Assembly: GCF_900108025.1 (NCBI RefSeq)
Contig: NZ_FNUS01000001.1
Coordinates: 124,001 to 188,000 of the forward strand
Direction: 5' to 3'
From: Halpernia humi
GTDB taxonomy: Bacteria > Bacteroidota > Bacteroidia > Flavobacteriales > Weeksellaceae
DNA: 64,000 nucleotides
A program made the translations under genes and the position numbers. A model generated the notes under the pieces. That model made no database searches and was not told the DNA's origin. It saw nothing but the letters and a program-made list of their open reading frames with translations. Below, piece after piece: positions 1 to 64,000 of the stretch. Position 1 is the stretch's first letter. Every line of letters starts with the position of its first letter.

Positions 1-14
1 CTGAAATATAGTGA

Positions 15-46
15 TTTGCGAGTTTTAAGATTAATTATTATATTTG
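15..46 (+). promoter_or_regulatory. Promoter of the first CFI-box gene
   Basis: A TTTG box at 15-18 is followed after 20 nt by TATATTTG at 39-46, an exact match to the Bacteroidota vegetative promoter (TTTG, 19-21 nt, TAnnTTTG). The predicted transcript starts near 53, so the gene downstream should begin at ATG 71 and not at the in-frame upstream codon at 44, which lies in the -7 box. Confidence 0.75.
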
Positions 47-70
47 GTTTTAACTATAAAAACAGCGATT

Positions 71-883
71 ATGAACAGGAAAAAATTTTTGAAACGAGCG
101 TCTTCTGGCGTTTTTGCAGCGGCTTTGCTCCCTATTTTATCATTCAAGAAAAGTAAAGGTGTAACTCTTGATAAATTTATTAGCGAACATTCTTACAGAG
201 TTAAAAATATTAAAATCTATCTCACTTTTACAATTACAAAGTATTTTTTCGAAAATTATGAAAACGCGCGGAAATATATAGTTTTATCTGCTAAAGATAA
301 CAATGAGATAAGCGGAGAGTACGATTTTGTCTCTAAAATCACAAAAAAAAGAGATGGTAAAGATGTCTTTATTATTGATTGTAAATTTTCTTCTTACAAA
401 AAAACTTTTAAAAATGAAGATATAATTTATGGATTTTTTGGTAATAGAATCACGCTAGAAATTCAAGACAAAAAATATGCAATTATTACAGATTCAAATG
501 GGAAAAAGAATTATTTCAAATTTTTATCAACTATAGTTGATAATACTGATGATGGATATTATGACGATTGTTTTTTAACTTCTGCATGTGTTGCTCACAA
601 GGGTTTTGCAGACGATTGCAAGGAATTAACAACTTTAAGAAATTTGCGCGAAAATATTATGAAGCCCGATATTAATTACAAAAATTTAATTTCAGAATAT
701 GAAGAAATCGCCCCGAAAATGCTTTTAAATATTAATCGCGCGTCGAACAAAGGGGAAATTCTAGATAGCATTTATGAAAATTTAGTTTTGCCCTCAGTGT
801 CAATGGTAGAAGCGGGTGATAATATCAAAGCCATCGAACATTACAGAGATTTTGTGGAAGAAATGAAAACGCTTTATTTATAA
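71..883 (+). CDS. Exported CFI-box protein, copy 1
   Basis: 270-aa protein of unknown function. The N-terminus (NRKKFLKRASSG, then an Ala/Leu-rich stretch) resembles a twin-arginine-type signal with RK in place of RR, so export is likely. The middle is variable. The C-terminal ~100 residues carry the motif CFLTSACV..HKG...DDC..L..LR.LR and end in HYRDFVEEMKTLYL; such CFLT(T/S)AC tails recur on otherwise unrelated Bacteroidota proteins. It is a paralogue of the next gene, with near-identical signal peptide and C-terminus but a diverged middle. Start 71 is chosen because it gives the signal peptide and lies just after the promoter. No enzymatic function can be named. Confidence 0.85.
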   Translation: MNRKKFLKRASSGVFAAALLPILSFKKSKGVTLDKFISEHSYRVKNIKIYLTFTITKYFFENYENARKYIVLSAKDNNEISGEYDFVSKITKKRDGKDVFIIDCKFSSYKKTFKNEDIIYGFFGNRITLEIQDKKYAIITDSNGKKNYFKFLSTIVDNTDDGYYDDCFLTSACVAHKGFADDCKELTTLRNLRENIMKPDINYKNLISEYEEIAPKMLLNINRASNKGEILDSIYENLVLPSVSMVEAGDNIKAIEHYRDFVEEMKTLYL

Positions 884-976
884 TTATAAGCAAATTAAAG
901 GGTTCCACTTTATCTTATTAGGATAGATGAATATTAAGATTATTTTTTAAATTTGAAATAACCAAAAATTACATCT

Positions 977-1777
977 ATGAACAGAAAAAAATTTTTAAAA
1001 CAAGCCTCTTCTGGTGTTTTGGCAGCGGCTTTGCTCCCGATGTTATCATTCAAGAAAAGTAAAGGCACCTCACTTGATAAGTTTAGTACGGATGATTTTT
1101 ACAAGGTTGGTGAATTTACCCAAGCAAAATTTATTTTTGAAGTGGATTCGGAATTATTTAATCCTAATATTTCATCCCGAGATTGGGTTTTCGTATCATT
1201 AACACTTACCAATCCGCCAGATTCTACCTATGAATTCATTTCGAAAACTTCAAAAAACAAAGGTGGAAAAAAAATGCTTGTGATTGATTGTAAATTTTCA
1301 ACAGACCAAGCAAGTCACGATCCTGATGATATAATTATCAATCGGTTTGGGAGAAATTTCACATTAGAAATTTTAGAAAAAAAATATGCTACTATTAAAA
1401 CAATATATGGAAAAAAATATCGATTCAGTTACACAGAAACCGTAGAAGATAATCCTATGGGTTGTTTTTTAACTTCTGCATGTGTTTCGCACAAAGGTCT
1501 TCCAGATGATTGTGATGAATTGACGAAACTAAGAAATCTAAGAGAAACCGTGATGAATCCAAATCCGGAATATTCAAAATTAATTAATGAATACAAAATC
1601 ATTGCACCAAAAATGCTTTTAAACATCAATAAATCTTCAAATAAAGATGAAATTTTTAATGTTATTTATGATCAATTAGTTACGCCGTCAATTGCACTTA
1701 TCGATTCGGGCAAAAACAAAGAAGCCATCGAACATTACAGAGATTTTGTGGAAGAAATGAAAACGCTTTACTTGTAA
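977..1777 (+). CDS. Exported CFI-box protein, copy 2
   Basis: 266-aa paralogue of the preceding gene, in tandem and 93 bp apart. It has the same Tat-like N-terminus (NRKKFLKQASSG), the same CFLTSACVSHKG...DDC..LT.LR.LR block and an identical last 14 residues; the ~120-residue middle has diverged. A -7-like TAAATTTG lies at 948-955 without a clear -33 box. Conserved ends around a variable centre suggest the ends serve export or anchoring and the middle carries specificity; that is inference. Function unknown. Confidence 0.85.
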   Translation: MNRKKFLKQASSGVLAAALLPMLSFKKSKGTSLDKFSTDDFYKVGEFTQAKFIFEVDSELFNPNISSRDWVFVSLTLTNPPDSTYEFISKTSKNKGGKKMLVIDCKFSTDQASHDPDDIIINRFGRNFTLEILEKKYATIKTIYGKKYRFSYTETVEDNPMGCFLTSACVSHKGLPDDCDELTKLRNLRETVMNPNPEYSKLINEYKIIAPKMLLNINKSSNKDEIFNVIYDQLVTPSIALIDSGKNKEAIEHYRDFVEEMKTLYL

Positions 1778-1890
1778 TTTTTCAAATCAAAACTTTTATG
1801 ATTTGCATAAGATAAGTTTAATTTTTAAATGTTAAAAAGTATTACTAATTAAAAATAAATAGTAAGATTTTGTAATAATGTACGACTAAT

Positions 1891-1922
1891 TTTGGCTGTG
1901 AAATTATTAGTTCGTAAATTTG
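1891..1922 (+). promoter_or_regulatory. ahcY promoter
   Basis: TTTG at 1891-1894, a 20-nt spacer, then TAAATTTG at 1915-1922: full agreement with the Bacteroidota promoter consensus. The transcript would start near 1929, about 20 nt before the ahcY ATG. Confidence 0.8.
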
Positions 1923-1948
1923 CACTTAATTATAAATAAAATATTTTA

Positions 1949-3262
1949 ATGAATACACAAACCACTTATTTGCCTTATAAAGTTAAGGACATTAGTTTAG
2001 CAGATTGGGGACGAAAAGAAATTACTTTAGCAGAAGCAGAAATGCCAGGTTTAATGGCAATTCGAAAAGAATATGGTCCATCTCAACCTTTGAAAGGGGC
2101 GAGAATAGCAGGTTGTCTTCACATGACGATTCAAACCGCAGTTTTAATTGAAACCTTGGTTGCTTTGGGAGCAGAAGTTACTTGGAGTTCTTGTAATATT
2201 TTTTCTACGCAAGACCATGCTGCTGCTGCAATTGCCGCTGCTGGAATCCCAGTTTACGCTTGGAAAGGTCTTTCAGAAGAGGAATTTAATTGGTGTATAG
2301 AGCAAACTGTATTTTTTGGTGAAGACAGAAAACCATTAAATATGATTCTTGATGATGGTGGTGATTTAACCAATTTGGTTTTTGATCATTATCCAGAGTT
2401 AACAGCAGGAATAAAAGGACTTTCTGAAGAAACCACAACTGGAGTTCACAGATTGTACGAAAGAATGGCAAACGGAACTTTGGTTATGCCTGCGATTAAT
2501 GTAAATGATTCCGTTACTAAATCTAAATTTGATAACAAATATGGTTGTAGAGAATCTGCAGTAGATGCAATCAGAAGAGCAACAGATTTAATGTTGGCTG
2601 GGAAAAGAGTAGTAGTTTGCGGATATGGCGACGTTGGTAAAGGAACTGCCGCTTCTTTCAAAGGTGCAGGTTCAATTGTGACGGTTACAGAAATCGACCC
2701 AATTTGCGCGCTGCAAGCAGCAATGGACGGTTTTGAAGTAAAAAAATTAGACAGCGTTGTTGGTAATGCTGATATTGTAATTACTACTACAGGAAATTAC
2801 AACATCGTGCAAGGCAAACATTTCGAAAAAATGAAAGATAAAACGGTTGTTTGTAACATCGGGCATTTTGATAATGAATTGGATATGGCATGGTTAAACG
2901 GAAATTTCGGTGACACAAAAACTGAAATCAAACCACAAGTTGATCTTTATAATGTGAACGGAAACGATATTATTATTCTTGCAGAAGGCAGATTGGTGAA
3001 TTTAGGTTGCGCAACAGGTCACCCAAGTTTTGTGATGAGTAACTCATTCGCTAACCAAACTTTAGCACAAATAGAACTTTGGACTAATTCTGAAGCCTAC
3101 GGAAATGAAGTGTATATGTTACCAAAACATTTAGATGAAAAAGTGGCTCAACTTCACCTTGAGAAATTAGGTATCGAGTTAGAAACTTTAACAGAAGAAC
3201 AAGCAAAATATATTGGTGTTGAAGTTTCGGGACCATTCAAACCAGATTATTACAGATATTAA
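1949..3262 (+). CDS. ahcY: Adenosylhomocysteinase
   Basis: 437 aa, the normal family length. Cytosolic NAD+-dependent enzyme that reversibly splits S-adenosylhomocysteine into adenosine and homocysteine, closing the activated-methyl cycle. Visible signatures are [11 protein letters not shown] near residue 186 (active-site region), the Rossmann NAD motif GYGDVGKG near 225-232, CNIGHFDNE, the GHPSFVMS segment and the typical C-terminus PFKPDYYRY. It is monocistronic, with its own consensus promoter upstream and a strong terminator at 3332-3360. Confidence 0.98.
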
Positions 3263-3331
3263 TTTTGTTAGAAATTCAGCTTATGGCTCATTAAAATTCG
3301 CGTGAGCGTGATTTTAATAGTTCAAGTAAAG

Positions 3332-3360
3332 CCGTCTCCTTTAAGAGACGGTTTTTTTTT
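3332..3360 (+). terminator. Rho-independent terminator after ahcY
   Basis: CCGTCTC (3332-3338), a CTTTAA loop, GAGACGG (3345-3351), then nine T. The remaining ~175 nt up to the next gene are A/T-rich with nothing else recognisable. Confidence 0.9.
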
Positions 3361-3535
3361 ACTAATTCTTAATTTTTTCTTTAAAATTTTATTATTACCT
3401 TATAATCTGAATTCGATTACTAAATTTTTTTAAAATTAATAAAAAGCGTCTCAAATTAGAATTAATAAAATTTTGAAGATTTGATTCTTTTTAAAATAAA
3501 AAATAGACGGACTTTAAATAAATTAATATTAAAAC

Positions 3536-4075
3536 ATGAGCATCAATGAAAGACATTGCGCATTTCTACGCGGTGTAAACGTTAACGGAAATCGAATGAA
3601 AATGCAAGAAGTCTGCAATGTTTTTAAAAGTTGTGGTGCTTCAGATGTAACTTCAGTTCTGGCGACGGGAAATATTATTTTTAAATCTCAAGAAGAAACC
3701 GAAATTTTGAAGATAAAACTTGAAAGTGCTTTATCGAAATATTTTAATTATAAAGCCCATATTTTTATTAAAACTATATCAGAAATCGAAAATATTTACG
3801 CCAATAATCCGTTTATAAAAGAGGAAAATCACCATATTTATTGTTTTATAACGTTGCCATTTTTAGAAGTAGAATTATTAGAAAAATTTAAAAAATCTAA
3901 AAAATTACGGTTTGAAAAAGCAGAAATTGTGAAGCAGAATTTTTATTGGAAAGTGCCGAAAGGCGAAACTTTAAATTCAGATTTTGGTAAAATATTGGGA
4001 AACCAATCTTTGAAAACTTCCTTAACTTCTAGAAATATTAACACGATTGAGAAAATTATAGCAAAAATAAACTGA
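3536..4075 (+). CDS. DUF1697 family protein
   Basis: 179 aa, close to the usual DUF1697 length. The family start is visible (CAFLRGVNVNGNRMKMQEV, then F...G...V.S.LATGNIIF), a conserved pattern in these small alpha/beta cytosolic proteins. No biochemical role is established. It converges on the TPR-AraC gene, with stops 36 bp apart. No catalytic residues can be assigned. Confidence 0.85.
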   Translation: MSINERHCAFLRGVNVNGNRMKMQEVCNVFKSCGASDVTSVLATGNIIFKSQEETEILKIKLESALSKYFNYKAHIFIKTISEIENIYANNPFIKEENHHIYCFITLPFLEVELLEKFKKSKKLRFEKAEIVKQNFYWKVPKGETLNSDFGKILGNQSLKTSLTSRNINTIEKIIAKIN

Positions 4076-4111
4076 AATTTTTGCGAACTTTCACTAAAGT
4101 TATGTCGTTAG

Positions 4112-5836
4112 TTATGCGCTGTTTTTTGCATTTTCTTTCATCAGTTTTATAAAGACGCTAGGTTTCATTTCAAATTTCCGCTGAAAATTTTTACTAAAAC
4201 TCTCCGTGCTATTGAAACCCGAAAGTACGGCTAATTGGTTTACGTCTTTATTCAAATATTTTCTTTTAGTTTTGAGTTGTGTTAAGAGATAATCCATCCG
4301 CAAATCATTGATGTAATGGTTGAAATTTTTGTTTTTATAAACATTGATGATTTTAGAAAGGTAGGTAGAATTCGTTCCGATAGACTCGCTCAAAGACTTT
4401 TGTGAAAGTTGTGGATCTAAATATAATTTTTCTTTCTCTAAATTTTCTAATTGCATCACGATATGCTCTACAATCTGCGGATTGATGCCGGGGACATTAT
4501 CATAATAAATTTCTTCTGCATCAGCAGGTGGCAAAGGAGAATAAAACTTTAAATTTTCACTTTTATTAGTTTGATGTAGCTCGGGATGTATAATGTTTTC
4601 AAATTTCTCGCGGTACTGTTTTTTTAATTTTAAATAGCGGTAAACAAAAAATAACCCGCCAAAAAGCGCGATTAAGAAAAAAGCAGCATAAAAAATCCGT
4701 TGTTTTTGCAAAGAATTTTCAAGTTGGCTTTTCTCTTGTTGAAGTTTCTTTGTATCGTATTCTTTATTAATTGTGGTATAAAGGTATTTGTAATTTTTTT
4801 CGTAATTACGATCTAATTCCATCAATTTATTTACATAAACCAATTGTAAATCTTTGGAGCCGGCCGCTTTATAATATTTTATAAGATACTCATAAGTAGG
4901 TCGAAAATGGGGATCTAACTTGCCATTTTTAGTGTATTGCGCGTCTATTAATTTAAAATAGCGAACTGCTTTTTCTTTATTACCCAATTGCCAATTAGAC
5001 ATTCCTAAATAGAATGTTTCTGTGTAATGAAAACGCTTATCATTATAAAGAGCAAGGGCTTTGTTTAATTTTTCAATTGCAATTTTATAGTTTTTTGCAT
5101 AGAAAGAATTTATTCCGTCAGACGCTACAAAATAGGGTAGATACTGCGGAAGATTATTTTTTTTAATATAATCAAACGCTTCGGCAAGCAAAGGTTTATT
5201 TTCTTTTTGATGGTAAATTTTTGAATTCGTATCAATATAACTCATCAAAGAATACATATAAAACATCTCATAATCTTTTCCTAAACTATTATTATTGATG
5301 TTATTCTTAAAAAATATTATGCAAGGTTTTAGTTCTTCTATCGCTTCATCGTACAAACCCAAATATATTTTGTTTTGTGCTATAAAGTATCTTGTTTTGT
5401 AGGTCGTATAATTATCTCCTATTTTATTTGAATATTTAATGGCTTGCAACATATCATCTAAAGATTTTTGATACCTTTTTTCATCCATCCAAGTTTTCCC
5501 TCTGTTTATGTAAGCACTACTGAGAAGGTCATCTTTGCCACTTTTTTTTGCTACTTCTAAAGCACTATCTGCAAAAGCGATATTTCTGGGATATTTGGAG
5601 TAAGTGGTAGAATACCGATACGCATATATTTGTGCTTCATAGTTGCGATCTTTCTTTGATTTTTTAATATAAAAATCTATCATCTTCCACATTTTTATGG
5701 AATCTGAATGTAATTGATCTATTTTTTCTTCGATTTTCTTATAAGAAAGACTTTCCGGCCTGCGGTTTTGCGCCGCAACATTACTAAAAAGGCAGAAAAA
5801 TAATAATGAAAAATATAAAAATATAAATTTTTTCAT
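4112..5836 (-). CDS. TPR-containing membrane regulator with AraC-type HTH
   Basis: 574 aa. Signal peptide at residues 1-22 ending NVAAQ, then a TPR-like helical region (~30-370), one TM helix (~384-402, FYAAFFLIALFGGLFFVYRYL), and a cytoplasmic C-terminal AraC-type helix-turn-helix (~460-565, with SESIGTNSTYLSKIIN and a second HTH ending GFNSTESFSKNFQRKFEMKPS). This predicts an outside sensor region linked to an inside DNA-binding domain, a known Bacteroidota one-component design. It is divergent from the 63-aa exported peptide genes, and three TTTnCGTG direct repeats lie between them, so it probably controls them. The ligand is unknown. Confidence 0.9.
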   Translation of the reverse strand: MKKFIFLYFSLLFFCLFSNVAAQNRRPESLSYKKIEEKIDQLHSDSIKMWKMIDFYIKKSKKDRNYEAQIYAYRYSTTYSKYPRNIAFADSALEVAKKSGKDDLLSSAYINRGKTWMDEKRYQKSLDDMLQAIKYSNKIGDNYTTYKTRYFIAQNKIYLGLYDEAIEELKPCIIFFKNNINNNSLGKDYEMFYMYSLMSYIDTNSKIYHQKENKPLLAEAFDYIKKNNLPQYLPYFVASDGINSFYAKNYKIAIEKLNKALALYNDKRFHYTETFYLGMSNWQLGNKEKAVRYFKLIDAQYTKNGKLDPHFRPTYEYLIKYYKAAGSKDLQLVYVNKLMELDRNYEKNYKYLYTTINKEYDTKKLQQEKSQLENSLQKQRIFYAAFFLIALFGGLFFVYRYLKLKKQYREKFENIIHPELHQTNKSENLKFYSPLPPADAEEIYYDNVPGINPQIVEHIVMQLENLEKEKLYLDPQLSQKSLSESIGTNSTYLSKIINVYKNKNFNHYINDLRMDYLLTQLKTKRKYLNKDVNQLAVLSGFNSTESFSKNFQRKFEMKPSVFIKLMKENAKNSA

Positions 5837-5922
5837 AAAATGTTGCTAATCAATCCTTTGAGATTTAAGCCAAATAGAAATGTTAATTATTTTTTGCAAT
5901 ATTAGTGCTTTTTTTTGAAAAA

Positions 5923-5970
5923 TTTACGTGATTTTTTTTGATTTTCGTGTAATTTTTTAAGATTTCCGTG
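5923..5970 (+). promoter_or_regulatory. Three direct repeats, candidate AraC-type operator
   Basis: TTTACGTG (5923-5930), TTTTCGTG (5942-5949) and TTTCCGTG (5963-5970) form direct repeats spaced 19 and 21 nt, about two helical turns. The last lies 20 nt upstream of the -33 box of the peptide promoter. This is the usual arrangement of an AraC-type activator site, and the neighbouring divergent gene encodes such a protein. Binding is inferred. Confidence 0.55.
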
Positions 5971-5989
5971 TTACAAACGGGTAGGCAAG

Positions 5990-6020
5990 TTGTAGAGGAT
6001 TATTAAAGTTTATACATTTG
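5990..6020 (+). promoter_or_regulatory. Promoter of the 63-aa peptide genes
   Basis: TTG at 5990-5992, a 20-nt spacer, then TACATTTG at 6013-6020 (Bacteroidota -33/-7 pattern). The start site near 6027 leaves a ~40-nt leader before ATG 6068 and excludes the in-frame upstream start at 6023. Confidence 0.7.
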
Positions 6021-6067
6021 ACTTGTCATTAAAACAAAATTTACACACACAATTAAAAATCTTTATT

Positions 6068-6259
6068 ATGAAAAACTTTTTTTACTTCAGCATCGCACTA
6101 GTTACTTTATCTTTAACTGTTAGTATTTCTCAATCTGAAAATACTGCGCACAACAATTTAAAATCCAATACTTCAACAGCATTTAATCATACACCAAATT
6201 ATGTATCATTTAATTCATCTGCAGTTGATGGAGATCCAACAAAACCACCAAGAGACTAA
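6068..6259 (+). CDS. Small exported peptide, copy 1
   Basis: 63 aa with a clear signal sequence (MKNFFYFSIALVTLSLTVSIS) followed by ~40 polar, Asn/Ser/Thr-rich residues ending DGDPTKPPRD. No family recognised. It is almost identical to the next gene (one substitution, Glu versus Asp). It has a consensus promoter with AraC-type direct repeats upstream, next to a TPR-AraC sensor. A secreted peptide signal or small surface peptide are both possible; no Cys, double-Gly leader or processing site is evident. Confidence 0.75.
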   Translation: MKNFFYFSIALVTLSLTVSISQSENTAHNNLKSNTSTAFNHTPNYVSFNSSAVDGDPTKPPRD

Positions 6260-6335
6260 ATTTACAAATTAAAAGTGTTATTTTACAATTAATCACTTTT
6301 AAATCCAAATATTTATTTTCATCAATTGTGTTGAT

Positions 6336-6372
6336 CTCTTCCGTTCTTATAACGGTTCGGAAGAGGTTTTTT
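6336..6372 (+). terminator. Terminator between the two peptide genes
   Basis: CTCTTCCG (6336-6343) pairs with CGGAAGAG (6358-6365), followed by a T run. It is the founder-type copy of the hairpin multiplied downstream. Copy 2 must depend on read-through unless it has a promoter not seen here. Confidence 0.8.
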
Positions 6373-6391
6373 ACCAAAAAAAATCTTTATT

Positions 6392-6583
6392 ATGAAAAAC
6401 TTTTTTTACTTCAGCATCGCACTAGTTACTTTATCTTTAACTGTTAGTATTTCTCAATCTGATAATACTGCACACAACAATTTAAAATCCAATACTTCAA
6501 CAGCATTTAATCATACACCAAATTATGTATCATTTAATTCATCTGCAGTTGATGGAGATCCAACAAAACCACCAAGAGACTAA
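6392..6583 (+). CDS. Small exported peptide, copy 2
   Basis: 63 aa, identical to copy 1 except for one Glu to Asp change after the signal sequence. The duplication includes ~10 nt before the ATG, the 3' region and the following terminator, so it is recent and spans a ~324-bp unit. No separate promoter is visible in the 20 nt between the upstream terminator and the ATG. Function as for copy 1: unknown. Confidence 0.75.
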   Translation: MKNFFYFSIALVTLSLTVSISQSDNTAHNNLKSNTSTAFNHTPNYVSFNSSAVDGDPTKPPRD

Positions 6584-6640
6584 ATTTAGAAATTAAAAGT
6601 GTTATTTTAAAATTAATCACTTTTAAGTCAAAATATTTTT

Positions 6641-7290
6641 TTTCATCAATTGTGTTGATCTCTTCCGTTCTTTTAACGGTTCGGAAGAGGTTTTTTAAAA
6701 GATGGGAAAGTTTAGGTTTATCCTAAAATCAAGTTATTTTTTTTCATCAATTGTGTTGATCTCTTCCGTTCTTTTAACGGTTCGGAAGAGGTTTTTTTAA
6801 AGGATGGAAATATTTAGGTTTATCCTAAATCAAGTTATTTTTTTTCATCAATTGTGTTGATCTCTTCCGTTCTTTTAACGGTTCGGAAGAGGTTTTTTAA
6901 AAGATGGAAAAGTTTAGGTTCATCCTAAATCAAGTTATTTTTTTTCATCAATTGTGTTGACCTCTTCCGTTCTTTTAACGGTTCGGAAGAGGTTTTTTAA
7001 AAGATGGAAAAGTTTAGGTTCATCCTAAATCAAGTTATTTTTTTTCATCAATTGTGTTGACCTCTTCCGTTCTTTTAACGGTTCGGAAGAGGTTTTTTAA
7101 AAGATGAAAAAGTTTAGGTTCATCCTAAATCAAGTTATTTTTTTTCATCAATTGTGTTGACCTCTTCCGTTCTTTTAACGGTTCGGAAGAGGTTTTTTAA
7201 AAGATGGAAAAGTTTAGGTTCATCCTAAATCAAGTTATTTTTTTTTCATCAATTGTGTTTGATCTCTTGTGCATTTCGCACAAGAGATTT
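6641..7290 (+). repeat. Tandem array of seven ~100-bp units, each with a terminator
   Basis: The landmark ATCAATTGTG recurs at 6645, 6746, 6847, 6947, 7047, 7147 and 7248 (period 100-101 bp). Each full unit holds TTTAGG-loop-CCTAAA, then CTCTTCCG...CGGAAGAG and a T run. The last three Cys-rich-strand units have GACCTC where earlier ones have GATCTC, which lengthens the stem. The final copy replaces the stem by CTCTTGTGC...GCACAAGAG, keeping the fold with a different sequence. Most units also hold an 18-codon reading frame starting MEKFRFILNQ or a close variant, perhaps by chance. Units descend from the terminator of the peptide genes. No spacers of CRISPR type are present. Confidence 0.9.
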
Positions 7291-7295
7291 TTTTA

Positions 7296-7607
7296 TTATT
7301 TAGGAATCGTGTTTGGAAATAATTTTAGAAATAACATACTTACTGCCAAAAAAATACATATTAATGCACCGAAAAAAAGAAAATCGGCAATTGTTTCATA
7401 TATAATCTTAAATCTACTATTCTTGGTTCTAATCGACATAAAAGAAAAAATACAACTCAACGTAAAACATAATGCAGCAACGCCTGCAAATTCATCTAAA
7501 TAAGTTGTATTATCAGTTTTTGTAATTTTTAGGGAAGTAATAATCAATAAGCAGAATCCCAATAGATTAGAAGATGCATTAAGAATATGTGGTGATTTTT
7601 CTCTCAT
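7296..7607 (-). CDS. Small membrane protein
   Basis: 103 aa with about four hydrophobic helices (for example SSNLLGFCLLIITSLKI, AGVAALCFTLSCIFSFMSI and ICIFLAVSMLFLKLF). Hydrophobicity and a sensible start favour this strand over the overlapping plus-strand frame at 7204-7503, which begins inside the repeat array. No family recognised. It converges on the repeat array. The ~130 bp between it and the E1 gene hold a TATCTTTG -7 box at 7712-7719. Confidence 0.7.
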   Translation of the reverse strand: MREKSPHILNASSNLLGFCLLIITSLKITKTDNTTYLDEFAGVAALCFTLSCIFSFMSIRTKNSRFKIIYETIADFLFFGALICIFLAVSMLFLKLFPNTIPK

Positions 7608-7737
7608 CGTTAAAAAATATTTACAAATTAAATACTATCTATGCGCAGATAAAAATTTGCAAATATAAATTTCTGTTAAATGTTAAATTTTAATATTGTT
7701 TGGCAATTAATTATCTTTGTAAAAATCGCCCATCAAA

Positions 7738-10170
7738 ATGCAAAATACCTATATTGAAACACAGCAAATTTCTTTTGAAGATTTTAAAAATAATATTCTA
7801 GAAGATTATAAACTGGGAAGAATTTCCCGAGAAATGTCATTATTAGGCAGAAGAGAAGTCTTAACTGGAAAAGCAAAATTTGGCATTTTTGGCGATGGCA
7901 AAGAATTGCCGCAACTTGCAATGGCGAAAGTGTTTAAAAATGGAGACTTTCGATCTGGGTATTACAGAGATCAAACATTTGCATTAGCAATTAATTCGGT
8001 TTCTGTAGAAAGTTTCTTTGCGCAACTTTACGCAGATACTAATTTTGAGAGAGAACCTGCTTCCGCTGGACGGCAGATGAATGGCCATTATGCAACAAGA
8101 AGTTTGAACGAAGATGGAAGTTGGAAAAATTTAACAGAAATGAAAAATATTTCCGCTGATATATCTCCTACAGCAGGGCAAATGCCACGATTATTAGGCC
8201 TGGCTCTTGCTTCTAAAATTTATAATAATATAAAATTTGAAGGTTCGGATAAATTTTCTAAAAATGGGCAAGAAGTCGCCTTCGGGACAATTGGCGATGC
8301 TTCTACTGCGGAAGGACATTTTTTTGAAACCTTAAATGCCGCCTGTGCTTTGCAAGTGCCGATGGTAATTTCTATTTGGGACGATGGTTATGGCATTTCT
8401 GTTCCCACAGAATACCAAAGGGCAAAAGCGGATATTTCTGAAATGCTTGCTGGTTTCCAAAGAAAAGAAGGGGAAAAACAAGGGTGCGAAATTATTCAGG
8501 TAAAAGCGTGGGATTATCCCGCACTTCTAGATGCTTATGCAAAGGCAGAACATTTTGCTCGCACAGAATCTGTTCCGGTTTTGGTTCATGTGATTGAAGT
8601 AACGCAGCCGCAAGGTCATTCAACTTCTGGTTCGCACGAGCGTTACAAAAATGAAACGCGCTTGAAATGGGAAACAGATTACGACTGTTTATTAAAATTT
8701 AAAGAATGGATTCTTAATTATTCCATAGAAATTGAAAACGAAGATGTGCTTTTAGTAACGAGTGAAGAATTAGATTTAATTGACAAAGAATGTAAAAAAA
8801 TAGTAAAAGATGGCCAAAAAAAGGCTTGGGAAAATTATCAGAAAACGCTTTCAGATATTGAAAATAAAATCATTCCTTTAATAAAAAATTTGAGTCTGGA
8901 AAATTCTGAAATCGCGATATTACTCCAGAATTATGATAAAAAAATTGGTAAAGCCAAAAAAGATATTTTCCATTTGGTTCGTCAGGTTTTGTTGGTAACT
9001 AGAAATTCTAATAGTGAAATTCGAAATAATTTATTAGCAAAATATTCTGAAATTAGGGAAATAGAGCAAGATAATTACTCCTCACATTTATATTCACAAT
9101 CAAAATGGAAAGCCGCCAACGTGAAAGAAATTTCACCTATATATTCAGATTCTTCTGAAACTGTAGATGGCAGAGTAGTGGTAAGAAATAATTTTGATAA
9201 AATTTTTGAAAAATACCCAGAAACAATAGTTTTTGGTGAAGATGCCGGAAATATTGGCGATGTAAACCAAGGATTAGAAGGTTTACAAGAAAAATATGGC
9301 GAGATAAGAATTGCCGATACCGGAATTCGTGAAGCCACAATTCTTGGACAAGGAATTGGTTTGGCAATGCGCGGTTTACGGCCAATTGCAGAAATACAAT
9401 ATTTAGATTATGTTTTGTACTGTTTGCAAGGCATGAGCGATGATTTAGCAACCGTTCAATATAGAACAAGAGGCGGACAAAAAGCACCGGTTATTATCAG
9501 AACGCGCGGTCACAGATTAGAAGGAATTTGGCATTCTGGTTCGCCAATGGCCGGAATTTTAAATCTTTGCAAAGGAATTTTAGTTTTAACGCCAAGAAAT
9601 TTAACAAAAGCAGCCGGTTTTTACAACACGATGTTGCAAAGTGATGAACCTTGTATCATAATAGAACCTTTAAACGGTTACAGATTAAAAGAAAAACAAC
9701 CAGACAATATTGGTGAATTTACTTTGCCTGTCGGGAAAGTAGAAATTACAAAAGAAGGAAAAGACGTTACTTTAGTCACTTACGGTTCCACTTGGCGATT
9801 GGTGATGGAAGCCGCAGAACAATTAGAAAAATTAGGAATTTCTGCCGAAGTAATTGATGCTCAGTCTCTAATTCCTTTTGATTTAAGCCAAGACATTAAA
9901 AAAAGTCTACAAAAAACAAATCGTTTGGTAATTATTGATGAAGATGTTGAAGGTGGCGCTTCGGCGTTTATTTTGCAACAAATTTTAGAAGTTCAAAAAG
10001 CCTTTAAATATTTAGATTCTGAACCTGTTACTTTAACGGCAAAAAATCACCGTCCGGCTTATGGAACCGATGGCGACTATTTCAGTAAACCTTCTGTTGA
10101 TGACATGATAGAAACCGTTTACAATGTTTTTAATGAAGTAAATCCTGAAAAATTTCCAAAAATTTATTAA
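7738..10170 (+). CDS. Fused 2-oxo acid dehydrogenase E1 alpha/beta (branched-chain type)
   Basis: 810 aa joining E1-alpha (~1-350) and E1-beta (~475-810) through a charged linker. The thiamine diphosphate motif lies near residues 184-214 (GDASTAEGHFFETLN). The beta part shows FGEDAGNIGDVNQGL, RIADTGIREATILGQGIG and RGHRLEGIWHSGSP. E1 decarboxylates 2-oxo acids and passes the acyl group to the lipoyl E2; E2 is not in this window, but an E3 gene lies at 25463. Fused forms of this length are common in Bacteroidota and are usually assigned to 2-oxoisovalerate dehydrogenase; substrate choice is inference. A -7 box TATCTTTG sits at 7712-7719. Confidence 0.9.
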   Translation: MQNTYIETQQISFEDFKNNILEDYKLGRISREMSLLGRREVLTGKAKFGIFGDGKELPQLAMAKVFKNGDFRSGYYRDQTFALAINSVSVESFFAQLYADTNFEREPASAGRQMNGHYATRSLNEDGSWKNLTEMKNISADISPTAGQMPRLLGLALASKIYNNIKFEGSDKFSKNGQEVAFGTIGDASTAEGHFFETLNAACALQVPMVISIWDDGYGISVPTEYQRAKADISEMLAGFQRKEGEKQGCEIIQVKAWDYPALLDAYAKAEHFARTESVPVLVHVIEVTQPQGHSTSGSHERYKNETRLKWETDYDCLLKFKEWILNYSIEIENEDVLLVTSEELDLIDKECKKIVKDGQKKAWENYQKTLSDIENKIIPLIKNLSLENSEIAILLQNYDKKIGKAKKDIFHLVRQVLLVTRNSNSEIRNNLLAKYSEIREIEQDNYSSHLYSQSKWKAANVKEISPIYSDSSETVDGRVVVRNNFDKIFEKYPETIVFGEDAGNIGDVNQGLEGLQEKYGEIRIADTGIREATILGQGIGLAMRGLRPIAEIQYLDYVLYCLQGMSDDLATVQYRTRGGQKAPVIIRTRGHRLEGIWHSGSPMAGILNLCKGILVLTPRNLTKAAGFYNTMLQSDEPCIIIEPLNGYRLKEKQPDNIGEFTLPVGKVEITKEGKDVTLVTYGSTWRLVMEAAEQLEKLGISAEVIDAQSLIPFDLSQDIKKSLQKTNRLVIIDEDVEGGASAFILQQILEVQKAFKYLDSEPVTLTAKNHRPAYGTDGDYFSKPSVDDMIETVYNVFNEVNPEKFPKIY

Positions 10171-10189
10171 AAGTTTTATTTGGGCAGCT

Positions 10190-10256
10190 TAATCCGCCTT
10201 CCACTCCCAATCCCGCCGCGGCGGGGATTTCCGTTCAAGTCGGGCTGCGAAAGCGT
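10190..10256. repeat. GC-rich palindromic element
   Basis: A ~65-bp island much richer in G+C than its surroundings. It contains a perfect 14-bp palindrome, CCCGCCGCGGCGGG (10212-10225), enclosed by GCAGC (10194-10198) and GCTGC (10244-10248), which could form an outer stem. It sits between the E1 stop and its terminator. It resembles REP-like intergenic elements I recall from flavobacterial genomes; only one copy is in this window. Confidence 0.55.
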
Positions 10257-10335
10257 GTATGTAATTCCGTTGTCATTAAAACAGGAAAAATTTAATATTT
10301 TCCAAACCTTAATAAACTTAATTCCTTCATAATTC

Positions 10336-10380
10336 TTAATGGTGAAATTTCAACGTTTCAATTTCGCCATTAATTTTTTT
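10336..10380 (+). terminator. Terminator after the E1 gene
   Basis: A 14-bp stem (10336-10349 with 10360-10373, one G-T pair) with a 10-nt loop, followed by TTTTTTT. Confidence 0.85.
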
Positions 10381-10476
10381 ATTACCTTTAAAAGACTTAA
10401 TTCATTTTAAGTCTTTTTTTATTTTTCCAACCTTTTTTAAACCTTTTGCATCTATATTATTAAAGAGCAAATTCTT

Positions 10477-10998
10477 ATGGATGAACAATTATTATTAGAA
10501 TGCAAACGTAAAAGCCGAAATGCGCAACGGCAGGTTTACGAAGAAATGGCGCATCAACTGAATTCGGTTTGCAAGCGCTATTTGAAGAATTCCGAAGATA
10601 TAGAAGAAGTTTTGGCCGATACTTTTTATATTATTTTCACGAAAATGGACCAGGTAAAAGATCTGAAAACCTTTGAAGCCTGGGCAAGAAAAATCACTGT
10701 TAATGAATGTTTGCAGAAATTACGCAAAAAAGAACAATTCCATTATTCTTTAGATGAAGGAAATGCCGTAAAAATTTCTTCTGAAGAAAACCTGATTTTT
10801 TCTTTAGAAAAAGACATTCTAAAATTGCTGAATTTTCTACCAGAAGGTTGCAAAACAATTTTTAATCTTTTCGCTATTGAAGGTTATCCGCACAAAGAAA
10901 TTGCATCAATGCTTTCTATAAGTGAAGGAACTTCAAAATCTCAACTCAATTTTGCCCGTAAGAAATTACAAGAAATGCTTCATCAACAAAATTTTTAA
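10477..10998 (+). CDS. ECF-type RNA polymerase sigma factor
   Basis: 173 aa, normal for extracytoplasmic-function sigma factors. The sigma-2 region is visible early (SEDIEEVLADTFYIIFTKM and an FEAWARKITVNECL segment) and sigma-4 at the end (LPEGCKTIFNLFAIEGYPHKEIA followed by SEGTSKSQLNFARKKLQEML). It is followed after 12 bp by a gene whose product has a short cytoplasmic N-terminus and one TM helix, the usual place of an anti-sigma partner. The target promoters cannot be read from the window. Confidence 0.93.
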   Translation: MDEQLLLECKRKSRNAQRQVYEEMAHQLNSVCKRYLKNSEDIEEVLADTFYIIFTKMDQVKDLKTFEAWARKITVNECLQKLRKKEQFHYSLDEGNAVKISSEENLIFSLEKDILKLLNFLPEGCKTIFNLFAIEGYPHKEIASMLSISEGTSKSQLNFARKKLQEMLHQQNF

Positions 10999-11010
10999 AA
11001 AAGGAAAAAA

Positions 11011-13419
11011 ATGGAAAATAATTTCGAAAATATAGATAAAAAATTCAGTGAAGCAAGCGACGCTTCAGATGAAAAATTAAACACGCCAGAATTTGAAAAT
11101 ATCTGGAATAAAATAGAAGAAAAATTAGATCAAAAAGAAACTAAAAGAAGAATTTTGCCGATTTGGCTGCCTTATGGAATTGCGGCGAGTTTATTAATTG
11201 GTTCAGGAATTTTTTACTTTAATTCTAAAAATTCTGTGGAAACAGAAAAATTACAAATCGCCGTCAACAAAGATTTTCCAGTTGAAAAACCAATTGAAAA
11301 TCCAGAAAATCGGAAAATTGACGAAACTATAAAATCAAATATTGCAAAAGAAAAAGCAGTGGAAAAAACCAATGTTATTGCTATGCAAGTTCCAACGGCG
11401 ACGAAAAATCCTGAAATAATTCAACCTTCTGTTCCTCAAGAAAATGAAAATCTTGCTTACGAAGCAAAAAATAAAGAAATAGAAATAGCCGAAAAGTCTA
11501 AAATTGCCTATTCTGAAAGTAGAATAAAAGCAGAGAAAAATGCAAGTCGGAATAATATTGACGGAGTGATTGTTACTGCAATGGGAATAAAAAGAGAACA
11601 AAAATCTTTGGGTTACGCAACAACAAATCCGTCTTCGCAACTACAAAATGCGCCAAATTACAACGTCAAAAGTGCACTTCAAGGGAAAGTGGCAGGTTTA
11701 GAAATTAATCCTTCGGTTGGAAATCCTGGTTCTAATCCTAATTTAATTATTAGGGGCGTCAAGTCATTAAATGATTCCAGTAAACCTCTAATTGTTGTTG
11801 ATGGTAATCTAATGTCTGAAAACGATCTAAATAATATAAATCCGAATAAAATAAAATACATTTCGGTTTTAAAAGATGCTTCGGCAACTGCTTTATACGG
11901 AAGTCGAGGTTTGAACGGCGTCATTTTAATTAAAACAAAAAATCTAACAAAAGAAGAAAAGCAAAAAATTAAAGAATTAAAAATTAATAAAAACATTCCT
12001 GTCCAAAACAACGAAGAATACGACGCGTTTATAGAAAATCCTTTCGAATCCGCGAAAAACGAACCGCTATCTACGTTTTCAATTGATGTTGATAATGCCG
12101 CTTATTCCAACATTAGAAGAATGATTAATAACGGACAAAAAGTAGATAAAAATGCCGTAAGAATTGAGGAAATGCTAAATTATTTTAAATATTATTATCC
12201 GCAACCGACCGATAATAAGCCATTTAGCGTCAATACAGAATACAGCGATGCCGCTTGGAATCCGCAACATAAATTATTGAAAATTGGTTTGCAAGGAAAA
12301 AATATTCCTTTAGAAAAATTGCCAAATTCTAATATTGTTTTTTTAATTGATGTTTCTGGTTCTATGAGTTCTGCCAATAAATTACCACTTTTAAAATCTT
12401 CTTTTAAAGTGTTATTAGATAAAATGAAACCTGAAGATAAAGTAGGAATCGTCGTTTACGCAGGAAATGCCGGAATGGTTTTAGAGCCAACTTCGGTAAA
12501 AAATAAAGAAAAAATTATTGCCGCTCTAGATAATTTGCAAGCGGGTGGAAGCACTGCAGGTGGCGCTGGAATAGAATTAGCCTACAAATTAGCCCAGGAA
12601 AATTTCATTAAAAATGGAAATAATCGTGTAATTATTGCAACAGATGGCGATTTTAATGTGGGAACTTCTTCCACCAAAGATCTAGGAACTTTAATTGAGG
12701 AAAAAAGAAAATCCGGCGTTTTCTTAACCTGTCTTGGTTTTGGAATGGGAAATTATAAAGACAATACTTTGGAAACACTTGCTGACAAAGGAAACGGAAG
12801 TTACGCCTACATTGATAATATGCAAGAAGCCAATAAATTTTTAGGAAAAGAATTTGCCGGAAGTATGTATGCGATTGCAAAAGATGTGAAAATCCAAATT
12901 GAATTTAACCCAAAGTACGTGAAATCTTACCGATTGATAGGCTACGAAAATAGAAAATTAAATAACGAAGATTTTATTGATGATAAAAAAGATGCGGGAG
13001 AATTGGGAAGCGGACACACCGTAACTGCTTTATATGAAATAATTCCAGTTGGTGTAAATTCTGAATTTGATGTAAAAGAAATTCCTTTAAAATATACAAA
13101 CACAAAAGAAAATTCTCAAAATTTCGGTGATGAATTGGCAACCATAAAATTGCGCTACAAAAAACCAGATGAAGATAAAAGTGTTGAAATGCAACAAATT
13201 GTAAAGAATTCTGCAACAAATTTTGCAAAAACTTCAGAAGACTTCAAATTTGCAAGTGCAGTAAGTTGGTTTGGTTTGGTGCTTCGAGATTCAAAATACA
13301 TTAAAGATAAAAACTTAGATGAAATTATAAATCTCGCAAAACAAGGCTTAAACAAAGATGAAGACGGCTATCGTGCGGAATTTGTCAGATTGGTTGAAAG
13401 TTATAACACAATAAAATAG
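11011..13419 (+). CDS. Membrane-anchored TonB-plug/von Willebrand factor A protein
   Basis: 802 aa. A cytoplasmic acidic N-terminus (~1-48) precedes one TM helix (~49-70), a low-complexity linker, a SusC/RagA-type plug-like domain (~184-310, with QGKVAGLEI, GSNPNLIIRGV and ATALYGSRGLNGVILIKTK), then a YfbK-type vWA N-terminal segment (~335-420), a vWA domain with the MIDAS motif DVSGSMS near 447 and ATDGDFNVG, and a C-terminal DUF3520-like part. The place after the ECF sigma gene and the short inside segment suggest anti-sigma activity. The plug here is not followed by a beta barrel, so it is not a transporter. Function inferred only. Confidence 0.85.
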   Translation: MENNFENIDKKFSEASDASDEKLNTPEFENIWNKIEEKLDQKETKRRILPIWLPYGIAASLLIGSGIFYFNSKNSVETEKLQIAVNKDFPVEKPIENPENRKIDETIKSNIAKEKAVEKTNVIAMQVPTATKNPEIIQPSVPQENENLAYEAKNKEIEIAEKSKIAYSESRIKAEKNASRNNIDGVIVTAMGIKREQKSLGYATTNPSSQLQNAPNYNVKSALQGKVAGLEINPSVGNPGSNPNLIIRGVKSLNDSSKPLIVVDGNLMSENDLNNINPNKIKYISVLKDASATALYGSRGLNGVILIKTKNLTKEEKQKIKELKINKNIPVQNNEEYDAFIENPFESAKNEPLSTFSIDVDNAAYSNIRRMINNGQKVDKNAVRIEEMLNYFKYYYPQPTDNKPFSVNTEYSDAAWNPQHKLLKIGLQGKNIPLEKLPNSNIVFLIDVSGSMSSANKLPLLKSSFKVLLDKMKPEDKVGIVVYAGNAGMVLEPTSVKNKEKIIAALDNLQAGGSTAGGAGIELAYKLAQENFIKNGNNRVIIATDGDFNVGTSSTKDLGTLIEEKRKSGVFLTCLGFGMGNYKDNTLETLADKGNGSYAYIDNMQEANKFLGKEFAGSMYAIAKDVKIQIEFNPKYVKSYRLIGYENRKLNNEDFIDDKKDAGELGSGHTVTALYEIIPVGVNSEFDVKEIPLKYTNTKENSQNFGDELATIKLRYKKPDEDKSVEMQQIVKNSATNFAKTSEDFKFASAVSWFGLVLRDSKYIKDKNLDEIINLAKQGLNKDEDGYRAEFVRLVESYNTIK

Positions 13420-13426
13420 CGCATTT

Positions 13427-13456
13427 AAAAGCAGACTTTTTTAGGTCTGCTTTTTT
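13427..13456. terminator. Terminator between convergent genes
   Basis: AAAGCAGAC pairs with GTCTGCTTT (to 13453) around a T/A-rich loop, with a T run on the plus strand and a shorter one on the minus strand. It serves the vWA gene and possibly the convergent hypothetical gene. Confidence 0.75.
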
Positions 13457-13483
13457 ATTAAAATTTACAATTAAATTAAAATA

Positions 13484-14413
13484 CTATTTTACATATTTTT
13501 CTAAAATATATTTTGTGACTTCTTTCAAAGATTTTCCGTTTTCGGGATTTTTTCCGTAATGTGTGAAAAATTCTACCTTATTACTTGTTTTGTCATACCA
13601 AACTTTTCCTAATGCATTTTTAGCGGTTAAAGTATCTGTTTGTGTGATTTTGATTAATTTTAATTTGTCTTGATCTAACTGTTCGATGTGAAATCCTGCT
13701 TTATTTTCATCGCAAAAAACAGGAATATATTTTTCGCCGTTCCAATACATACATTCTTTTTCTTTTTTTGTAATAAGTATTTTTTCTTTAGAAGTTTTAT
13801 TATTAGAACTAGGCATATAGACGATAGTTTGCGGAATTGAAATCGTTGATTTATTTGCTTCATTTGTAGCATTTTTAATTTTGCTGCTATCTATAATTTT
13901 TTTCTGTTCAATGGCTTCATTGTCTTGAAAAAAATCGTATTTCTTTGCAAAAAAGCCCAAAATAAAAAGAATCCCAACAAGGCCAAAACTGTTTTTATGA
14001 CGTGAAACAAATTCTGGAAATGTAAAAATCGGACTGTTTGTAATATTAATAATGATATCGGAAAAATTTTTAGATGTAGAACTTTCTTGCTTTCCGTCAA
14101 TTGTTACTTTTACACTAGAAGATTGATTTGGAATCGGATTTTTTTCACAAAAATTTTTAAAATTTTCAAAGCCAAGAAATTCGCTTAAATCGTTTAAAAT
14201 AAGTGGTTTTATATTATAATCTTCATCTTTTTCAATTAAAAATTTATAATAGGTTTCAAAACTTTTATAACTCAATTGGATATTAAAATCTTCCCGCAAA
14301 GTTAGTTCTAAATCCTTTAAAATGCCACTGAACGAAGTTTCAGCAGTGTTATTTTTGGCTTTTTCATAGACTTCAGAAATTAATTTTCTTTTTAGTTGTA
14401 GTAATTGTGACAT
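13484..14413 (-). CDS. Hypothetical single-span membrane protein
   Basis: 309 aa. The N-terminal ~95 residues look like a compact soluble domain (SQLLQLKRKLISEVYEKAK... SYKSFETYYKFLIEKDE ... LSEFLGFENFKNFCE). One TM helix follows near residue 140-156 (FGLVGILFILGFFAKKY), then a linker and a C-terminal domain with CMYWNGEKYIPVFCDE. No family assigned. The N-in/C-out order hints at a sensor or anti-sigma-like protein, but nothing in the sequence proves it. It converges on the sigma/vWA pair. Confidence 0.75.
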   Translation of the reverse strand: MSQLLQLKRKLISEVYEKAKNNTAETSFSGILKDLELTLREDFNIQLSYKSFETYYKFLIEKDEDYNIKPLILNDLSEFLGFENFKNFCEKNPIPNQSSSVKVTIDGKQESSTSKNFSDIIINITNSPIFTFPEFVSRHKNSFGLVGILFILGFFAKKYDFFQDNEAIEQKKIIDSSKIKNATNEANKSTISIPQTIVYMPSSNNKTSKEKILITKKEKECMYWNGEKYIPVFCDENKAGFHIEQLDQDKLKLIKITQTDTLTAKNALGKVWYDKTSNKVEFFTHYGKNPENGKSLKEVTKYILEKYVK

Positions 14414-14542
14414 CGGCTTGGGAATTTACCTTAAAAGTAGAAATTTTTTAGAAACTATTTTTAAAGTTTTACATATTTCTGGTTGTTTCAAATTTCCAAA
14501 AACTTTCCAAATTATTTCTAACACTCACTCTGGTTCTTGCTC

Positions 14543-14765
14543 TACATTTGTTCCAGAAATCAGTGATAAACAAACTATTACAAAAACAAAGTAAAAAAAC
14601 TGATTTCAAAAATAACCCGATAAAGCGGAGGCAAAATCTCTGGTTTGGGAAGCAGATTTCTCGCTTCCGTTTTTGAAGGTTATTTCTTCCCAAAATTTTA
14701 AGAAGCGCTTCTTATTTCTTTTAACCGTAGCCCTACCTAAAGACCTGTGTTTTTGGGCAACTACA
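14543..14765 (+). promoter_or_regulatory. Structured leader region before the 55-aa peptide gene
   Basis: The ~380 bp before the peptide gene carry a -7 box TACATTTG (14543-14550; no clear -33) and several pairings: AAATAACC (14610-14617) with GGTTATTT (14678-14685), enclosing GGAAGC (14648-14653) with GCTTCC (14663-14668); a 14-bp palindrome AAGAAGCGCTTCTT (14700-14713); and GTAGCCC (14727-14733) with GGGC..CTAC (14755-14764). This could be a structured 5' leader or a small RNA. No known riboswitch class is recognised. The minus-strand frame at 14469-14693 is not credible as a gene. Confidence 0.45.
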
Positions 14766-14794
14766 GAAATATTTAAACTTAAAATTTTACAAAA

Positions 14795-14962
14795 ATGTTA
14801 CAAATTATTTTAATATTATTAGGATTAGCAACACCTAATTCTGATGCAAATACACAAAACACAAACTCAGATCAAACGGTGATTACGCAAACAAATGATT
14901 CTCAAAACAGTGATGCACCAACTGACACCGGCGGAGAAACGGAGCAGCTACCTAAAAAATAG
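14795..14962 (+). CDS. Small exported peptide (55 aa)
   Basis: 55 codons, with a hydrophobic start (MLQIILILLGLA) followed by a polar tail rich in Asn, Gln, Thr and Asp, ending GGETEQLPKK. It is backed by a perfect terminator directly after the stop and a long structured leader. It has no recognisable family. Like the 63-aa peptides at 6068 and 6392, it sits next to a TPR-containing membrane regulator, here a histidine kinase, which suggests a shared logic of exported peptide plus TPR sensor. Confidence 0.6.
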   Translation: MLQIILILLGLATPNSDANTQNTNSDQTVITQTNDSQNSDAPTDTGGETEQLPKK

Positions 14963-14965
14963 GAA

Positions 14966-14993
14966 AAAGAGGCTTATTTAAGCCTCTTTTTTT
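14966..14993 (+). terminator. Terminator after the 55-aa peptide gene
   Basis: AAAGAGGCTT (14966-14975) pairs with AAGCCTCTTT (14980-14989), followed by T residues. A -7 box TATCTTTG for the kinase gene begins at 14993, directly in the terminator tail. Confidence 0.9.
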
Positions 14994-15010
14994 ATCTTTG
15001 ATAAAAAAAA

Positions 15011-16714
15011 GTGAATTACAATATTCGTTTTCTTCCTATAATTTGCATTATTTTATTTTCATGTGAAGAAAAAAATGTAACTTCTATTGTTTCATCTAAT
15101 TTGAATTATGAAAAAGCATGGGACTTATTATCCTTTAAAAAAAATAATGATTCTGCTTTTTATTATTTCAATTTAGCAAAACTAGAATTTGATAAAATTA
15201 ATGATAAAGTTGGAGCTGGAAAATCTTTAATGAATGCTGCAATTATTCAATCAAATGAAGGCGATTATTTTGGTAGTGATGAATCTTCTACTCAAGCATT
15301 AAAATATTTCAATGAAACAAAAGATAAAGATTATATTGTTTCGGTATATAATGCAATTGCGATTTCTAGAAATAATCTTGAAGATTATAAAACCGCATTA
15401 ATTTGGTATGAAAAAGCCTTAAAAGTTTCAAAAGATTCTTTAGAAAAAATTAAAATTCAGAATAATATTGCTGTAGCCTATTCAAAATTAAAGGATTACA
15501 AAAAATCTATTGAAATTTTTGAAAGTCTTTTAAATTTGAAACTTACAAATCAAGATAAAAAAATTAAATCTAAAATAATAGACAATCTTGCTTTCACGAA
15601 ATTTCTTCAAAATAAAAACTATAACGCCGAACCAGAACTTAACAAAGCATTAAAAATCCGTGAAAAAGAAAATGACTTATGGGGACAAAATGCAAGCCAC
15701 GCCCATTTGGCGGATTATTTTAAAGAAAAAAATCCAGAAAAATCGCTTTTTCACGCGCATAAAATGTATGAGATTGCAGGCCAACTGAAAAGCCCGGATG
15801 ATGAAATTGAAGCCTTGCAAAAATTGGTAAATTTAGAAAGTACAGCAAATTCTAAAAAATATTTCAGGATTTATCTAAAACTAAATGACAGTATGCAAAC
15901 CGCCAGAAATAAAGCCAAGAATCAGTTTGCTTTGGTGCGTTATGAATCAGAAAAAAATCGTGCAGATTTATTGAAATCTCAGGCAGAAAACACAAAAAAA
16001 AATTATCAATTACTCGTAAGAAATGTTGCTTTAGGATTGGCTTTTCTAGCGATAATCATCAGTTTTATCTGGTTTGAAAAAAGACGAAAAAGGGTAAAAC
16101 AAGAAAAAGAACTTCTTCTTCAAGAAAAAGAATTAGAAGTAAAAAATACTGAACTTAGATATTCTAAAAAAGTGCATGATGTAGTTTCTAACGGCGTTTA
16201 TCAAGTAATGTCTGAAATAGAAAACACCAGAGAATTCAACAAGGAAAAAATCTTAAATAAATTAGAAAAACTCTACGAAAAATCTAGAGATATTTCCTAC
16301 GAAAATGCAAGTGAAAACTTTAAACCTAAATATAAATCTAAAATTTCAAATTTAGTGGAAAGTTTTACTTCAAATGTTTTAAAATCTGTCATAATAGGAA
16401 ATGAAGAAGAAATGTGGAAGCAAATTTCATCAAAAGTGAAATCGGAACTATTAGTGATTTTGCAAGAACTTTTGGTAAATATGAAAAAACACAGCCAAGC
16501 AAAAAAAATAAGATTAGAGTTTGAAAAAAATGAAAATCAGTTAGTTATAATTTATTCTGATGATGGAATTGGTTTCGGAGAAAGCATTCAGAAAAAAAAT
16601 GGTTTAAAAAATATGGAAAACCGTATTGTTTCTTGCGATGGAAGTCTTACTTTTGACGAAACAATAGAAAAGGGAACAAAAATTATGATTTCTTTTCCTC
16701 AAAAATTTATATAA
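15011..16714 (+). CDS. TPR-containing sensor histidine kinase
   Basis: 567 aa, start GTG. The N-terminus is lipoprotein-like (IICIILFSC lipobox, Cys near residue 18). TPR-like repeats fill ~30-300, a TM helix lies at ~336-354, a coiled segment follows, then a His-kinase dimerisation block (SKKVHDVVSNGVYQ, His ~388) and an HATPase domain (ELLVNMKKHSQ near 485-495, SDDGIGFG near 517-523, GTKIMISFP). This is the NarL/LytS-like HPK7 style without a REC domain. The outside TPR region presumably senses a protein or peptide. It is paired with the response regulator 1 bp downstream. The -7 box at 14993-15000 leaves a very short leader. Confidence 0.88.
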   Translation: MNYNIRFLPIICIILFSCEEKNVTSIVSSNLNYEKAWDLLSFKKNNDSAFYYFNLAKLEFDKINDKVGAGKSLMNAAIIQSNEGDYFGSDESSTQALKYFNETKDKDYIVSVYNAIAISRNNLEDYKTALIWYEKALKVSKDSLEKIKIQNNIAVAYSKLKDYKKSIEIFESLLNLKLTNQDKKIKSKIIDNLAFTKFLQNKNYNAEPELNKALKIREKENDLWGQNASHAHLADYFKEKNPEKSLFHAHKMYEIAGQLKSPDDEIEALQKLVNLESTANSKKYFRIYLKLNDSMQTARNKAKNQFALVRYESEKNRADLLKSQAENTKKNYQLLVRNVALGLAFLAIIISFIWFEKRRKRVKQEKELLLQEKELEVKNTELRYSKKVHDVVSNGVYQVMSEIENTREFNKEKILNKLEKLYEKSRDISYENASENFKPKYKSKISNLVESFTSNVLKSVIIGNEEEMWKQISSKVKSELLVILQELLVNMKKHSQAKKIRLEFEKNENQLVIIYSDDGIGFGESIQKKNGLKNMENRIVSCDGSLTFDETIEKGTKIMISFPQKFI

Positions 16715-16715
16715 A

Positions 16716-17387
16716 ATGTTTAAAAAAATATTAGTCGTAGAAGATTTTGAAAGTGCAAGTATTTCTGTGCAAAAAGCCTTAAAAGACCTAAAAATCAGCG
16801 AAGAAGACGCAGATTTTGTTTATTATTGTGATGCTGCTTTTGAACTTTTTAAAAAAAGCATGGCAGAAAATGATCCTTATGATTTGCTCATCACTGATCT
16901 TTCTTTCGTGCCAGATTACAAAATTCAAAACTTGAAATCGGGAAAACAATTAATTTCAGAAATTAGAAGTATTTCTCCAGATTTAAAAATTCTTGTCTTT
17001 TCGGGCGAGAAAAGAGCACAAAAAATTAGATTTCTATTTGACGATTTAAAAATTAATGGATTTGTGAGCAAAGGCCGAATGGATGTGAAAGATTTGAAAA
17101 AAGCAATCAACACAATTTATAAAGATCAAAAATATTTATCTCAAGAAAACCTTGTCCATATTAGGAAAAATCATGCTATAGAATTGACAACAGTTCAATA
17201 TAATTTGCTAAAATTGCTTTCTGAAGGTGTTTTTCAAAAAGACGTTCCCCAATATCTAAAGCAAAAAAACATAAAACCCAATAGTTTGAGTTCAATAGAA
17301 AAAATAATTAGCCAGTTAAAAGTAACTTTTCAAGCAAAAAATAACGAGCAGCTCATTGCAATTTGCAAAGATTTGGGCGTGCTTTAA
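16716..17387 (+). CDS. Response regulator with C-terminal HTH
   Basis: 223 aa. Receiver domain at 1-~125: acidic pair E9/D10, phospho-acceptor D61 in LLITDLSF, VFSGE and the VSKG lysine. The C-terminal part (ELTTVQYNLLKLLSEGVFQKDV ... PNSLSSIEKIISQLK) is a LuxR/NarL-like DNA-binding domain in diverged form. Starts 1 bp after the kinase stop, so the two are co-translated and form a two-component pair. Likely target: the inverted repeat just downstream at 17473-17492, in front of the accessory cluster (inference). Confidence 0.88.
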   Translation: MFKKILVVEDFESASISVQKALKDLKISEEDADFVYYCDAAFELFKKSMAENDPYDLLITDLSFVPDYKIQNLKSGKQLISEIRSISPDLKILVFSGEKRAQKIRFLFDDLKINGFVSKGRMDVKDLKKAINTIYKDQKYLSQENLVHIRKNHAIELTTVQYNLLKLLSEGVFQKDVPQYLKQKNIKPNSLSSIEKIISQLKVTFQAKNNEQLIAICKDLGVL

Positions 17388-17413
17388 ATCTCTTTTCAAC
17401 TTTTTATCATCAA

Positions 17414-17447
17414 CCCTTTCAGTGTTTCAAATACTGAAAGGGTTTTT
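17414..17447 (+). terminator. Terminator after the response regulator
   Basis: CCCTTTCAGT (17414-17423) pairs with ACTGAAAGGG (17433-17442), then TTTTT. It separates the two-component pair from the cluster downstream. Confidence 0.9.
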
Positions 17448-17472
17448 GTTGTACGAAAAAAAAATATTTTGG

Positions 17473-17519
17473 CTTTACGGTTTATCGTAAGGTAGTAAAA
17501 TTTTTGGGTTTTATATTTG
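17473..17519 (+). promoter_or_regulatory. Promoter region of the accessory cluster with an inverted repeat
   Basis: CTTTACG (17473-17479) and CGTAAGG (17486-17492) form an inverted repeat about 20 nt upstream of the -7 box TATATTTG (17512-17519). No good -33 box is present, so an activator may be needed at the palindrome. The response regulator encoded just upstream is the obvious candidate. Confidence 0.5.
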
Positions 17520-17548
17520 GGGAATATTAACCAATTAAAAATTTATTT

Positions 17549-17698
17549 ATGGCAGTAGAACATACACCAACAGGAATTGTTCATAAAGGACAAAAAGGCG
17601 GAACTACAGGATGTGGAACCGACACAAATGAGCACAAAGATCATTGGGAAGATACTTCTAAAAGTATTACTTGTGATAAAAAGGGTTGCAAAAATTAA
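17549..17698 (+). CDS. Small Cys/His-rich protein (49 aa)
   Basis: 49 codons starting MAVEHTPTGIVHKGQKGG, with three Cys (CG near 22, then C..KGC at the end) and several His (HK, HKDHW), suggesting metal binding. It follows the -7 box by 30 nt and ends 5 bp before the next gene, so it is probably the first gene of the cluster. No family recognised. Confidence 0.55.
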   Translation: MAVEHTPTGIVHKGQKGGTTGCGTDTNEHKDHWEDTSKSITCDKKGCKN

Positions 17699-17703
17699 GA
17701 ATT

Positions 17704-17994
17704 ATGGGAGTTATAAATAGGTCAGATCTTTATTACAAAGATTATTCATGGACAATTCTAAAAAATGATGATCCAAAAATTTCAGGTGAACCAGATCGTT
17801 CTTTATTGAGTAGAAAGGAAGGATATGAGATTCTATATTTTGTAAATAAACTTTCAGAAATATCGAATTTTAAAAATAAAAGTTCAGCAATAAAAATAGA
17901 AAAAATGATTAGAGAGGAAGTCCCTCACAATATTCATAGTCAAGAAAACATTAAAACTTGGATTAATGATAATTGGAACAAAAGCAAATTTTAA
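17704..17994 (+). CDS. Hypothetical protein (96 aa)
   Basis: 96 aa, soluble, no signal or TM helix, with ISGEPDRSLLSRKEGYEILYFVNKL and an IKTWINDNW near the end. The ATG at 17704 is preferred over the TTG at 17686, which would overlap the preceding gene. Second gene of the cluster; gap to the next gene is 10 bp. Function unknown. Confidence 0.65.
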   Translation: MGVINRSDLYYKDYSWTILKNDDPKISGEPDRSLLSRKEGYEILYFVNKLSEISNFKNKSSAIKIEKMIREEVPHNIHSQENIKTWINDNWNKSKF

Positions 17995-18004
17995 ATAAAT
18001 AACC

Positions 18005-18337
18005 ATGGGAAAATTTGTAATCACAAAAAGAGTAAATGATGAATATCAGTTTAATCTAAAAGCAGGAAACGGGGAAATTATTTTGACCAGTCAAGGATAT
18101 AAATCAAAATCAGGATGTACAAACGGAATTAGTTCAGTGAGGGTTAATTCACAAATTGATTCTCAATTTGAAAGAAAAATTGCAGTAAATAATTCTTATT
18201 ACTTTTTATTAAAGGCAGGAAACGGAGAACCAATTGGGAAAAGCCAAATGTACTCTACAAAACAAAGCATGGAAAAAGGAATAGATTCCGTAAAAGAAAA
18301 TGCGCCAAATGCTGAAACTATAGACGAAACCATTTAA
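18005..18337 (+). CDS. YegP/DUF1508-like protein
   Basis: 110 aa made of two ~50-residue repeats, each with the DUF1508 pattern (YQFNLKAGNGEIILTSQGYKS and YYFLLKAGNGEPIGKSQMY, followed by GI.SV). Small cytosolic beta-rich family of unknown biochemical role. Third gene in the cluster, 10 bp after the previous stop and 9 bp before the nuclease gene. Confidence 0.88.
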   Translation: MGKFVITKRVNDEYQFNLKAGNGEIILTSQGYKSKSGCTNGISSVRVNSQIDSQFERKIAVNNSYYFLLKAGNGEPIGKSQMYSTKQSMEKGIDSVKENAPNAETIDETI

Positions 18338-18346
18338 CTAAAAAAC

Positions 18347-19411
18347 ATGGAACTCAAAATAAAACTGGAACAACTTCACCAAAGAGTAAACGGACTGAAA
18401 GACCAAATACAAACGGAAGAAGCCACAAAAAACGCTTTCGTTTTGCCTTTTATTCAGATTTTGGGATATGATATTTTTAATCCTACAGAAGTAATTCCGG
18501 AATACATTGCAGATATTGGAACGAAAAAAGGCGAGAAAGTAGATTATCTAATTAAAAAAGATAATGAGCCGATTTTAATTATCGAATGTAAATCTTGGAA
18601 AGAAAATGCAACGGCTCACAATTCTCAACTTCATAGGTATTATCATGTTTCCAAGGCAAGGTTTGGAGTTCTTACTAATGGTATTGTCTATAATTTTTTC
18701 ACCGATTTGGAGAAGCCCAATATTATGGATGATAAACCATTTCTTACCATAAATCTGGAAGATTTAAAAGACAGCGGCATAAAAATTCTGGAAAATTTCA
18801 CCAAATCTGAATTTAATTTAGAAAGTATTTTAGATTCTGCGGAAGCCATGAAATATATAAAAGCCATTCGCAATGAATTTGAAAAAGAAATAGAAAATCC
18901 TTCGGATGAAATGGTAAAATTACTGGTAAATAAATTTTTCGACAAACCTTTAACCGCAAACCGAATGATTGCTTTTAAAGAATATGCAAAAAGAGCATTA
19001 AGTGTTTCTATTAATGAATCTATAAATTCTCGACTCAAATCTGCTTTAAGCATTAATGAAAATATAGCATCTGAAAAACAAGAGCTATCCATTGATGAAA
19101 AAACAGAACACAAAAACGTCACCACAGAAGAAGAAACCGAAGCATATTATGTTATAAAAGCAATTTTGAGGGAGAAAATTTCATTAGAAAGAATTGCAGA
19201 TAGAGATACGCAATCTTATTTCGGGGTTCTTTTGGACAACAATAACCGAAAGCCAATTTGCAGATTTCACTTTAACACGTCCAATAAATACTTGGAAATA
19301 TTTCACAACGGAAAAGATGCCGGAGAAAAATTCCTGCTCAACAGACTGGAAGAAATCTACAATTATAGAGAAGAACTACATAAAACTTTAGAAAATTATA
19401 AACCAGAATAA
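18347..19411 (+). CDS. PD-(D/E)XK nuclease-like protein (HsdR N-terminal type)
   Basis: 354 aa. The N-terminal ~150 residues match the type I restriction HsdR_N fold: D66 in KVDYLI and E80-x-K82 in IIECKSW form the D-x13-E-x-K active site of PD-(D/E)XK nucleases. The C-terminal half is charged, then has a globular end (DNNNRKPICRFHFNTSNKYLEIF). No helicase follows, so this is not a full HsdR. Such stand-alone proteins are often annotated as type I restriction enzyme HsdR N-terminal domain proteins. Its stop overlaps the next start by 1 nt (ATAATG). Confidence 0.8.
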   Translation: MELKIKLEQLHQRVNGLKDQIQTEEATKNAFVLPFIQILGYDIFNPTEVIPEYIADIGTKKGEKVDYLIKKDNEPILIIECKSWKENATAHNSQLHRYYHVSKARFGVLTNGIVYNFFTDLEKPNIMDDKPFLTINLEDLKDSGIKILENFTKSEFNLESILDSAEAMKYIKAIRNEFEKEIENPSDEMVKLLVNKFFDKPLTANRMIAFKEYAKRALSVSINESINSRLKSALSINENIASEKQELSIDEKTEHKNVTTEEETEAYYVIKAILREKISLERIADRDTQSYFGVLLDNNNRKPICRFHFNTSNKYLEIFHNGKDAGEKFLLNRLEEIYNYREELHKTLENYKPE

Positions 19412-20019
19412 TGGCAGTTTTTGCAATACCAAATCCAAAAAAATCACTTCAAGTTGATTTTCCAATTGAAAAAGTTAGAGAGAGTGTCAAAAATATTTCA
19501 CTTCTTTATCCAAAATACAAATTGTTTTCTTCAAATGAAATCTTCAATCAATATACTTATGAATCATATGAGTTTTTAAGTTTAGGTGTTTACATAGATA
19601 TTCATTTGAATTCCATCAATGAGAATAAAACTGAAATTTCTACAGAAATAAGAAGAAAAATGGGTTCTTTTAACGAATCTCACGAAGTTACAAACGCGAA
19701 TAATCACTTAGTGAAAACTTATGATTGTATTGCAAAACTCATTTCTTTAACCTCTGAAGAAATTGATAATTTGAAAAATAGAAATAAAACTCAAGTTGTC
19801 ATTAATTCTACAAAAAAAAATAAAATTACGGCGACTCTATTAGCATTATTCTTTGGTGGGTTTGGCTTTCATAAATTTTATTTAGGACTAACAAAATTGG
19901 GAGTTATTTATCTTTTATTTTGCTGGACATTCATCCCTGCAATTATTGCTTTTTTTGAATTTTTAATTTTGGCTTTTATGTCTGAAAGTAAATTTAATAT
20001 GAAATATAATAATATGTAA
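19411..20019 (+). CDS. TM2-domain protein
   Basis: 202 aa. A soluble N-terminal domain (~1-125) is followed by a TM2 domain (~133-195) with ATLLALFFGGFGFHKFYLG, then LGVIYLLFCWTFIPAIIAFFEFL. TM2 pairs two short helices and sits in the inner membrane. The start codon overlaps the nuclease stop, so translation is coupled and the two products probably act together. Function in bacteria is not defined. Confidence 0.85.
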   Translation: MAVFAIPNPKKSLQVDFPIEKVRESVKNISLLYPKYKLFSSNEIFNQYTYESYEFLSLGVYIDIHLNSINENKTEISTEIRRKMGSFNESHEVTNANNHLVKTYDCIAKLISLTSEEIDNLKNRNKTQVVINSTKKNKITATLLALFFGGFGFHKFYLGLTKLGVIYLLFCWTFIPAIIAFFEFLILAFMSESKFNMKYNNM

Positions 20020-20021
20020 GT

Positions 20022-20555
20022 ATGAAAAACGTAATCTACTACCTCACACTCACATTAGGAATTATTTTCCTTAATTCCTGCGTAAAAGCAGAAACAACCT
20101 CGAACGATCATAACGGAAGATGCACGGGTTCAGCATATTGTTCGGCGTGTTCCAATTGTTCCAGATGCGCACATTGTTCTGCAGGTGGAACTTGTGGCGT
20201 TTGTGCAGGAAGTTCCAGAGGAAGGAGTTTTTACTCTGCACCAAAAAAAAGTAAAAAAACAAAACAAAAAAAATCTACCAATTCTTACGGCTTTTATTCG
20301 TCGGGGAATGTTGCAAAATCTAAGAAAAGCAACCCTGTCAAAACCTACTACACAAATGGTGAAAAAATGGCGGTGGTTGCAACAATTTCAGAAATTGCAA
20401 ACATTAGAAATGCCCCTTCAATAAAAGCCAGAATTGTAGAGAAAGTGCACAAAAATGAGCGCCTGATTGTCATTCAAAACTTGGGAACTTGGTTGAAAAT
20501 TAAAGTAGAAAAAACCGGAACAGTTGGTTTTGTGTTTCATAAAAACGTGAGATGA
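20022..20555 (+). CDS. Cys-rich lipoprotein with SH3b domain
   Basis: 177 aa. Lipoprotein signal (IIFLNSC, lipid Cys ~20). A Cys-rich block follows with eight Cys at about 34, 40, 43, 46, 49, 52, 58 and 61, mostly Cx2C spaced, then a Lys/Ser linker and a C-terminal bacterial SH3 domain (~120-177, IANIRNAPSIKARIV ... LGTWLKIKV). SH3b domains commonly bind cell-wall peptides. Eight closely spaced Cys suggest metal or disulfide clustering in the periplasm, an unusual combination. 2 bp after the TM2 gene. Confidence 0.8.
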   Translation: MKNVIYYLTLTLGIIFLNSCVKAETTSNDHNGRCTGSAYCSACSNCSRCAHCSAGGTCGVCAGSSRGRSFYSAPKKSKKTKQKKSTNSYGFYSSGNVAKSKKSNPVKTYYTNGEKMAVVATISEIANIRNAPSIKARIVEKVHKNERLIVIQNLGTWLKIKVEKTGTVGFVFHKNVR

Positions 20556-20556
20556 A

Positions 20557-20925
20557 ATGAAAAACCTCTCCCTTATTTGTGCATTATCTTGCTTTATTGC
20601 GGTATTCAATCTACCGATCGAGTATTACACTTTTCTGCGGATTTTGGTTTCATTGGGAGCAGGAATTATGTTGTTGAAAAACTACGAAGAAAAAAACCTG
20701 TTTTTCTATCTTTTTTTATTCGTGCTTATTTTGTTCAATCCTATTATTCCCGTGTATTTATATGTAAAATCCTTCTGGATTCCCACAGATATTGCGGTCG
20801 GAATTTTATTTCTAGTGGTTTTTAATGAGAACAAAAATCCTGAAAGAGAAGATAAATTAAATACAAAAAATAAAAATTTAGAAAATATAAAACCCCACGA
20901 TAAAATAATACCACCAAAACAATAA
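20557..20925 (+). CDS. DUF6804-like membrane protein
   Basis: 122 aa with about three to four TM helices (FIAVFNLPIEYYTFLRILVSL, FLFVLILFNPIIPVYLYVKSF, DIAVGILFLVVFN) and a polar tail. The FNPI.PVYL..S.W...D pattern fits the DUF6804 family of small membrane proteins. Starts 1 bp after the SH3 lipoprotein stop. Role unknown. Confidence 0.7.
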   Translation: MKNLSLICALSCFIAVFNLPIEYYTFLRILVSLGAGIMLLKNYEEKNLFFYLFLFVLILFNPIIPVYLYVKSFWIPTDIAVGILFLVVFNENKNPEREDKLNTKNKNLENIKPHDKIIPPKQ

Positions 20926-20928
20926 ACT

Positions 20929-21330
20929 ATGGAAAACACAATTTCAATTGAATTGAAAAGTCATTTTCTACGACTTTACCAAATTGCCTGTGCAGATGAA
21001 AATTTCGATGTCTTAGAAATGAAATTATTATACAAATTCGCCGAAGAGCGGGGCATAGATACAGCACAATTAAATGAAATTTTAACAAACCCGGTCCATC
21101 AAATGGGAATTCCAGATTCCGCAGAAAAGCGCATTGAATATCTTTATGATTTTGCGGTAATGATCTGGATTGATAAAGAAATAACTGAAGACGAATACAA
21201 TACCTTGAAAAAATACTGCAAGAAATTTGAATTTTTAGACGAGAATATTACAGAAATCTGCGATTTCCTAATTGATTGTGCAAAAAAGGAATTACCAAAA
21301 GAAGAAGTCTTAAAACTAATAAACAATTAA
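20929..21330 (+). CDS. TerB-like protein
   Basis: 133 aa, all-helical and acidic, with ACADENFDVLEMKLLYKFAEE early and VMIWIDKEITEDEYNTL in the second half, the paired acidic helices of TerB/tellurite-resistance-like proteins. TerB proteins link membrane or stress complexes and can bind metal. Embedded between membrane protein genes with 3-bp and 1-bp gaps. TerB, vWA-like and nuclease genes together are typical of Ter-type stress systems (known), but TerC, TerD and TerZ are absent here. Confidence 0.75.
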   Translation: MENTISIELKSHFLRLYQIACADENFDVLEMKLLYKFAEERGIDTAQLNEILTNPVHQMGIPDSAEKRIEYLYDFAVMIWIDKEITEDEYNTLKKYCKKFEFLDENITEICDFLIDCAKKELPKEEVLKLINN

Positions 21331-21331
21331 A

Positions 21332-22606
21332 ATGATGGGAAAACTCAACCAACTTTTTGCCGTTAAAAAAACACCTGAATTAAAAGTTTCTGAAGAAACA
21401 AATTCAGAAGAAAATGAAGTTCAATTGCGGGTAACTTATTATAAATCAGGATTTAATTCTTGTGTTAATTCTATGGGCAGTCCTATGAATTTCCTCGCGT
21501 CTCTTCAAAATGTATATCAAAGTTTTGAAGAGCAATGCAGGAAACAAAAGGAAGAGCAGGAAAATTTAAAAAAACCTTACGAAGAAGAGAAAATCCGCAG
21601 CCAAAATGAATTAAAAAATACTGAAACTGCAATTTTACTTGCACAAGAAAAACAAGAAAATATTGACGGAAAGATCAACGATGCAAAAAAAGAAATTGCT
21701 GATGTTAAAAATAATCCCGGAAATTATGGCATTGATATTTCCCGCCGCCCAAAAGCGCAGTTTTTTATAGGTTTAATTTTGTTACTTCCTATTACAATTT
21801 ACTTATTCGTTTTTTACATTTCCGCATCTTACTCTGCGATGTTCAAAGTGTTTGATAATGACAGTCTTAGTGCCGCAATATTTGATGCCCAATCATTAAA
21901 TAATGCAATGAAAGCAAGTTGGTTGGAAGGCGTTTTAGTCATCACAATTCCATTTGTATTTTTAGGATTGGGCTATATCATTCATATGATTACCAAAGGA
22001 AAAGGTTTTAAAAATTCTGCAAGATTGGTGGCGCTGTTTTTAGTTACTTTTTTGTTTGATGCCTTACTGGCTTATCAAATTGAGAAGAAAATTTATGATT
22101 TTAATAAAACAATTGATTCCGCGCCGTATAATTTAAAAATTGCATTGGGCGAAGCAGAATTTTGGATGATTATTTTTGCCGGATTTGTAGTTTATCTTAT
22201 CTGGGGATTGGTTTTCGATTTGACGATGAAGGAATATGAAAACATCGATAAAATTAAAGGATTCATCAATGCAAAGCAGGATGAACTAAAACGTTTGATA
22301 GAAGATAAAACCAAAATCTCTGAAAAAATAGATGAACTCATACAAAAATCGTCAGAGATCAAAGGGAAAATTATAGAATTACAAAGTAAAATTGATGGAT
22401 TTATTTTACCTATAAAAAAATATCTTCATTATCATACACAATATAAAGAAGGCTGGTTTCAAGCCATCTCAAGAGAAATCGCTTTGCCACATGACCAAAA
22501 ACAAGAACTGCTTGAGAAATGTGAACAAGTCGCCAATAATCATTTGCAAAGACTTGGACTTCTAGATGGTGACTTTCAACAACTTGTTTATTCTAAAATC
22601 TCTTAA
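21332..22606 (+). CDS. Coiled-coil multi-span membrane protein
   Basis: 424 aa (or 423 from the second ATG at 21335). A coiled coil (~60-125) precedes four TM helices (~144-166, ~199-220, ~231-250, ~277-298), followed by a second coiled coil (~305-365) and a soluble C-terminus. No family recognised. It resembles a membrane scaffold with long cytosolic arms. 1 bp after the TerB gene and 2 bp before the vWA-like lipoprotein. Confidence 0.75.
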   Translation: MMGKLNQLFAVKKTPELKVSEETNSEENEVQLRVTYYKSGFNSCVNSMGSPMNFLASLQNVYQSFEEQCRKQKEEQENLKKPYEEEKIRSQNELKNTETAILLAQEKQENIDGKINDAKKEIADVKNNPGNYGIDISRRPKAQFFIGLILLLPITIYLFVFYISASYSAMFKVFDNDSLSAAIFDAQSLNNAMKASWLEGVLVITIPFVFLGLGYIIHMITKGKGFKNSARLVALFLVTFLFDALLAYQIEKKIYDFNKTIDSAPYNLKIALGEAEFWMIIFAGFVVYLIWGLVFDLTMKEYENIDKIKGFINAKQDELKRLIEDKTKISEKIDELIQKSSEIKGKIIELQSKIDGFILPIKKYLHYHTQYKEGWFQAISREIALPHDQKQELLEKCEQVANNHLQRLGLLDGDFQQLVYSKIS

Positions 22607-22608
22607 AA

Positions 22609-23526
22609 ATGAAAAATATAGTAAAAAATATTTTGTTTTTGTCATTGATTTTTTCTCTGCTAAATTGCGGTAAAGATGAACCGCCAAAAACTAATGGTAA
22701 AACAGATTCCGAAATACAAAAGACTGAAATAGATTCTGAACAAATTTCTAAAAACTTAAACATCAGTATTTTAATTGACTTATCCGATAGAATAAGTCCG
22801 GAAAAATATCCAAATCCATCAATGGAATATTATCAAAGAGATTTAGGCTACATTGAAACAATTAGTAAAAGTTTTGAAACAGCGTTAAGCAAAAAACCAA
22901 TTCGACAAACGAATGACCAAATGCAGGTGTTTTTCGAACCTGAACCCGAAGATACGGAAATTAATTCTTTAGCAAAAAGCCTAAAAGTTTCCTTTACTAA
23001 AGACAATACAACTAAGAAAACACTTGAAGAAATTGAACCCATTTTCAAGAAAAATTCTGAAAAAATCTATAATATTGCTGTGCAAAATAAACAGTTTGTA
23101 GGTTCTGATATTTGGAAATTTTTCAAAAATAAGGTAAAAGATTATTGTATTAAAGATAATCATAGAAATATTTTGGTAATTCTCACAGATGGCTATATTT
23201 ATCACAAAGATTCTAAATTTATGGAAGGCAACAAAAGTTCGTATCTTACACCTGCACTTATTAAAAGTTTTGGTTTGGGAAGTGATTTTGAAAAAACTTT
23301 TGAAGAAAAGAAATTAGGACTAATTCCCGCAAACTCAAATTTGGAAAATCTGGAAGTGATTGTTTTAGGTATAAACCCGTCAAAAAACAACCCATTTGAA
23401 GGTGATATCATTAAATTATATTGGAAAGATTGGTTAAAAAGTATGGGTGTAAAAAAGTTTTATTTAAAAGAAGCAGACTTACCAAGCAATTTAGATCCGG
23501 TGATTCAAAAGATAATATCTGGCTGA
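22609..23526 (+). CDS. vWA-like lipoprotein
   Basis: 305 aa. Lipobox LLNC near residue 20, then a spacer and a vWA-like fold: ISILIDLSDRIS (first MIDAS-type strand, D-x-S), a middle helical part, and ILVILTDGYIY (the TDG strand). Last gene of the cluster, 2 bp after the coiled-coil gene, with a terminator at 23545-23567. vWA domains mediate metal-dependent protein contacts; on the cell surface or periplasmic face it could dock the system. Confidence 0.75.
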   Translation: MKNIVKNILFLSLIFSLLNCGKDEPPKTNGKTDSEIQKTEIDSEQISKNLNISILIDLSDRISPEKYPNPSMEYYQRDLGYIETISKSFETALSKKPIRQTNDQMQVFFEPEPEDTEINSLAKSLKVSFTKDNTTKKTLEEIEPIFKKNSEKIYNIAVQNKQFVGSDIWKFFKNKVKDYCIKDNHRNILVILTDGYIYHKDSKFMEGNKSSYLTPALIKSFGLGSDFEKTFEEKKLGLIPANSNLENLEVIVLGINPSKNNPFEGDIIKLYWKDWLKSMGVKKFYLKEADLPSNLDPVIQKIISG

Positions 23527-23544
23527 TAAATATTAAAGAAATAG

Positions 23545-23567
23545 CAAGATCTAAAAAATCTTGTTTT
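23545..23567 (+). terminator. Terminator closing the accessory cluster
   Basis: CAAGAT (23545-23550) pairs with ATCTTG (23558-23563), then TTTTT. A short stem, but in the right place. Confidence 0.65.
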
Positions 23568-23577
23568 TCTTTAAAAT

Positions 23578-23623
23578 AAACTTTCAAAAATTATTGAAAG
23601 TTTAGAAAATTTAATTATCTTTG
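23578..23623 (+). promoter_or_regulatory. Promoter and palindromic operator of the GbsR/MarR gene
   Basis: AAACTTTCAA (23578-23587) and TTGAAAGTTT (23594-23603) form a perfect inverted repeat with a 6-nt spacer. The -33 TTG (23594-23596) lies inside it; a 19-nt spacer leads to TATCTTTG (23616-23623). Occupancy would block the polymerase. The same site recurs at 24189-24211. Confidence 0.75.
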
Positions 23624-23648
23624 TACAAGAAATTAAAAATTTACATAG

Positions 23649-24152
23649 ATGAAACTTACAGAAGCCAAAGAAAAATACATCCAAACTTGGGGCACTTTTG
23701 CTACCAATTGGGGAATTAATCGAACCATGGCGCAAGTTCATGCTTTGCTTTTGTCAAGCCCAAATCCCTTGTCAACCGATGAAGTGGTGGAACATCTACA
23801 AATTTCCCGCGGAAACGCGAATATGAATTTGCGTGCGTTGATGGATTGGGGAATCGTGAAAAAAGAAATCATAAAAGGGGAGCGTAAGGAATTTTTTTCT
23901 GCGGACAAAGATGTTTGGTTTCTCTTCAAGCAAATCACAAAAGAACGCAGAAAAAGAGAAATAGAACCCATTATAAAATTTTTGGAAGATTTAAAGGAAA
24001 TAGAAGAAAATGATTCTGACGAAGCCAAAGAGTTTATAAAACTAATGGAAGATTTTTCTAATGTGACCAATAAAATAAATAACATCATGGATTTAGCCAT
24101 AAAAAGCGACGACCATTGGTTGGTGGGAAAAATCACCAATTTGCTGAAATAG
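23649..24152 (+). CDS. GbsR/MarR family transcriptional regulator
   Basis: 167 aa. A winged HTH is clear at ~20-90 (INRTMAQVHALLL, STDEVVEHLQISRGNANMNLRALMDWGIV, then GERKEFFSADKD), with a C-terminal helical dimerisation region, the GbsR-like layout. Typical ligands are small organic molecules. A palindrome at its own promoter and a close copy before the next gene suggest autorepression and control of the membrane proteins downstream. A terminator follows at 24157-24177. Confidence 0.88.
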   Translation: MKLTEAKEKYIQTWGTFATNWGINRTMAQVHALLLSSPNPLSTDEVVEHLQISRGNANMNLRALMDWGIVKKEIIKGERKEFFSADKDVWFLFKQITKERRKREIEPIIKFLEDLKEIEENDSDEAKEFIKLMEDFSNVTNKINNIMDLAIKSDDHWLVGKITNLLK

Positions 24153-24156
24153 TAAG

Positions 24157-24177
24157 AAAGGAAGAAATTCCTTTTTT
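24157..24177 (+). terminator. Terminator after the GbsR/MarR gene
   Basis: AAAGGAA (24157-24163), GAAA loop, TTCCTTT (24168-24174), then T residues. Confidence 0.75.
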
Positions 24178-24188
24178 ATTTCAATTAT

Positions 24189-24211
24189 ACTTTCAAAAAT
24201 TACTGAAACTT
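24189..24211 (+). promoter_or_regulatory. Second GbsR/MarR-type operator
   Basis: ACTTTCA...TGAAACTT matches the operator at 23579-23602 over 23 nt with two mismatches. It lies about 20 nt upstream of the next membrane protein gene, so the regulator probably controls that gene too. Confidence 0.65.
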
Positions 24212-24231
24212 CAATATTTAAAATAATAAAA

Positions 24232-24579
24232 ATGTTTCAAATTTCATCTTTAATCATTTATCTCACAATCAGTTTTTATATTACTGTTTTCGTCGGTTAC
24301 AAATGCTACAAAATTGGAAGTATATTTCTTATAAATTTTGTTGAAAATGAACAGATTTGCCATTCTATTAATCAATTGCTTTTAGTTGGCTATTATTTGC
24401 TAAATCTCGGTTATATCGCTATTTCCGTTAATTCTTGGCCTCAAATTGAAAATTGGTCTCATTTATTTTACACCGTTTCAATTAAACTTTCAAACATCTT
24501 ATTTATTCTCTGTTTTCTTCATTTTGTCAATATTTTAACCATTTATATTTCACGAAAAAAGCAAAAAATTAACCTTTAA
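24232..24579 (+). CDS. Small membrane protein, copy 1
   Basis: 115 aa with about three TM helices (LIIYLTISFYITVFVGY, NQLLLVGYYLLNLGYIAI, LSNILFILCFLHFVNILTI) and a basic tail. It shares the pattern (L)(L/F)K(I/V)G(F/Y)YLLN(L/I)G(F/Y) with the next gene, so the two are paralogues. Preceded by the GbsR/MarR-type palindrome. Function unknown. Confidence 0.75.
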   Translation: MFQISSLIIYLTISFYITVFVGYKCYKIGSIFLINFVENEQICHSINQLLLVGYYLLNLGYIAISVNSWPQIENWSHLFYTVSIKLSNILFILCFLHFVNILTIYISRKKQKINL

Positions 24580-24590
24580 AAATTATTATT

Positions 24591-24980
24591 ATGAATGCAA
24601 CTTACAATCTTTCAGCGTATTTTATTTATTTGCCAACTGTTATAATTTTAACGATTGTGATTTCTAATCTTTTATTCAAAAATGGAAAAATCTTTATGTT
24701 AGATATTTTTCATCAAAAACAAGACATCGCATTTGCTACAAATTCACTTTTTAAAATTGGTTTTTATCTCCTAAACATTGGTTTTGCATTAAAAATTGTA
24801 GAGTTTTATCCAATTGAAACGAGTGAAGATTTAATTGTCAGTTTAAGCGAAAAACTCGGTGGCTTCTCAATATATTTGGGAATTATGATGCTTTTAAATT
24901 TACTACTATTTATGAAAGGCAGAAAGCACGCTTTAAAACCAAATCTTAAAATTGAAACAAATGAAAACTCTAATATTTAA
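24591..24980 (+). CDS. Small membrane protein, copy 2
   Basis: 129 aa, three TM helices, paralogue of the preceding gene (for example SLFKIGFYLLNIGFAL). Starts 11 bp after it, so the two are likely one transcript. No characterised family recognised. Confidence 0.75.
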   Translation: MNATYNLSAYFIYLPTVIILTIVISNLLFKNGKIFMLDIFHQKQDIAFATNSLFKIGFYLLNIGFALKIVEFYPIETSEDLIVSLSEKLGGFSIYLGIMMLLNLLLFMKGRKHALKPNLKIETNENSNI

Positions 24981-25046
24981 TATAGTTATGTTCTTTATTT
25001 TCAAAAATAAAAAGCGAGACAAATCGCAATTTTTAAATCTTTAGTT

Positions 25047-25424
25047 ATGAAACTTAAAATTCTGAAAGTGGAAATAGTCATTCAAATATTGATTCTAATT
25101 GCTTGTAGCATTTGGTACGCAATAAATTTTAATCATAATCCATTTTTTATATTACTTTATATTTTATTAATTCTTGCTTTTTCTAATTTTATAGGTTTTC
25201 TCGTTAGAGTATTTACTGTTAAAAGTAATTGGATGAAATACTATTTTTTTATTATCATTTTTTACTTGGCAAGTTTATATATTTTAGGAGCAATCTTCGA
25301 TGTTGAAAATTATTTTTTCAAATTTTATCTTATTGTTTTTAGTTTGCTTATTAGTTTATATTATACTTTTTCTGGTTTCTACATTATTAAAGAATTAAAG
25401 TTAAGTTCCAATTCTAAAAAATGA
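25047..25424 (+). CDS. Small membrane protein
   Basis: 125 aa with about four TM helices and a short polar C-terminus. Not clearly related to the two preceding proteins. It is 66 bp downstream and may be in the same transcript. Function unknown. Confidence 0.65.
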   Translation: MKLKILKVEIVIQILILIACSIWYAINFNHNPFFILLYILLILAFSNFIGFLVRVFTVKSNWMKYYFFIIIFYLASLYILGAIFDVENYFFKFYLIVFSLLISLYYTFSGFYIIKELKLSSNSKK

Positions 25425-25462
25425 TAAAATTTCACTAAATTTGCCTAAAATTTTTACAAAAC

Positions 25463-26851
25463 ATGAATTACGATATTATTGTTATTGGAAGCGGTCCTGG
25501 AGGTTATGTTGCAGCAATTAGAGCGGCACAATTGGGTTTTAAAACTGCAATTATTGAACGCGAAAATTTAGGTGGAATTTGCCTTAATTGGGGCTGTATT
25601 CCTACAAAAGCACTATTAAAATCGGGGCAAGTTTTTCACTATATCAACCACGCCGAAGAATTTGGTTTAAATAAAGTGGAAGCCAGTTTTGAGTTTCCAA
25701 ACATCATCAAAAGAAGTAGAGGCGTTGCCAATAAAATGAGCAAAGGCATCGAGTTTTTAATGAAAAAAAATAAAATCGACGTTATTTTTGGAACTGCAAA
25801 AATCGCAAAAGGCAAAAAAGTAAACGTAACAGATAAAGACGGAAAATCCACCGAATATTCTGCAAATAATATCATTTTAGCAACTGGCGCAAGATCCAGA
25901 GAATTACCGAATATTCCACAAGATGGCGTAAAAGTAATTGGCTATAGACAAGCAATGACACTTCCAGAGCAACCCAAATCTATGATTGTTGTGGGTTCTG
26001 GCGCAATTGGTGTCGAGTTTGCAGATTTTTATAATTCAATCGGAACTAAAGTGACTATTGTAGAATTTATGCCAAATGTAGTGCCTGTAGAAGATGAAGA
26101 GGTTTCAAAACAATTAGAAAAATCTTTAAAAAAATCTGGCATCGACATAATGCTAAACTCTTCCGTAGAATCAATCGATACTTCTGGAAATGGCGTTAAA
26201 GCTAATGTAAAAACTGAAAAAGGCAATATCACTTTAGAAGCAGATATTTTACTTTCTGCCGTCGGAATTGCTTCCAATCTTGAAGGCCAAGGTTTTGAAG
26301 AAGTTGGTATTAAAACTGAAAGAGGTAAAGTTTTGGTTAATGAATGGTATGAAACCTCAGTTCCTGGCTATTACGCGATCGGCGATTTGCTTCCAACGCA
26401 GGCTTTGGCGCACGTTGCAAGTGCAGAGGGAATTACTTGTGTAGAAAAAATTAAAGGTTTGCACGTTGAAGCGATTGATTATGGAAATATCCCAGGTTGT
26501 ACGTACTGTCATCCAGAAGTGGCAAGTGTTGGTATGACTGAAAAACAAGCCAAAGAGAAAGGTTACGAATTAAAAGTAGGAAAATTTCCTTTTTCTGCTA
26601 ATGGAAAAGCCACTGCAAACGGTGATACAGAAGGTTTTATAAAAGTAATTTTTGATGCCAAATATGGCGAATTTTTAGGTTGCCACATGATTGGAACTGG
26701 TGTTACAGAAATGATTGCAGAAGCGGTTGTTGCCAGAAAATTAGAAACAACTGGCCATGCATTATTAAAAGCCATTCATCCGCACCCAACTTTATCCGAG
26801 GCAATGACAGAAGCAGTTGCCGCCGCTTACGGTGAAGTTATACACATTTAA
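25463..26851 (+). CDS. lpdA: Dihydrolipoyl dehydrogenase (E3)
   Basis: 462 aa, normal length. FAD-binding motif GSGPGGYVAAIRAAQLG at the start, the redox-active disulfide GGICLNWGCIPTK (Cys ~41 and ~46), a second nucleotide-binding motif (VVGSGAIGVEFADF) and the C-terminal catalytic HPHPTLSE. It reoxidises the lipoyl groups of E2 in 2-oxo acid dehydrogenase or glycine cleavage complexes and reduces NAD+. It could serve the E1 encoded at 7738. A -7 box TAAATTTG lies at 25436-25443. Confidence 0.97.
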   Translation: MNYDIIVIGSGPGGYVAAIRAAQLGFKTAIIERENLGGICLNWGCIPTKALLKSGQVFHYINHAEEFGLNKVEASFEFPNIIKRSRGVANKMSKGIEFLMKKNKIDVIFGTAKIAKGKKVNVTDKDGKSTEYSANNIILATGARSRELPNIPQDGVKVIGYRQAMTLPEQPKSMIVVGSGAIGVEFADFYNSIGTKVTIVEFMPNVVPVEDEEVSKQLEKSLKKSGIDIMLNSSVESIDTSGNGVKANVKTEKGNITLEADILLSAVGIASNLEGQGFEEVGIKTERGKVLVNEWYETSVPGYYAIGDLLPTQALAHVASAEGITCVEKIKGLHVEAIDYGNIPGCTYCHPEVASVGMTEKQAKEKGYELKVGKFPFSANGKATANGDTEGFIKVIFDAKYGEFLGCHMIGTGVTEMIAEAVVARKLETTGHALLKAIHPHPTLSEAMTEAVAAAYGEVIHI

Positions 26852-26916
26852 AATATTAAATAAACAAGTGGTTTTTCAACTGCTTTTTATAAAATTTTAA
26901 TCTGCGTCAGTTATTA

Positions 26917-26970
26917 AATCTGCGAGTAAATTTTTCCCGCAAATTTAGTAAAGAGCGCAGATTTTTTTTC
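26917..26970 (+). terminator. Probable terminator after lpdA
   Basis: AATCTGCG (26917-26924) pairs with CGCAGATT (26956-26963) across a ~31-nt loop, followed by a T run. A second AATCTGCG just upstream (about 26899) could pair alternatively. Confidence 0.6.
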
Positions 26971-27111
26971 TTTATTGAAAGTAATCAGCACAATCTGTTT
27001 ACAAAATTTAGGCAAAAATTATTAAGCCAAACTCTACAATTGCAAATCCCTTTTTATAAATTTACATCTTGAAAAACGTCATTAACAATTTTGAAAAAAA
27101 TGAAGTTTTAG

Positions 27112-27239
27112 GCGATTGCATTTGCCATTAAAAAAATAAAAAACTAAAAATGAAATCGCCATTATTGAAAAACTCAAACACATACGAAGATTAAGCGATT
27201 GCATTTGACATTAAAATAAATAAAAAACTAAAAATGAAA
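27112..27239 (+). repeat. Direct repeat around a broken 14-codon frame
   Basis: A ~44-bp sequence at 27112-27155 recurs at 27195-27239, both ending in an ATGAAA. Between them, ATG 27150 opens MKSPLLKNSNTYED and then a stop. A related sequence lies at 62251, so this looks like a degenerate small gene or leader, duplicated in part. The second ATGAAA is the start of the VIT gene. The rest of the 380-bp gap holds only the lpdA terminator. Confidence 0.55.
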
Positions 27240-27935
27240 GAAGAAATACAATTCGAAGATCATTTCATCAACCGAAGTAACTGGATTCGTGCGGCTGTAT
27301 TGGGTGCAAATGATGGGATTTTATCTGTTGCAAGTATTGCAGTTGGCGTTGCAGCAGCAGGTTCATCTAGGGAAATTTTAGTTTTGGCCTCATTGGCTGG
27401 TTTGGTTGCTGGCGTTTTTGCAATGGCAGCGGGAGAATTCGTTTCAGTAAGTTCTCAAGCAGATATTGAAAACGCGGATTTAAAAAGAGAAGCCAAAGAG
27501 TTAGAAGAAATGCCAGAATTGGAAATGCGAGAATTGGCAAAAATTTACCAAAAAAGAGGGTTAACAGAAGATCTTTCTCTTCAAGTTGCACAACAATTAC
27601 ACGATCACGATGCTTTGGGTGCACACGCGCGAGATGAATTGGGCATTAATGAAATTATGAAAGCGCAGCCTTTTCAAGCAGCCTTTGCCAGTGGTGCCGC
27701 TTTTACCGCTGGTGGAATTTTACCACTTTTAGTAAGTATTTTTATTCCTTTAAATCACATGATGTATTACCAGTATGGTTTTGCTCTGTTATTTTTAGCA
27801 GTTTTGGGGTATTTGTCCGCTCGTGGCGGTGGTTCACATATATTAAATGCGGTATTAAGAATAGTTATTTGGGGTACTTTAGCCATGCTTGCTTCTGCAT
27901 TTGCAGGTTATATTTTTGGAGTAAACGTTGGTTAA
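27234..27935 (+). CDS. VIT1/CCC1 family membrane transporter
   Basis: 233 aa. Five hydrophobic segments with the family N-terminal pattern (NRSNWIRAAVLGANDGILSVASIAVGVAAAG) and MAAGEFVSVSSQADIE, then a soluble helical domain and three TM helices at the end. Plant and yeast relatives move Fe2+ or Mn2+ across the vacuole membrane; in bacteria the direction and metal are usually unproven. 4 bp upstream of the patatin gene, so the two are probably co-transcribed. Confidence 0.9.
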   Translation: MKEEIQFEDHFINRSNWIRAAVLGANDGILSVASIAVGVAAAGSSREILVLASLAGLVAGVFAMAAGEFVSVSSQADIENADLKREAKELEEMPELEMRELAKIYQKRGLTEDLSLQVAQQLHDHDALGAHARDELGINEIMKAQPFQAAFASGAAFTAGGILPLLVSIFIPLNHMMYYQYGFALLFLAVLGYLSARGGGSHILNAVLRIVIWGTLAMLASAFAGYIFGVNVG

Positions 27936-27939
27936 TTAG

Positions 27940-28713
27940 ATGGAAAATTTAGGCTTGGTTTTATCTGGAGGCGGCACAAAAGGTGTTGCGCATGCGGGAG
28001 TTCTAAAATTTTTTGAAGAGCAAAATATTAAGCCAGACATTATAGCGTGCTGCAGCGCTGGTGCAATTGTAGGAAGTATGTACGCGGCGGGTAAAAGTTC
28101 TGAAGAAATTTTAAATTTTTTTGAATCTGTTTATTTTTTTAATTGGCGACATTTTGCAATTAATAAACCTGGTTTGGTGTCTTCTTCCATTTTCAGAACC
28201 TATTTAGAGCCTATTTTTGAAAATCGAACTTTAGGAGATTTAGAAAAAGACGTCAGAATTGTGGCTACAGAACTGGTATCCGGAAATCAAAAAATTTTCG
28301 GAAAAGAGTATAAAATTGTCGATGCAGTGATTGCATCTTGCTCAATCCCAGGCATTACAACGCCGTATATTGTTGGCAATGAAATGTTTAGCGATGGTGG
28401 TGTTTTAAATAATTTTCCTGCCGATATTATTAAGGATGATTGCGATAAAATGATTGGTGTTTACGTTTCCATGCCAGAAGAAGTCACTATGGAAAATCTT
28501 TCCACCATAAAATCTGTAACGACAAGAGCCTACGAATTACTTTCGCACAGAACCGAGATTTACAAATTTGCATATTGTGATTGGTTTATATCTTCAAAAA
28601 AATTGGCGACTTACGGCACTTTTGAACGCAAATCAAATCGATTAGAAGAGATTTACGAAATAGGCTACAACGCAGCAAAAGACAGCTATAATGAAAGCAA
28701 ATTTTCTAAGTAA
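27940..28713 (+). CDS. Patatin-like phospholipase
   Basis: 257 aa, bacterial RssA/YchK-like. The oxyanion motif GGGTKGVAHAGVL is near residues 9-21, the nucleophile Ser sits in ACCSAGAIVGS (~42), and the catalytic Asp in SDGGVLNN (~155). The usual G-x-S-x-G reads C-x-S-x-G, that is, the first Gly is Cys. Likely a serine acyl hydrolase acting on lipids. Its last 28 bp overlap the convergent dgkA gene. Confidence 0.9.
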   Translation: MENLGLVLSGGGTKGVAHAGVLKFFEEQNIKPDIIACCSAGAIVGSMYAAGKSSEEILNFFESVYFFNWRHFAINKPGLVSSSIFRTYLEPIFENRTLGDLEKDVRIVATELVSGNQKIFGKEYKIVDAVIASCSIPGITTPYIVGNEMFSDGGVLNNFPADIIKDDCDKMIGVYVSMPEEVTMENLSTIKSVTTRAYELLSHRTEIYKFAYCDWFISSKKLATYGTFERKSNRLEEIYEIGYNAAKDSYNESKFSK

Positions 28714-29054
28714 GGCCAATAAATAAGAATGCCAATAATTACAGCAAATAGAGTTGCCAAAAGAACCGCGCTTGCAGAAATATCTTTGATAATACCAATT
28801 TTCGAATGAAAATTTGGTTCTGCAAAATCACATAATTTTTCTATGGCTGTGTTTAAAATTTCAGCAACCAAAACCAATCCGCAAGCTAAAATTATAAAAC
28901 TAGCTTCAATGTAGTTAATTCTAAAAAATCCGATTAATCCGATGTTTACTAAAAAGGCAATTAATTCTATCTGAAAATTTCGCTCATTTTTTAGCATTAA
29001 AAATAAACCTTTGAAGGCAAAAGCGAGACTTTTATAAAATGGTGGTTTTTTCAT
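28686..29054 (-). CDS. dgkA: Diacylglycerol kinase (DgkA family)
   Basis: 122 aa, three TM helices. The family motif is EILNTAIEKLCD (~65-76), with KDISASAVL near 90. It phosphorylates diacylglycerol or undecaprenol; in Gram-positives this family prefers undecaprenol, in Gram-negatives diacylglycerol, so the substrate is open. The ATG overlaps the stop of the M28 peptidase (TAATG), so it is translationally coupled. The 3' end overlaps the patatin gene by 28 bp. Confidence 0.9.
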   Translation of the reverse strand: MKKPPFYKSLAFAFKGLFLMLKNERNFQIELIAFLVNIGLIGFFRINYIEASFIILACGLVLVAEILNTAIEKLCDFAEPNFHSKIGIIKDISASAVLLATLFAVIIGILIYWPYLENLLSL

Positions 29055-30412
29055 TACCAGTTTTTATCAATCATGTAAATCAATTGTGTCATCGCGGAAG
29101 CACCAGAAAGTAATTCTCTACGGTTTACTTTTTCAAAAGTATCTTCATTCGTGTGATGAATATCAAAATAACGCGCAGAATCGGGTGCTAATTCACCAGT
29201 TGGTGTTCCCAAATCGCCTAAAGGTTCTACATCAGTTCCTGCATATTTTTTCGAGAAATCGTAAATGCCGTAAGGGAAAAATAAAGCCGACCAAGATTTC
29301 ACTTCGTTTCTTTTTTCGTCATTCATTACCAAGCCAAAACCGCGCGGCGCAAAACCGCCAGAATCACTTTCTAAACCGAAAATATGTTTTTCGTTTTTTT
29401 CTTTTGCTACTTCTGCATATTTTGCGGCACCTCTCGCACCGTTTTCTTCATTGGCAAAACAAATAACGCGAATCGTGTGATTATTTGGAATATTTAATTT
29501 TTTAAAAGTTCTCAGCACTTCAATACTTTGCACAACGCCCGCTCCGTCGTCACTTGCGCCTTCACCCACATCCCAAGAATCCAAATGCCCGCCAACTGCG
29601 ATTACAGATTGGTCTTTTTTGCCCGTCAATTCGCCGATTACAGAATGCGTAAGTTTTTCACCTTTCATGCCACAATTTGAATTTAATTTAGCAAAAACTT
29701 TTTGGGTTTTTAAAGTATTTTCTAGTTCATCGGCGCTTTTCACACCGATACAAACTGCCGGAATTTTTGCATATTTTGTGTCATAAGTTTGCGTTCCCGT
29801 GTGTGGAACATCATCAAAAGCGGAAGAAAGGGAACGAATAATCATTGCTTTTCCACCTTTTGCAGCAACGTGAGAAGCGGCAGAAAATCTATATTTTCCT
29901 GCATCGCCGTACGCTTGTCCGGTAGAAATAAATGTTTGGTTAAAAGGATAATTAAAAAAAACAATTTTTCCTTTTACATCTGCTTCATTCATTTTATCTA
30001 AATCTTCGAGGCTTTTTACATAAATAATTTCACCTTCTAAATCTTTTCCGCCCGTTCCTTCTGTATTCCCAATCGAAAGCATATTGAGAGATTTCCAAGA
30101 ATTTTTCCCTGATTTTATTTGCAAAGATTCTTTGCCTCTTTCCCAAACTGGAACCATCACATCTTGGTACCAAACTTTGTCTGCGCCGGCTTCTTTTAAT
30201 TTTTCATAGGCCCATTTTGTGGCTTTTTCGTAGGCTTCAGAACCGCTTAATCTGTGGCCGATGTCTTTGGTTAATTGGTGCAAATTGTTGTATGCTTGTC
30301 CGTTCGTTAAAATTTCGTCTGAGATTTTTTTAAATTCTAAAGAATCTGCTTTGGTTTGGGCAAAAAATAATCCGCCCAAAAAGAGCGGAAGAAGTATGGT
30401 GAATTTTTTCAT
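29054..30412 (-). CDS. M28 family metallopeptidase, exported
   Basis: 452 aa from ATG 30412. Signal peptide MKKFTILLPLFLGGLFFAQ favours this start over the one 7 codons upstream. A PA-like domain lies in the middle (~125-240) and the peptidase domain carries zinc ligands in GGHLDSWDVG, SDDGAG, ANEENGARG and HHTNEDT. This is an aminopeptidase type found in the periplasm or outside. Substrate unknown. First gene of a two-gene unit with dgkA. Confidence 0.93.
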   Translation of the reverse strand: MKKFTILLPLFLGGLFFAQTKADSLEFKKISDEILTNGQAYNNLHQLTKDIGHRLSGSEAYEKATKWAYEKLKEAGADKVWYQDVMVPVWERGKESLQIKSGKNSWKSLNMLSIGNTEGTGGKDLEGEIIYVKSLEDLDKMNEADVKGKIVFFNYPFNQTFISTGQAYGDAGKYRFSAASHVAAKGGKAMIIRSLSSAFDDVPHTGTQTYDTKYAKIPAVCIGVKSADELENTLKTQKVFAKLNSNCGMKGEKLTHSVIGELTGKKDQSVIAVGGHLDSWDVGEGASDDGAGVVQSIEVLRTFKKLNIPNNHTIRVICFANEENGARGAAKYAEVAKEKNEKHIFGLESDSGGFAPRGFGLVMNDEKRNEVKSWSALFFPYGIYDFSKKYAGTDVEPLGDLGTPTGELAPDSARYFDIHHTNEDTFEKVNRRELLSGASAMTQLIYMIDKNW

Positions 30413-30577
30413 AATTAATTTAATGTGTTTCAAAATTAATTATTATTTTTTGAAAATGGGGAATTTTAACTGACGTTATTTTTCTTTGTTGTTATTTTTA
30501 AAAAAATTAATTTCTACTTTATTTAAATGACGGATTAATCTTTTTTATATAAAATTTAAAAATATTATCATTTGTAT

Positions 30578-31351
30578 TTAAAATTTTGTTCCACAATTTG
30601 GACAAATGTGTTCTTTGTTTTGCTCTTTTTCTTGTTGCATTTTTTTTATAAATGCAGAACTTATAATTCCGGTTGGTAATGCTACAAAACCAATTCCGAT
30701 TAATGCAATTATTGAACTTAAGAATTTTCCTAAACCTGTAATTGGATAAATATCTCCATAACCAACCGTTGTTAATGTTGCAACCGACCACCAAAGTGAT
30801 TGCCCAATATTTTCAAATTTATCTGGTTGTGCTTCGTTTTCTACAAAGAACATTAAGGTAGAGGATAAAATCATTAATATAAATGCAACAAAAAGTGTTA
30901 TTGATAATTCCGATTTTGTTTCTTTTAATACACTTGTAATCGTTTGAAGTGATTTTGATAATCTTCCAAGTTTGAAAATTCTTAACAATCTAAAAAGCCG
31001 AAGAATTCTTAAAATTCTTAAATCGAAAGGAAAAATTAAAGGTAAATAAAATGGTAAAATCGCAAATAAATCAATTAATCCAAACGATGAAGTGCTAAAT
31101 TTTAGTCGTTTTGAAAAAGATGTTCCATTTTCATAATCTAAATCTGCTGTCCAAAACCTTAAGATATATTCAATTGTAAAAACTGATACTGAAAATATTT
31201 CAAAGTAATCAAAGAATAATTCATATTTGATATAAATTTCTTTATATGATGCGAGAATTAAAGAAATTACATTTAAAATTATTAAAGTGTAAATGAGTTT
31301 TTGGAATGATGAATTTATGTTTATAAACTGGTAAATTTTCTTTTTTAACAT
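30578..31351 (-). CDS. Voltage-gated-type K+ channel
   Basis: 257 aa, six TM helices: S1-S4 with an Arg-rich S4 (LRILRILRLFRLLRIFKLGR) and the pore with the K+ filter TVGYGD. The short cytosolic tail ends in HICPNCGTKF, a CxxC pair that could be half a zinc knuckle. Some channels of this superfamily carry such tails. Expected to be a homotetramer in the inner membrane. Gap of ~140 bp to the M28 gene. Confidence 0.92.
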   Translation of the reverse strand: MLKKKIYQFININSSFQKLIYTLIILNVISLILASYKEIYIKYELFFDYFEIFSVSVFTIEYILRFWTADLDYENGTSFSKRLKFSTSSFGLIDLFAILPFYLPLIFPFDLRILRILRLFRLLRIFKLGRLSKSLQTITSVLKETKSELSITLFVAFILMILSSTLMFFVENEAQPDKFENIGQSLWWSVATLTTVGYGDIYPITGLGKFLSSIIALIGIGFVALPTGIISSAFIKKMQQEKEQNKEHICPNCGTKF

Positions 31352-31470
31352 ATTGATAATTTTAATGATTGAAAATTATTTTTAAAAACAAATTTTAGAT
31401 TCATTTTTCCTAAATCACAAATATAATTAAGTTTTTTTCAACAAAATGTTATTCCTTTGAGTATTAATAT

Positions 31471-31499
31471 AAAAAAAGTACTCTCAATATTGAAAGTAC
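31471..31499 (-). terminator. Terminator of the serC-serA-DUF1015 operon
   Basis: GTAC...GTAC hairpin (31478-31499) with TCAATATTGA inside; on the minus strand it is followed by seven T (A run at 31471-31477 on the plus strand). Confidence 0.8.
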
Positions 31500-31558
31500 C
31501 TTTCTTAAAAATGTTAATTGATTGTTTTTTTAAATTTTAGAAGCTCATAATCACTAGA

Positions 31559-32797
31559 TTATTTCATATCATACATCACCAAAGCCGTTACTAATTTCGG
31601 TTCTACATAAGTGCATTTTGGAGGCATAATCTTTTTTTCGTCTGATGTTTTTATCATATCAGAAAAACTAACTGGATAAATACCAAAACCTACTTTAAAC
31701 TCACCAGAATCTACTTTTTCTTTAATTTTAAGAATGCCATCAATGCTAGAATTTCCTTTTAAGTAAGTGATTTCATCGGAAATTTTTGGATCAGAAATAC
31801 CAAAAATATCATTAAATATATATTTGCGCATTAACATGTGATCTAAATCGCTAGTTTCAACAGATTTTCTAATGTCGTGCTTTACGTGTAAACTATAGAA
31901 TTTTCCCTCTAAGTACATACTAAAATGGAACTTTTGAGAAGGATAGTAAGGCTTTTCACCTTTTTCGTGTATTAAAAAACTGGTCTCTAATTTCTTTAAT
32001 AATTCTTCAGCGGAAAGGCCGTTTAGATTTTTTAACAATCGGTTATAATCGTGAATTTTTATAGATTGGCTAGAAACTATATAGCTGAAAACATAATTGT
32101 AATGTTCTGTGCCATTGTGTTTTTTGTTTTTTTCTTTTTGTTTTTTGGCGTTTAAAGCAGCAGAACCAATTCTATGATGGCCATCTGCAATGTAGAAAGA
32201 ATCTATTTGTTCAATAACATCTTTTAGTTCTTTCATTTTCAATCTGTTGTCTATTTTCCAGATTTTGTGTCTTGTGCCGAAGTCGTCTACATAATTTAAA
32301 ATTGGAATATTTTTTTCCTCATAATTCATCAATAATTCTACTTTAGAATTTGATGGATAAGTAAGTAAAACGGGCTCTGCTTGGATGTTTACTTTCTCTA
32401 AATAATGCGCTAATTTTTCTTTTCTTGCTGTGATAGTAGATTCGTGCTTTTTGATTTTTCCTTCCCAAAATTCTTCTACACTTACTAAACCAAGCAGGCC
32501 TCGAAAAACGCTTTTATCTGCATATGTTTGTGAATAGAGATAATAAGCAGAAGAATCTTGCACCAACTTATGATCAGCTAAAAGTTCTTCGTAATTGCTG
32601 CGTATTTTCCGAAGATTTCGGTCGATATCTTTAGATTTACTTACTACGTAAGGTTTAATCATTTGAATATAGGAATAATCTATTGCAGATTTTTCATTAA
32701 TTTCTTCCTGCGAAAAATTATCCAACGGATGCGTAGGGAAAATATCAACAAATTCTTTTGTTGGTCTTACGCCACGGAAAGGTTTAAAATTTGGCAT
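31559..32797 (-). CDS. DUF1015 family protein
   Basis: 412 aa, normal for DUF1015. The conserved centre YIADGHHRIGSAAL is present (~210-223), with FRGVRPTKEFVDIFPTHP at the start. It follows serA by 0 bp (stop and start adjoin), and the serC-serA-DUF1015 order recurs in Bacteroidota and clostridia, which implies a link to serine metabolism. Members have been suggested to act as serine-related kinases; here that is only inference. Confidence 0.9.
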   Translation of the reverse strand: MPNFKPFRGVRPTKEFVDIFPTHPLDNFSQEEINEKSAIDYSYIQMIKPYVVSKSKDIDRNLRKIRSNYEELLADHKLVQDSSAYYLYSQTYADKSVFRGLLGLVSVEEFWEGKIKKHESTITARKEKLAHYLEKVNIQAEPVLLTYPSNSKVELLMNYEEKNIPILNYVDDFGTRHKIWKIDNRLKMKELKDVIEQIDSFYIADGHHRIGSAALNAKKQKEKNKKHNGTEHYNYVFSYIVSSQSIKIHDYNRLLKNLNGLSAEELLKKLETSFLIHEKGEKPYYPSQKFHFSMYLEGKFYSLHVKHDIRKSVETSDLDHMLMRKYIFNDIFGISDPKISDEITYLKGNSSIDGILKIKEKVDSGEFKVGFGIYPVSFSDMIKTSDEKKIMPPKCTYVEPKLVTALVMYDMK

Positions 32798-33757
32798 TTA
32801 TAAATCTTTTTTTAAAGCAATTAATTTTTTGGCAAGTTCAATTCCTATCTTGGTTTGCGCATCTACCGTGCTACCTGCAATGTGTGGCGATAATGAGAGT
32901 GCAGGATTCATCAATAAAGCGAGTTCTGGTTTCGGTTCACTTTCAAAAACATCTAGTGCAACGCCTGCAATTTTTTTATTTTCTATGAATTTGAGCATCG
33001 CTACTTCATCTAAAACGCCTCCTCTCGCAGTATTTACAATAAATACGCCAGTTTTCATTTGTTCAAATTCTGGTGTTGAAAGAATATATTCTGTGGTTTT
33101 CGGTGTATTTATACTTATAAAATCAGAATCTTTTAAAAATTCTTCCATGTTATTGGTGGAGGTAATTTCAAAATTCACTGTTTGACCATCAAAAAAATCT
33201 AATTGTAAATTTTCAGTTTTTGGCTTTCTGGTGCAAACTTTCACTTTCATACCTAGAGCAATGCCCATTTTTATCACTTCTTGCCCAATAGAGCCAAAAC
33301 CAATAACACCTAAAGTTTTACCAGAAAGTTCAAAGGCGTTTTTAAAATCTTTCTTTAAATCTTTAAATCTCGTGTCGCCTTCTAGTGGCATCAGCCGATT
33401 AGATTCATGTAGAAATCTTGCCATTGTGAAAAAGTGGCCGAAAACCAATTCTGCCACAGATTTTGATGAAGCAGTGGGCGTGTTGATTACTTTTAAGCCT
33501 TTTTCTCTGGCGTAATCTACGGCAATATTGTCCATCCCAATTCCGCCGCGACCAATAATTTTTAATGAAGAACAGGCATCTACTAATTCTTTAGAAACTT
33601 TTGTGGCGCTTCTTACCAAAAGAACATCTACCTTATTTTCATTTATGAAATTTTCTAAATGTTCTGGTGAAACGCGTTGGTTTAAAAATTCAATTCCGTT
33701 TTCCTCTAACAGTCTTATTCCGGCTTCAGAAATGCCATCATTGGCTAAAACTTTCAT
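32798..33757 (-). CDS. serA: D-3-phosphoglycerate dehydrogenase
   Basis: 319 aa, short form with no ACT/regulatory domain. D-2-hydroxyacid dehydrogenase fold: GRGGIGMDN (~93), NAD motif GFGSIGQEV (~149), NTARGGVLDE (~245) and the catalytic His in SPHIAGST. Oxidises 3-phosphoglycerate to 3-phosphohydroxypyruvate, the first step of serine synthesis. Position next to serC supports this over other hydroxyacid dehydrogenases. 5 bp after serC. Confidence 0.93.
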   Translation of the reverse strand: MKVLANDGISEAGIRLLEENGIEFLNQRVSPEHLENFINENKVDVLLVRSATKVSKELVDACSSLKIIGRGGIGMDNIAVDYAREKGLKVINTPTASSKSVAELVFGHFFTMARFLHESNRLMPLEGDTRFKDLKKDFKNAFELSGKTLGVIGFGSIGQEVIKMGIALGMKVKVCTRKPKTENLQLDFFDGQTVNFEITSTNNMEEFLKDSDFISINTPKTTEYILSTPEFEQMKTGVFIVNTARGGVLDEVAMLKFIENKKIAGVALDVFESEPKPELALLMNPALSLSPHIAGSTVDAQTKIGIELAKKLIALKKDL

Positions 33758-33762
33758 TTAAA

Positions 33763-34827
33763 TTATTTTAAATTTTTCATTACATCTACCAATAGTTGAA
33801 CGCTTTCTAAAGGCAAAGCATTGTACATGCTTGCTCTGTAACCGCCTAAACTTCGGTGTCCGTTTAATCCATTAATTCCCGCCGCTTTACAGGCTGCATC
33901 AAATTCCTCTTTTTTAGATTCATCAATTAATTTAAAAGAGGCGTTCATAACAGAACGGTCTTCTTTTTTACAAAATGTTTCGAATAATGGATTTCTATCG
34001 ATTTCATCGTAAAGTAAAGTTGCTTTTTGATTATTTATTTTTTCTACAGCTTCAATTCCGCCATTTTTTTCTAAATTTTGCAAGGTTAAAAGTGAAGTGT
34101 AAACTGCAAAAACGGGCGGCGTGTTAAACATAGATTCTTTTTTGATATGCAAATCATAATCCAAATAAGATGGAATATCTCGCCCAGTTTTCCCCAGAAT
34201 ATCTTTTTTTACAACCACCAAAGTAGTCCCTGCAGGCCCCATATTTTTTTGTGCTCCAGCATAGATAATATCAAAATAATTAAAATCTATCACACGGCTA
34301 AAAATATCAGAACTCATATCGCAAACTTTCAACGTATCAACATCTGGAAAGTGGTGAACTTGCGTTCCAAAAATGGTATTATTTGAAGTAAAATGAAAAT
34401 AATCGTACTCCGGACCAACTTTAAAATCTTTTGGGATAAAAGAATAATTTTCTTCTTTTGAAGAACCTACAACATCTACTTTTCCCAGTTTTTTTGCTTC
34501 TTTTATTGCAGCAGCAGCCCAAGAACCAGTATCGAGATAAGCGGCTTTTCCACTTTCTAATTTCATCAGATTAAATGGCGCCATCAAAAACTGCAAACTT
34601 GCGCCGCCTTGCAAATAAAGCACTTCGTAATCGTCGCCTATTTTCATTAATCTTTTTACGATTGCTCTCGCCTCATCCATTACCGCAACAAAATCTTTAC
34701 TTCTGTGCGAAATTTCTAAAATAGAAAGACCTGAATCATTAAATTCTAGAATTGCATCTGAAGCTTTTTGAAAAACTTCTTGTGGTAAAATACTTGGTCC
34801 TGCGCTGAAATTATGTTTTTTATTCAT
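33763..34827 (-). CDS. serC: Phosphoserine aminotransferase
   Basis: 354 aa. NFSAGPSILP at the start, STGSWAA-like cofactor region, PLP lysine in GAQKNMGPAG (~197) and C-terminal HRSLGGYRASMYN. Transfers the amino group of glutamate to 3-phosphohydroxypyruvate in serine synthesis (also in pyridoxal-P synthesis). First gene of the serC-serA-DUF1015 operon; the terminator is at 31471-31499. Confidence 0.96.
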   Translation of the reverse strand: MNKKHNFSAGPSILPQEVFQKASDAILEFNDSGLSILEISHRSKDFVAVMDEARAIVKRLMKIGDDYEVLYLQGGASLQFLMAPFNLMKLESGKAAYLDTGSWAAAAIKEAKKLGKVDVVGSSKEENYSFIPKDFKVGPEYDYFHFTSNNTIFGTQVHHFPDVDTLKVCDMSSDIFSRVIDFNYFDIIYAGAQKNMGPAGTTLVVVKKDILGKTGRDIPSYLDYDLHIKKESMFNTPPVFAVYTSLLTLQNLEKNGGIEAVEKINNQKATLLYDEIDRNPLFETFCKKEDRSVMNASFKLIDESKKEEFDAACKAAGINGLNGHRSLGGYRASMYNALPLESVQLLVDVMKNLK

Positions 34828-34844
34828 TTTATTTTTATTAAAGC

Positions 34845-34869
34845 AAGATTGAAATAAAATTTCAATCTT
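34845..34869. other. Hairpin between fdx and serC
   Basis: AAGATTGAAAT (34845-34855) and ATTTCAATCTT (34859-34869), a perfect 11-bp stem with a 3-nt loop. It may end fdx transcription or form part of the serC leader; the T run is better on the plus strand, where there is no gene to terminate. Confidence 0.45.
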
Positions 34870-34941
34870 TTATAGTTTTCTAAGTTCGCAAAGTTGTGGT
34901 TGATCGCTTTATATTTTCTATGATTATTTAACAATAATCAT

Positions 34942-35292
34942 TTATTCAGCATGTAAAAATGCCTTTTTTGCCAAAAGACTTTCAGCCGATTCTACATGAT
35001 CTTCATCTGGAATACAGCAATCTACAGGGCAAACTGCAGCACATTGCGGCTCTTCATGAAAGCCCATACATTCTGTGCATTTATCTGCAACTATGAAATA
35101 AATATCGTCGCTCACTGGCTCTTGAGGTGCATCTGCATCTGCTGTAAGGCCAGATTTCAAAGTAACACGACCCTTCAAAGCCGTTCCATCAGACGCTTTC
35201 CAATCTACTGCGCCTTCATATATTGCATTATTTGGGCATTCTGGTTCGCAGGCGCCACAATTAATACATTCATCAGTTATTCTGATTGCCAT
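34942..35292 (-). CDS. Ferredoxin, 4Fe-4S type
   Basis: 116 aa. Two cluster motifs: CINCGACEPECPNNAIY (~11-27) and CTECMGFHEEPQCAAVCPVDC (~80-100), so two [4Fe-4S] clusters are expected. Cytosolic electron carrier; the partner is unknown. Single gene, divergent from the acyl-CoA reductase gene. Confidence 0.93.
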   Translation of the reverse strand: MAIRITDECINCGACEPECPNNAIYEGAVDWKASDGTALKGRVTLKSGLTADADAPQEPVSDDIYFIVADKCTECMGFHEEPQCAAVCPVDCCIPDEDHVESAESLLAKKAFLHAE

Positions 35293-35349
35293 TTCTAATT
35301 GTTTTAAATTTGCACAAAATTAGCAATTTTTTAGCACAACAAAAAGTAT

Positions 35350-36384
35350 ATGGCAACAAGATATATCATATTTGGACTTTCTAAATTAGGAACGTTCTTA
35401 ACCGAATTTCTTTCTAAAAATCCTGAAAATTTCAATGATTTTGACAATGAATTAACCAATATCATCAGAATTTCAGAAAATGAAAATCCTTGGTTTACAG
35501 AATATTACCAAAGATTGGCTTTAAATGATTGGGCAAATTTATTAACTGAAGAAAACTTAGTAAACTGGCTTTCTAATTATCAATTTTCAGAAACTTGTAA
35601 AAAAGTGGGGCTAATTTTGGCAGGAAATATTCCTTTGGTTGGTTTTCATGATGTTATTTGCGTCATTTTAAGTGGCAACGTGCCTTTAATTAAATTATCT
35701 TCAAAAGATAAAAGAATGATTCCGTTTTTATTAAAATTATGGAATGATTTTTCCGAAATTGAAATTGAATATGAGTTTGTAGAAAAGCTAGAAAACTTTG
35801 ATGCCGTGATTGCAACTGGAAGCAACAATACGGCGAGATATTTAGAATATTATTTTAAAGATTATGACAGAATTATTCGTAAAAATAGAACCTCAGTTGC
35901 TGTTTTAAAAGGAGATGAGACTGATGAAGAACTTCAACTTTTAGCGCAAGACATTTTCACTTATTTTGGTTTAGGTTGCAGAAATGTAACGCGACTTTTT
36001 ATACCAAAAGATTTTAATTTAGAAAAGTTATTTAAAAATTTCTTGGAATATAGAAATATCATTAATCATCATAAATACGCAAATAATTATGATTATAATA
36101 AAGCGATTTATTTGCTAAATCAAGATTTATTTTGGGATAATAATTTTGTGATGTTAAAAGAAGATGATGCACTTTTTTCGCCGCTTTCTGTGGTTAATTT
36201 TTCTCGCTACGAAAATATTGATGAAGTGGAAGTTTTTATAAAAAATAAGGAATCAGAAATTCAATGTGTAGTTGGGAAAAGTGATTTTAATTTTAAAACT
36301 ATTCCCTTTGGTGAAGCGCAACATCCAGATTTGAATACTTTTGCTGACAATGTAAATACTTTAAAATTTTTGAGTTTAATTTAA
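35350..36384 (+). CDS. Acyl-CoA reductase (LuxC-like)
   Basis: 344 aa. Related to LuxC acyl-CoA reductases: KVGLILAGNIPLVGFHD (~85-101) and LSSKDK, ATGSNNTARY (cofactor region), GLGCRNVTR with the conserved Cys (~218) and C-terminal GEAQHPDL. Would reduce acyl-CoA or acyl-ACP to aldehyde with NADPH; common as a single gene in Bacteroidota. A TAAATTTG -7 box lies at 35305-35312. Confidence 0.85.
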   Translation: MATRYIIFGLSKLGTFLTEFLSKNPENFNDFDNELTNIIRISENENPWFTEYYQRLALNDWANLLTEENLVNWLSNYQFSETCKKVGLILAGNIPLVGFHDVICVILSGNVPLIKLSSKDKRMIPFLLKLWNDFSEIEIEYEFVEKLENFDAVIATGSNNTARYLEYYFKDYDRIIRKNRTSVAVLKGDETDEELQLLAQDIFTYFGLGCRNVTRLFIPKDFNLEKLFKNFLEYRNIINHHKYANNYDYNKAIYLLNQDLFWDNNFVMLKEDDALFSPLSVVNFSRYENIDEVEVFIKNKESEIQCVVGKSDFNFKTIPFGEAQHPDLNTFADNVNTLKFLSLI

Positions 36385-36422
36385 AAATTTTCTTAAATTC
36401 GTTCTTTTAAAAATAAAAAATA

Positions 36423-37109
36423 ATGAATCAATCCGTTCAATTATCACACGCGCAAGAAGCCGAAAGAGCAGAATTTTACAAAAAAACTTATATGCATGTT
36501 GCACTCGCAATTTTAGCATTTATGATTGTAGAAGGGCTTTTATTAAAATACGTTCCAGATGAACTCATTATGAAAATGCTCAGTGGTAGATTCGTTTGGC
36601 TCGGAATTTTGGGTTTATTTTGGCTTGGTTCCTACGTTTCAGAAAAGTGGACTTTATCTCAAGATAAAAATGTGCAATATGCCGGTTTGGGTTTCTATGT
36701 TATTTTAGAATCCATCATATTTTTGCCTTTAATTTTCATAGCAACACGTTATGCAGGAATTGAAATTATTCAACAAGCAGGTTTAATTACTGTTGCACTT
36801 TTTGCAGGATTAACAGCGGTAGTTTTTATGACCAACACCGATTTTTCTTTTTTGCGAACTGCAATTACAGTGGGTGGTTTTGTGGCTTTAGGATTAATAG
36901 TTGCAGGCGCAATTTTCGGTTTTAACCTTGGACTTTGGTTTTCCGTTGGAATGGTAATTTTAGCGAGTGGTGCCATTTTATACCAAACAAGTAAATTAAA
37001 AGACACTTATGCAACCGACCAATATGTGGGTGCAGCTTTGCTTTTATTTTCTTCAATAATGTTGTTATTTTGGTATGTTTTAAGAATTTTGATGTCGAGA
37101 AGGAGTTAA
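36423..37109 (+). CDS. Bax inhibitor-1/YccA family membrane protein
   Basis: 228 aa with seven hydrophobic segments, of the BI-1/YccA type (F.KKTYMHVALAILAFM at the start, ILYQTSKLKDTYATDQYVGAALLLFSSIMLLF at the end with the conserved Asp). Inner-membrane protein; family members act in Ca2+ leak and stress. No operon partner is evident. Confidence 0.9.
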   Translation: MNQSVQLSHAQEAERAEFYKKTYMHVALAILAFMIVEGLLLKYVPDELIMKMLSGRFVWLGILGLFWLGSYVSEKWTLSQDKNVQYAGLGFYVILESIIFLPLIFIATRYAGIEIIQQAGLITVALFAGLTAVVFMTNTDFSFLRTAITVGGFVALGLIVAGAIFGFNLGLWFSVGMVILASGAILYQTSKLKDTYATDQYVGAALLLFSSIMLLFWYVLRILMSRRS

Positions 37110-37141
37110 TAGAATTTATCATTTAAATAAAATCGAATTTT

Positions 37142-37645
37142 TTGAGCCGCATTAGGAGAATTGGTTATAAATTTCAAATCTATCTTATGACGATATTTTT
37201 GATATTTTGTCTTTTCTATTTTTTCCTACCTAATTTTAACGCGGATTTAAAAGATTTAAATCAAGAGAATAAAATTTTATCTTCAACTAAAATATTAACT
37301 GAAGAAAATCATAGTTTATCACTACCTCAAAAATATATTACCACACTTCATTTGATAATGATTGATGGTACTGATTTAAAAATTAATGATGAATATGAAA
37401 AATTTTGGGCGGAACTTCAAGATAAAAATTTAATTGGAAAAAATGTCAAATATTATACTGGAATCCACCAAACGATAGATAGTAATCCTACGCAACTTGA
37501 AGTAAATAATAAGATTATTTGGACTGAGAAAGACTCTTTAAAATGGGTTTATATTTTCTTTCTACTGACTTTATGTGGAACAGTTTATTCAGGAATAGAT
37601 TTGTTCAAATATCTAAAGACTAAATACAAACAAACTTATCAATAA
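37142..37645 (+). CDS. Hypothetical membrane protein
   Basis: 167 aa from TTG 37142, or 152 aa from ATG 37187. TM helices at both ends (TIFLIFCLFYFFLPNF and WVYIFFLLTLCGTVYSGI) with a hydrophilic domain between (TLHLIMIDGTDLKIN...). The TTG start has a GGAG-like stretch only downstream, so the ATG is a real alternative. Function unknown. Confidence 0.6.
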   Translation: MSRIRRIGYKFQIYLMTIFLIFCLFYFFLPNFNADLKDLNQENKILSSTKILTEENHSLSLPQKYITTLHLIMIDGTDLKINDEYEKFWAELQDKNLIGKNVKYYTGIHQTIDSNPTQLEVNNKIIWTEKDSLKWVYIFFLLTLCGTVYSGIDLFKYLKTKYKQTYQ

Positions 37646-37662
37646 AGAATATAATCCAAATT

Positions 37663-37977
37663 CTACATCCTACTTTTCCTTTCGTTCAAATATGTTTTAA
37701 AAACCATCACATCTTCGCCAAATTCTTTTTCAATGTGATGTTGAAGATTTAGAAGTTCGCTATCCACAAATTCTTCTCGCAAATTTTCATCTTCAAAAAT
37801 GAGAAGCAAATTGGTATTTTTTCCCTCGTGCAGCATTTCACTTTCAACATCAGATAGAATATAATTTTCCACTTGAATTAGGTTTTCAATTAAATTTTCT
37901 AAAGAATTTTCTTGGAATTTTTCCCAATCCGAAAGCAGATGTTCTGGTGTGTGAAAAGTGATGCTTAAAATACTCAT
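37663..37977 (-). CDS. DUF4286 family protein
   Basis: 104 aa, all-soluble, with ISIT...-type beta strand then HLLSDWEKF, ENYILSDVESEMLHEGKNTNLLL and C-terminal FKTYL. Matches the small DUF4286 family found next to gyrA in flavobacteria. Divergent from gyrA. Confidence 0.8.
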   Translation of the reverse strand: MSILSITFHTPEHLLSDWEKFQENSLENLIENLIQVENYILSDVESEMLHEGKNTNLLLIFEDENLREEFVDSELLNLQHHIEKEFGEDVMVFKTYLNERKSRM

Positions 37978-38124
37978 TTTTATGATTTTTTTATGATTTT
38001 TGCTAAATTTATGTCTGCAAAAATCGTTAATTTTTCGTAAATTAGCGCGTTATTAAAATTAGAAATTTAGAAGAATCAAATTTAATTCATAAACGCTTGA
38101 TTCTCATTTTATTAAAAAATATTT

Positions 38125-40752
38125 ATGCACACAGAAGGAGAAAGGTTAATCCCGATCAACATTGTTGATGAAATGAAGTCGTCTTACATAGATTATTCTA
38201 TGTCAGTTATTGTTTCCCGCGCACTTCCAGACGTAAGAGATGGCTTGAAACCCGTTCACAGAAGAGTTTTATACGGAATGTATGGTTTGAATGTTTTTTC
38301 TAATAGAAAACATTTAAAATCGGCCAGAATTGTAGGAGATGTTCTAGGTAAATACCATCCACACGGCGATACTTCGGTTTATGACGCGATGGTAAGAATG
38401 GCGCAACCGTGGAGTTTGCGTTATCCACAAGTGGACGGACAAGGGAATTTTGGTTCAATGGATGGTGATCCACCTGCAGCAATGCGTTACACCGAAGCGA
38501 GATTACAAAAAATTTCTGATGAAATATTATCAGATTTAGATAAAGATACCGTAGATTTTCAATTTAATTTTGATGATAGTTTAACGGAACCAAAGGTTTT
38601 ACCAAGTAGAATTCCCAATCTTTTAGTGAATGGAACTTCCGGAATTGCGGTTGGTATGGCCACCAATATGGCACCACATAATTTAACGGAAAGTATTAAT
38701 GCAATCGTTGCTTACATCGAAAATAATGAAATTACGATCGATGAATTAATGCAACACATCATCGCGCCAGATTTTCCAACAGGTGGAATTATTTACGGCT
38801 ATGACGGTGTTCGCGATGCTTTTCATACAGGAAGAGGAAGAATAGTCTTACGTGCGAAAGTGGGTTTTGAAGAAATTGGCAACAGAAATGCAATTATCGT
38901 AACCGAAGTTCCTTACCAGGTGAACAAAGCGGATATGATTGCCCGAACCGCAGATTTAGTAAAAGAAGAAAAAATCCCAGGAATTTATGAAATTCGTGAC
39001 GAATCCGACAGAAGCGGTTTGCGCGTGGTTTATGAACTTAAAAATGATGCGATTCCAAACGTAGTTTTAAATTTACTCTATAAATATACAGCGCTACAAA
39101 CTTCATTTAGCTGTAATAATATTGCATTGGTTGCAGGACGTCCTGTTCAATTAAATGTAAAAGATATTATTCACCATTTTGTAGATCACCGTCATGAAAT
39201 TGTAGTTAGAAGAACAGAGTACGAAATTAAAAAAGCCAAAGAAAGAGCACATATTCTCGAAGGTTTTATGAAAGTCATCGGTACGCAAGATGATTTAGAT
39301 AAAGCCATAAAAATTATCAGAAACAGTTCTAATCCTGCCGATGCAAAACAAGGATTAATAACTGAATTTGAACTTTCCGACATCCAAGCACAAGCGATTT
39401 TAGATATGCGCTTGGCACGTTTGACGGGCATGGAATTGGATAAAATCCGTGCAGAATACGAGGAAATTATGCGATTAATTAATGATTTGCAAGATATTTT
39501 GGATAATGAACCAAGACGATACGAAATCATTAAAGAAGAACTTTTAGAAATAAAAGAAAAATATGGCGACGAACGCCGAACTGAAATAGATTACAGCGGT
39601 GGCGAAATGTCTATCGAAGATATTATTCCAAATGAGAAAGTTGTTTTAACTATTTCTCACGCAGGTTATGTAAAAAGAACTTTGCTTTCAGAGTATAAAG
39701 TGCAGAGTAGAGGTGGCGTTGGAAACCGCGCTGCAACCACTAGAGATGAAGATTTCTTAGAATATATCGTAACAGCAACCAACCATCAATATTTAATGTT
39801 CTTCACAGAGAAAGGAAAGTGCTATTGGTTGCGCGTTTTCGAAATACCTGAAGGTTCAAAAACATCAAAAGGAAGAGCTGTTCAAAATTTAATTAATATT
39901 GAGCCAGACGATAAAATAAAAGCCTATATCCGAACCAATGATTTGAAGGACAAAGAATACGTTCAACAAATGAATATCGTGATGATTACCAAAAACGGAA
40001 CGGTGAAAAAAACGTCGTTGGAAGCCTATTCTCGACCAAGAGTAAATGGAATTAATGCCATCGAAATCCGTGAAGACGATATGCTTTTGGGCGCAAGATT
40101 AACAGACGGAAACTCTGAAATAATGATTGCCACGAAAAATGGAAAATGCATCCGTTTCCCTGAATCTAAAGCTAGAGCAGTTGGAAGAGGTTCAATTGGT
40201 GTGCGCGGAATTTCGCTTTCTGAAGGAGATGAGGTAATTGGTATGATTGTGGTAAATGATGTAGAAAATGATACTGTTTTGGTGGTTTCTGAAAAAGGTT
40301 ACGGCAAACGAACCGCAGTTTTAGATTATCGCGAAACCAATCGTGGTGGAAAAGGTGTAATTACCCTAAATATTACCGAAAAAACTGGCAATTTAATTGC
40401 AATTCAAAGTGTTACAGATGATGATGGTTTGATGATTATCAATAAATCTGGCGTTGCAATCCGTATGAATATGGATAATATGCGCGTGATGGGTAGAAAT
40501 ACACAAGGTGTGAAAATGATAAATCTTCGTAAAGATGACGAAATTGCCGCCATTGCAAAAGTTGAGATGGATAAAGAAGTAGAAATTGATGAAGATCAGC
40601 CTGATGCTGTTTTGGGAGAAAACAATCTTCCAGAAACCTCAATTGCACAGCAAACAGATGATAATGTTTTAAATACTGAAGATCCAGAAGTTTTGAAAAA
40701 TAATGAGGACGCAGAAAAGGAAAATGAATCGGATGATGAAAATTTAGATTAA
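38125..40752 (+). CDS. gyrA: DNA gyrase subunit A
   Basis: 875 aa. Catalytic Tyr at residue 122 ([10 protein letters not shown]), quinolone-determining region [13 protein letters not shown] with Thr at the position of E. coli Ser83 and Asp at Asp87, and the GyrA-box [11 protein letters not shown]-terminal beta-pinwheel followed by an acidic tail (~830-875). Forms A2B2 with GyrB to introduce negative supercoils. Whether Thr83 matters for drugs cannot be said from sequence alone. The next gene is 34 bp downstream. Confidence 0.97.
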
Positions 40753-40786
40753 TTAAAATTAAATAAAAATTATAAAATTAAATAAA

Positions 40787-42181
40787 ATGCGAAAAATAAT
40801 TTTAAGTTTAGCTTTGGTCTCGATTACTTTTGCGACGGCACAGAAAAAAGAAATCGGAAGTGCCTACAAAGCCATAGAAAGTGGTGATAATGCAACTGCA
40901 GTTGCGCAACTTTCTGCAGCGGAAAGTATGATGGGCGATAAAACTTATCTTTTAGATCCTGAAGTTTTAGAACAATATTATTATACCAAAGGCTTAACCC
41001 TTCTTAATGCTGGTAAAACACAAGAAGGTGCCGCTTTTTTAGCCAAAATTAATGACCTTGGTAAAATGAAAATCTACACAGGTAAAAATGCCGATAGAGA
41101 TCGTGTTTATTATGTAGGGGAAGAGGCTTATAAAAAATCTGGTTTAACTAATTTAAAACCAGAAACTTATGTCCCTACAACTTCTGCAAAATTAGGACAA
41201 AAAATTAATCCAATTCTGCAAAAAACCAATCAAGAAGCTGTGGATGCGTACAATTCCAAAAAATATGCTGAAGCGGGCGATAAGTTTAAAGAAACCTATT
41301 ATTTGCTAAAGGCAGCCGGTACAGATGATAAATCAATTCTAATGAACGCCGCAATTTCCTATTCTACAGCCGGTAAATTAGACGAATCTGTTGATATTTA
41401 TAATGATTTGATCGATAGTGGCTATACAGGTGTTGAAACCACTTACACGGCAAAAAATAAAAAAACAGGTGAAGTAGATAAATTAGATAAAACCACTTGG
41501 GATCTTTACAAAAAAATGGGCGCTTCAGGAGATTATACAGATTTTAAAACTGAAACTTCAAAAAGTGTAGAAAAAGATTTATATACCATTAATAGTAAAA
41601 ATCTTTACAATGCAAAACGCTACGATGAAGCTATAAAAGTAGCAGACAAAGGTTTGGCTAAGTTTCCGGGCGATTCAGATTTGATGAATGTGAAAGGTCT
41701 ATCTTTTTACGGAAGTGGAAAATCAGCCGAATTTATCGATATTCTTAAGAAACAAGTCGCAGCAAATCCTAATGATGCAGACAGTTGGTTTAATCTTGGT
41801 GTGATGGAAAGCAAAAACCCTGCAACAGTAAAAGAAGCAGAAGATGCTTTCAATAAAGCTTTACAAATAAAGCCAAATTATGTTGCAGCACTTCAAAATC
41901 TTACCCAAATGAAAATTGGTGATGATGATGATAAAGTGAGAGCAGACTATGAAGCGGCTAGAAAAGCAGGCAAAACTGAAGAAGCCAACAAAATTTTAGA
42001 GAATAGAAGAAATAGACTTCTCACCGCCTTGCCTTATGCTGAAAAGTGGTATGCAATTGCACCAGACGATTTAAGTGTCGTAAGTTTGTTAAAAAATCTT
42101 TATATGATGAATAAAAACGATGCAAAAGCAGCAGAAATGAAAGCCAAAGAAGCCGCTTTAAAAGCAAAACAAGGAAAATAA
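40787..42181 (+). CDS. Exported TPR-repeat protein
   Basis: 464 aa. Signal peptide MRKIILSLALVSITFATAQ, then TPR units in the middle and second half (for example PNDADSWFNLGVMESKN... NYVAALQNL). Likely periplasmic or membrane-attached scaffold. Position after gyrA, 34 bp away, is common in flavobacteria. A bidirectional-looking terminator lies at 42202-42227. Confidence 0.85.
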   Translation: MRKIILSLALVSITFATAQKKEIGSAYKAIESGDNATAVAQLSAAESMMGDKTYLLDPEVLEQYYYTKGLTLLNAGKTQEGAAFLAKINDLGKMKIYTGKNADRDRVYYVGEEAYKKSGLTNLKPETYVPTTSAKLGQKINPILQKTNQEAVDAYNSKKYAEAGDKFKETYYLLKAAGTDDKSILMNAAISYSTAGKLDESVDIYNDLIDSGYTGVETTYTAKNKKTGEVDKLDKTTWDLYKKMGASGDYTDFKTETSKSVEKDLYTINSKNLYNAKRYDEAIKVADKGLAKFPGDSDLMNVKGLSFYGSGKSAEFIDILKKQVAANPNDADSWFNLGVMESKNPATVKEAEDAFNKALQIKPNYVAALQNLTQMKIGDDDDKVRADYEAARKAGKTEEANKILENRRNRLLTALPYAEKWYAIAPDDLSVVSLLKNLYMMNKNDAKAAEMKAKEAALKAKQGK

Positions 42182-42201
42182 AATAGATTTATAGTATTAA
42201 A

Positions 42202-42227
42202 AACAGAGTTTCGGCTCTGTTTTTTTA
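42202..42227. terminator. Terminator after the TPR gene
   Basis: AACAGAG (42202-42208) and CTCTGTT (42215-42221) with a short loop, then T. On the minus strand the T run also follows, so it may end the convergent regulator gene as well. Confidence 0.8.
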
Positions 42228-42875
42228 TGCTTTTACGAGAAGTTTATCGCAGATTATTTTGCTAAAAATTTCAGTTCTATTAAGAAATTCCACCGTCATA
42301 GAAGCGTCTATTTTCTCTATTTTAATAATTTGCATTTCTGTTTCTAAAGTCAAATTACGCTCATTAAGAAAACTCAAAAAATCTTCTGTATCTAAAGTAA
42401 CTGCTTTTAAAATTATTTTTTCGCCCACTTTAGAATCGCTCAATTTTTTTAAATCTTGTGTAATAATATTGCCATCTTTATCAGGAATCGGTTCGCCGTG
42501 CGGATCTATTTTCGGAAAATTCAGCATTTCATCCATTTTTTCAAAAAATTCGTCGGAATGGATGTGTTCCAATTGTTCTGCAATATCATGCACGTTTTCC
42601 CAGCCAATATTCATTTTTTTTACCAAAAACATTTCTGTTAATCTGTGTTTTCTAACAATTAATGCGGCTTCTTTTTTACCAAATTCCGTCACTTCTAAAG
42701 GTTTATAACTTTCGTAGCGCACCCAATCTTTTTCCACAAACTTTTTCATCATACTATTTACACTCGGCATTTTTATATTTAAAAATTTGCTAAGATCTGT
42801 TACAGTTACAGTATTATCGGGCTTTATGAGATGAAATATTGCTTTTAAATAATTTTCTTCGGTTAAAGTTTTCAT
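42225..42875 (-). CDS. DtxR/MntR-type metal-dependent regulator
   Basis: 216 aa. DtxR-type winged HTH at 1-70 (TVTVTDLSKFLNIKMPSVNSMMKKFVEKDWV), dimer/metal-binding domain (RKHRLTEMFLVKKMNIGWENVHDIAEQLEHIHSDEF, the His/Glu pattern of site 1) and a C-terminal FeoA-like domain (DSKVGEKIILKAV...). Represses uptake genes when Mn2+ or Fe2+ is plentiful. A 9-bp inverted repeat at its own promoter suggests autoregulation. Metal choice cannot be fixed from sequence. Confidence 0.92.
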   Translation of the reverse strand: MKTLTEENYLKAIFHLIKPDNTVTVTDLSKFLNIKMPSVNSMMKKFVEKDWVRYESYKPLEVTEFGKKEAALIVRKHRLTEMFLVKKMNIGWENVHDIAEQLEHIHSDEFFEKMDEMLNFPKIDPHGEPIPDKDGNIITQDLKKLSDSKVGEKIILKAVTLDTEDFLSFLNERNLTLETEMQIIKIEKIDASMTVEFLNRTEIFSKIICDKLLVKA

Positions 42876-42879
42876 ACTA

Positions 42880-42913
42880 AATGTTAGAATTAATATTTTA
42901 CAAATCTAACATT
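42880..42913 (-). promoter_or_regulatory. Promoter and inverted-repeat operator of the DtxR-type gene
   Basis: AATGTTAGA (42880-42888) and TCTAACATT (42905-42913) form a perfect inverted repeat with a 16-nt spacer. On the minus strand TAGATTTG, a -7 box, lies inside it, so binding would repress. Placement before the regulator suggests autoregulation. Confidence 0.65.
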
Positions 42914-43008
42914 TTTAGAATTATAAACGACGAGTTATTTATTTTCTAAAAAGTCAATATTTAAAATATAAATCTTTAATTTGAAATTTATTTCTTTAAA
43001 TTAGTGCA

Positions 43009-44043
43009 ATGAAATATTCCTTTAAAAACGACTATTCAGAAGGTTGTCATCCAAAAATTTTGGAAGCACTTTTAAATACAAATTTAGTTCAGCAAAACGG
43101 TTATGGTTTAGATGATTATTGCCAAAGCGCGACAGAAAAAATTTTAAAATTAACAAACTCGCCAAATTCCGCAGTTCATTTCGTTTCTGGCGGAACGCAA
43201 GCCAATTTAATTTTAATTTCAGCCTTTCTTCGTCCTCACGAAAGTGCAATTTCTGCCGCAACTGGTCATATTTTAACTAATGAAACTGGCGCAATAGAAG
43301 CAACAGGTCATAAAGTTCATAGTGTAGAAACTTCCGACGGAAAACTAAAACCGAAACATATTCAAGGTGTTATAGATTTACACCAAAATAAACCGCATCA
43401 ACTCAAACAAAAACTGGTTTACATTTCAAATTCTACGGAAATTGGTACCAATTATTTTAAAGAAGAATTAATAAATTTATCTAAATTTTGCAAAGAGAAT
43501 AATCTTTATTTAATGATGGACGGCGCAAGAATGGGCCACGCTTTAATGGCGGAAAATAATGATTTAACCTTAGCAGATATTGCAAAATATACGGATGCAT
43601 TTTATTTGGGCGGCACAAAAAATGGCGCTTTATTGGGAGAAGCAATTGTGATAAATAATCCAGCATTGCAAGAAGAATTTGGCTTTCATATTAAGCAAAA
43701 AGGCGGAATGCTCGCAAAAGGAAGATTATTGGGAATTCAGTTTGATGTTTTAATGACGGATAATTTGTATTTTGATTTGGCAAAACACGCCAACTCTGAA
43801 GCCATGAAAATCAAAAAAACCTTTGTTGATAAAGGTTTTAAATTTCTTTCAGACACATTTAGCAACCAAATTTTTCCTATTTTAAATCAAAATAAAATTA
43901 ATCAATTGTCAGAAAATTTTGATTTCTACACTTGGAGAAAAATCGATTCAGAAAATTCCGCAATTCGATTAATTACTTCTTGGGCGACACCAGAATCTGT
44001 TACAAATGAATTTTGTGACGCTATAAAAAATTTAAAAAATTAA
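43009..44043 (+). CDS. Threonine aldolase/beta-eliminating lyase family
   Basis: 344 aa PLP enzyme. Signatures: SGGTQANLI (~55-63), TGAIEATGHKV, DGARMGHAL (~168-176) and the PLP lysine in LGGTKNGALLGEA (~200). Low-specificity L-threonine aldolase (Thr to Gly and acetaldehyde) is the usual label, though related lyases share these motifs. The next gene starts 1 bp after the stop. Confidence 0.85.
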   Translation: MKYSFKNDYSEGCHPKILEALLNTNLVQQNGYGLDDYCQSATEKILKLTNSPNSAVHFVSGGTQANLILISAFLRPHESAISAATGHILTNETGAIEATGHKVHSVETSDGKLKPKHIQGVIDLHQNKPHQLKQKLVYISNSTEIGTNYFKEELINLSKFCKENNLYLMMDGARMGHALMAENNDLTLADIAKYTDAFYLGGTKNGALLGEAIVINNPALQEEFGFHIKQKGGMLAKGRLLGIQFDVLMTDNLYFDLAKHANSEAMKIKKTFVDKGFKFLSDTFSNQIFPILNQNKINQLSENFDFYTWRKIDSENSAIRLITSWATPESVTNEFCDAIKNLKN

Positions 44044-44044
44044 A

Positions 44045-45385
44045 ATGAATAAAGCGCTATTATTTTTATTTTTTGCAGGTACTTTATCCGCACAAACAAT
44101 CATTAACAGAGACCCAGAAATTTCTAATTATGTTTCGCAAGTCAATTCAGATTCTCTAAAATCTAACGTTGAAAAATTAGTGAGTTTCGGCACGCGACAT
44201 ACAATGAGTTCAACTTCAGATAAAAAAAGAGGAATTGGTGCTGCAAGAAACTGGGTTTTAAGTCAATTTAAAAATGATGCAAAAAACGCTGGTGGAAGAA
44301 TGTCTGTAGAATTACAAACGGAAGATTTGCAACCTGATGGAAAGAGAATTACGCAAGCAACAAATTTGGGCGATGCAATTGCGATTTTAAAAGGAACAAA
44401 TCCTGCTGATAATCGTGTTTTCATTATCTCTGGTCACTTGGATTCTAGAGTGACAGATATTTTAAATTTTAAAGACGATGCGCCCGGCGCAAATGACGAT
44501 GCAAGTGGAGTAGCCGCAGTTTTAGAATGTGCAAGAATTTTATCTAAATCTAATTTTCCCGCGACAGTGGTTTTTGTTGCAGTTTCTGGTGAAGAACAAG
44601 GTTTGTTTTGCTCAAAAATGCTTGCAGACCGCGCTGTGAAAGAAAAATGGAATGTCGTGGCAATGCTCAATAATGATATGATTGGGAATAATGAAGCAAT
44701 CGACACACACAATATTTCAAATATGCAATTGCGTGTTTTTAGTGAAGGTTTGCCTTATTTTGATTTAGATAAAAAAGCGAAATATATTCGTGCTTTTGGT
44801 TTAGAAAATGATGGCGAAGCAAGACAATTAGCCAGATATTCTAAAGAAATTGGTGAAAGATATGTTGATAATTTAGAAGTAAAATTAATTTATAGAAACG
44901 ATAGATTTTTACGCGGAGGCGATCATACACCTTTTGTAGAAGCAGGTTTTCCAGCGGTTCGTTTTACAGATATGGGCGAAAATTTTGACCACCAACACCA
45001 AGATTTGCGCACAGAAAATAAAACGGAATATGGCGATTTGGTAAAATTTATGGATTTTGTTTATTTGAGAAAAAATACATCGGTTAATTTGGCTGTGTTA
45101 TCAAATTTAGCAAAAGCACCTTCAAAACCAGAAAATGTAAAAATGGAAGTAAAAGATTTAACCAATTTTACTTCTTTAAAATGGGAAAAACCTTTAACAG
45201 GAAACGTTTTTGGCTATTATATTTTAATAAGAGAAACGGATCAATCGATGTGGCAAAAAAAGATTTTCACTAAAGATTTATCGATTAAAATTCCTTATTC
45301 TAAAGATAATTATTTCTTCGCCGTGCAAAGTGTTTCGCCAGAAGGAAATGAAAGTTTGCCGGTTGTTCCAGGATTGGCGCGGTAA
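44045..45385 (+). CDS. M28 family metallopeptidase with C-terminal Fn3-like domain
   Basis: 446 aa. Signal peptide MNKALLFLFFAGTLSA. Zinc site residues in SGHLDSR, PGANDDASGV, AVSGEEQGL and GGDHTPFVEAGFPA. The C-terminal ~90 residues (SKPENVKMEVKD ... FFAVQSVSPEGNES) look like a fibronectin type III domain. Exported aminopeptidase of unknown substrate. It follows the aldolase-like gene by 1 bp. Confidence 0.92.
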   Translation: MNKALLFLFFAGTLSAQTIINRDPEISNYVSQVNSDSLKSNVEKLVSFGTRHTMSSTSDKKRGIGAARNWVLSQFKNDAKNAGGRMSVELQTEDLQPDGKRITQATNLGDAIAILKGTNPADNRVFIISGHLDSRVTDILNFKDDAPGANDDASGVAAVLECARILSKSNFPATVVFVAVSGEEQGLFCSKMLADRAVKEKWNVVAMLNNDMIGNNEAIDTHNISNMQLRVFSEGLPYFDLDKKAKYIRAFGLENDGEARQLARYSKEIGERYVDNLEVKLIYRNDRFLRGGDHTPFVEAGFPAVRFTDMGENFDHQHQDLRTENKTEYGDLVKFMDFVYLRKNTSVNLAVLSNLAKAPSKPENVKMEVKDLTNFTSLKWEKPLTGNVFGYYILIRETDQSMWQKKIFTKDLSIKIPYSKDNYFFAVQSVSPEGNESLPVVPGLAR

Positions 45386-45573
45386 AAAGCGACTGTCGAT
45401 TATTGAAAATTTTTTTTATTGTTTTAAAATTAATTAATAATCGAACTTAGGTTACAAGTTGAAAAATATTTTTTTTCGATTGAATTTATTTATAGGTATT
45501 ATTTGCTGTTTTTAATCATTCTAAATTCAAATAAATATTCCGTAAATTTGTATTGCAAAATATTTACAAGTTT

Positions 45574-46677
45574 ATGTTATCTAAAGACAAAGTTCAGGCA
45601 TTTTTAAAAGAGATTGAAGTTGAAGATTTGGTTCATAATTTTCAAATTATGGGCGATCAAGTTTATATTGATATGACGGCGCATTCGCCTGCAATGCACG
45701 AAAAAAAGAAATTAGAAGTCGCAATGAAACAGGCTTTCGCTAGTGAGTTTGGCGAAAATATCGAAGTCAAATTAAAAATTGCCTCTCCTGAACCTTCAGA
45801 AGTTCAGAAAAACCAAATTAAAGGAAAAGAAATTCCGGGTATTCAAAATATAATTGCCGTCGCTTCCGGAAAGGGTGGCGTCGGAAAATCTACTGTTACT
45901 GCAAATTTGGCGGTTACTTTAGCGCAAATGGGTTTTAAAGTGGGTGTTTTAGATGCCGACATTTATGGCCCTTCAATCCCAACAATGCTTAATACAGAAG
46001 GTTCAAGACCACTTTCTGTTACCATTGATGGCAAAGAATTAATGAAACCTGTAGAAAATTATGGCGTAAAAATGCTTTCCATCGGTTATTTTTCAGGTGC
46101 AAACCAAGCCGTAGTTTGGCGTGGACCAATGGCGAGTAAAGCTTTGAACCAAATGATTCGCGATGCAGCATGGGGCGAATTAGATTTTCTTCTAATAGAT
46201 TTACCACCAGGAACGGGCGATATTCATCTTTCCATTATTCAAGAAGTTCCTGTAACTGGCGCAGTAATCGTGAGTACGCCGCAGCATGTCGCTTTAGCAG
46301 ATGTGAAAAAAGGAATTGGAATGTTTACTATGGAAAGCATCAATATTCCGGTTTTAGGTTTGATAGAAAATATGGCGTATTTTACACCAGAAGAACTTCC
46401 AGAAAATAAATATTATATTTTTGGCCGTCAAGGCGCACAATATTTAGCGGAAGACTTGGGTATTCCGGTACTTGGCGAAATTCCGTTGGTGCAAAGTTTA
46501 AGAGAATCTGGTGATATTGGCCGACCTGCTGCTTTGCAAGAAAATTCTATTTTATCTAATATTTTTCAAAAAACAGCCCAAAATATGGTGGAAAGTTTAG
46601 TTGAAAGAAACACCAATTTACCGCCGACAGAAGCGGTTAAAATTACTACAATGGCTGGTTGTTCCCCAAAAAAATAA
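45574..46677 (+). CDS. Mrp/NBP35-type P-loop ATPase for Fe-S assembly
   Basis: 367 aa from ATG 45574 (a TTG at 45553 is less likely). The N-terminal ~80 residues form a MIP18/DUF59 domain and the P-loop is SGKGGVGKST (~97-106), with DADIYGPSIPT (~126) and the DLPPGTGD motif. Such proteins bind and pass on Fe-S clusters. The tail has a single Cys (AGCSPKK), not a CxxC pair. A -7 box TAAATTTG lies at 45543-45550. 3 bp before the NifU-like gene, which fits a joint Fe-S role. Confidence 0.93.
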   Translation: MLSKDKVQAFLKEIEVEDLVHNFQIMGDQVYIDMTAHSPAMHEKKKLEVAMKQAFASEFGENIEVKLKIASPEPSEVQKNQIKGKEIPGIQNIIAVASGKGGVGKSTVTANLAVTLAQMGFKVGVLDADIYGPSIPTMLNTEGSRPLSVTIDGKELMKPVENYGVKMLSIGYFSGANQAVVWRGPMASKALNQMIRDAAWGELDFLLIDLPPGTGDIHLSIIQEVPVTGAVIVSTPQHVALADVKKGIGMFTMESINIPVLGLIENMAYFTPEELPENKYYIFGRQGAQYLAEDLGIPVLGEIPLVQSLRESGDIGRPAALQENSILSNIFQKTAQNMVESLVERNTNLPPTEAVKITTMAGCSPKK

Positions 46678-46680
46678 AAA

Positions 46681-46929
46681 ATGCCTCAAGATAAAATTTA
46701 TACAGATTTAGTAACCAAAGTTTTGAATGCCCTCGAAAGCATTCGGCCATTTTTAAATAAAGATGGCGGTGATATTGAGTTGGTAGATGTGAAAAATAAT
46801 GTAGTGACAGTCAAACTTTTAGGAAATTGTGTGCAATGTTCTATGAGTCTTTCTACGATGAAGTTTGGGGTAGAACAAAAAATAAAAGAGTTCGCGCCCG
46901 AAATTACGGAAGTCATTAGCGTTTCTTAA
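46681..46929 (+). CDS. NifU C-terminal-like Fe-S scaffold protein
   Basis: 82 aa, only the NifU C-terminal domain: IRPFLNKDGGDIELVDV and the CVQCSMS motif (CxxC) for a shared cluster. Likely cluster scaffold or carrier acting with the Mrp protein encoded directly upstream. Terminator at 46938-46967. Confidence 0.92.
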   Translation: MPQDKIYTDLVTKVLNALESIRPFLNKDGGDIELVDVKNNVVTVKLLGNCVQCSMSLSTMKFGVEQKIKEFAPEITEVISVS

Positions 46930-46937
46930 AATCCAAG

Positions 46938-46967
46938 TCCTTTTATTAATTTAAAAGGATTTTTTTT
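46938..46967 (+). terminator. Terminator after the Mrp-NifU pair
   Basis: TCCTTTT (46938-46944) and AAAAGGA (46953-46959), then eight T. Confidence 0.85.
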
Positions 46968-47075
46968 GGTATTTTTTAAATGAATTTCTGAAGTAAAAAA
47001 GATTAAATTTACGCTAAAAGTTCAAGCAATTCAGTGGAATTTATGCGCCAAATGTAGAAAATTAAATTTGTGGTT

Positions 47076-47849
47076 CTACAAAATCTTCGCTTTTTCAAAA
47101 ATAAACCTCGAAACAATTTCTGCCCAAAGTTGGTAAGAAATTTTTGAAGGATGAATGCCATCGCTGAAAAGTTCTTCGAGTTCTAAATCGAGATTTAATT
47201 TGTCTTTCCAACTGCTAAATGTGATTATTTCAGGATCAAAATAAACATGGTTTTCTCTGGAAGCCACTTCTATCATTCGTTCTTGTAAACTTTTAACCCA
47301 AGTGATCATTAATTTTTTTAATTTCGGTGTCAAAGCAGGGAAATCTTCCACAGCAGGAAAATTAATAAAAACCAAGGGCGTTTTTGGAAATTTTTCTTTT
47401 AAATTTTTAATTAAATTTTTTAGGTTTTCCTGAAAAGTTTCGGGATGTGTCAATTCAAAAGCATCATTTCCACCGATGCCGATAAAAATGAAATCTGCTT
47501 TTTGCTTTGGAATTTTGGGAACGATTTCTGTTGCAATTTTTTTAACATTAAAACCACTTTTTGCAAAAACTTTCCACTTGATGCTTTTCTGCAATTTTTC
47601 CGCTAATATTTTTGAAAGTGCGCCGCTAAAACCTTCGGAATTTGTTCTCACGCCAACGCCAGAAATAGTGCTTTCACCAATAAATAAAACATTCAAAAAA
47701 TCTTTATTTCCTATAAAAATTTCACCTTCTAAATCGGGTGCGTTTTTCATTTCTGGCAAAATTTTGCGAATATTTTTGCTTTCCAAATATAAACCAGGAA
47801 GTGATGGGATTATTGGGAAATAGTATTTTATTTTTTGAAAATTGAACAT
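47076..47849 (-). CDS. SGNH/GDSL-type hydrolase
   Basis: 257 aa. Block I is FIGESTISGVG (Ser ~54; GES in place of GDS), block III IGIGGNDAF (Asn ~128) and block V DGIHPS (Asp/His ~235). A serine esterase or lipase, no clear signal peptide. Last gene of the ppk1-ppx-SGNH unit, 42 bp after ppx. Confidence 0.85.
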   Translation of the reverse strand: MFNFQKIKYYFPIIPSLPGLYLESKNIRKILPEMKNAPDLEGEIFIGNKDFLNVLFIGESTISGVGVRTNSEGFSGALSKILAEKLQKSIKWKVFAKSGFNVKKIATEIVPKIPKQKADFIFIGIGGNDAFELTHPETFQENLKNLIKNLKEKFPKTPLVFINFPAVEDFPALTPKLKKLMITWVKSLQERMIEVASRENHVYFDPEIITFSSWKDKLNLDLELEELFSDGIHPSKISYQLWAEIVSRFIFEKAKIL

Positions 47850-47891
47850 TTTAATTTAGAAGTAATGGCAGTATAGAATGTTTGATAGAAA

Positions 47892-48788
47892 TTATAAAAT
47901 AGAATTTTTGCTCGAAACTTCTGCATAAATATTTTTAATCAAACCATCTGCCACAGAAATTTTAGGCACATAAATTTTGTTAATTTTTGCCCAATGCATC
48001 ACATTATTAAAAATTTTCAAAGCGGGGACAATCACATCGGCGCGGTCTTCTCGGAAATTAAATTTTCTCATTCTGGCTTGTACGCTTAAGTCAGAAAGTT
48101 CGGTATAATATTTTTTTAAATAAGAAGTGGCCATCGGTTTTCCCTCTTTAGTTTTGCTCATAGAGAAGATTTTATTGATGTTTCCGCCAGAGCCAATTGC
48201 GCTGATGTTTTTTTCACTTTTGATATTTTCACAAATTTCATCTTTCATTTCCTTCCACATTTCTTTGCTTACCAAACCGTTCAAAAGGCGAATAGTTCCG
48301 ATATTAAAAGATTTTTCAAACACCATTTTTCCATCTTCAAAAAAGGTGATTTCCGTGGAACCGCCGCCAACATCGATATAAAGATAGGACGATTTTTCAT
48401 CTAAATTTTCTGCAATATGATTTTCAAAAACCAAAGCCGCTTCTTCGTCACCAGAAATTATTTCTATATCAATGCCGCTTTGTTTTTTTACTTTTACCAA
48501 AATTTCTTTGCCGTTTTTCGCATCTCGCATCGCACTTGTAGCGCACGCACGATAATGTTCTACACCATACATTTTCATTAAATCGCTGAAAATTTTCATG
48601 GTTTTTAAAGTCATTTCTTCTCGTGCTTCCCCAATTTCCCCTGTCGAAAAAACATCCATTCCTAAGCGTAATGGGATGCGCAAGAGATTCATTTTTATGA
48701 ATTCTGCGGGTTTCTTTTCGTCTTCAATCACATTGTTGATGAGCAATCTTGCGGCATTACTTCCAATATCTATTGCGGCAATTTTCAT
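47892..48788 (-). CDS. Exopolyphosphatase/guanosine-pentaphosphatase (Ppx/GppA)
   Basis: 298 aa, the short single-unit form. Actin-like ATPase fold with AAIDIGSNAARLLI at the start and YIDVGGGSTEITFF (~127-140). Hydrolyses polyphosphate from the ends and/or pppGpp. It lies directly after ppk1, so the pair makes and degrades polyphosphate. Confidence 0.92.
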   Translation of the reverse strand: MKIAAIDIGSNAARLLINNVIEDEKKPAEFIKMNLLRIPLRLGMDVFSTGEIGEAREEMTLKTMKIFSDLMKMYGVEHYRACATSAMRDAKNGKEILVKVKKQSGIDIEIISGDEEAALVFENHIAENLDEKSSYLYIDVGGGSTEITFFEDGKMVFEKSFNIGTIRLLNGLVSKEMWKEMKDEICENIKSEKNISAIGSGGNINKIFSMSKTKEGKPMATSYLKKYYTELSDLSVQARMRKFNFREDRADVIVPALKIFNNVMHWAKINKIYVPKISVADGLIKNIYAEVSSKNSIL

Positions 48789-48870
48789 AATTTCTTATTT
48801 ATTTTTTATTTGTCTTATAGCGTTTCGAAACTTAGAAATAAGTTTTTATTAAAGTTTGAAAAGAGCTATT

Positions 48871-50931
48871 TTATATATTTTTATTTTTTAAATAATGGTA
48901 AGTTTCAATTTGTGAACGGAAATTAGGTAAATCATTTTGCACATATTTGTTTTTTAATTTATTGTCTAAAATTCGCGCTTTTACATTGTCTTTCAATTGA
49001 ATTTCCAAAATATCTTTCAGTTCTTTTTTAAGATTTTTTTGCTTAATTTTTACAGCTGCTTCAATTCTGTAATCCAAATTTCGGGTCATAAAATCTGCTG
49101 AAGAAATGTAAATATCTTCTGCGCCTTTGTTGTAAAAATAAATGACGCGAGCATGCTCCAAATACTCGTCAACAATAGAGATGCTGTTCATTTTTTCTTT
49201 GAAATTTTCTTGGTTGATGGCGCAATAAATCCCACGAACAATCATTTTTATAACTACACCCGCTGCTGCCGCATCATAGAGTTTTGTAATTAAATCGCGG
49301 TCGCTCAAAGAATTAACTTTAACGATGATTTCTGCTTTTCGGCCACTTTTGGCTTCATTAATTTCAAAATCTATTTTTTCTAAAAATTTCTTGCGCATAA
49401 AAGTCGGGCAAACCAATAATTCTTGGCAACTTTTCAAAGCAATTTCTGGGTTTAGTTTTGGTTTCTTCAATAGATTAAATACTTTATTGATATCGGCCAT
49501 TATTTTTCTATCTGAAGTCATTAATAGATGGTCGCTGTAAATTTTTGCCGTTTTTTCGTTAAAATTTCCAGTTGACACGAAGCCAAATTGAATGGTTTTG
49601 TTTTGTACTCTTTTTTTAATAACGCATAATTTGGCGTGTACTTTTTTATCAGGAATTCCCAGTAGAACTTTTACACCTTCTAGTTCTAGTCTTTCTTTCC
49701 ACATCAAATTGGCTTCTTCATCAAAGCGCGCGCGCAACTCAATCATCACGGTTACTTCTTTGCCATTGCGAACGGCATTAATTAATGCATTGATGATTTT
49801 TGAATTGCTGGCCAATCTGTAAGCCGTAATTGCGATAGATTTCACTTCCGGATCCATTGCTGCTTCTCGCAATAAATCGATCACCGGCACAAAACTGTGG
49901 TAGGGAAACGTGAGCAAAACATCTTCTTTCAAAAGCACATCCATCACACGATTTTTCTTAAATTTTGAGTGTAAAAAAGAAGTTCTTTCAATTGGTTTTT
50001 TTTCATTTTTAAAAACATCAGGAAAATCCATAAAATGCTTGAAATTGTGAATTTTATCGCCTGGAATAATACTGTCTTTTTTTGTCAGATTTAATTTTTT
50101 TATTAAAAATTCTAAAAAATCTTTGTCTATTTCACGGTCGAATACCAAGCGTGTTGGTTTGCCTTTTCTTCGGCTTTTGATGCCTTGTTCAATTTTTGCA
50201 GCAAGGGTAGTTTTGATGTCATTATCCAAATCAAATTCTGCATCTTTGGTAATTTTGAAGGCGTGCGCAGAAAAATCGTCGTAGCCAAAATAAGAAAATA
50301 TATGCGGTAGATTATATATGATGACATCTTCCACAAGCATTACATTTTTTTCTTCACCTTCTGATGGCAAAATCACAAAGCGACCAAGCGCACGAGAAGG
50401 AACTTCAATTATGGCAAAATTTTTATGATTTTCAGTGGATTTTTTTTTCATGGTAACGCCCAAATACAAACTTTTATCTCGCAGATAGGGCATTTGTGTG
50501 TTTTCGTGAAGCAAAATTGGGATCACATTAGATTCTACATCTTCATCAAAATAACGCAAGATAAATTGTTCTTGAAGGGGGCTTAAATTTTTTGCGACTT
50601 TTATGAAAATTTTTTGTGCCGCCATTTCTTCTTGTATTTTTTCCCAAGTTTTACTGAAGTTTTGCTGCTGATCTAAAACAATTGTATTGATTTTAGATAA
50701 AATTTTTGAAGGTTCTTGGAAAAAGGATTCGGATATTATTTTTTGTTTAAAATCCATTGCCCGCTTTAATCCTGCTACTCGAACACGGAAAAACTCATCT
50801 AAATTATTAGAAAAAATACCTAAAAAGCGAATGCGAAGTTGTAATGGGACAGATTCATCCATCGCTTCTTGCAGAACGCGCTCGTTAAATGCAAGCCAAG
50901 TAACATCACGTGGATTAAAATGCTGAGACAT
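48871..50931 (-). CDS. ppk1: Polyphosphate kinase 1
   Basis: 686 aa, normal length. N-terminal RDVTWLAFNERVLQEA, the phosphorylated His in the KKVHAKLCVIKK segment (~430) and C-terminal PLD-like parts (STGNFNEKTAKIYSDHLLMT and YISSADFMTRNLD). Polymerises the gamma-phosphate of ATP into polyphosphate. Gap to ppx is 82 bp; together they control polyphosphate level. Confidence 0.97.
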   Translation of the reverse strand: MSQHFNPRDVTWLAFNERVLQEAMDESVPLQLRIRFLGIFSNNLDEFFRVRVAGLKRAMDFKQKIISESFFQEPSKILSKINTIVLDQQQNFSKTWEKIQEEMAAQKIFIKVAKNLSPLQEQFILRYFDEDVESNVIPILLHENTQMPYLRDKSLYLGVTMKKKSTENHKNFAIIEVPSRALGRFVILPSEGEEKNVMLVEDVIIYNLPHIFSYFGYDDFSAHAFKITKDAEFDLDNDIKTTLAAKIEQGIKSRRKGKPTRLVFDREIDKDFLEFLIKKLNLTKKDSIIPGDKIHNFKHFMDFPDVFKNEKKPIERTSFLHSKFKKNRVMDVLLKEDVLLTFPYHSFVPVIDLLREAAMDPEVKSIAITAYRLASNSKIINALINAVRNGKEVTVMIELRARFDEEANLMWKERLELEGVKVLLGIPDKKVHAKLCVIKKRVQNKTIQFGFVSTGNFNEKTAKIYSDHLLMTSDRKIMADINKVFNLLKKPKLNPEIALKSCQELLVCPTFMRKKFLEKIDFEINEAKSGRKAEIIVKVNSLSDRDLITKLYDAAAAGVVIKMIVRGIYCAINQENFKEKMNSISIVDEYLEHARVIYFYNKGAEDIYISSADFMTRNLDYRIEAAVKIKQKNLKKELKDILEIQLKDNVKARILDNKLKNKYVQNDLPNFRSQIETYHYLKNKNI

Positions 50932-51029
50932 AAATATTTTAATTTTATCTCAAAAATAGTGAATTTTAAAGGAATTATGGCTTTATGCCATGTTACAAAT
51001 GCGTAATAATAGTATAAAATTTTAGAAAA

Positions 51030-51506
51030 TTATTTTGCGCCGTCTATTTGCCTTAAATATTCTAGAATAGCGCGCACTTGTGTGGGATTTAGATTTTGGT
51101 TGGGCATTTTTATACCATAAGTTTCAACTTGTTGTTTTAATTCTGGGTCTAAATTTAGCATCTCGTTTGGATTGCTAATAAAATTCATAATCCAAGCGGC
51201 AGAATGTCTGGTTGTAATTCCTTTTAAACCTGGGCCTACTAATTTTTTATCACTTACATTGTGGCAAGAAATGCAGTTCATTTGGAATATTTTTTGTCCA
51301 TTTTCAGCCATTTGTGCATCAAATTTAGAAACATCAATATTATCATATTGTCCCAAACCTTTGTTGATGTCATAATTTTTGTGCTCTACATTTTTGGTAG
51401 AATTGCTTACTGTTTCTGTATGCTTCGTTTCGCTTTTTTTATCACCACTGCAAGATAAAGTACTAATTAGCAGAAGCAGAGGGTATAGATTTTTATTTAA
51501 ATGCAT
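51030..51506 (-). CDS. Lipid-anchored cytochrome c
   Basis: 158 aa. Lipoprotein signal with lipobox TLSC (Cys 19), heme motif C78-I-S-C81-H82 and the Met ligand in GIKMPNQN. One heme, class I fold, in the periplasm on the membrane. A TATCTTTG -7 box lies on the minus strand at 51546-51553. Electron partner unknown. Confidence 0.92.
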   Translation of the reverse strand: MHLNKNLYPLLLLISTLSCSGDKKSETKHTETVSNSTKNVEHKNYDINKGLGQYDNIDVSKFDAQMAENGQKIFQMNCISCHNVSDKKLVGPGLKGITTRHSAAWIMNFISNPNEMLNLDPELKQQVETYGIKMPNQNLNPTQVRAILEYLRQIDGAK

Positions 51507-51696
51507 GAAATAAACTTATTTTAATTTTCAATATTTTTCCTTTTTCAAAGATAATTTTTTTCTTGAAGAGATTCATACTTTAGGCAGGTAAAAAATCCTC
51601 TAAATACCCATTTTTAAATTCAACAATTTTTAATTAAAATTCCTTTGTTTTTGGGATTTAATTTCATATTTATCAAAGAAACATGATTTAAAATAA

Positions 51697-51737
51697 TGTC
51701 AAAATGTCATAAAAAAACGCTGTGGTACAAATATTGA
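51697..51737 (+). promoter_or_regulatory. dnaK promoter region
   Basis: TGTCAAAATGTCAT (51697-51710; TGTCA twice) precedes TGGTACAAATATTGA (51723-51737), which fits a -24/-12 (sigma-54-like) pattern TGGyAC-N5-TTG better than the usual TAnnTTTG box. The start codon is 47 nt downstream. Classification of the sigma factor is tentative. Confidence 0.45.
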
Positions 51738-51766
51738 GAAATCTGTTTTGTAAAAATAAAATATAA

Positions 51767-53677
<1,911 letters not shown>

Positions 53678-53699
53678 GACTTCAATTAAATATATTTAG

Positions 53700-53732
53700 A
53701 AATTCCCCGAGTGAAAACTTGGGGAATTTTTT
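53700..53732 (+). terminator. Terminator after dnaK
   Basis: AAATTCCCC (53700-53708) and GGGGAATTT (53721-53729), then T residues. Confidence 0.9.
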
Positions 53733-53748
53733 GTTTAAAATATTTTCA

Positions 53749-54012
53749 CTACGCCACGTTTCGGCGTAGTCATTTTTCATCTTTGTATCCTAAAACAGAA
53801 GAATATGGAAACAAAAGTGAATTTTAATGTGATGGAAGCAATTGAAAGTATTTATCAATAATTTAAAAAAAATCATTAAAAGTTTCTCAAAAAAGTCAGA
53901 AGATTCTATTTTAGAAATTGCAGAAGACTTGATTGAAGATATTTTGAAACCTCATTATGTAGCGCAACAGGAAGATGAGTGGTGGAAAAAAAAGAGGAAA
54001 TTTAGGAGGTGA
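53749..54012 (+). pseudogene. Repeat copy 0: AAA promoter and 5' fragment joined to a foreign 3' fragment
   Basis: CTACGCC..GGCGTAG (53749-53769), a -7-like CATCTTTG (53778-53785) and ATG 53805 repeat the start region of the AAA gene at 57614. The frame encodes 18 residues (METKVNFNVMEAIESIYQ) and stops. After TATCAAT the sequence switches to the 3' end of another gene (frame from 53854 to stop 54012, with KPHYVAQQEDEWWKKKRKFRR near the end, shortened here). Copy A at 55692-55956 has the same junction. A decayed, duplicated unit next to hipBA. Confidence 0.75.
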
Positions 54013-54047
54013 ATTATCAAAAAAAATGATTAGTATTCTATATAATG

Positions 54048-54090
54048 TTTGTTATTTCAAACAAAAACAATATATTTGTATGAAATAACA
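54048..54090 (+). promoter_or_regulatory. hipB promoter and inverted-repeat operator
   Basis: TTTG (54048-54051), 19 nt, TATATTTG (54071-54078): consensus. The inverted repeat TGTTATTTCA (54050-54059) and TGAAATAACA (54081-54090) frames the promoter, arms 31 nt apart, i.e. three helical turns. This fits autorepression by a HipB dimer pair. Confidence 0.75.
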
Positions 54091-54096
54091 GACGTT

Positions 54097-54387
54097 ATGA
54101 ATAAAAAAGAACAATTTATCCTTCCTAAATTTACTCAATTATTGGAAGAAATGGGAGAGAATATCAAACTTGCTAGAAAGCGGCGAAAATTAACAGCAGT
54201 TCAAGTAGCAGAAAGGGCAGGAATTGCTCGTTCAACCTTGTATTTAATAGAAAAAGGCGATTCCAGCGTTTCTTTTGGTGCGTATTTTAATGTTTTGCGA
54301 GTTTTGAGATTACAAGATGATGTTTTGAAATTGGCAGCAGATGATGAATTTGGCAGAAAACTTCAAGATTTGGAATTACTTAAATAG
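54097..54387 (+). CDS. hipB: HipB-like antitoxin, XRE family
   Basis: 96 aa from ATG 54097; the upstream ATG-less extension at 54049 would lie in the operator. XRE-type HTH (~20-75, NIKLARKRRKLTAVQVAERAGIARSTLYLIEKGD split across two helices). Binds the toxin HipA and represses the operon via the inverted repeat at 54050-54090. 8 bp before hipA. This is a type II toxin-antitoxin design. Confidence 0.92.
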   Translation: MNKKEQFILPKFTQLLEEMGENIKLARKRRKLTAVQVAERAGIARSTLYLIEKGDSSVSFGAYFNVLRVLRLQDDVLKLAADDEFGRKLQDLELLK

Positions 54388-54395
54388 TAAGAAAC

Positions 54396-55643
54396 ATGAA
54401 AAAAGGAAAATTTAACATTTACGTATTTGCAGATTGGAAAGGAATATCTGTTCATAAACATATAGGTATTTTTTCAGCACATTATGGCAAAGGAAAAAAA
54501 GCATTGAGTTTTGAGTATGATAAAAATTGGTTGAAGACGGAAAATCAGTGGCTTATCGATCCAGATATTCAGTTTTTTTCCGGTGCACAATTTCCTGATA
54601 ATAAAGAAAATTTTGGACTTTTTTTAGACAGTATGCCCGATACTTGGGGAAGAACTTTAATGAAAAGAAAAGCGGCACAGCAAGCAGGAGAAAATAATGA
54701 AAAACCACAAATTCTTTATGAAATTGATTACCTTCTTGGCGTATTTGACAAAACCAGAATGGGTGCTCTAAGGTTTAAAACTTCTCTTGATGGATCATTT
54801 CTAGATGATGATCAAAATAACTCAACTCCACCTTGGTCGTCCATTCGAGAACTTCAAGCAGCAGCAAAAAATCTTGAAGATGATGAAAATGCAGACGTCA
54901 AAAAATGGTTAGCAATTCTTTTGGCTCCCGGATCTTCTTTAGGTGGAGCAAGACCAAAAGCAAATATTGAGGATGAAAATGGAGATTTGTGGATTGCTAA
55001 ATTTCCTTCTAAAAATGATACAATTGATAAAGCAGCATGGGAATTTTTAGCATACCAATTGGCATTGGATAGTGGAATTGAAATGTCTGAATGCAAAATT
55101 GAAAAAATTGCTGGTAAACATTATACTTTTTTCACGAAAAGATTCGATAGAGAAAGCAATCAGAGAATTCACTTTGCATCGGCAATGACTATGACTGGTA
55201 ATAATGAAGAAGCACTGCGATTTTCAACAGCCAGTTATCTTGATATTGTAGAATTTATTTTAAATTTTGGCGCAAATATAAATGACAATCTTCATCAGTT
55301 GTGGCGAAGAATAGTTTTCAATATTTGTATTTCAAATACGGATGATCATTTAAGAAATCATGGTTTTATTCTAACACATAAAGGTTGGATTTTATCTCCT
55401 GCTTATGACTTAAATCCTTCTGTTGAAAAAAACGGATTGGCTTTAAATATAGATATGGACGATAATTCCTTGAATATAGAATTAGCAAAAAGTGTCGGTA
55501 TTTATTTTAGATTAAATGAAACCGAAATGAATTCCATAATTTCTGAAGTAAAAAAAGCAGTCAGCAACTGGAAAAATATTGCCTCAGAAATCGGAATTTC
55601 ACGAGGTGAACAGGAACTGATGAAAAGTGCTTTTCTATATTGA
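54396..55643 (+). CDS. hipA: HipA-like serine/threonine kinase toxin
   Basis: 415 aa. N-terminal HipA coupling domain (~1-110), with LDSMPDTWGRTLMKRKA; GSSLGGARPKA (~185, Gly-rich loop), ATP lysine in IAKFPSK (~202), catalytic NTDDHLRNHG (~314-323) and the metal Asp in SPAYDLNPS (~334-343). All active-site parts are present, so the toxin is probably intact. HipA kinases of this kind phosphorylate tRNA synthetases and halt growth; the target here is unknown. The last ~15 bp are repeated at 57494. Confidence 0.92.
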   Translation: MKKGKFNIYVFADWKGISVHKHIGIFSAHYGKGKKALSFEYDKNWLKTENQWLIDPDIQFFSGAQFPDNKENFGLFLDSMPDTWGRTLMKRKAAQQAGENNEKPQILYEIDYLLGVFDKTRMGALRFKTSLDGSFLDDDQNNSTPPWSSIRELQAAAKNLEDDENADVKKWLAILLAPGSSLGGARPKANIEDENGDLWIAKFPSKNDTIDKAAWEFLAYQLALDSGIEMSECKIEKIAGKHYTFFTKRFDRESNQRIHFASAMTMTGNNEEALRFSTASYLDIVEFILNFGANINDNLHQLWRRIVFNICISNTDDHLRNHGFILTHKGWILSPAYDLNPSVEKNGLALNIDMDDNSLNIELAKSVGIYFRLNETEMNSIISEVKKAVSNWKNIASEIGISRGEQELMKSAFLY

Positions 55644-55956
55644 ATCTGTAACGAATTCGATAATATTTTCCACAATTGAGTTTTTATTTTCACTACGCCA
55701 CGTTTCGGCGTAGTCATTTTTCATCTTTGTATTCTAAAACAAAAGAGCATAGAAACAAAAGTGAATTTTAATGTGATGGAAGCAATTGAAACTATTTATC
55801 AATAATTTTAAAAAAATCATTAAAAGTTTCTCAAAAAAACCAGAAGATTCTATCTTAAAACTTACAGAATAATTAATTGATGATGTTTTGAAACCTCATT
55901 ATGTAGCGCAACATGAGTACGAATGGTGGAAAATGAAGAGGAAATTTAGGACATAA
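55628..55956 (+). pseudogene. Repeat copy A: between hipA and fic
   Basis: 55628-55803 repeats 57494-57668 almost exactly: hipA 3' end, spacer, hairpin CTACGCC..GGCGTAG, CATCTTTG (55722-55729) and the AAA 5' end. The start codon is lost (ATA at 55749). After TATCAAT the same foreign 3' fragment as in copy 0 follows, with an internal stop (to 55956). So it cannot encode the AAA protein. The ~60 bp to the fic operator hold nothing else. Confidence 0.75.
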
Positions 55957-56016
55957 ATTTTCAAAATGAATGATTAACATTTTTTAGGAAAAATAAAATA
56001 GCAATTATTCTAATTT

Positions 56017-56076
56017 GCGGTAAATAACATTTCTATTCGTCGCAAATTTGCGGTAATTAATTCGTATATTTACCGC
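56017..56076 (+). promoter_or_regulatory. Operator-like repeats before fic
   Basis: GCGGTAAAT (56017-56025) and GCGGTAATT (56050-56058) are direct repeats, and ATTTACCGC (56068-56076) is their inverted copy. The third overlaps TATATTTA, a weak -7 box. Likely a repressor site; the C-terminal HTH of the Fic protein is a candidate binder. Confidence 0.6.
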
Positions 56077-56092
56077 ATTAAAAATAATGATA

Positions 56093-57193
56093 ATGGCAAA
56101 GTACATCTATCAAAATAAAAATTGGACAAACTTTACTTGGCAAGATAAAGCCATCAATACCGTTTTTGGCGATGTGCGTCATCTGCAAGGAAAAATTGCT
56201 GGACAAATGATTTCTCTTGGTTTTTCTGCAAAAGAAGAAGCCAATCTTACTACACTAACTTTAGATGTGGTAAAATCTTCTGAAATAGAAGGCGAACAAT
56301 TGAATTATGATCAAGTGCGATCTTCCATAGCAAGACGTTTAGGTTTAGATGTAGCAGGTCTAGTTCCAACCGATAGAAATGTTGAAGGAGTTGTAGAAAT
56401 GATGTTAGATGCCACTCAAAATTATTTACAGCCTATAACCGATGACCGTTTATTTGGATGGCATTCAGCGTTATTTCCTACTGGACACAGCGGGATGTAT
56501 AAAATTGAAGTAGGAAAATACCGAACTGGAGAAATGCAAATTGTTTCCGGAGCAATGGGTAAAGAAAAAATACAGTACAAAGCCATTGAACCAAAAATGG
56601 TACAGCAAGAAATGAATGAATTTATTAATTGGCTGAATAGTGAATCAAAGATAGATTTGGTGCTAAAATCTGCCATTGCTCATTTTTGGTTTATCATTAT
56701 ACATCCATTTGATGATGGAAACGGAAGAATTGCGAGAGCGATTTCAGATTTATTATTGGCGCGTGCAGATGGAAGTTCGGAACGATTTTATAGCATGTCA
56801 AGCCAAATTTTGGTGGAACGAAAACGCTATTACGAAATATTACAAAAAGTACAACACAGCAACGGCGATATTACTGAATGGCTTGAATGGTTTTTGCATT
56901 GTTTAAAAAACGCTCTGCAAGAAACTGAAATCAGTCTAAAAAAAGTAGTTTACAAAACTGAATTCTGGAAATTGCACGAACATACCTCTTTGAACGAAAG
57001 ACAACGTTTGGTTTTGAATAAGGTATTAGATGGATTTGATGGAAAACTAAAATCATCAAAATGGGCAAAAATAGCGAAATGTTCTACCGATACAGCATTG
57101 CGAGACATTAAAGACTTATTGGAAAAGGGAATTTTAAAACAAGAAGAACAAGGCGGCCGCAGTACAAATTATGAATTAATGAAAATGGAATGA
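56093..57193 (+). CDS. Class II Fic protein (putative AMP transferase)
   Basis: 366 aa from ATG 56093 (ATG 56087 is also possible). DUF4172-like N-terminus, inhibitory helix motif S62-x3-E66-G67 (SSEIEG), Fic motif HPFDDGNGRIAR (~204-215) and a C-terminal winged-helix part (WAKIAKCSTDTALRDIKDLLEKGIL). The inhibitory helix is in the same chain, so the enzyme is expected to be self-restrained. It would transfer AMP from ATP to a target hydroxyl. A stand-alone cassette between direct repeats A and B. Confidence 0.92.
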   Translation: MAKYIYQNKNWTNFTWQDKAINTVFGDVRHLQGKIAGQMISLGFSAKEEANLTTLTLDVVKSSEIEGEQLNYDQVRSSIARRLGLDVAGLVPTDRNVEGVVEMMLDATQNYLQPITDDRLFGWHSALFPTGHSGMYKIEVGKYRTGEMQIVSGAMGKEKIQYKAIEPKMVQQEMNEFINWLNSESKIDLVLKSAIAHFWFIIIHPFDDGNGRIARAISDLLLARADGSSERFYSMSSQILVERKRYYEILQKVQHSNGDITEWLEWFLHCLKNALQETEISLKKVVYKTEFWKLHEHTSLNERQRLVLNKVLDGFDGKLKSSKWAKIAKCSTDTALRDIKDLLEKGILKQEEQGGRSTNYELMKME

Positions 57194-57239
57194 ACTTAAA
57201 AACCTCTGAAATAAAAAACTATTAACAACTAATTAAATC

Positions 57240-57264
57240 GCAGGAGATCACATTCCTGCTTTTT
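57240..57264 (+). terminator. Terminator after fic
   Basis: GCAGGA (57240-57245) and TCCTGC (57254-57259), then TTTTT. Confidence 0.75.
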
Positions 57265-57329
57265 CGTTTGCAGAAGACTTTGATAAATAAAATTTAAAAG
57301 AAGAAATCATCGATTTTTTTCTGTAACAA

Positions 57330-57367
57330 ATGTCCAGTTTTTTGCATAATAAACTGGACATTTTTTT
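57330..57367 (+). terminator. Second hairpin terminator after fic
   Basis: ATGTCCAGTTT (57330-57340) and AAACTGGACAT (57351-57361) with a 10-nt loop, then T residues. It is strong and far from the fic stop, perhaps left from another lost gene. The ~125 nt to repeat copy B are A/T-rich with nothing recognisable. Confidence 0.85.
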
Positions 57368-57493
57368 CTATTTTGTATAAAAAAAACGACGAAAATTACT
57401 TATTTTAGAGTAATTAATACAAATCGTCTCTAAAAAATTAAAGGTTTCACTACTATTATTTTTACTTTAATGTCATAATGAATTAAGCAAATT

Positions 57494-57668
57494 GCTTTTC
57501 TATATTGAATCTGTAACGAATTCGATAATATTTTCCACAATTAAGTTTTTATTTTCACTACGCCACGTTTCGGCGTAGTCATTTTTCATCTTTGTATTCT
57601 AAAACAAAAGGATATGGAAACAAAAGTGAATTTTAATGTGATGGAAGCAATTGAAACTATTTATCAAT
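57494..57668 (+). repeat. Repeat copy B: intact promoter and 5' end of the AAA gene
   Basis: ~175 bp nearly identical to 55628-55803, starting with 15 bp of the hipA 3' end although no hipA precedes it here. It holds CTACGCC..GGCGTAG (CGCC at 57561), CATCTTTG (57587-57594, exactly 26 nt further) and ATG 57614. The fic cassette therefore lies between direct repeats. Confidence 0.85.
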
Positions 57669-59278
57669 TTTCCAAAGATAGTCAACTGCGACAACCACTT
57701 TTTGAAGTGGTAGAAAATGAAATCAAACTGCTTTCGAATTATTTGCAACTCAATGACATTGAAACGGTTTTATTCGCAAACACCTTCGTTTTATGGTTTG
57801 AAAATAGCAGTTTTAATGCTGTTTTTGATCATTTTGGACTTTCCAATTTTCAGGTTTTGAAATATAGAGAATCTATCGAAATGTTGTACAATCGAAATCT
57901 TTTGATGAATAAAAACGCACACAAACAGCAAATTTCATCTTACGAACTTTCCCAAAATATCATCAATTCTATTTCTAGAAACCAACTCATTAAATATTCT
58001 AAAATTGAAGAATCTTCGTGCAAAAAAAACTTGGTAGATTTTCTAGAAGAATTTGATAAAATGAGCGACCAATTTGATAGAGAATTAATCAGTCACTATG
58101 ATTTCACAGAATATATTGCAACCCTTTGCTTCGACAATTTAGAAATGCCCATTTTCCGGGAAATCAAAAATTATCAACTCGATCCGTTCGAAACTTATTT
58201 CTTTTTAGATACCATTTGGGATTGTATCACTTGCGGCGATAATGATTTTAACACTTTTGTTCAATCTACAGTCAATGATTATTTTCCAAAAAAAAGTCAA
58301 GCGATGAGATTTCATAAATTAATAATTAACAAAGAAACCAAACTTTCAAAACTCAATTTAATTGAAATTTCAAAAGAAAATTTTCAAAATAGAAATAAGG
58401 CGAAACTTTCCAAAAAAGTAACCGATTTTCTGCGAGATAATGAAGATTTAATGATTGATGAAACTTCAAATAACCATTCAAAACTTATTAAAGCAAAAGA
58501 TATTTCGGCGAAAAAACTATTCTACAATTTTGAAGAAAACAACCAATTGCAGCAAATTTTAAATATTTTGGATGATGGTAAATTTAAAGAAATGCAACAA
58601 AGATTGAAAGAAAAATCATTGCCAATTGGACTTACAACAATTCTTCACGGCGTTCCCGGAACTGGGAAAACGGAAAGTGTTTATCAGTTGGCAAAAGAAT
58701 CTGGCAGAAATATTTTTAAAGTAGATATTTCCGAAACCAAAAGCATGTGGTTTGGCGAAAGTCAGAAACTAGTAAAGAAAATTTTCACGGAATATCAAGA
58801 AATGAAAAAGACAGAAGAACTTTGCCCAATTCTTTTATTTAATGAAGCCGATGCCATTATTGGCAAACGCAAATCTGCAGGAATTTCCAATGTTGCGGAC
58901 ACCGAAAATTCAATTCAAAATGTTATTTTAGAAGAGATGGAAAAATTTGACGGAATCCTTTTCGCTACCACAAATTTGGTTGAAAATATGGATGCTGCTT
59001 TTGAACGCCGATTTTTATTTAAAGTAAAATTTGAGCAACCTTCCTTTGAAAATTCAGCAAAAATATGGCAAGAAAAACTTCCCCTTCTTTCGGAAAAAGA
59101 AAGCCAAATTCTTGCCGAGAAATTCAAATTTTCTGGTGGAGAAATGGAAAATATTGCCCGAAAATGGGCGATGCAGGAAATTCTGGAAAACAAAAAACTA
59201 AAATTTTCTGATATTGAAAATCTTTGCAAAAATGAAAAATGGAGTGAGAAATGTGAAAATAGGAAAATTGGGTTTTGA
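57614..59278 (+). CDS. AAA+ ATPase with a helical N-terminal domain
   Basis: 554 aa. The first ~300 residues are helical and unassigned. The AAA+ domain follows: Walker A GVPGTGKTE (346-354), Walker B PILLFNEADAII (~405-416) and the Arg-finger segment FERRFLFKVKF (~460). Asn replaces Asp in the usual DEAD-like Walker B start (LFNEAD). This is typical of substrate-remodelling ATPases. Its promoter and first 57 bp occur in three copies. It shares promoter design with three genes downstream. Confidence 0.85.
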   Translation: METKVNFNVMEAIETIYQFSKDSQLRQPLFEVVENEIKLLSNYLQLNDIETVLFANTFVLWFENSSFNAVFDHFGLSNFQVLKYRESIEMLYNRNLLMNKNAHKQQISSYELSQNIINSISRNQLIKYSKIEESSCKKNLVDFLEEFDKMSDQFDRELISHYDFTEYIATLCFDNLEMPIFREIKNYQLDPFETYFFLDTIWDCITCGDNDFNTFVQSTVNDYFPKKSQAMRFHKLIINKETKLSKLNLIEISKENFQNRNKAKLSKKVTDFLRDNEDLMIDETSNNHSKLIKAKDISAKKLFYNFEENNQLQQILNILDDGKFKEMQQRLKEKSLPIGLTTILHGVPGTGKTESVYQLAKESGRNIFKVDISETKSMWFGESQKLVKKIFTEYQEMKKTEELCPILLFNEADAIIGKRKSAGISNVADTENSIQNVILEEMEKFDGILFATTNLVENMDAAFERRFLFKVKFEQPSFENSAKIWQEKLPLLSEKESQILAEKFKFSGGEMENIARKWAMQEILENKKLKFSDIENLCKNEKWSEKCENRKIGF

Positions 59279-59290
59279 AAAACGTTCTTC

Positions 59291-59342
59291 ACTTTGTCAA
59301 AATTTTGCACAGCATGAAAATAACTTTGACAAAGTTTTTTTT
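59291..59342 (+). terminator. Terminator after the AAA gene
   Basis: ACTTTGTCAAA (59291-59301) and TTTGACAAAGT (59325-59335) form a perfect 11-bp stem, then T residues. The promoter of the next gene starts directly after it. Confidence 0.85.
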
Positions 59343-59344
59343 AC

Positions 59345-59378
59345 CGCCTCATTTTGTCCGAATCCAAATCTAATTTTG
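59345..59378 (+). promoter_or_regulatory. Promoter with CGCC-TTTTG motif, Asp-box gene
   Basis: CGCCTCATTTTGTC (59345-59358), with TAATTTTG (59371-59378) as the -7 box exactly 26 nt from the start of CGCC. The motif covers the -33 region. The same spacing is found at 57561, 59696 and 62180. Confidence 0.7.
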
Positions 59379-59406
59379 TGCTACTAACTTTTTAAAAACA
59401 AAAATT

Positions 59407-59640
59407 ATGTCACAAATTATTACACGCGGAAAAGAATTAATCCGCATTTCGCCAAAAGACAACAAAAAATTAGAAAAATCAACAAACGGAGGTGTAAGTT
59501 GGATCACTAGATTTAATGGTTCATCTTCAGTTGGTGAATTTCAAGATCTTACAGATATTGGAAAAGAAATTTTGGGAACGACTTCCAAAGGTCTTTTTAA
59601 GTCAACTAATGACGGTATTTCTTGGATAAGAAAATCTTAA
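59407..59640 (+). CDS. Small protein with two Asp-box-like repeats
   Basis: 77 aa, soluble, no signal. Two degenerate Asp-box motifs (STNGGVSWI and STNDGISWI, pattern S-x-N/D-x-G-x-S-W). Two such units alone cannot make a beta-propeller, so it may oligomerise or bind a partner. It has its own promoter and terminator. No family recognised. Confidence 0.7.
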   Translation: MSQIITRGKELIRISPKDNKKLEKSTNGGVSWITRFNGSSSVGEFQDLTDIGKEILGTTSKGLFKSTNDGISWIRKS

Positions 59641-59654
59641 ATTTTCCATCTCAA

Positions 59655-59692
59655 CTTTGCCAAAGTTCAAAATCTTTGGCAAAGGTTTTTTT
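59655..59692 (+). terminator. Terminator after the Asp-box gene
   Basis: CTTTGCCAAAG (59655-59665) and CTTTGGCAAAG (59674-59684), then G and T run. Confidence 0.85.
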
Positions 59693-59695
59693 AAC

Positions 59696-59729
59696 CGCCA
59701 TATTTTGTCGTTCTACTTTTCTATCTTTG
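59696..59729 (+). promoter_or_regulatory. Promoter with CGCC-TTTTG motif, WYL gene
   Basis: CGCCATATTTTGTC (59696-59709), and TATCTTTG (59722-59729) exactly 26 nt downstream. Start codon 17 nt after the -7 box. Likely autoregulation by the WYL protein. Confidence 0.75.
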
Positions 59730-59746
59730 AAATAAATTAAAACAAA

Positions 59747-60664
59747 ATGGCAAAAAACGAACAAATGCTTCGCTTAAAATTCATAGAAGAATTGCTAAGA
59801 AGAAGAAAAGAAAAAGGAGCGTCTTACAAAGAAATTGAAGATTTTTTACAAGAAAAATTTAACGAAAAAGGTCTGACTCTCAAATTTACAGAACGCACTT
59901 TTTTGCGTGATAAAGTTGCAATTTCAGATGTTTTTGGGATCAGCATTTCTTACTCCCGACAAAGAAATATTTATTTCATTGAAGATGAAGAACTAGAACT
60001 TTTTCAAGAAAGTGTTTTTGATCAATTACTTCTCGTAGAAGCCTATAGACAAACAAAGGGCAATACCGATGTGATGTTTTTTGAACATAGAAGAGCCAGA
60101 GGTTTAGAACACCTTCATGGGATTATTCATGCCATTACCAATAAAAAAGTCATCAAATTTAATTACCAAAAATTTTGGGAAAACGAAAAATTCGAGAAGT
60201 TAGTAGAGCCTTATGCTTTGAAAGAATTTAAAAACCGATGGTACCTTTTAGCAGCCGATTTTAAACCTAAAAATGGAGAATTTTTTCTAAAAACTTTTGG
60301 TTTAGATCGAATTTCAGACCTGGAAATCACTAGTTCTACATTCAAAAGAAAAACGATAAATATAGAAGAAACTTACAAGTATTTTTTTGGAATCATCAAC
60401 GCAACTGGCGACGAGCCACAAGAAATTTTACTTAAATTCGATAGCGAACAAGCCAATTATGTGAAAGCATTAAAGTTGCATAATTCCCAAACAATTGTTT
60501 CGGAAAACGCAGAAGAAACCGTTTTCAGAGTATTTTTAGTGCCAACTTACGATTTTCAGAGAGAAATTCTGTCTTACGGAAATCGCGTGAAAATCATCTC
60601 GCCCGAAAGTTTCAAAAACCAAATGAAAGCAGAAGTAGAAGATATGTTGAAAAATTTTGTTTAA
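59747..60664 (+). CDS. WYL-domain transcriptional regulator
   Basis: 305 aa. N-terminal winged HTH (~1-70, with GASYKEIEDFLQEKF), WYL domain (~125-200, RWYLLAADF and KTFGLDRI) and a C-terminal WCX-like extension. WYL regulators such as BrxR and CapW control defence genes in many bacteria and may sense nucleotides or nucleic acid. 10 bp upstream of the DUF2779 gene. It is the natural candidate to bind the shared CGCC motif. Confidence 0.92.
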   Translation: MAKNEQMLRLKFIEELLRRRKEKGASYKEIEDFLQEKFNEKGLTLKFTERTFLRDKVAISDVFGISISYSRQRNIYFIEDEELELFQESVFDQLLLVEAYRQTKGNTDVMFFEHRRARGLEHLHGIIHAITNKKVIKFNYQKFWENEKFEKLVEPYALKEFKNRWYLLAADFKPKNGEFFLKTFGLDRISDLEITSSTFKRKTINIEETYKYFFGIINATGDEPQEILLKFDSEQANYVKALKLHNSQTIVSENAEETVFRVFLVPTYDFQREILSYGNRVKIISPESFKNQMKAEVEDMLKNFV

Positions 60665-60674
60665 GTATAAAATA

Positions 60675-62150
60675 ATGAAAAACCTTTCCAAATCTAAATT
60701 TGTTTCCGGAATTCAATGTGAAAAAAAACTGTGGTTTGATTTCTACAGAAAAGATTTAAAACCAGAAACTGACGCCCAAACACAAGCGGTTTTTGATCTC
60801 GGGCATCGCATCGGAATATTGGCGCAAGAAATGTTCCCCAACGGAAAAGATGCGACACCAGAAGATTATTCCAACTTAAAACCTTCTATAGAAAATACAA
60901 AAAAATGGATTTCCGAAAAAGTAGAAACCATTTATGAAGCCACTTTTAGCGTGAAAAATGCTTTTTGCATGCTCGATATATTGCACAGAAATGATGATGA
61001 AGTTTGGGCAATTGAAGTGAAAAGCAGTACTTCTGTGAAAGAGTATCATTTAACAGATGCTTCGCTACAATATTTTGTGATGAAAAATGCGGGTTTTGTA
61101 CCAGATCGATTTTTCATGATGTTCGTCAATAATCAATACATAAAACATGGTGAAATTACCTCTGAAATCTTCATATTAGAAGACATTACGGAAGAAGTTA
61201 TCGCAAATCAAGATTGGGTTGCAGAAAATTTGGATCGATTATTGAAAATGTTGGAAATTGAACAAGAACCAGTGGTGGAAATTGGCGCACATTGTTCCAA
61301 TCCTTTTGGTTGCGATTACGCCCATCATTGCTGGAAACATGTTCCACAATATTCTGTTTTTAATTTATATCGAGGTGGAAAAAAAGGTTGGAATCTTTAC
61401 GAGCAAAATATTTTAAAAATTGACGAAATTCCAGATGATTTTACTTTGACGCATTTTCAAAATCTTCAACGAAACGGGTTGAAAAATGATGAAACTTATA
61501 TGAATAAATTAGCCATTAAAAATCTGATTTCTAATTGGGAATTTCCGCTTTATTTCTTTGATTTTGAAACTATTTTTCCTGCAATTCCAGTTTTTGATGG
61601 AACACGACCTTACCAGCAAGTTCCGTTTCAATATTCGCTGCATATTTTGGATAAAGACGGAAATCTTTCGCATAAAGAGTTTCTCGCTAATCCCGAAGAT
61701 TTCAGTAATGGTGAAAATCCTTTAAAACAAATGGTGGGACAATTGAAAAAAGATTTTGGCAGCAAAGGAAATATTGTGACATACAACCAAAGTTTTGAAA
61801 AAGGAAGATTAAACGAATTAGCACAATTTTTCCCTGAAGACGCGCATTTTCTACATCAATTAGTAGATCGAATTGTAGATTTACTTCCTGTTTTTCAAGG
61901 TGGATATTGCTATTTTCCTGCCATGAAAAATTCGGCTTCTATCAAATCTGTTTTACCTGCAATTGCACCGGATTTTACTTATGCAAATTTAGAAATTCAA
62001 GACGGCGGATCTGCAAGTTCTTTGTTTGAGAAATCCATAGAAAATGGAAATTTTATAGATGATAATCTTCGCGAAAACCTTTTGAAATATTGCGAAAGAG
62101 ATACGCTTGCAATGGTGATTATCTACCAATTTTTAGTTGATTTATTTTAA
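60675..62150 (+). CDS. DUF2779 protein: Cas4-like nuclease joined to a DnaQ-like domain
   Basis: 491 aa from ATG 60675. The N-terminal half is Cas4/RecB-like: Cys15 (IQCEKKLW), MLDILHRNDDEVWAIEVKSS with the D...E-x-K active site, and three Cys at ~207, 213 and 219 (HCSNPFGCDYAHHCW), a set that could hold a 4Fe-4S cluster. The C-terminal half is DUF2779, with FFDFETI (~297), QSFEKGRL and CERDTLAM, resembling DEDD exonucleases. So both a nuclease and an exonuclease fold are predicted. No Cas1/Cas2 or CRISPR array is nearby. Confidence 0.85.
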   Translation: MKNLSKSKFVSGIQCEKKLWFDFYRKDLKPETDAQTQAVFDLGHRIGILAQEMFPNGKDATPEDYSNLKPSIENTKKWISEKVETIYEATFSVKNAFCMLDILHRNDDEVWAIEVKSSTSVKEYHLTDASLQYFVMKNAGFVPDRFFMMFVNNQYIKHGEITSEIFILEDITEEVIANQDWVAENLDRLLKMLEIEQEPVVEIGAHCSNPFGCDYAHHCWKHVPQYSVFNLYRGGKKGWNLYEQNILKIDEIPDDFTLTHFQNLQRNGLKNDETYMNKLAIKNLISNWEFPLYFFDFETIFPAIPVFDGTRPYQQVPFQYSLHILDKDGNLSHKEFLANPEDFSNGENPLKQMVGQLKKDFGSKGNIVTYNQSFEKGRLNELAQFFPEDAHFLHQLVDRIVDLLPVFQGGYCYFPAMKNSASIKSVLPAIAPDFTYANLEIQDGGSASSLFEKSIENGNFIDDNLRENLLKYCERDTLAMVIIYQFLVDLF

Positions 62151-62179
62151 TTTTAAAATAAATAAAACGACATTTTAAA

Positions 62180-62213
62180 CGCCATGTTTTGTCTGAATCC
62201 CTTGGTAATTTTA
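62180..62213 (+). promoter_or_regulatory. Promoter with CGCC-TTTTG motif, unknown gene
   Basis: CGCCATGTTTTGTC (62180-62193), and TAATTTTA (62206-62213) exactly 26 nt from CGCC. One base differs from TAnnTTTG. It faces the gene at 62337 through the remnant at 62251. Confidence 0.65.
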
Positions 62214-62250
62214 CAGTATTAAAAAATCAATACTATTAAAAATTTTAATT

Positions 62251-62339
62251 ATGAAATCGCCATGATCTGCTAATGCAAACACCTATGAAGATTCAGCGAG
62301 TGCAGATGACCTAAAAAAAACAATAAACATCTATATATG
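62251..62339 (+). pseudogene. Remnant of a ~30-codon leader frame
   Basis: ATG AAA TCG CCA then a stop, after which the same frame reads on (with ANTYEDSASADDLKKT) to a stop overlapping ATG 62337. The locus at 27150 has the same start and NTYED but is broken elsewhere. The two together imply an ancestral small frame of about 30 codons starting MKSP. Confidence 0.5.
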
Positions 62340-63014
62340 AAAGGCGAAAGAGACACCGTATTCCAAATGACAAATGAAAATAATCTCATCCAAATTATTT
62401 GTTTAAAAAAAGAAGAACAACAAGGATTCGACTATTTTGTGGAAGAACTCAATCATCAGAATTTAGATTTTGTAAAACCAAAAATTCACGAAAGTTTTTA
62501 TAGCGCTTTTGATGAATTAAACGAGAGATTTCCGTGGCATACTTATCATTTGGAATATTCGGATGAAGATTTCAGAGATTACGTCGCAGATTGCTTGGTA
62601 GAAAAAGTAAATGACAGCAAGCGCATGTTTTTTGCGCCAAGAAAACGCCACTTCGAAGACATTTTAAAAATTCACTTAAAAACGAAAGACGTTAAAGTAA
62701 AAACTGGCGTATTTAGTATTGAAGTCTGCAACCTCAATAAGGAAACGCAATATTTTTACCAAGAATTTGTAGATTCTTACGCCCAAGAAATCGGTCAGAA
62801 ATTTAAACTCGAGAGCACCACAGAAACTTGGGAAACTTACAGTTCAGATTCGTTTGATTTTATAGGTAATATAGAGGTCTTAGGAAATTCTGTTTTAAAA
62901 GACAGCGATGGCGATATTTGTTACGTTTTGGCAGCGGATAAATATAAGTTTACAGCAACGCCGCTCACTTATACCGCCCAGAAATGGGAGTGGAATTTTG
63001 TAAAAAGAAATTAA
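62337..63014 (+). CDS. Hypothetical protein (225 aa)
   Basis: 225 aa, soluble. No family recognised. Visible features are an acidic N-terminal half (IQIICLKKEEQQGFDYFVEEL, FPWHTYHLEYSDEDFRDY) and a C-terminal half with WETYSSDSFDFIGN and YTAQKWEWNFV. It shares the island's CGCC-TTTTG promoter design, so it may work with the AAA and WYL-DUF2779 genes. The C-terminal part might be a separate small beta domain. Confidence 0.7.
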   Translation: MKGERDTVFQMTNENNLIQIICLKKEEQQGFDYFVEELNHQNLDFVKPKIHESFYSAFDELNERFPWHTYHLEYSDEDFRDYVADCLVEKVNDSKRMFFAPRKRHFEDILKIHLKTKDVKVKTGVFSIEVCNLNKETQYFYQEFVDSYAQEIGQKFKLESTTETWETYSSDSFDFIGNIEVLGNSVLKDSDGDICYVLAADKYKFTATPLTYTAQKWEWNFVKRN

Positions 63015-63271
63015 ATGTAACAATCTAAAAATCAGTTTTTTAAAAAAGAAAACAAAAAATTTCACCATTATACGGTTTGCCTTTTTTTTACTTTAAATTC
63101 TTTGCTTAAATTACACTCTTTTTAAAAATTAAAACTTACAATGAATCAAAATTGCTTTTATAAGATCATTTTTTTCTTTTATTAGCGATTGAAATTTGTT
63201 GTTTTTCTTTCATTTATTTAATTAAAATCTGCTTTTATTTATTTATTTTAGTGCACCAAACAAAAAACTAA
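63015..63271 (+). other. Gap before hsdR
   Basis: 257 bp of very A/T-rich sequence. No CGCC motif, strong terminator or clear promoter was found. Confidence 0.6.
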
Positions 63272-64000
63272 ATGGCTTTCAACGAAGATTCTCGCGTAAA
63301 AATTCCTGCAATACTGCATTTGATGCGTTTGGGATATCAATATATTTCGAAAGGAGAGCAAAAGAGAATTGAAGAAAGCAACATATTTCCTGATATTTTT
63401 AAAGAAAGTCTGCAGAGAATAAATCCTGAAGTTAGCGATGCAGAACTGGATTTGTTATTGGATGAAATCAATTTGAAGTTGGATTTTGAAGATTTGGGAG
63501 AAGATTTCTACAAAAATTTGGTTTCTGGTTCGGGAATTAAATTAATAGATTTTGAAAATTTTAATAACAATTCTTTTCACGTTACTACAGAACTGACTTG
63601 TAAAAATGAAGACGAGGAGTTTCGTCCAGATATTACGATTTTAATTAATGGATTGCCTTTAGCGTTTATCGAAGTGAAAAAACCCAACAATAAAGAAGGT
63701 GTTTTGGATGAACGCAAAAGAATGAATGCGAGATTTAAAAATAAAAAATTCCGGAAGTTCGCCAATATTACGCAGTTGATGATCTTTTCCAATAATATGG
63801 AATATGAAGATGGCGTGATAGAGCCAATTCAAGGTGCGTATTATACCACTTCGGCTTATGCAGATTTAAGGTTTAATTATTTTCGTGAAGATGCAGATTT
63901 CCCAGTAATCACCAAATTTATTCCTGATTCTGAAGCACTGGAAAATTTTGTTTTGAAAGATAATAATTTGAGTGCGATAAAACATTCACCAGAATTTATC
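63272..64000 (+). CDS. hsdR: Type I restriction endonuclease subunit R, 5' part
   Basis: 243 codons from ATG 63272, open to the window end. This is the HsdR N-terminal nuclease domain: D120 in FRPDITIL and E134-x-K136 in FIEVKKP give D-x13-E-x-K; QLMIFSNNMEY and the YYTTSAY.DLRF segment follow. The helicase part, and hsdM/hsdS, would lie beyond the window. HsdR cuts unmodified DNA after ATP-driven translocation. It lies downstream of the WYL/AAA genes. Confidence 0.9.
   Translation, partial: MAFNEDSRVKIPAILHLMRLGYQYISKGEQKRIEESNIFPDIFKESLQRINPEVSDAELDLLLDEINLKLDFEDLGEDFYKNLVSGSGIKLIDFENFNNNSFHVTTELTCKNEDEEFRPDITILINGLPLAFIEVKKPNNKEGVLDERKRMNARFKNKKFRKFANITQLMIFSNNMEYEDGVIEPIQGAYYTTSAYADLRFNYFREDADFPVITKFIPDSEALENFVLKDNNLSAIKHSPEFI

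Follow-up and report, generated by a model that had tools for sequence, protein, structure and literature searches.

We lean towards reading a group of five genes of Halpernia humi as a modular, WYL-regulated defence island of the plug-in type, where an AAA motor that is predicted to bind DNA would work together with exchangeable nucleases. The genes occupy positions 57614 - 63014 of the window, that is, of the whole stretch of 64,000 nucleotides that was analysed, and all five open reading frames of the preliminary description were recovered there. The gene content, the co-occurrence in other genomes, the intact catalytic motifs and the association of palindromes with AAA and WYL promoters are established from the sequence. 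The genes, the Fic gene directly upstream of them and the one convincing terminator are as follows:

56087 - 57193, plus strand, Fic protein (DUF4172 + Fic), context gene directly upstream of the AAA gene
57614 - 59278, plus strand, AAA+ ATPase, 554 residues (PF00004, E 4e-23)
59407 - 59640, plus strand, asp77, 77 residues with two Asp-box-like repeats, conserved homologues
59655 - 59684, plus strand, intrinsic terminator between asp77 and the WYL gene, 11-bp stem and T run
59747 - 60664, plus strand, WYL-domain transcription regulator, 305 residues, WYL + WCX (PF13280, PF25583)
60675 - 62150, plus strand, DUF2779 nuclease, 491 residues (PF11074, 142.9 bits, E 8e-42)
62337 - 63014, plus strand, u225, a 225-residue orphan protein

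The setting of the five genes is a defence-type island. Its left flank consists of dnaK, a HipBA-like pair and the Fic gene, and its right flank of an HsdR gene, beyond which hsdM, a YhcG-like gene and hsdS follow past the window end. The HipBA/Fic and HsdR neighbours had been named in the preliminary description, and the family matches agree with it. The same description gave the five genes terminator-promoter boundaries, which holds only in part: the WYL stop codon (60664) and the DUF2779 ATG (60675) are separated by 10 nt, the DUF2779 frame is open back to a TTG at 60657, and a single terminator is convincing. The terminator count of 4 is no excess over chance, the mean of shuffled sequences being 3.5. 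Because of the 10-nt spacing, the WYL and DUF2779 genes are probably one transcription unit.

The AAA protein has an N-terminal helical domain (residues ~1 - 250) followed by a classical AAA module (residues 283 - 553), and the PF00004 match sits in its C-terminal half. The Walker A motif, the NE Walker B motif, the MWFGES pore loop and the RR finger are all invariant in an alignment of 45 sequences; the invariant residues include G346..K352-T353, N410-E411, W379, G381, N454 and R465-R466, N410 being found in Walker B where Asp is usual. The AlphaFold2 model (pLDDT 85) was used in a fold search, in which residues 283 - 553 matched proteasomal ATPases, Trip13, Vps4, spastin and FtsH; 248 residues can be superimposed onto Trip13 (6p8v) with a Z of 20.8 and an rmsd of 3.2. 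The Walker motifs, arginine fingers, aromatic pore loop and fold place the protein among the classical AAA remodelling ATPases, as had been proposed. No PADLOC or NCBIfam model matches it above cut-off, and the AAA family is uncatalogued.

The N-terminal region of the AAA protein, folded alone, gives a pLDDT of 89.5. Comparison with VIA-align revealed weak winged-helix resemblances, of residues 26 - 125 to MarR/SlyA-like proteins (Z up to 6.7, rmsd 3.4, 91 residues) and of residues 187 - 254 to the N-terminal part of MukF (Z 5.5, rmsd 2.4 - 2.6, 64 residues); a Foldseek search with the domain returned no match at E below 0.001. A homologue at locus L124 is naturally fused to a PIF1-like helicase, which ties the AAA protein to DNA. 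There is a single AAA match among viral contigs (L126) and one weak match among phages.

The PF11074 match of the DUF2779 protein far exceeds the gathering threshold of 23.3 bits, and weak matches to Cas4 and RNase_H_2 accompany it, in keeping with the earlier assignment as a Cas4-like plus DnaQ-like nuclease. A Cas4-like four-cysteine PD-(D/E)xK domain is joined to a DEDD exonuclease-like domain. In 11 homologues C15, C207, C213, C219, E88, D101, E114 and K116 are invariant, and so are D296, E298, D402 and D476. The predicted enzyme keeps every residue expected of a Cas4-like Fe-S nuclease and of a DEDD-type exonuclease. A sequence search of the PDB gave no match, and neither a function for the family nor a role in defence was found in a literature search of titles and abstracts. 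Matches across 395 Bacteroidota genomes, 19 of which carry the gene, reach at most 41% identity; the AAA-linked relatives at loci L052 and L047 are 56 - 65% identical, and a later search with the WYL protein gave a relative of 73% beside a WYL gene. A housekeeping-only role was considered for DUF2779 and found too simple, since the AAA-linked copies and the 73% relative are among its closest relatives.

The small protein asp77 is a member of a conserved family whose sequences share two S-x-x-x-G-x-x-W repeats. Its match to the Pfam BNR/Asp-box family PF02012 is below cut-off (15.7 bits against a gathering threshold of 27, E 0.014). Homologues lie beside or near the AAA gene at 10 further AAA loci and on a Chryseobacterium balustinum plasmid. 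Three more Flavobacteriales genomes carry asp77 in an island that lacks this AAA gene but contains genes for a DnaQ-like exonuclease, for GmrSD-type proteins or for both; a WYL relative is inside or just beside each of these islands. The gene is present in 4 of 396 Flavobacteriales genomes. This distribution suggests that asp77 is a recurrent small companion.

The WYL protein carries both domains above cut-off (PF13280, 48.6 bits; PF25583, or WCX, 38.2 bits), so the earlier description of it as a WYL regulator stands; no Pfam HTH family matched its first ~110 residues. Its closest relatives (74 - 79% identity) accompany different payloads. CapW and BrxR are WYL repressors of defence genes (PMC9122588, PMC9122601), and CapW binds promoter palindromes of ~20 bp (PMC9122588). 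The promoters of the island contain a palindrome as well, and the AAA promoter has left two decayed copies:

53737 - 53870, plus strand, degenerate duplicate of the AAA promoter with the first ~17 codons of the AAA gene, then a relaxase C-terminal remnant
55640 - 55805, plus strand, another degenerate duplicate of the promoter and start of the AAA gene, then a similar remnant
57560 - 57576, plus strand, putative operator ACGCCACGTTTCGGCGT, palindrome over the -33 box, ~54 nt before the AAA gene
59344 - 59360, plus strand, putative operator CCGCCTCATTTTGTCCG, before asp77
59695 - 59711, plus strand, putative operator CCGCCATATTTTGTCGT, before the WYL gene
62179 - 62195, plus strand, putative operator ACGCCATGTTTTGTCTG, before the u225 gene

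As read from the sequence, aligning the sites gives a palindrome of 17 bp with the approximate form ACGnCAnnnTTTGnCGT, which sits on the -33 box of Bacteroidota-type promoters. Three of the four exact copies of CGCCNNRTTTTGTC in the 3.1-Mb genome precede asp77, WYL and u225. All three genome copies of TACGCCACGTTTCGGCGTA are inside the island, but two of them, before HipBA and Fic, are identified by alignment as parts of the duplicated AAA promoter and AAA start listed above. The 'shared promoter design' of the preliminary description is thus a real and local element, and is in part a duplication of the AAA promoter. The relaxase-like gene behind the remnants has an intact homologue of 381 residues in L050.

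The palindromic element is also found in the AAA promoter at loci L047, L048, L050, L054 and L082. A matrix for which the window and four Kaistella/Frigoriflavimonas loci were the sole training set (cut-off score at least 13) matched 11 of 139 held-out regions upstream of AAA, WYL, asp77 and DUF2779 genes compared to 9 of 718 for other genes (P 6e-5). Of 16 WYL relatives gathered independently of AAA, 7 have the simpler pattern CGnC-N7-GnCG upstream (8 of 195 others, P 2e-5), and so do 8 of 85 AAA genes (9 of 671 others, P 2e-4). These P values overstate independence because the loci are related. Since it goes with the promoters of AAA and related WYL genes in other genomes, the palindrome is probably the WYL operator, although it could be read by another regulator, since it overlaps a box of the core promoter and is present ahead of some other genes too. 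At locus L057 a related palindrome precedes recA. A genome-wide regulon for a loose form of the palindrome (17-mer, 2 mismatches) found no support, with 32 matches compared to 27 in a reversed control. The u225 gene has the same promoter element; the protein matches none of the Pfam, PADLOC and NCBIfam families above cut-off, and searches of 396 Flavobacteriales genomes and of plasmids found no relative, which suggests that it is a passenger and not a conserved component.

The AAA alignment was scanned against 84,980 species genomes, resulting in 80 loci, or 81 with the viral contig. A WYL gene is positioned within 4.5 kb at 42 of the 81 loci (within 350 nt at 24) compared to an expectation of 0.34, which was derived from how densely WYL genes occur in 60 genomes belonging to the family of the window, a narrower sample than the phyla compared. 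A DUF2779 gene is present at 10 of the 81 compared to 0.013 expected, a ~700-fold enrichment. The loci are related, so that P values overstate their independence. No WYL gene lies within 4.5 kb at 26 AAA loci with sufficient flank. The AAA-WYL linkage spans Bacteroidota, Spirochaetota and Planctomycetes MAGs. In a Bacteroidales MAG (L082) the order is Fic-AAA-WYL-DUF2779, as in the window, with a Fic protein 70% identical. Other arrangements are AAA..WYL-DUF2779 (L047), AAA-x-DUF2779-WYL (L052), exonuclease-GmrSD-GmrSD-AAA-asp77-WYL-GTPase-GTPase (C. balustinum plasmid NZ_CP033935) and AAA-HAD-PD-(D/E)XK-WYL (Segatella hominis plasmid). Defence genes accompany the AAA gene repeatedly, hsdR at 7 loci and GmrSD-like genes at about 10. 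Distances among the AAA proteins are correlated with those among the WYL proteins (Mantel r 0.69 for 43 pairs; 0 of 2000 permutations), a result that shared vertical descent could also produce. The AAA proteins of L046 and L050 are 80% identical and their WYL proteins only 26%, so the WYL partner can be swapped.

The preliminary description proposed one system of five genes and named neighbourhood conservation as the check on it. AAA, asp77, WYL and DUF2779 genes are indeed linked in other genomes, far above chance, but no relatives of u225 were found in the genomes and plasmids searched, and the set is not one five-gene system. A fixed system was rejected because AAA-asp77-WYL is found without DUF2779, DUF2779 is mostly alone, WYL-DUF2779 is found without AAA, and u225 is an orphan. 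Reciprocal searches at 18 other Bacteroidota DUF2779 loci found a WYL gene nearby at 1 and this AAA gene at none. On plasmids, DUF2779 adjoins WYL in Aliarcobacter butzleri, Rhodoferax and Diaphorobacter, and lies beside a Qat system in A. cryaerophilus. This pattern suggests that the genes behave as modules around the WYL regulator, of which the AAA-WYL pairing and the predicted WYL-DUF2779 bicistron are the firm units.

What follows is inferred as regards anti-phage function, the protein that binds the palindrome, the signal that induces the island, the substrate of AAA and the joint action of AAA and DUF2779. A WYL dimer on the 17-bp palindromes would keep the AAA, asp77, WYL-DUF2779 and u225 promoters low, and would be released by a signal of phage infection or DNA damage, perhaps a nucleotide or nucleic acid. 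The AAA protein, a hexamer-type motor with an aromatic pore loop and an N-terminal region predicted to bind DNA, might then pull apart or strip protein from foreign DNA, although the winged-helix match of that region is weak. The DUF2779 payload nuclease, with its Cas4-like Fe-S and DEDD exonuclease domains, could degrade the DNA so exposed, and asp77 may be a small all-beta adaptor. The payloads in other genomes are a DnaQ-like exonuclease with GmrSD proteins, a UDG-like protein or a PLD nuclease. A bolder version, which we put forward tentatively and hold to be rather doubtful, is that an uncatalogued kit against phages is widespread among Bacteroidota and Spirochaetota, in which a DNA-binding AAA unfoldase and its dedicated WYL repressor form the chassis for exchangeable nucleases (DUF2779, DnaQ-like + GmrSD, UDG-like, PLD) and asp77 is the shared adaptor.

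The main rival is that AAA(-asp77) and WYL-DUF2779 are independent cassettes that came to lie side by side behind dnaK and have only a promoter and operator style in common, AAA and nuclease not cooperating. This is a serious possibility, short of an even one. In G055 (locus L251) a WYL gene (77%) followed by DUF2779 (73%) is adjacent to dnaK, as in the window, without the island's AAA gene; conversely, the C. balustinum plasmid has AAA-asp77-WYL without DUF2779. The solitary DUF2779 of most other Bacteroidota carriers and the highly variable WYL partners point the same way, and the AAA-promoter duplicates and relaxase remnants show repeated insertion at the island site. Against independence are the ~700-fold enrichment of DUF2779 near AAA, the same four-gene order in the distant Bacteroidales genome, and the same kind of palindrome in the AAA and WYL-DUF2779 promoters.

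A stress or DNA-repair module, in which AAA and the Cas4/DnaQ-like nuclease process damaged DNA under a WYL-controlled damage response, would account for the DNA-directed look of both proteins and for the palindrome ahead of recA, and WYL regulators can respond to genotoxic stress (PMC10693628). It is improbable, however, because the patchy distribution of DUF2779 and asp77, the plasmid carriage and the restriction, toxin-antitoxin, GmrSD and Qat neighbours fit mobile defence better. That the set is a divergent version of IetAS, Trip13-type CBASS or another named system deserves hardly any credence. The AAA protein does match IetA weakly (70.6 bits in PADLOC; 71.0 bits in NCBIfam NF042959, cut-off 510), and Trip13, which it matches at only 43 bits in PADLOC, is among its structural matches, but many classical AAA proteins match the model equally well. 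No peptidase family, and so no subtilisin-like IetS, was found among the scanned window genes (54049 - 63999), and neither was a HORMA or CD-NTase nucleotidyltransferase partner. No PADLOC-DB or NCBIfam model above threshold covers the set, in line with the earlier remark that the combination was not recognized as a named system. The open-access literature on combinations of WYL, AAA, GmrSD and Asp-box returned known systems only; a recent description elsewhere is possible.

If the modular, WYL-regulated defence island is the right reading, the known defences of Bacteroidota and of relatives of Treponema gain an uncatalogued AAA family, a 77-residue adaptor and a defined WYL operator, and the island offers a concrete and testable example of effectors that can be exchanged under a single regulator. 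A weaker reading still leaves the palindrome as a candidate operator from which the targets of this WYL clade might be predicted.

The island can be compared with several known systems. The DUF2779 protein shares the four cysteines, the PD-(D/E)xK motif and a conserved DEDD-like C-terminal domain with PF11074/UU173-like nucleases and Cas4, but it scores 88 bits against the UU173 subfamily cut-off of 225 and, unlike CRISPR Cas4, has no cas gene near it among the scanned genes. Like IetAS, an anti-phage AAA ATPase with a subtilisin-like protease, the island has an AAA ATPase in a defence setting with partial similarity in the AAA module, whereas the N-terminal domain differs and the partners are WYL and nucleases instead of a protease. 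The Trip13-type AAA of CBASS is also a classical remodelling motor, and a WYL protein (CapW) can accompany CBASS, but the similarity is confined to the AAA module and HORMA and CD-NTase genes are absent. The closest parallel is with BrxR and CapW: a WYL + WCX protein is encoded within or beside defence genes, and the promoters contain an imperfect palindrome of ~17 - 20 bp (PMC9122588, PMC9122601), recognized in the island by its sequence. Here, however, the palindrome covers the -33 box of Bacteroidota-type promoters, and several promoters (AAA, asp77, WYL-DUF2779) carry it instead of one CBASS or BREX operon. Read in this way, the island would be of a kind already known, the WYL-regulated defence islands, with an uncatalogued AAA family of its own.

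The AAA+ ATPase gene of the window is accompanied by two decayed copies of its own promoter and start, each joined to the remnant of a relaxase C-terminus:

53737-54012, decayed AAA promoter and AAA start with relaxase C-terminal remnant, before HipBA
55640-55960, second decayed AAA promoter and AAA start with relaxase C-terminal remnant, before Fic

The presence of two such copies suggests repeated insertion or recombination at this location. The hot spot directly downstream of dnaK is common to the window and to locus L251, from another genome of the same family. The WYL-DUF2779 pair is present there too, amid different neighbors that include an 865-aa NTPase-like protein.

In Frigoriflavimonas, stop codons break up the AAA gene (L044, 9171-10867; L054 is the same locus), but the adjoining gene for the 77-aa Asp-box-like protein is intact. 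The copy on a C. balustinum plasmid is likewise divided into two ORFs. A single 899-aa ORF (L124, 5747-8446) fuses an N-terminal PIF1-like helicase to this AAA family. A protein encoded on a 339-kb IMG/VR viral contig (L126, 6047-7828) carries an AAA module that is 52% identical to residues 286-554 of the window protein, with a different N-terminus, and is possibly a phage-borne relative.

The recA gene of Moheibacter lacus (L057, ~3734, minus strand) is preceded by a palindrome, AACGACATATTTTGTCATT, of the same type as the putative WYL operator of the window. In Flavobacteriales islands, FtsZ-like proteins are found amid GmrSD and 77-aa protein or WYL genes (L207, 7391-8311; L263), and dynamin-like GTPases occur in L156 and L044; both might represent additional payload types.
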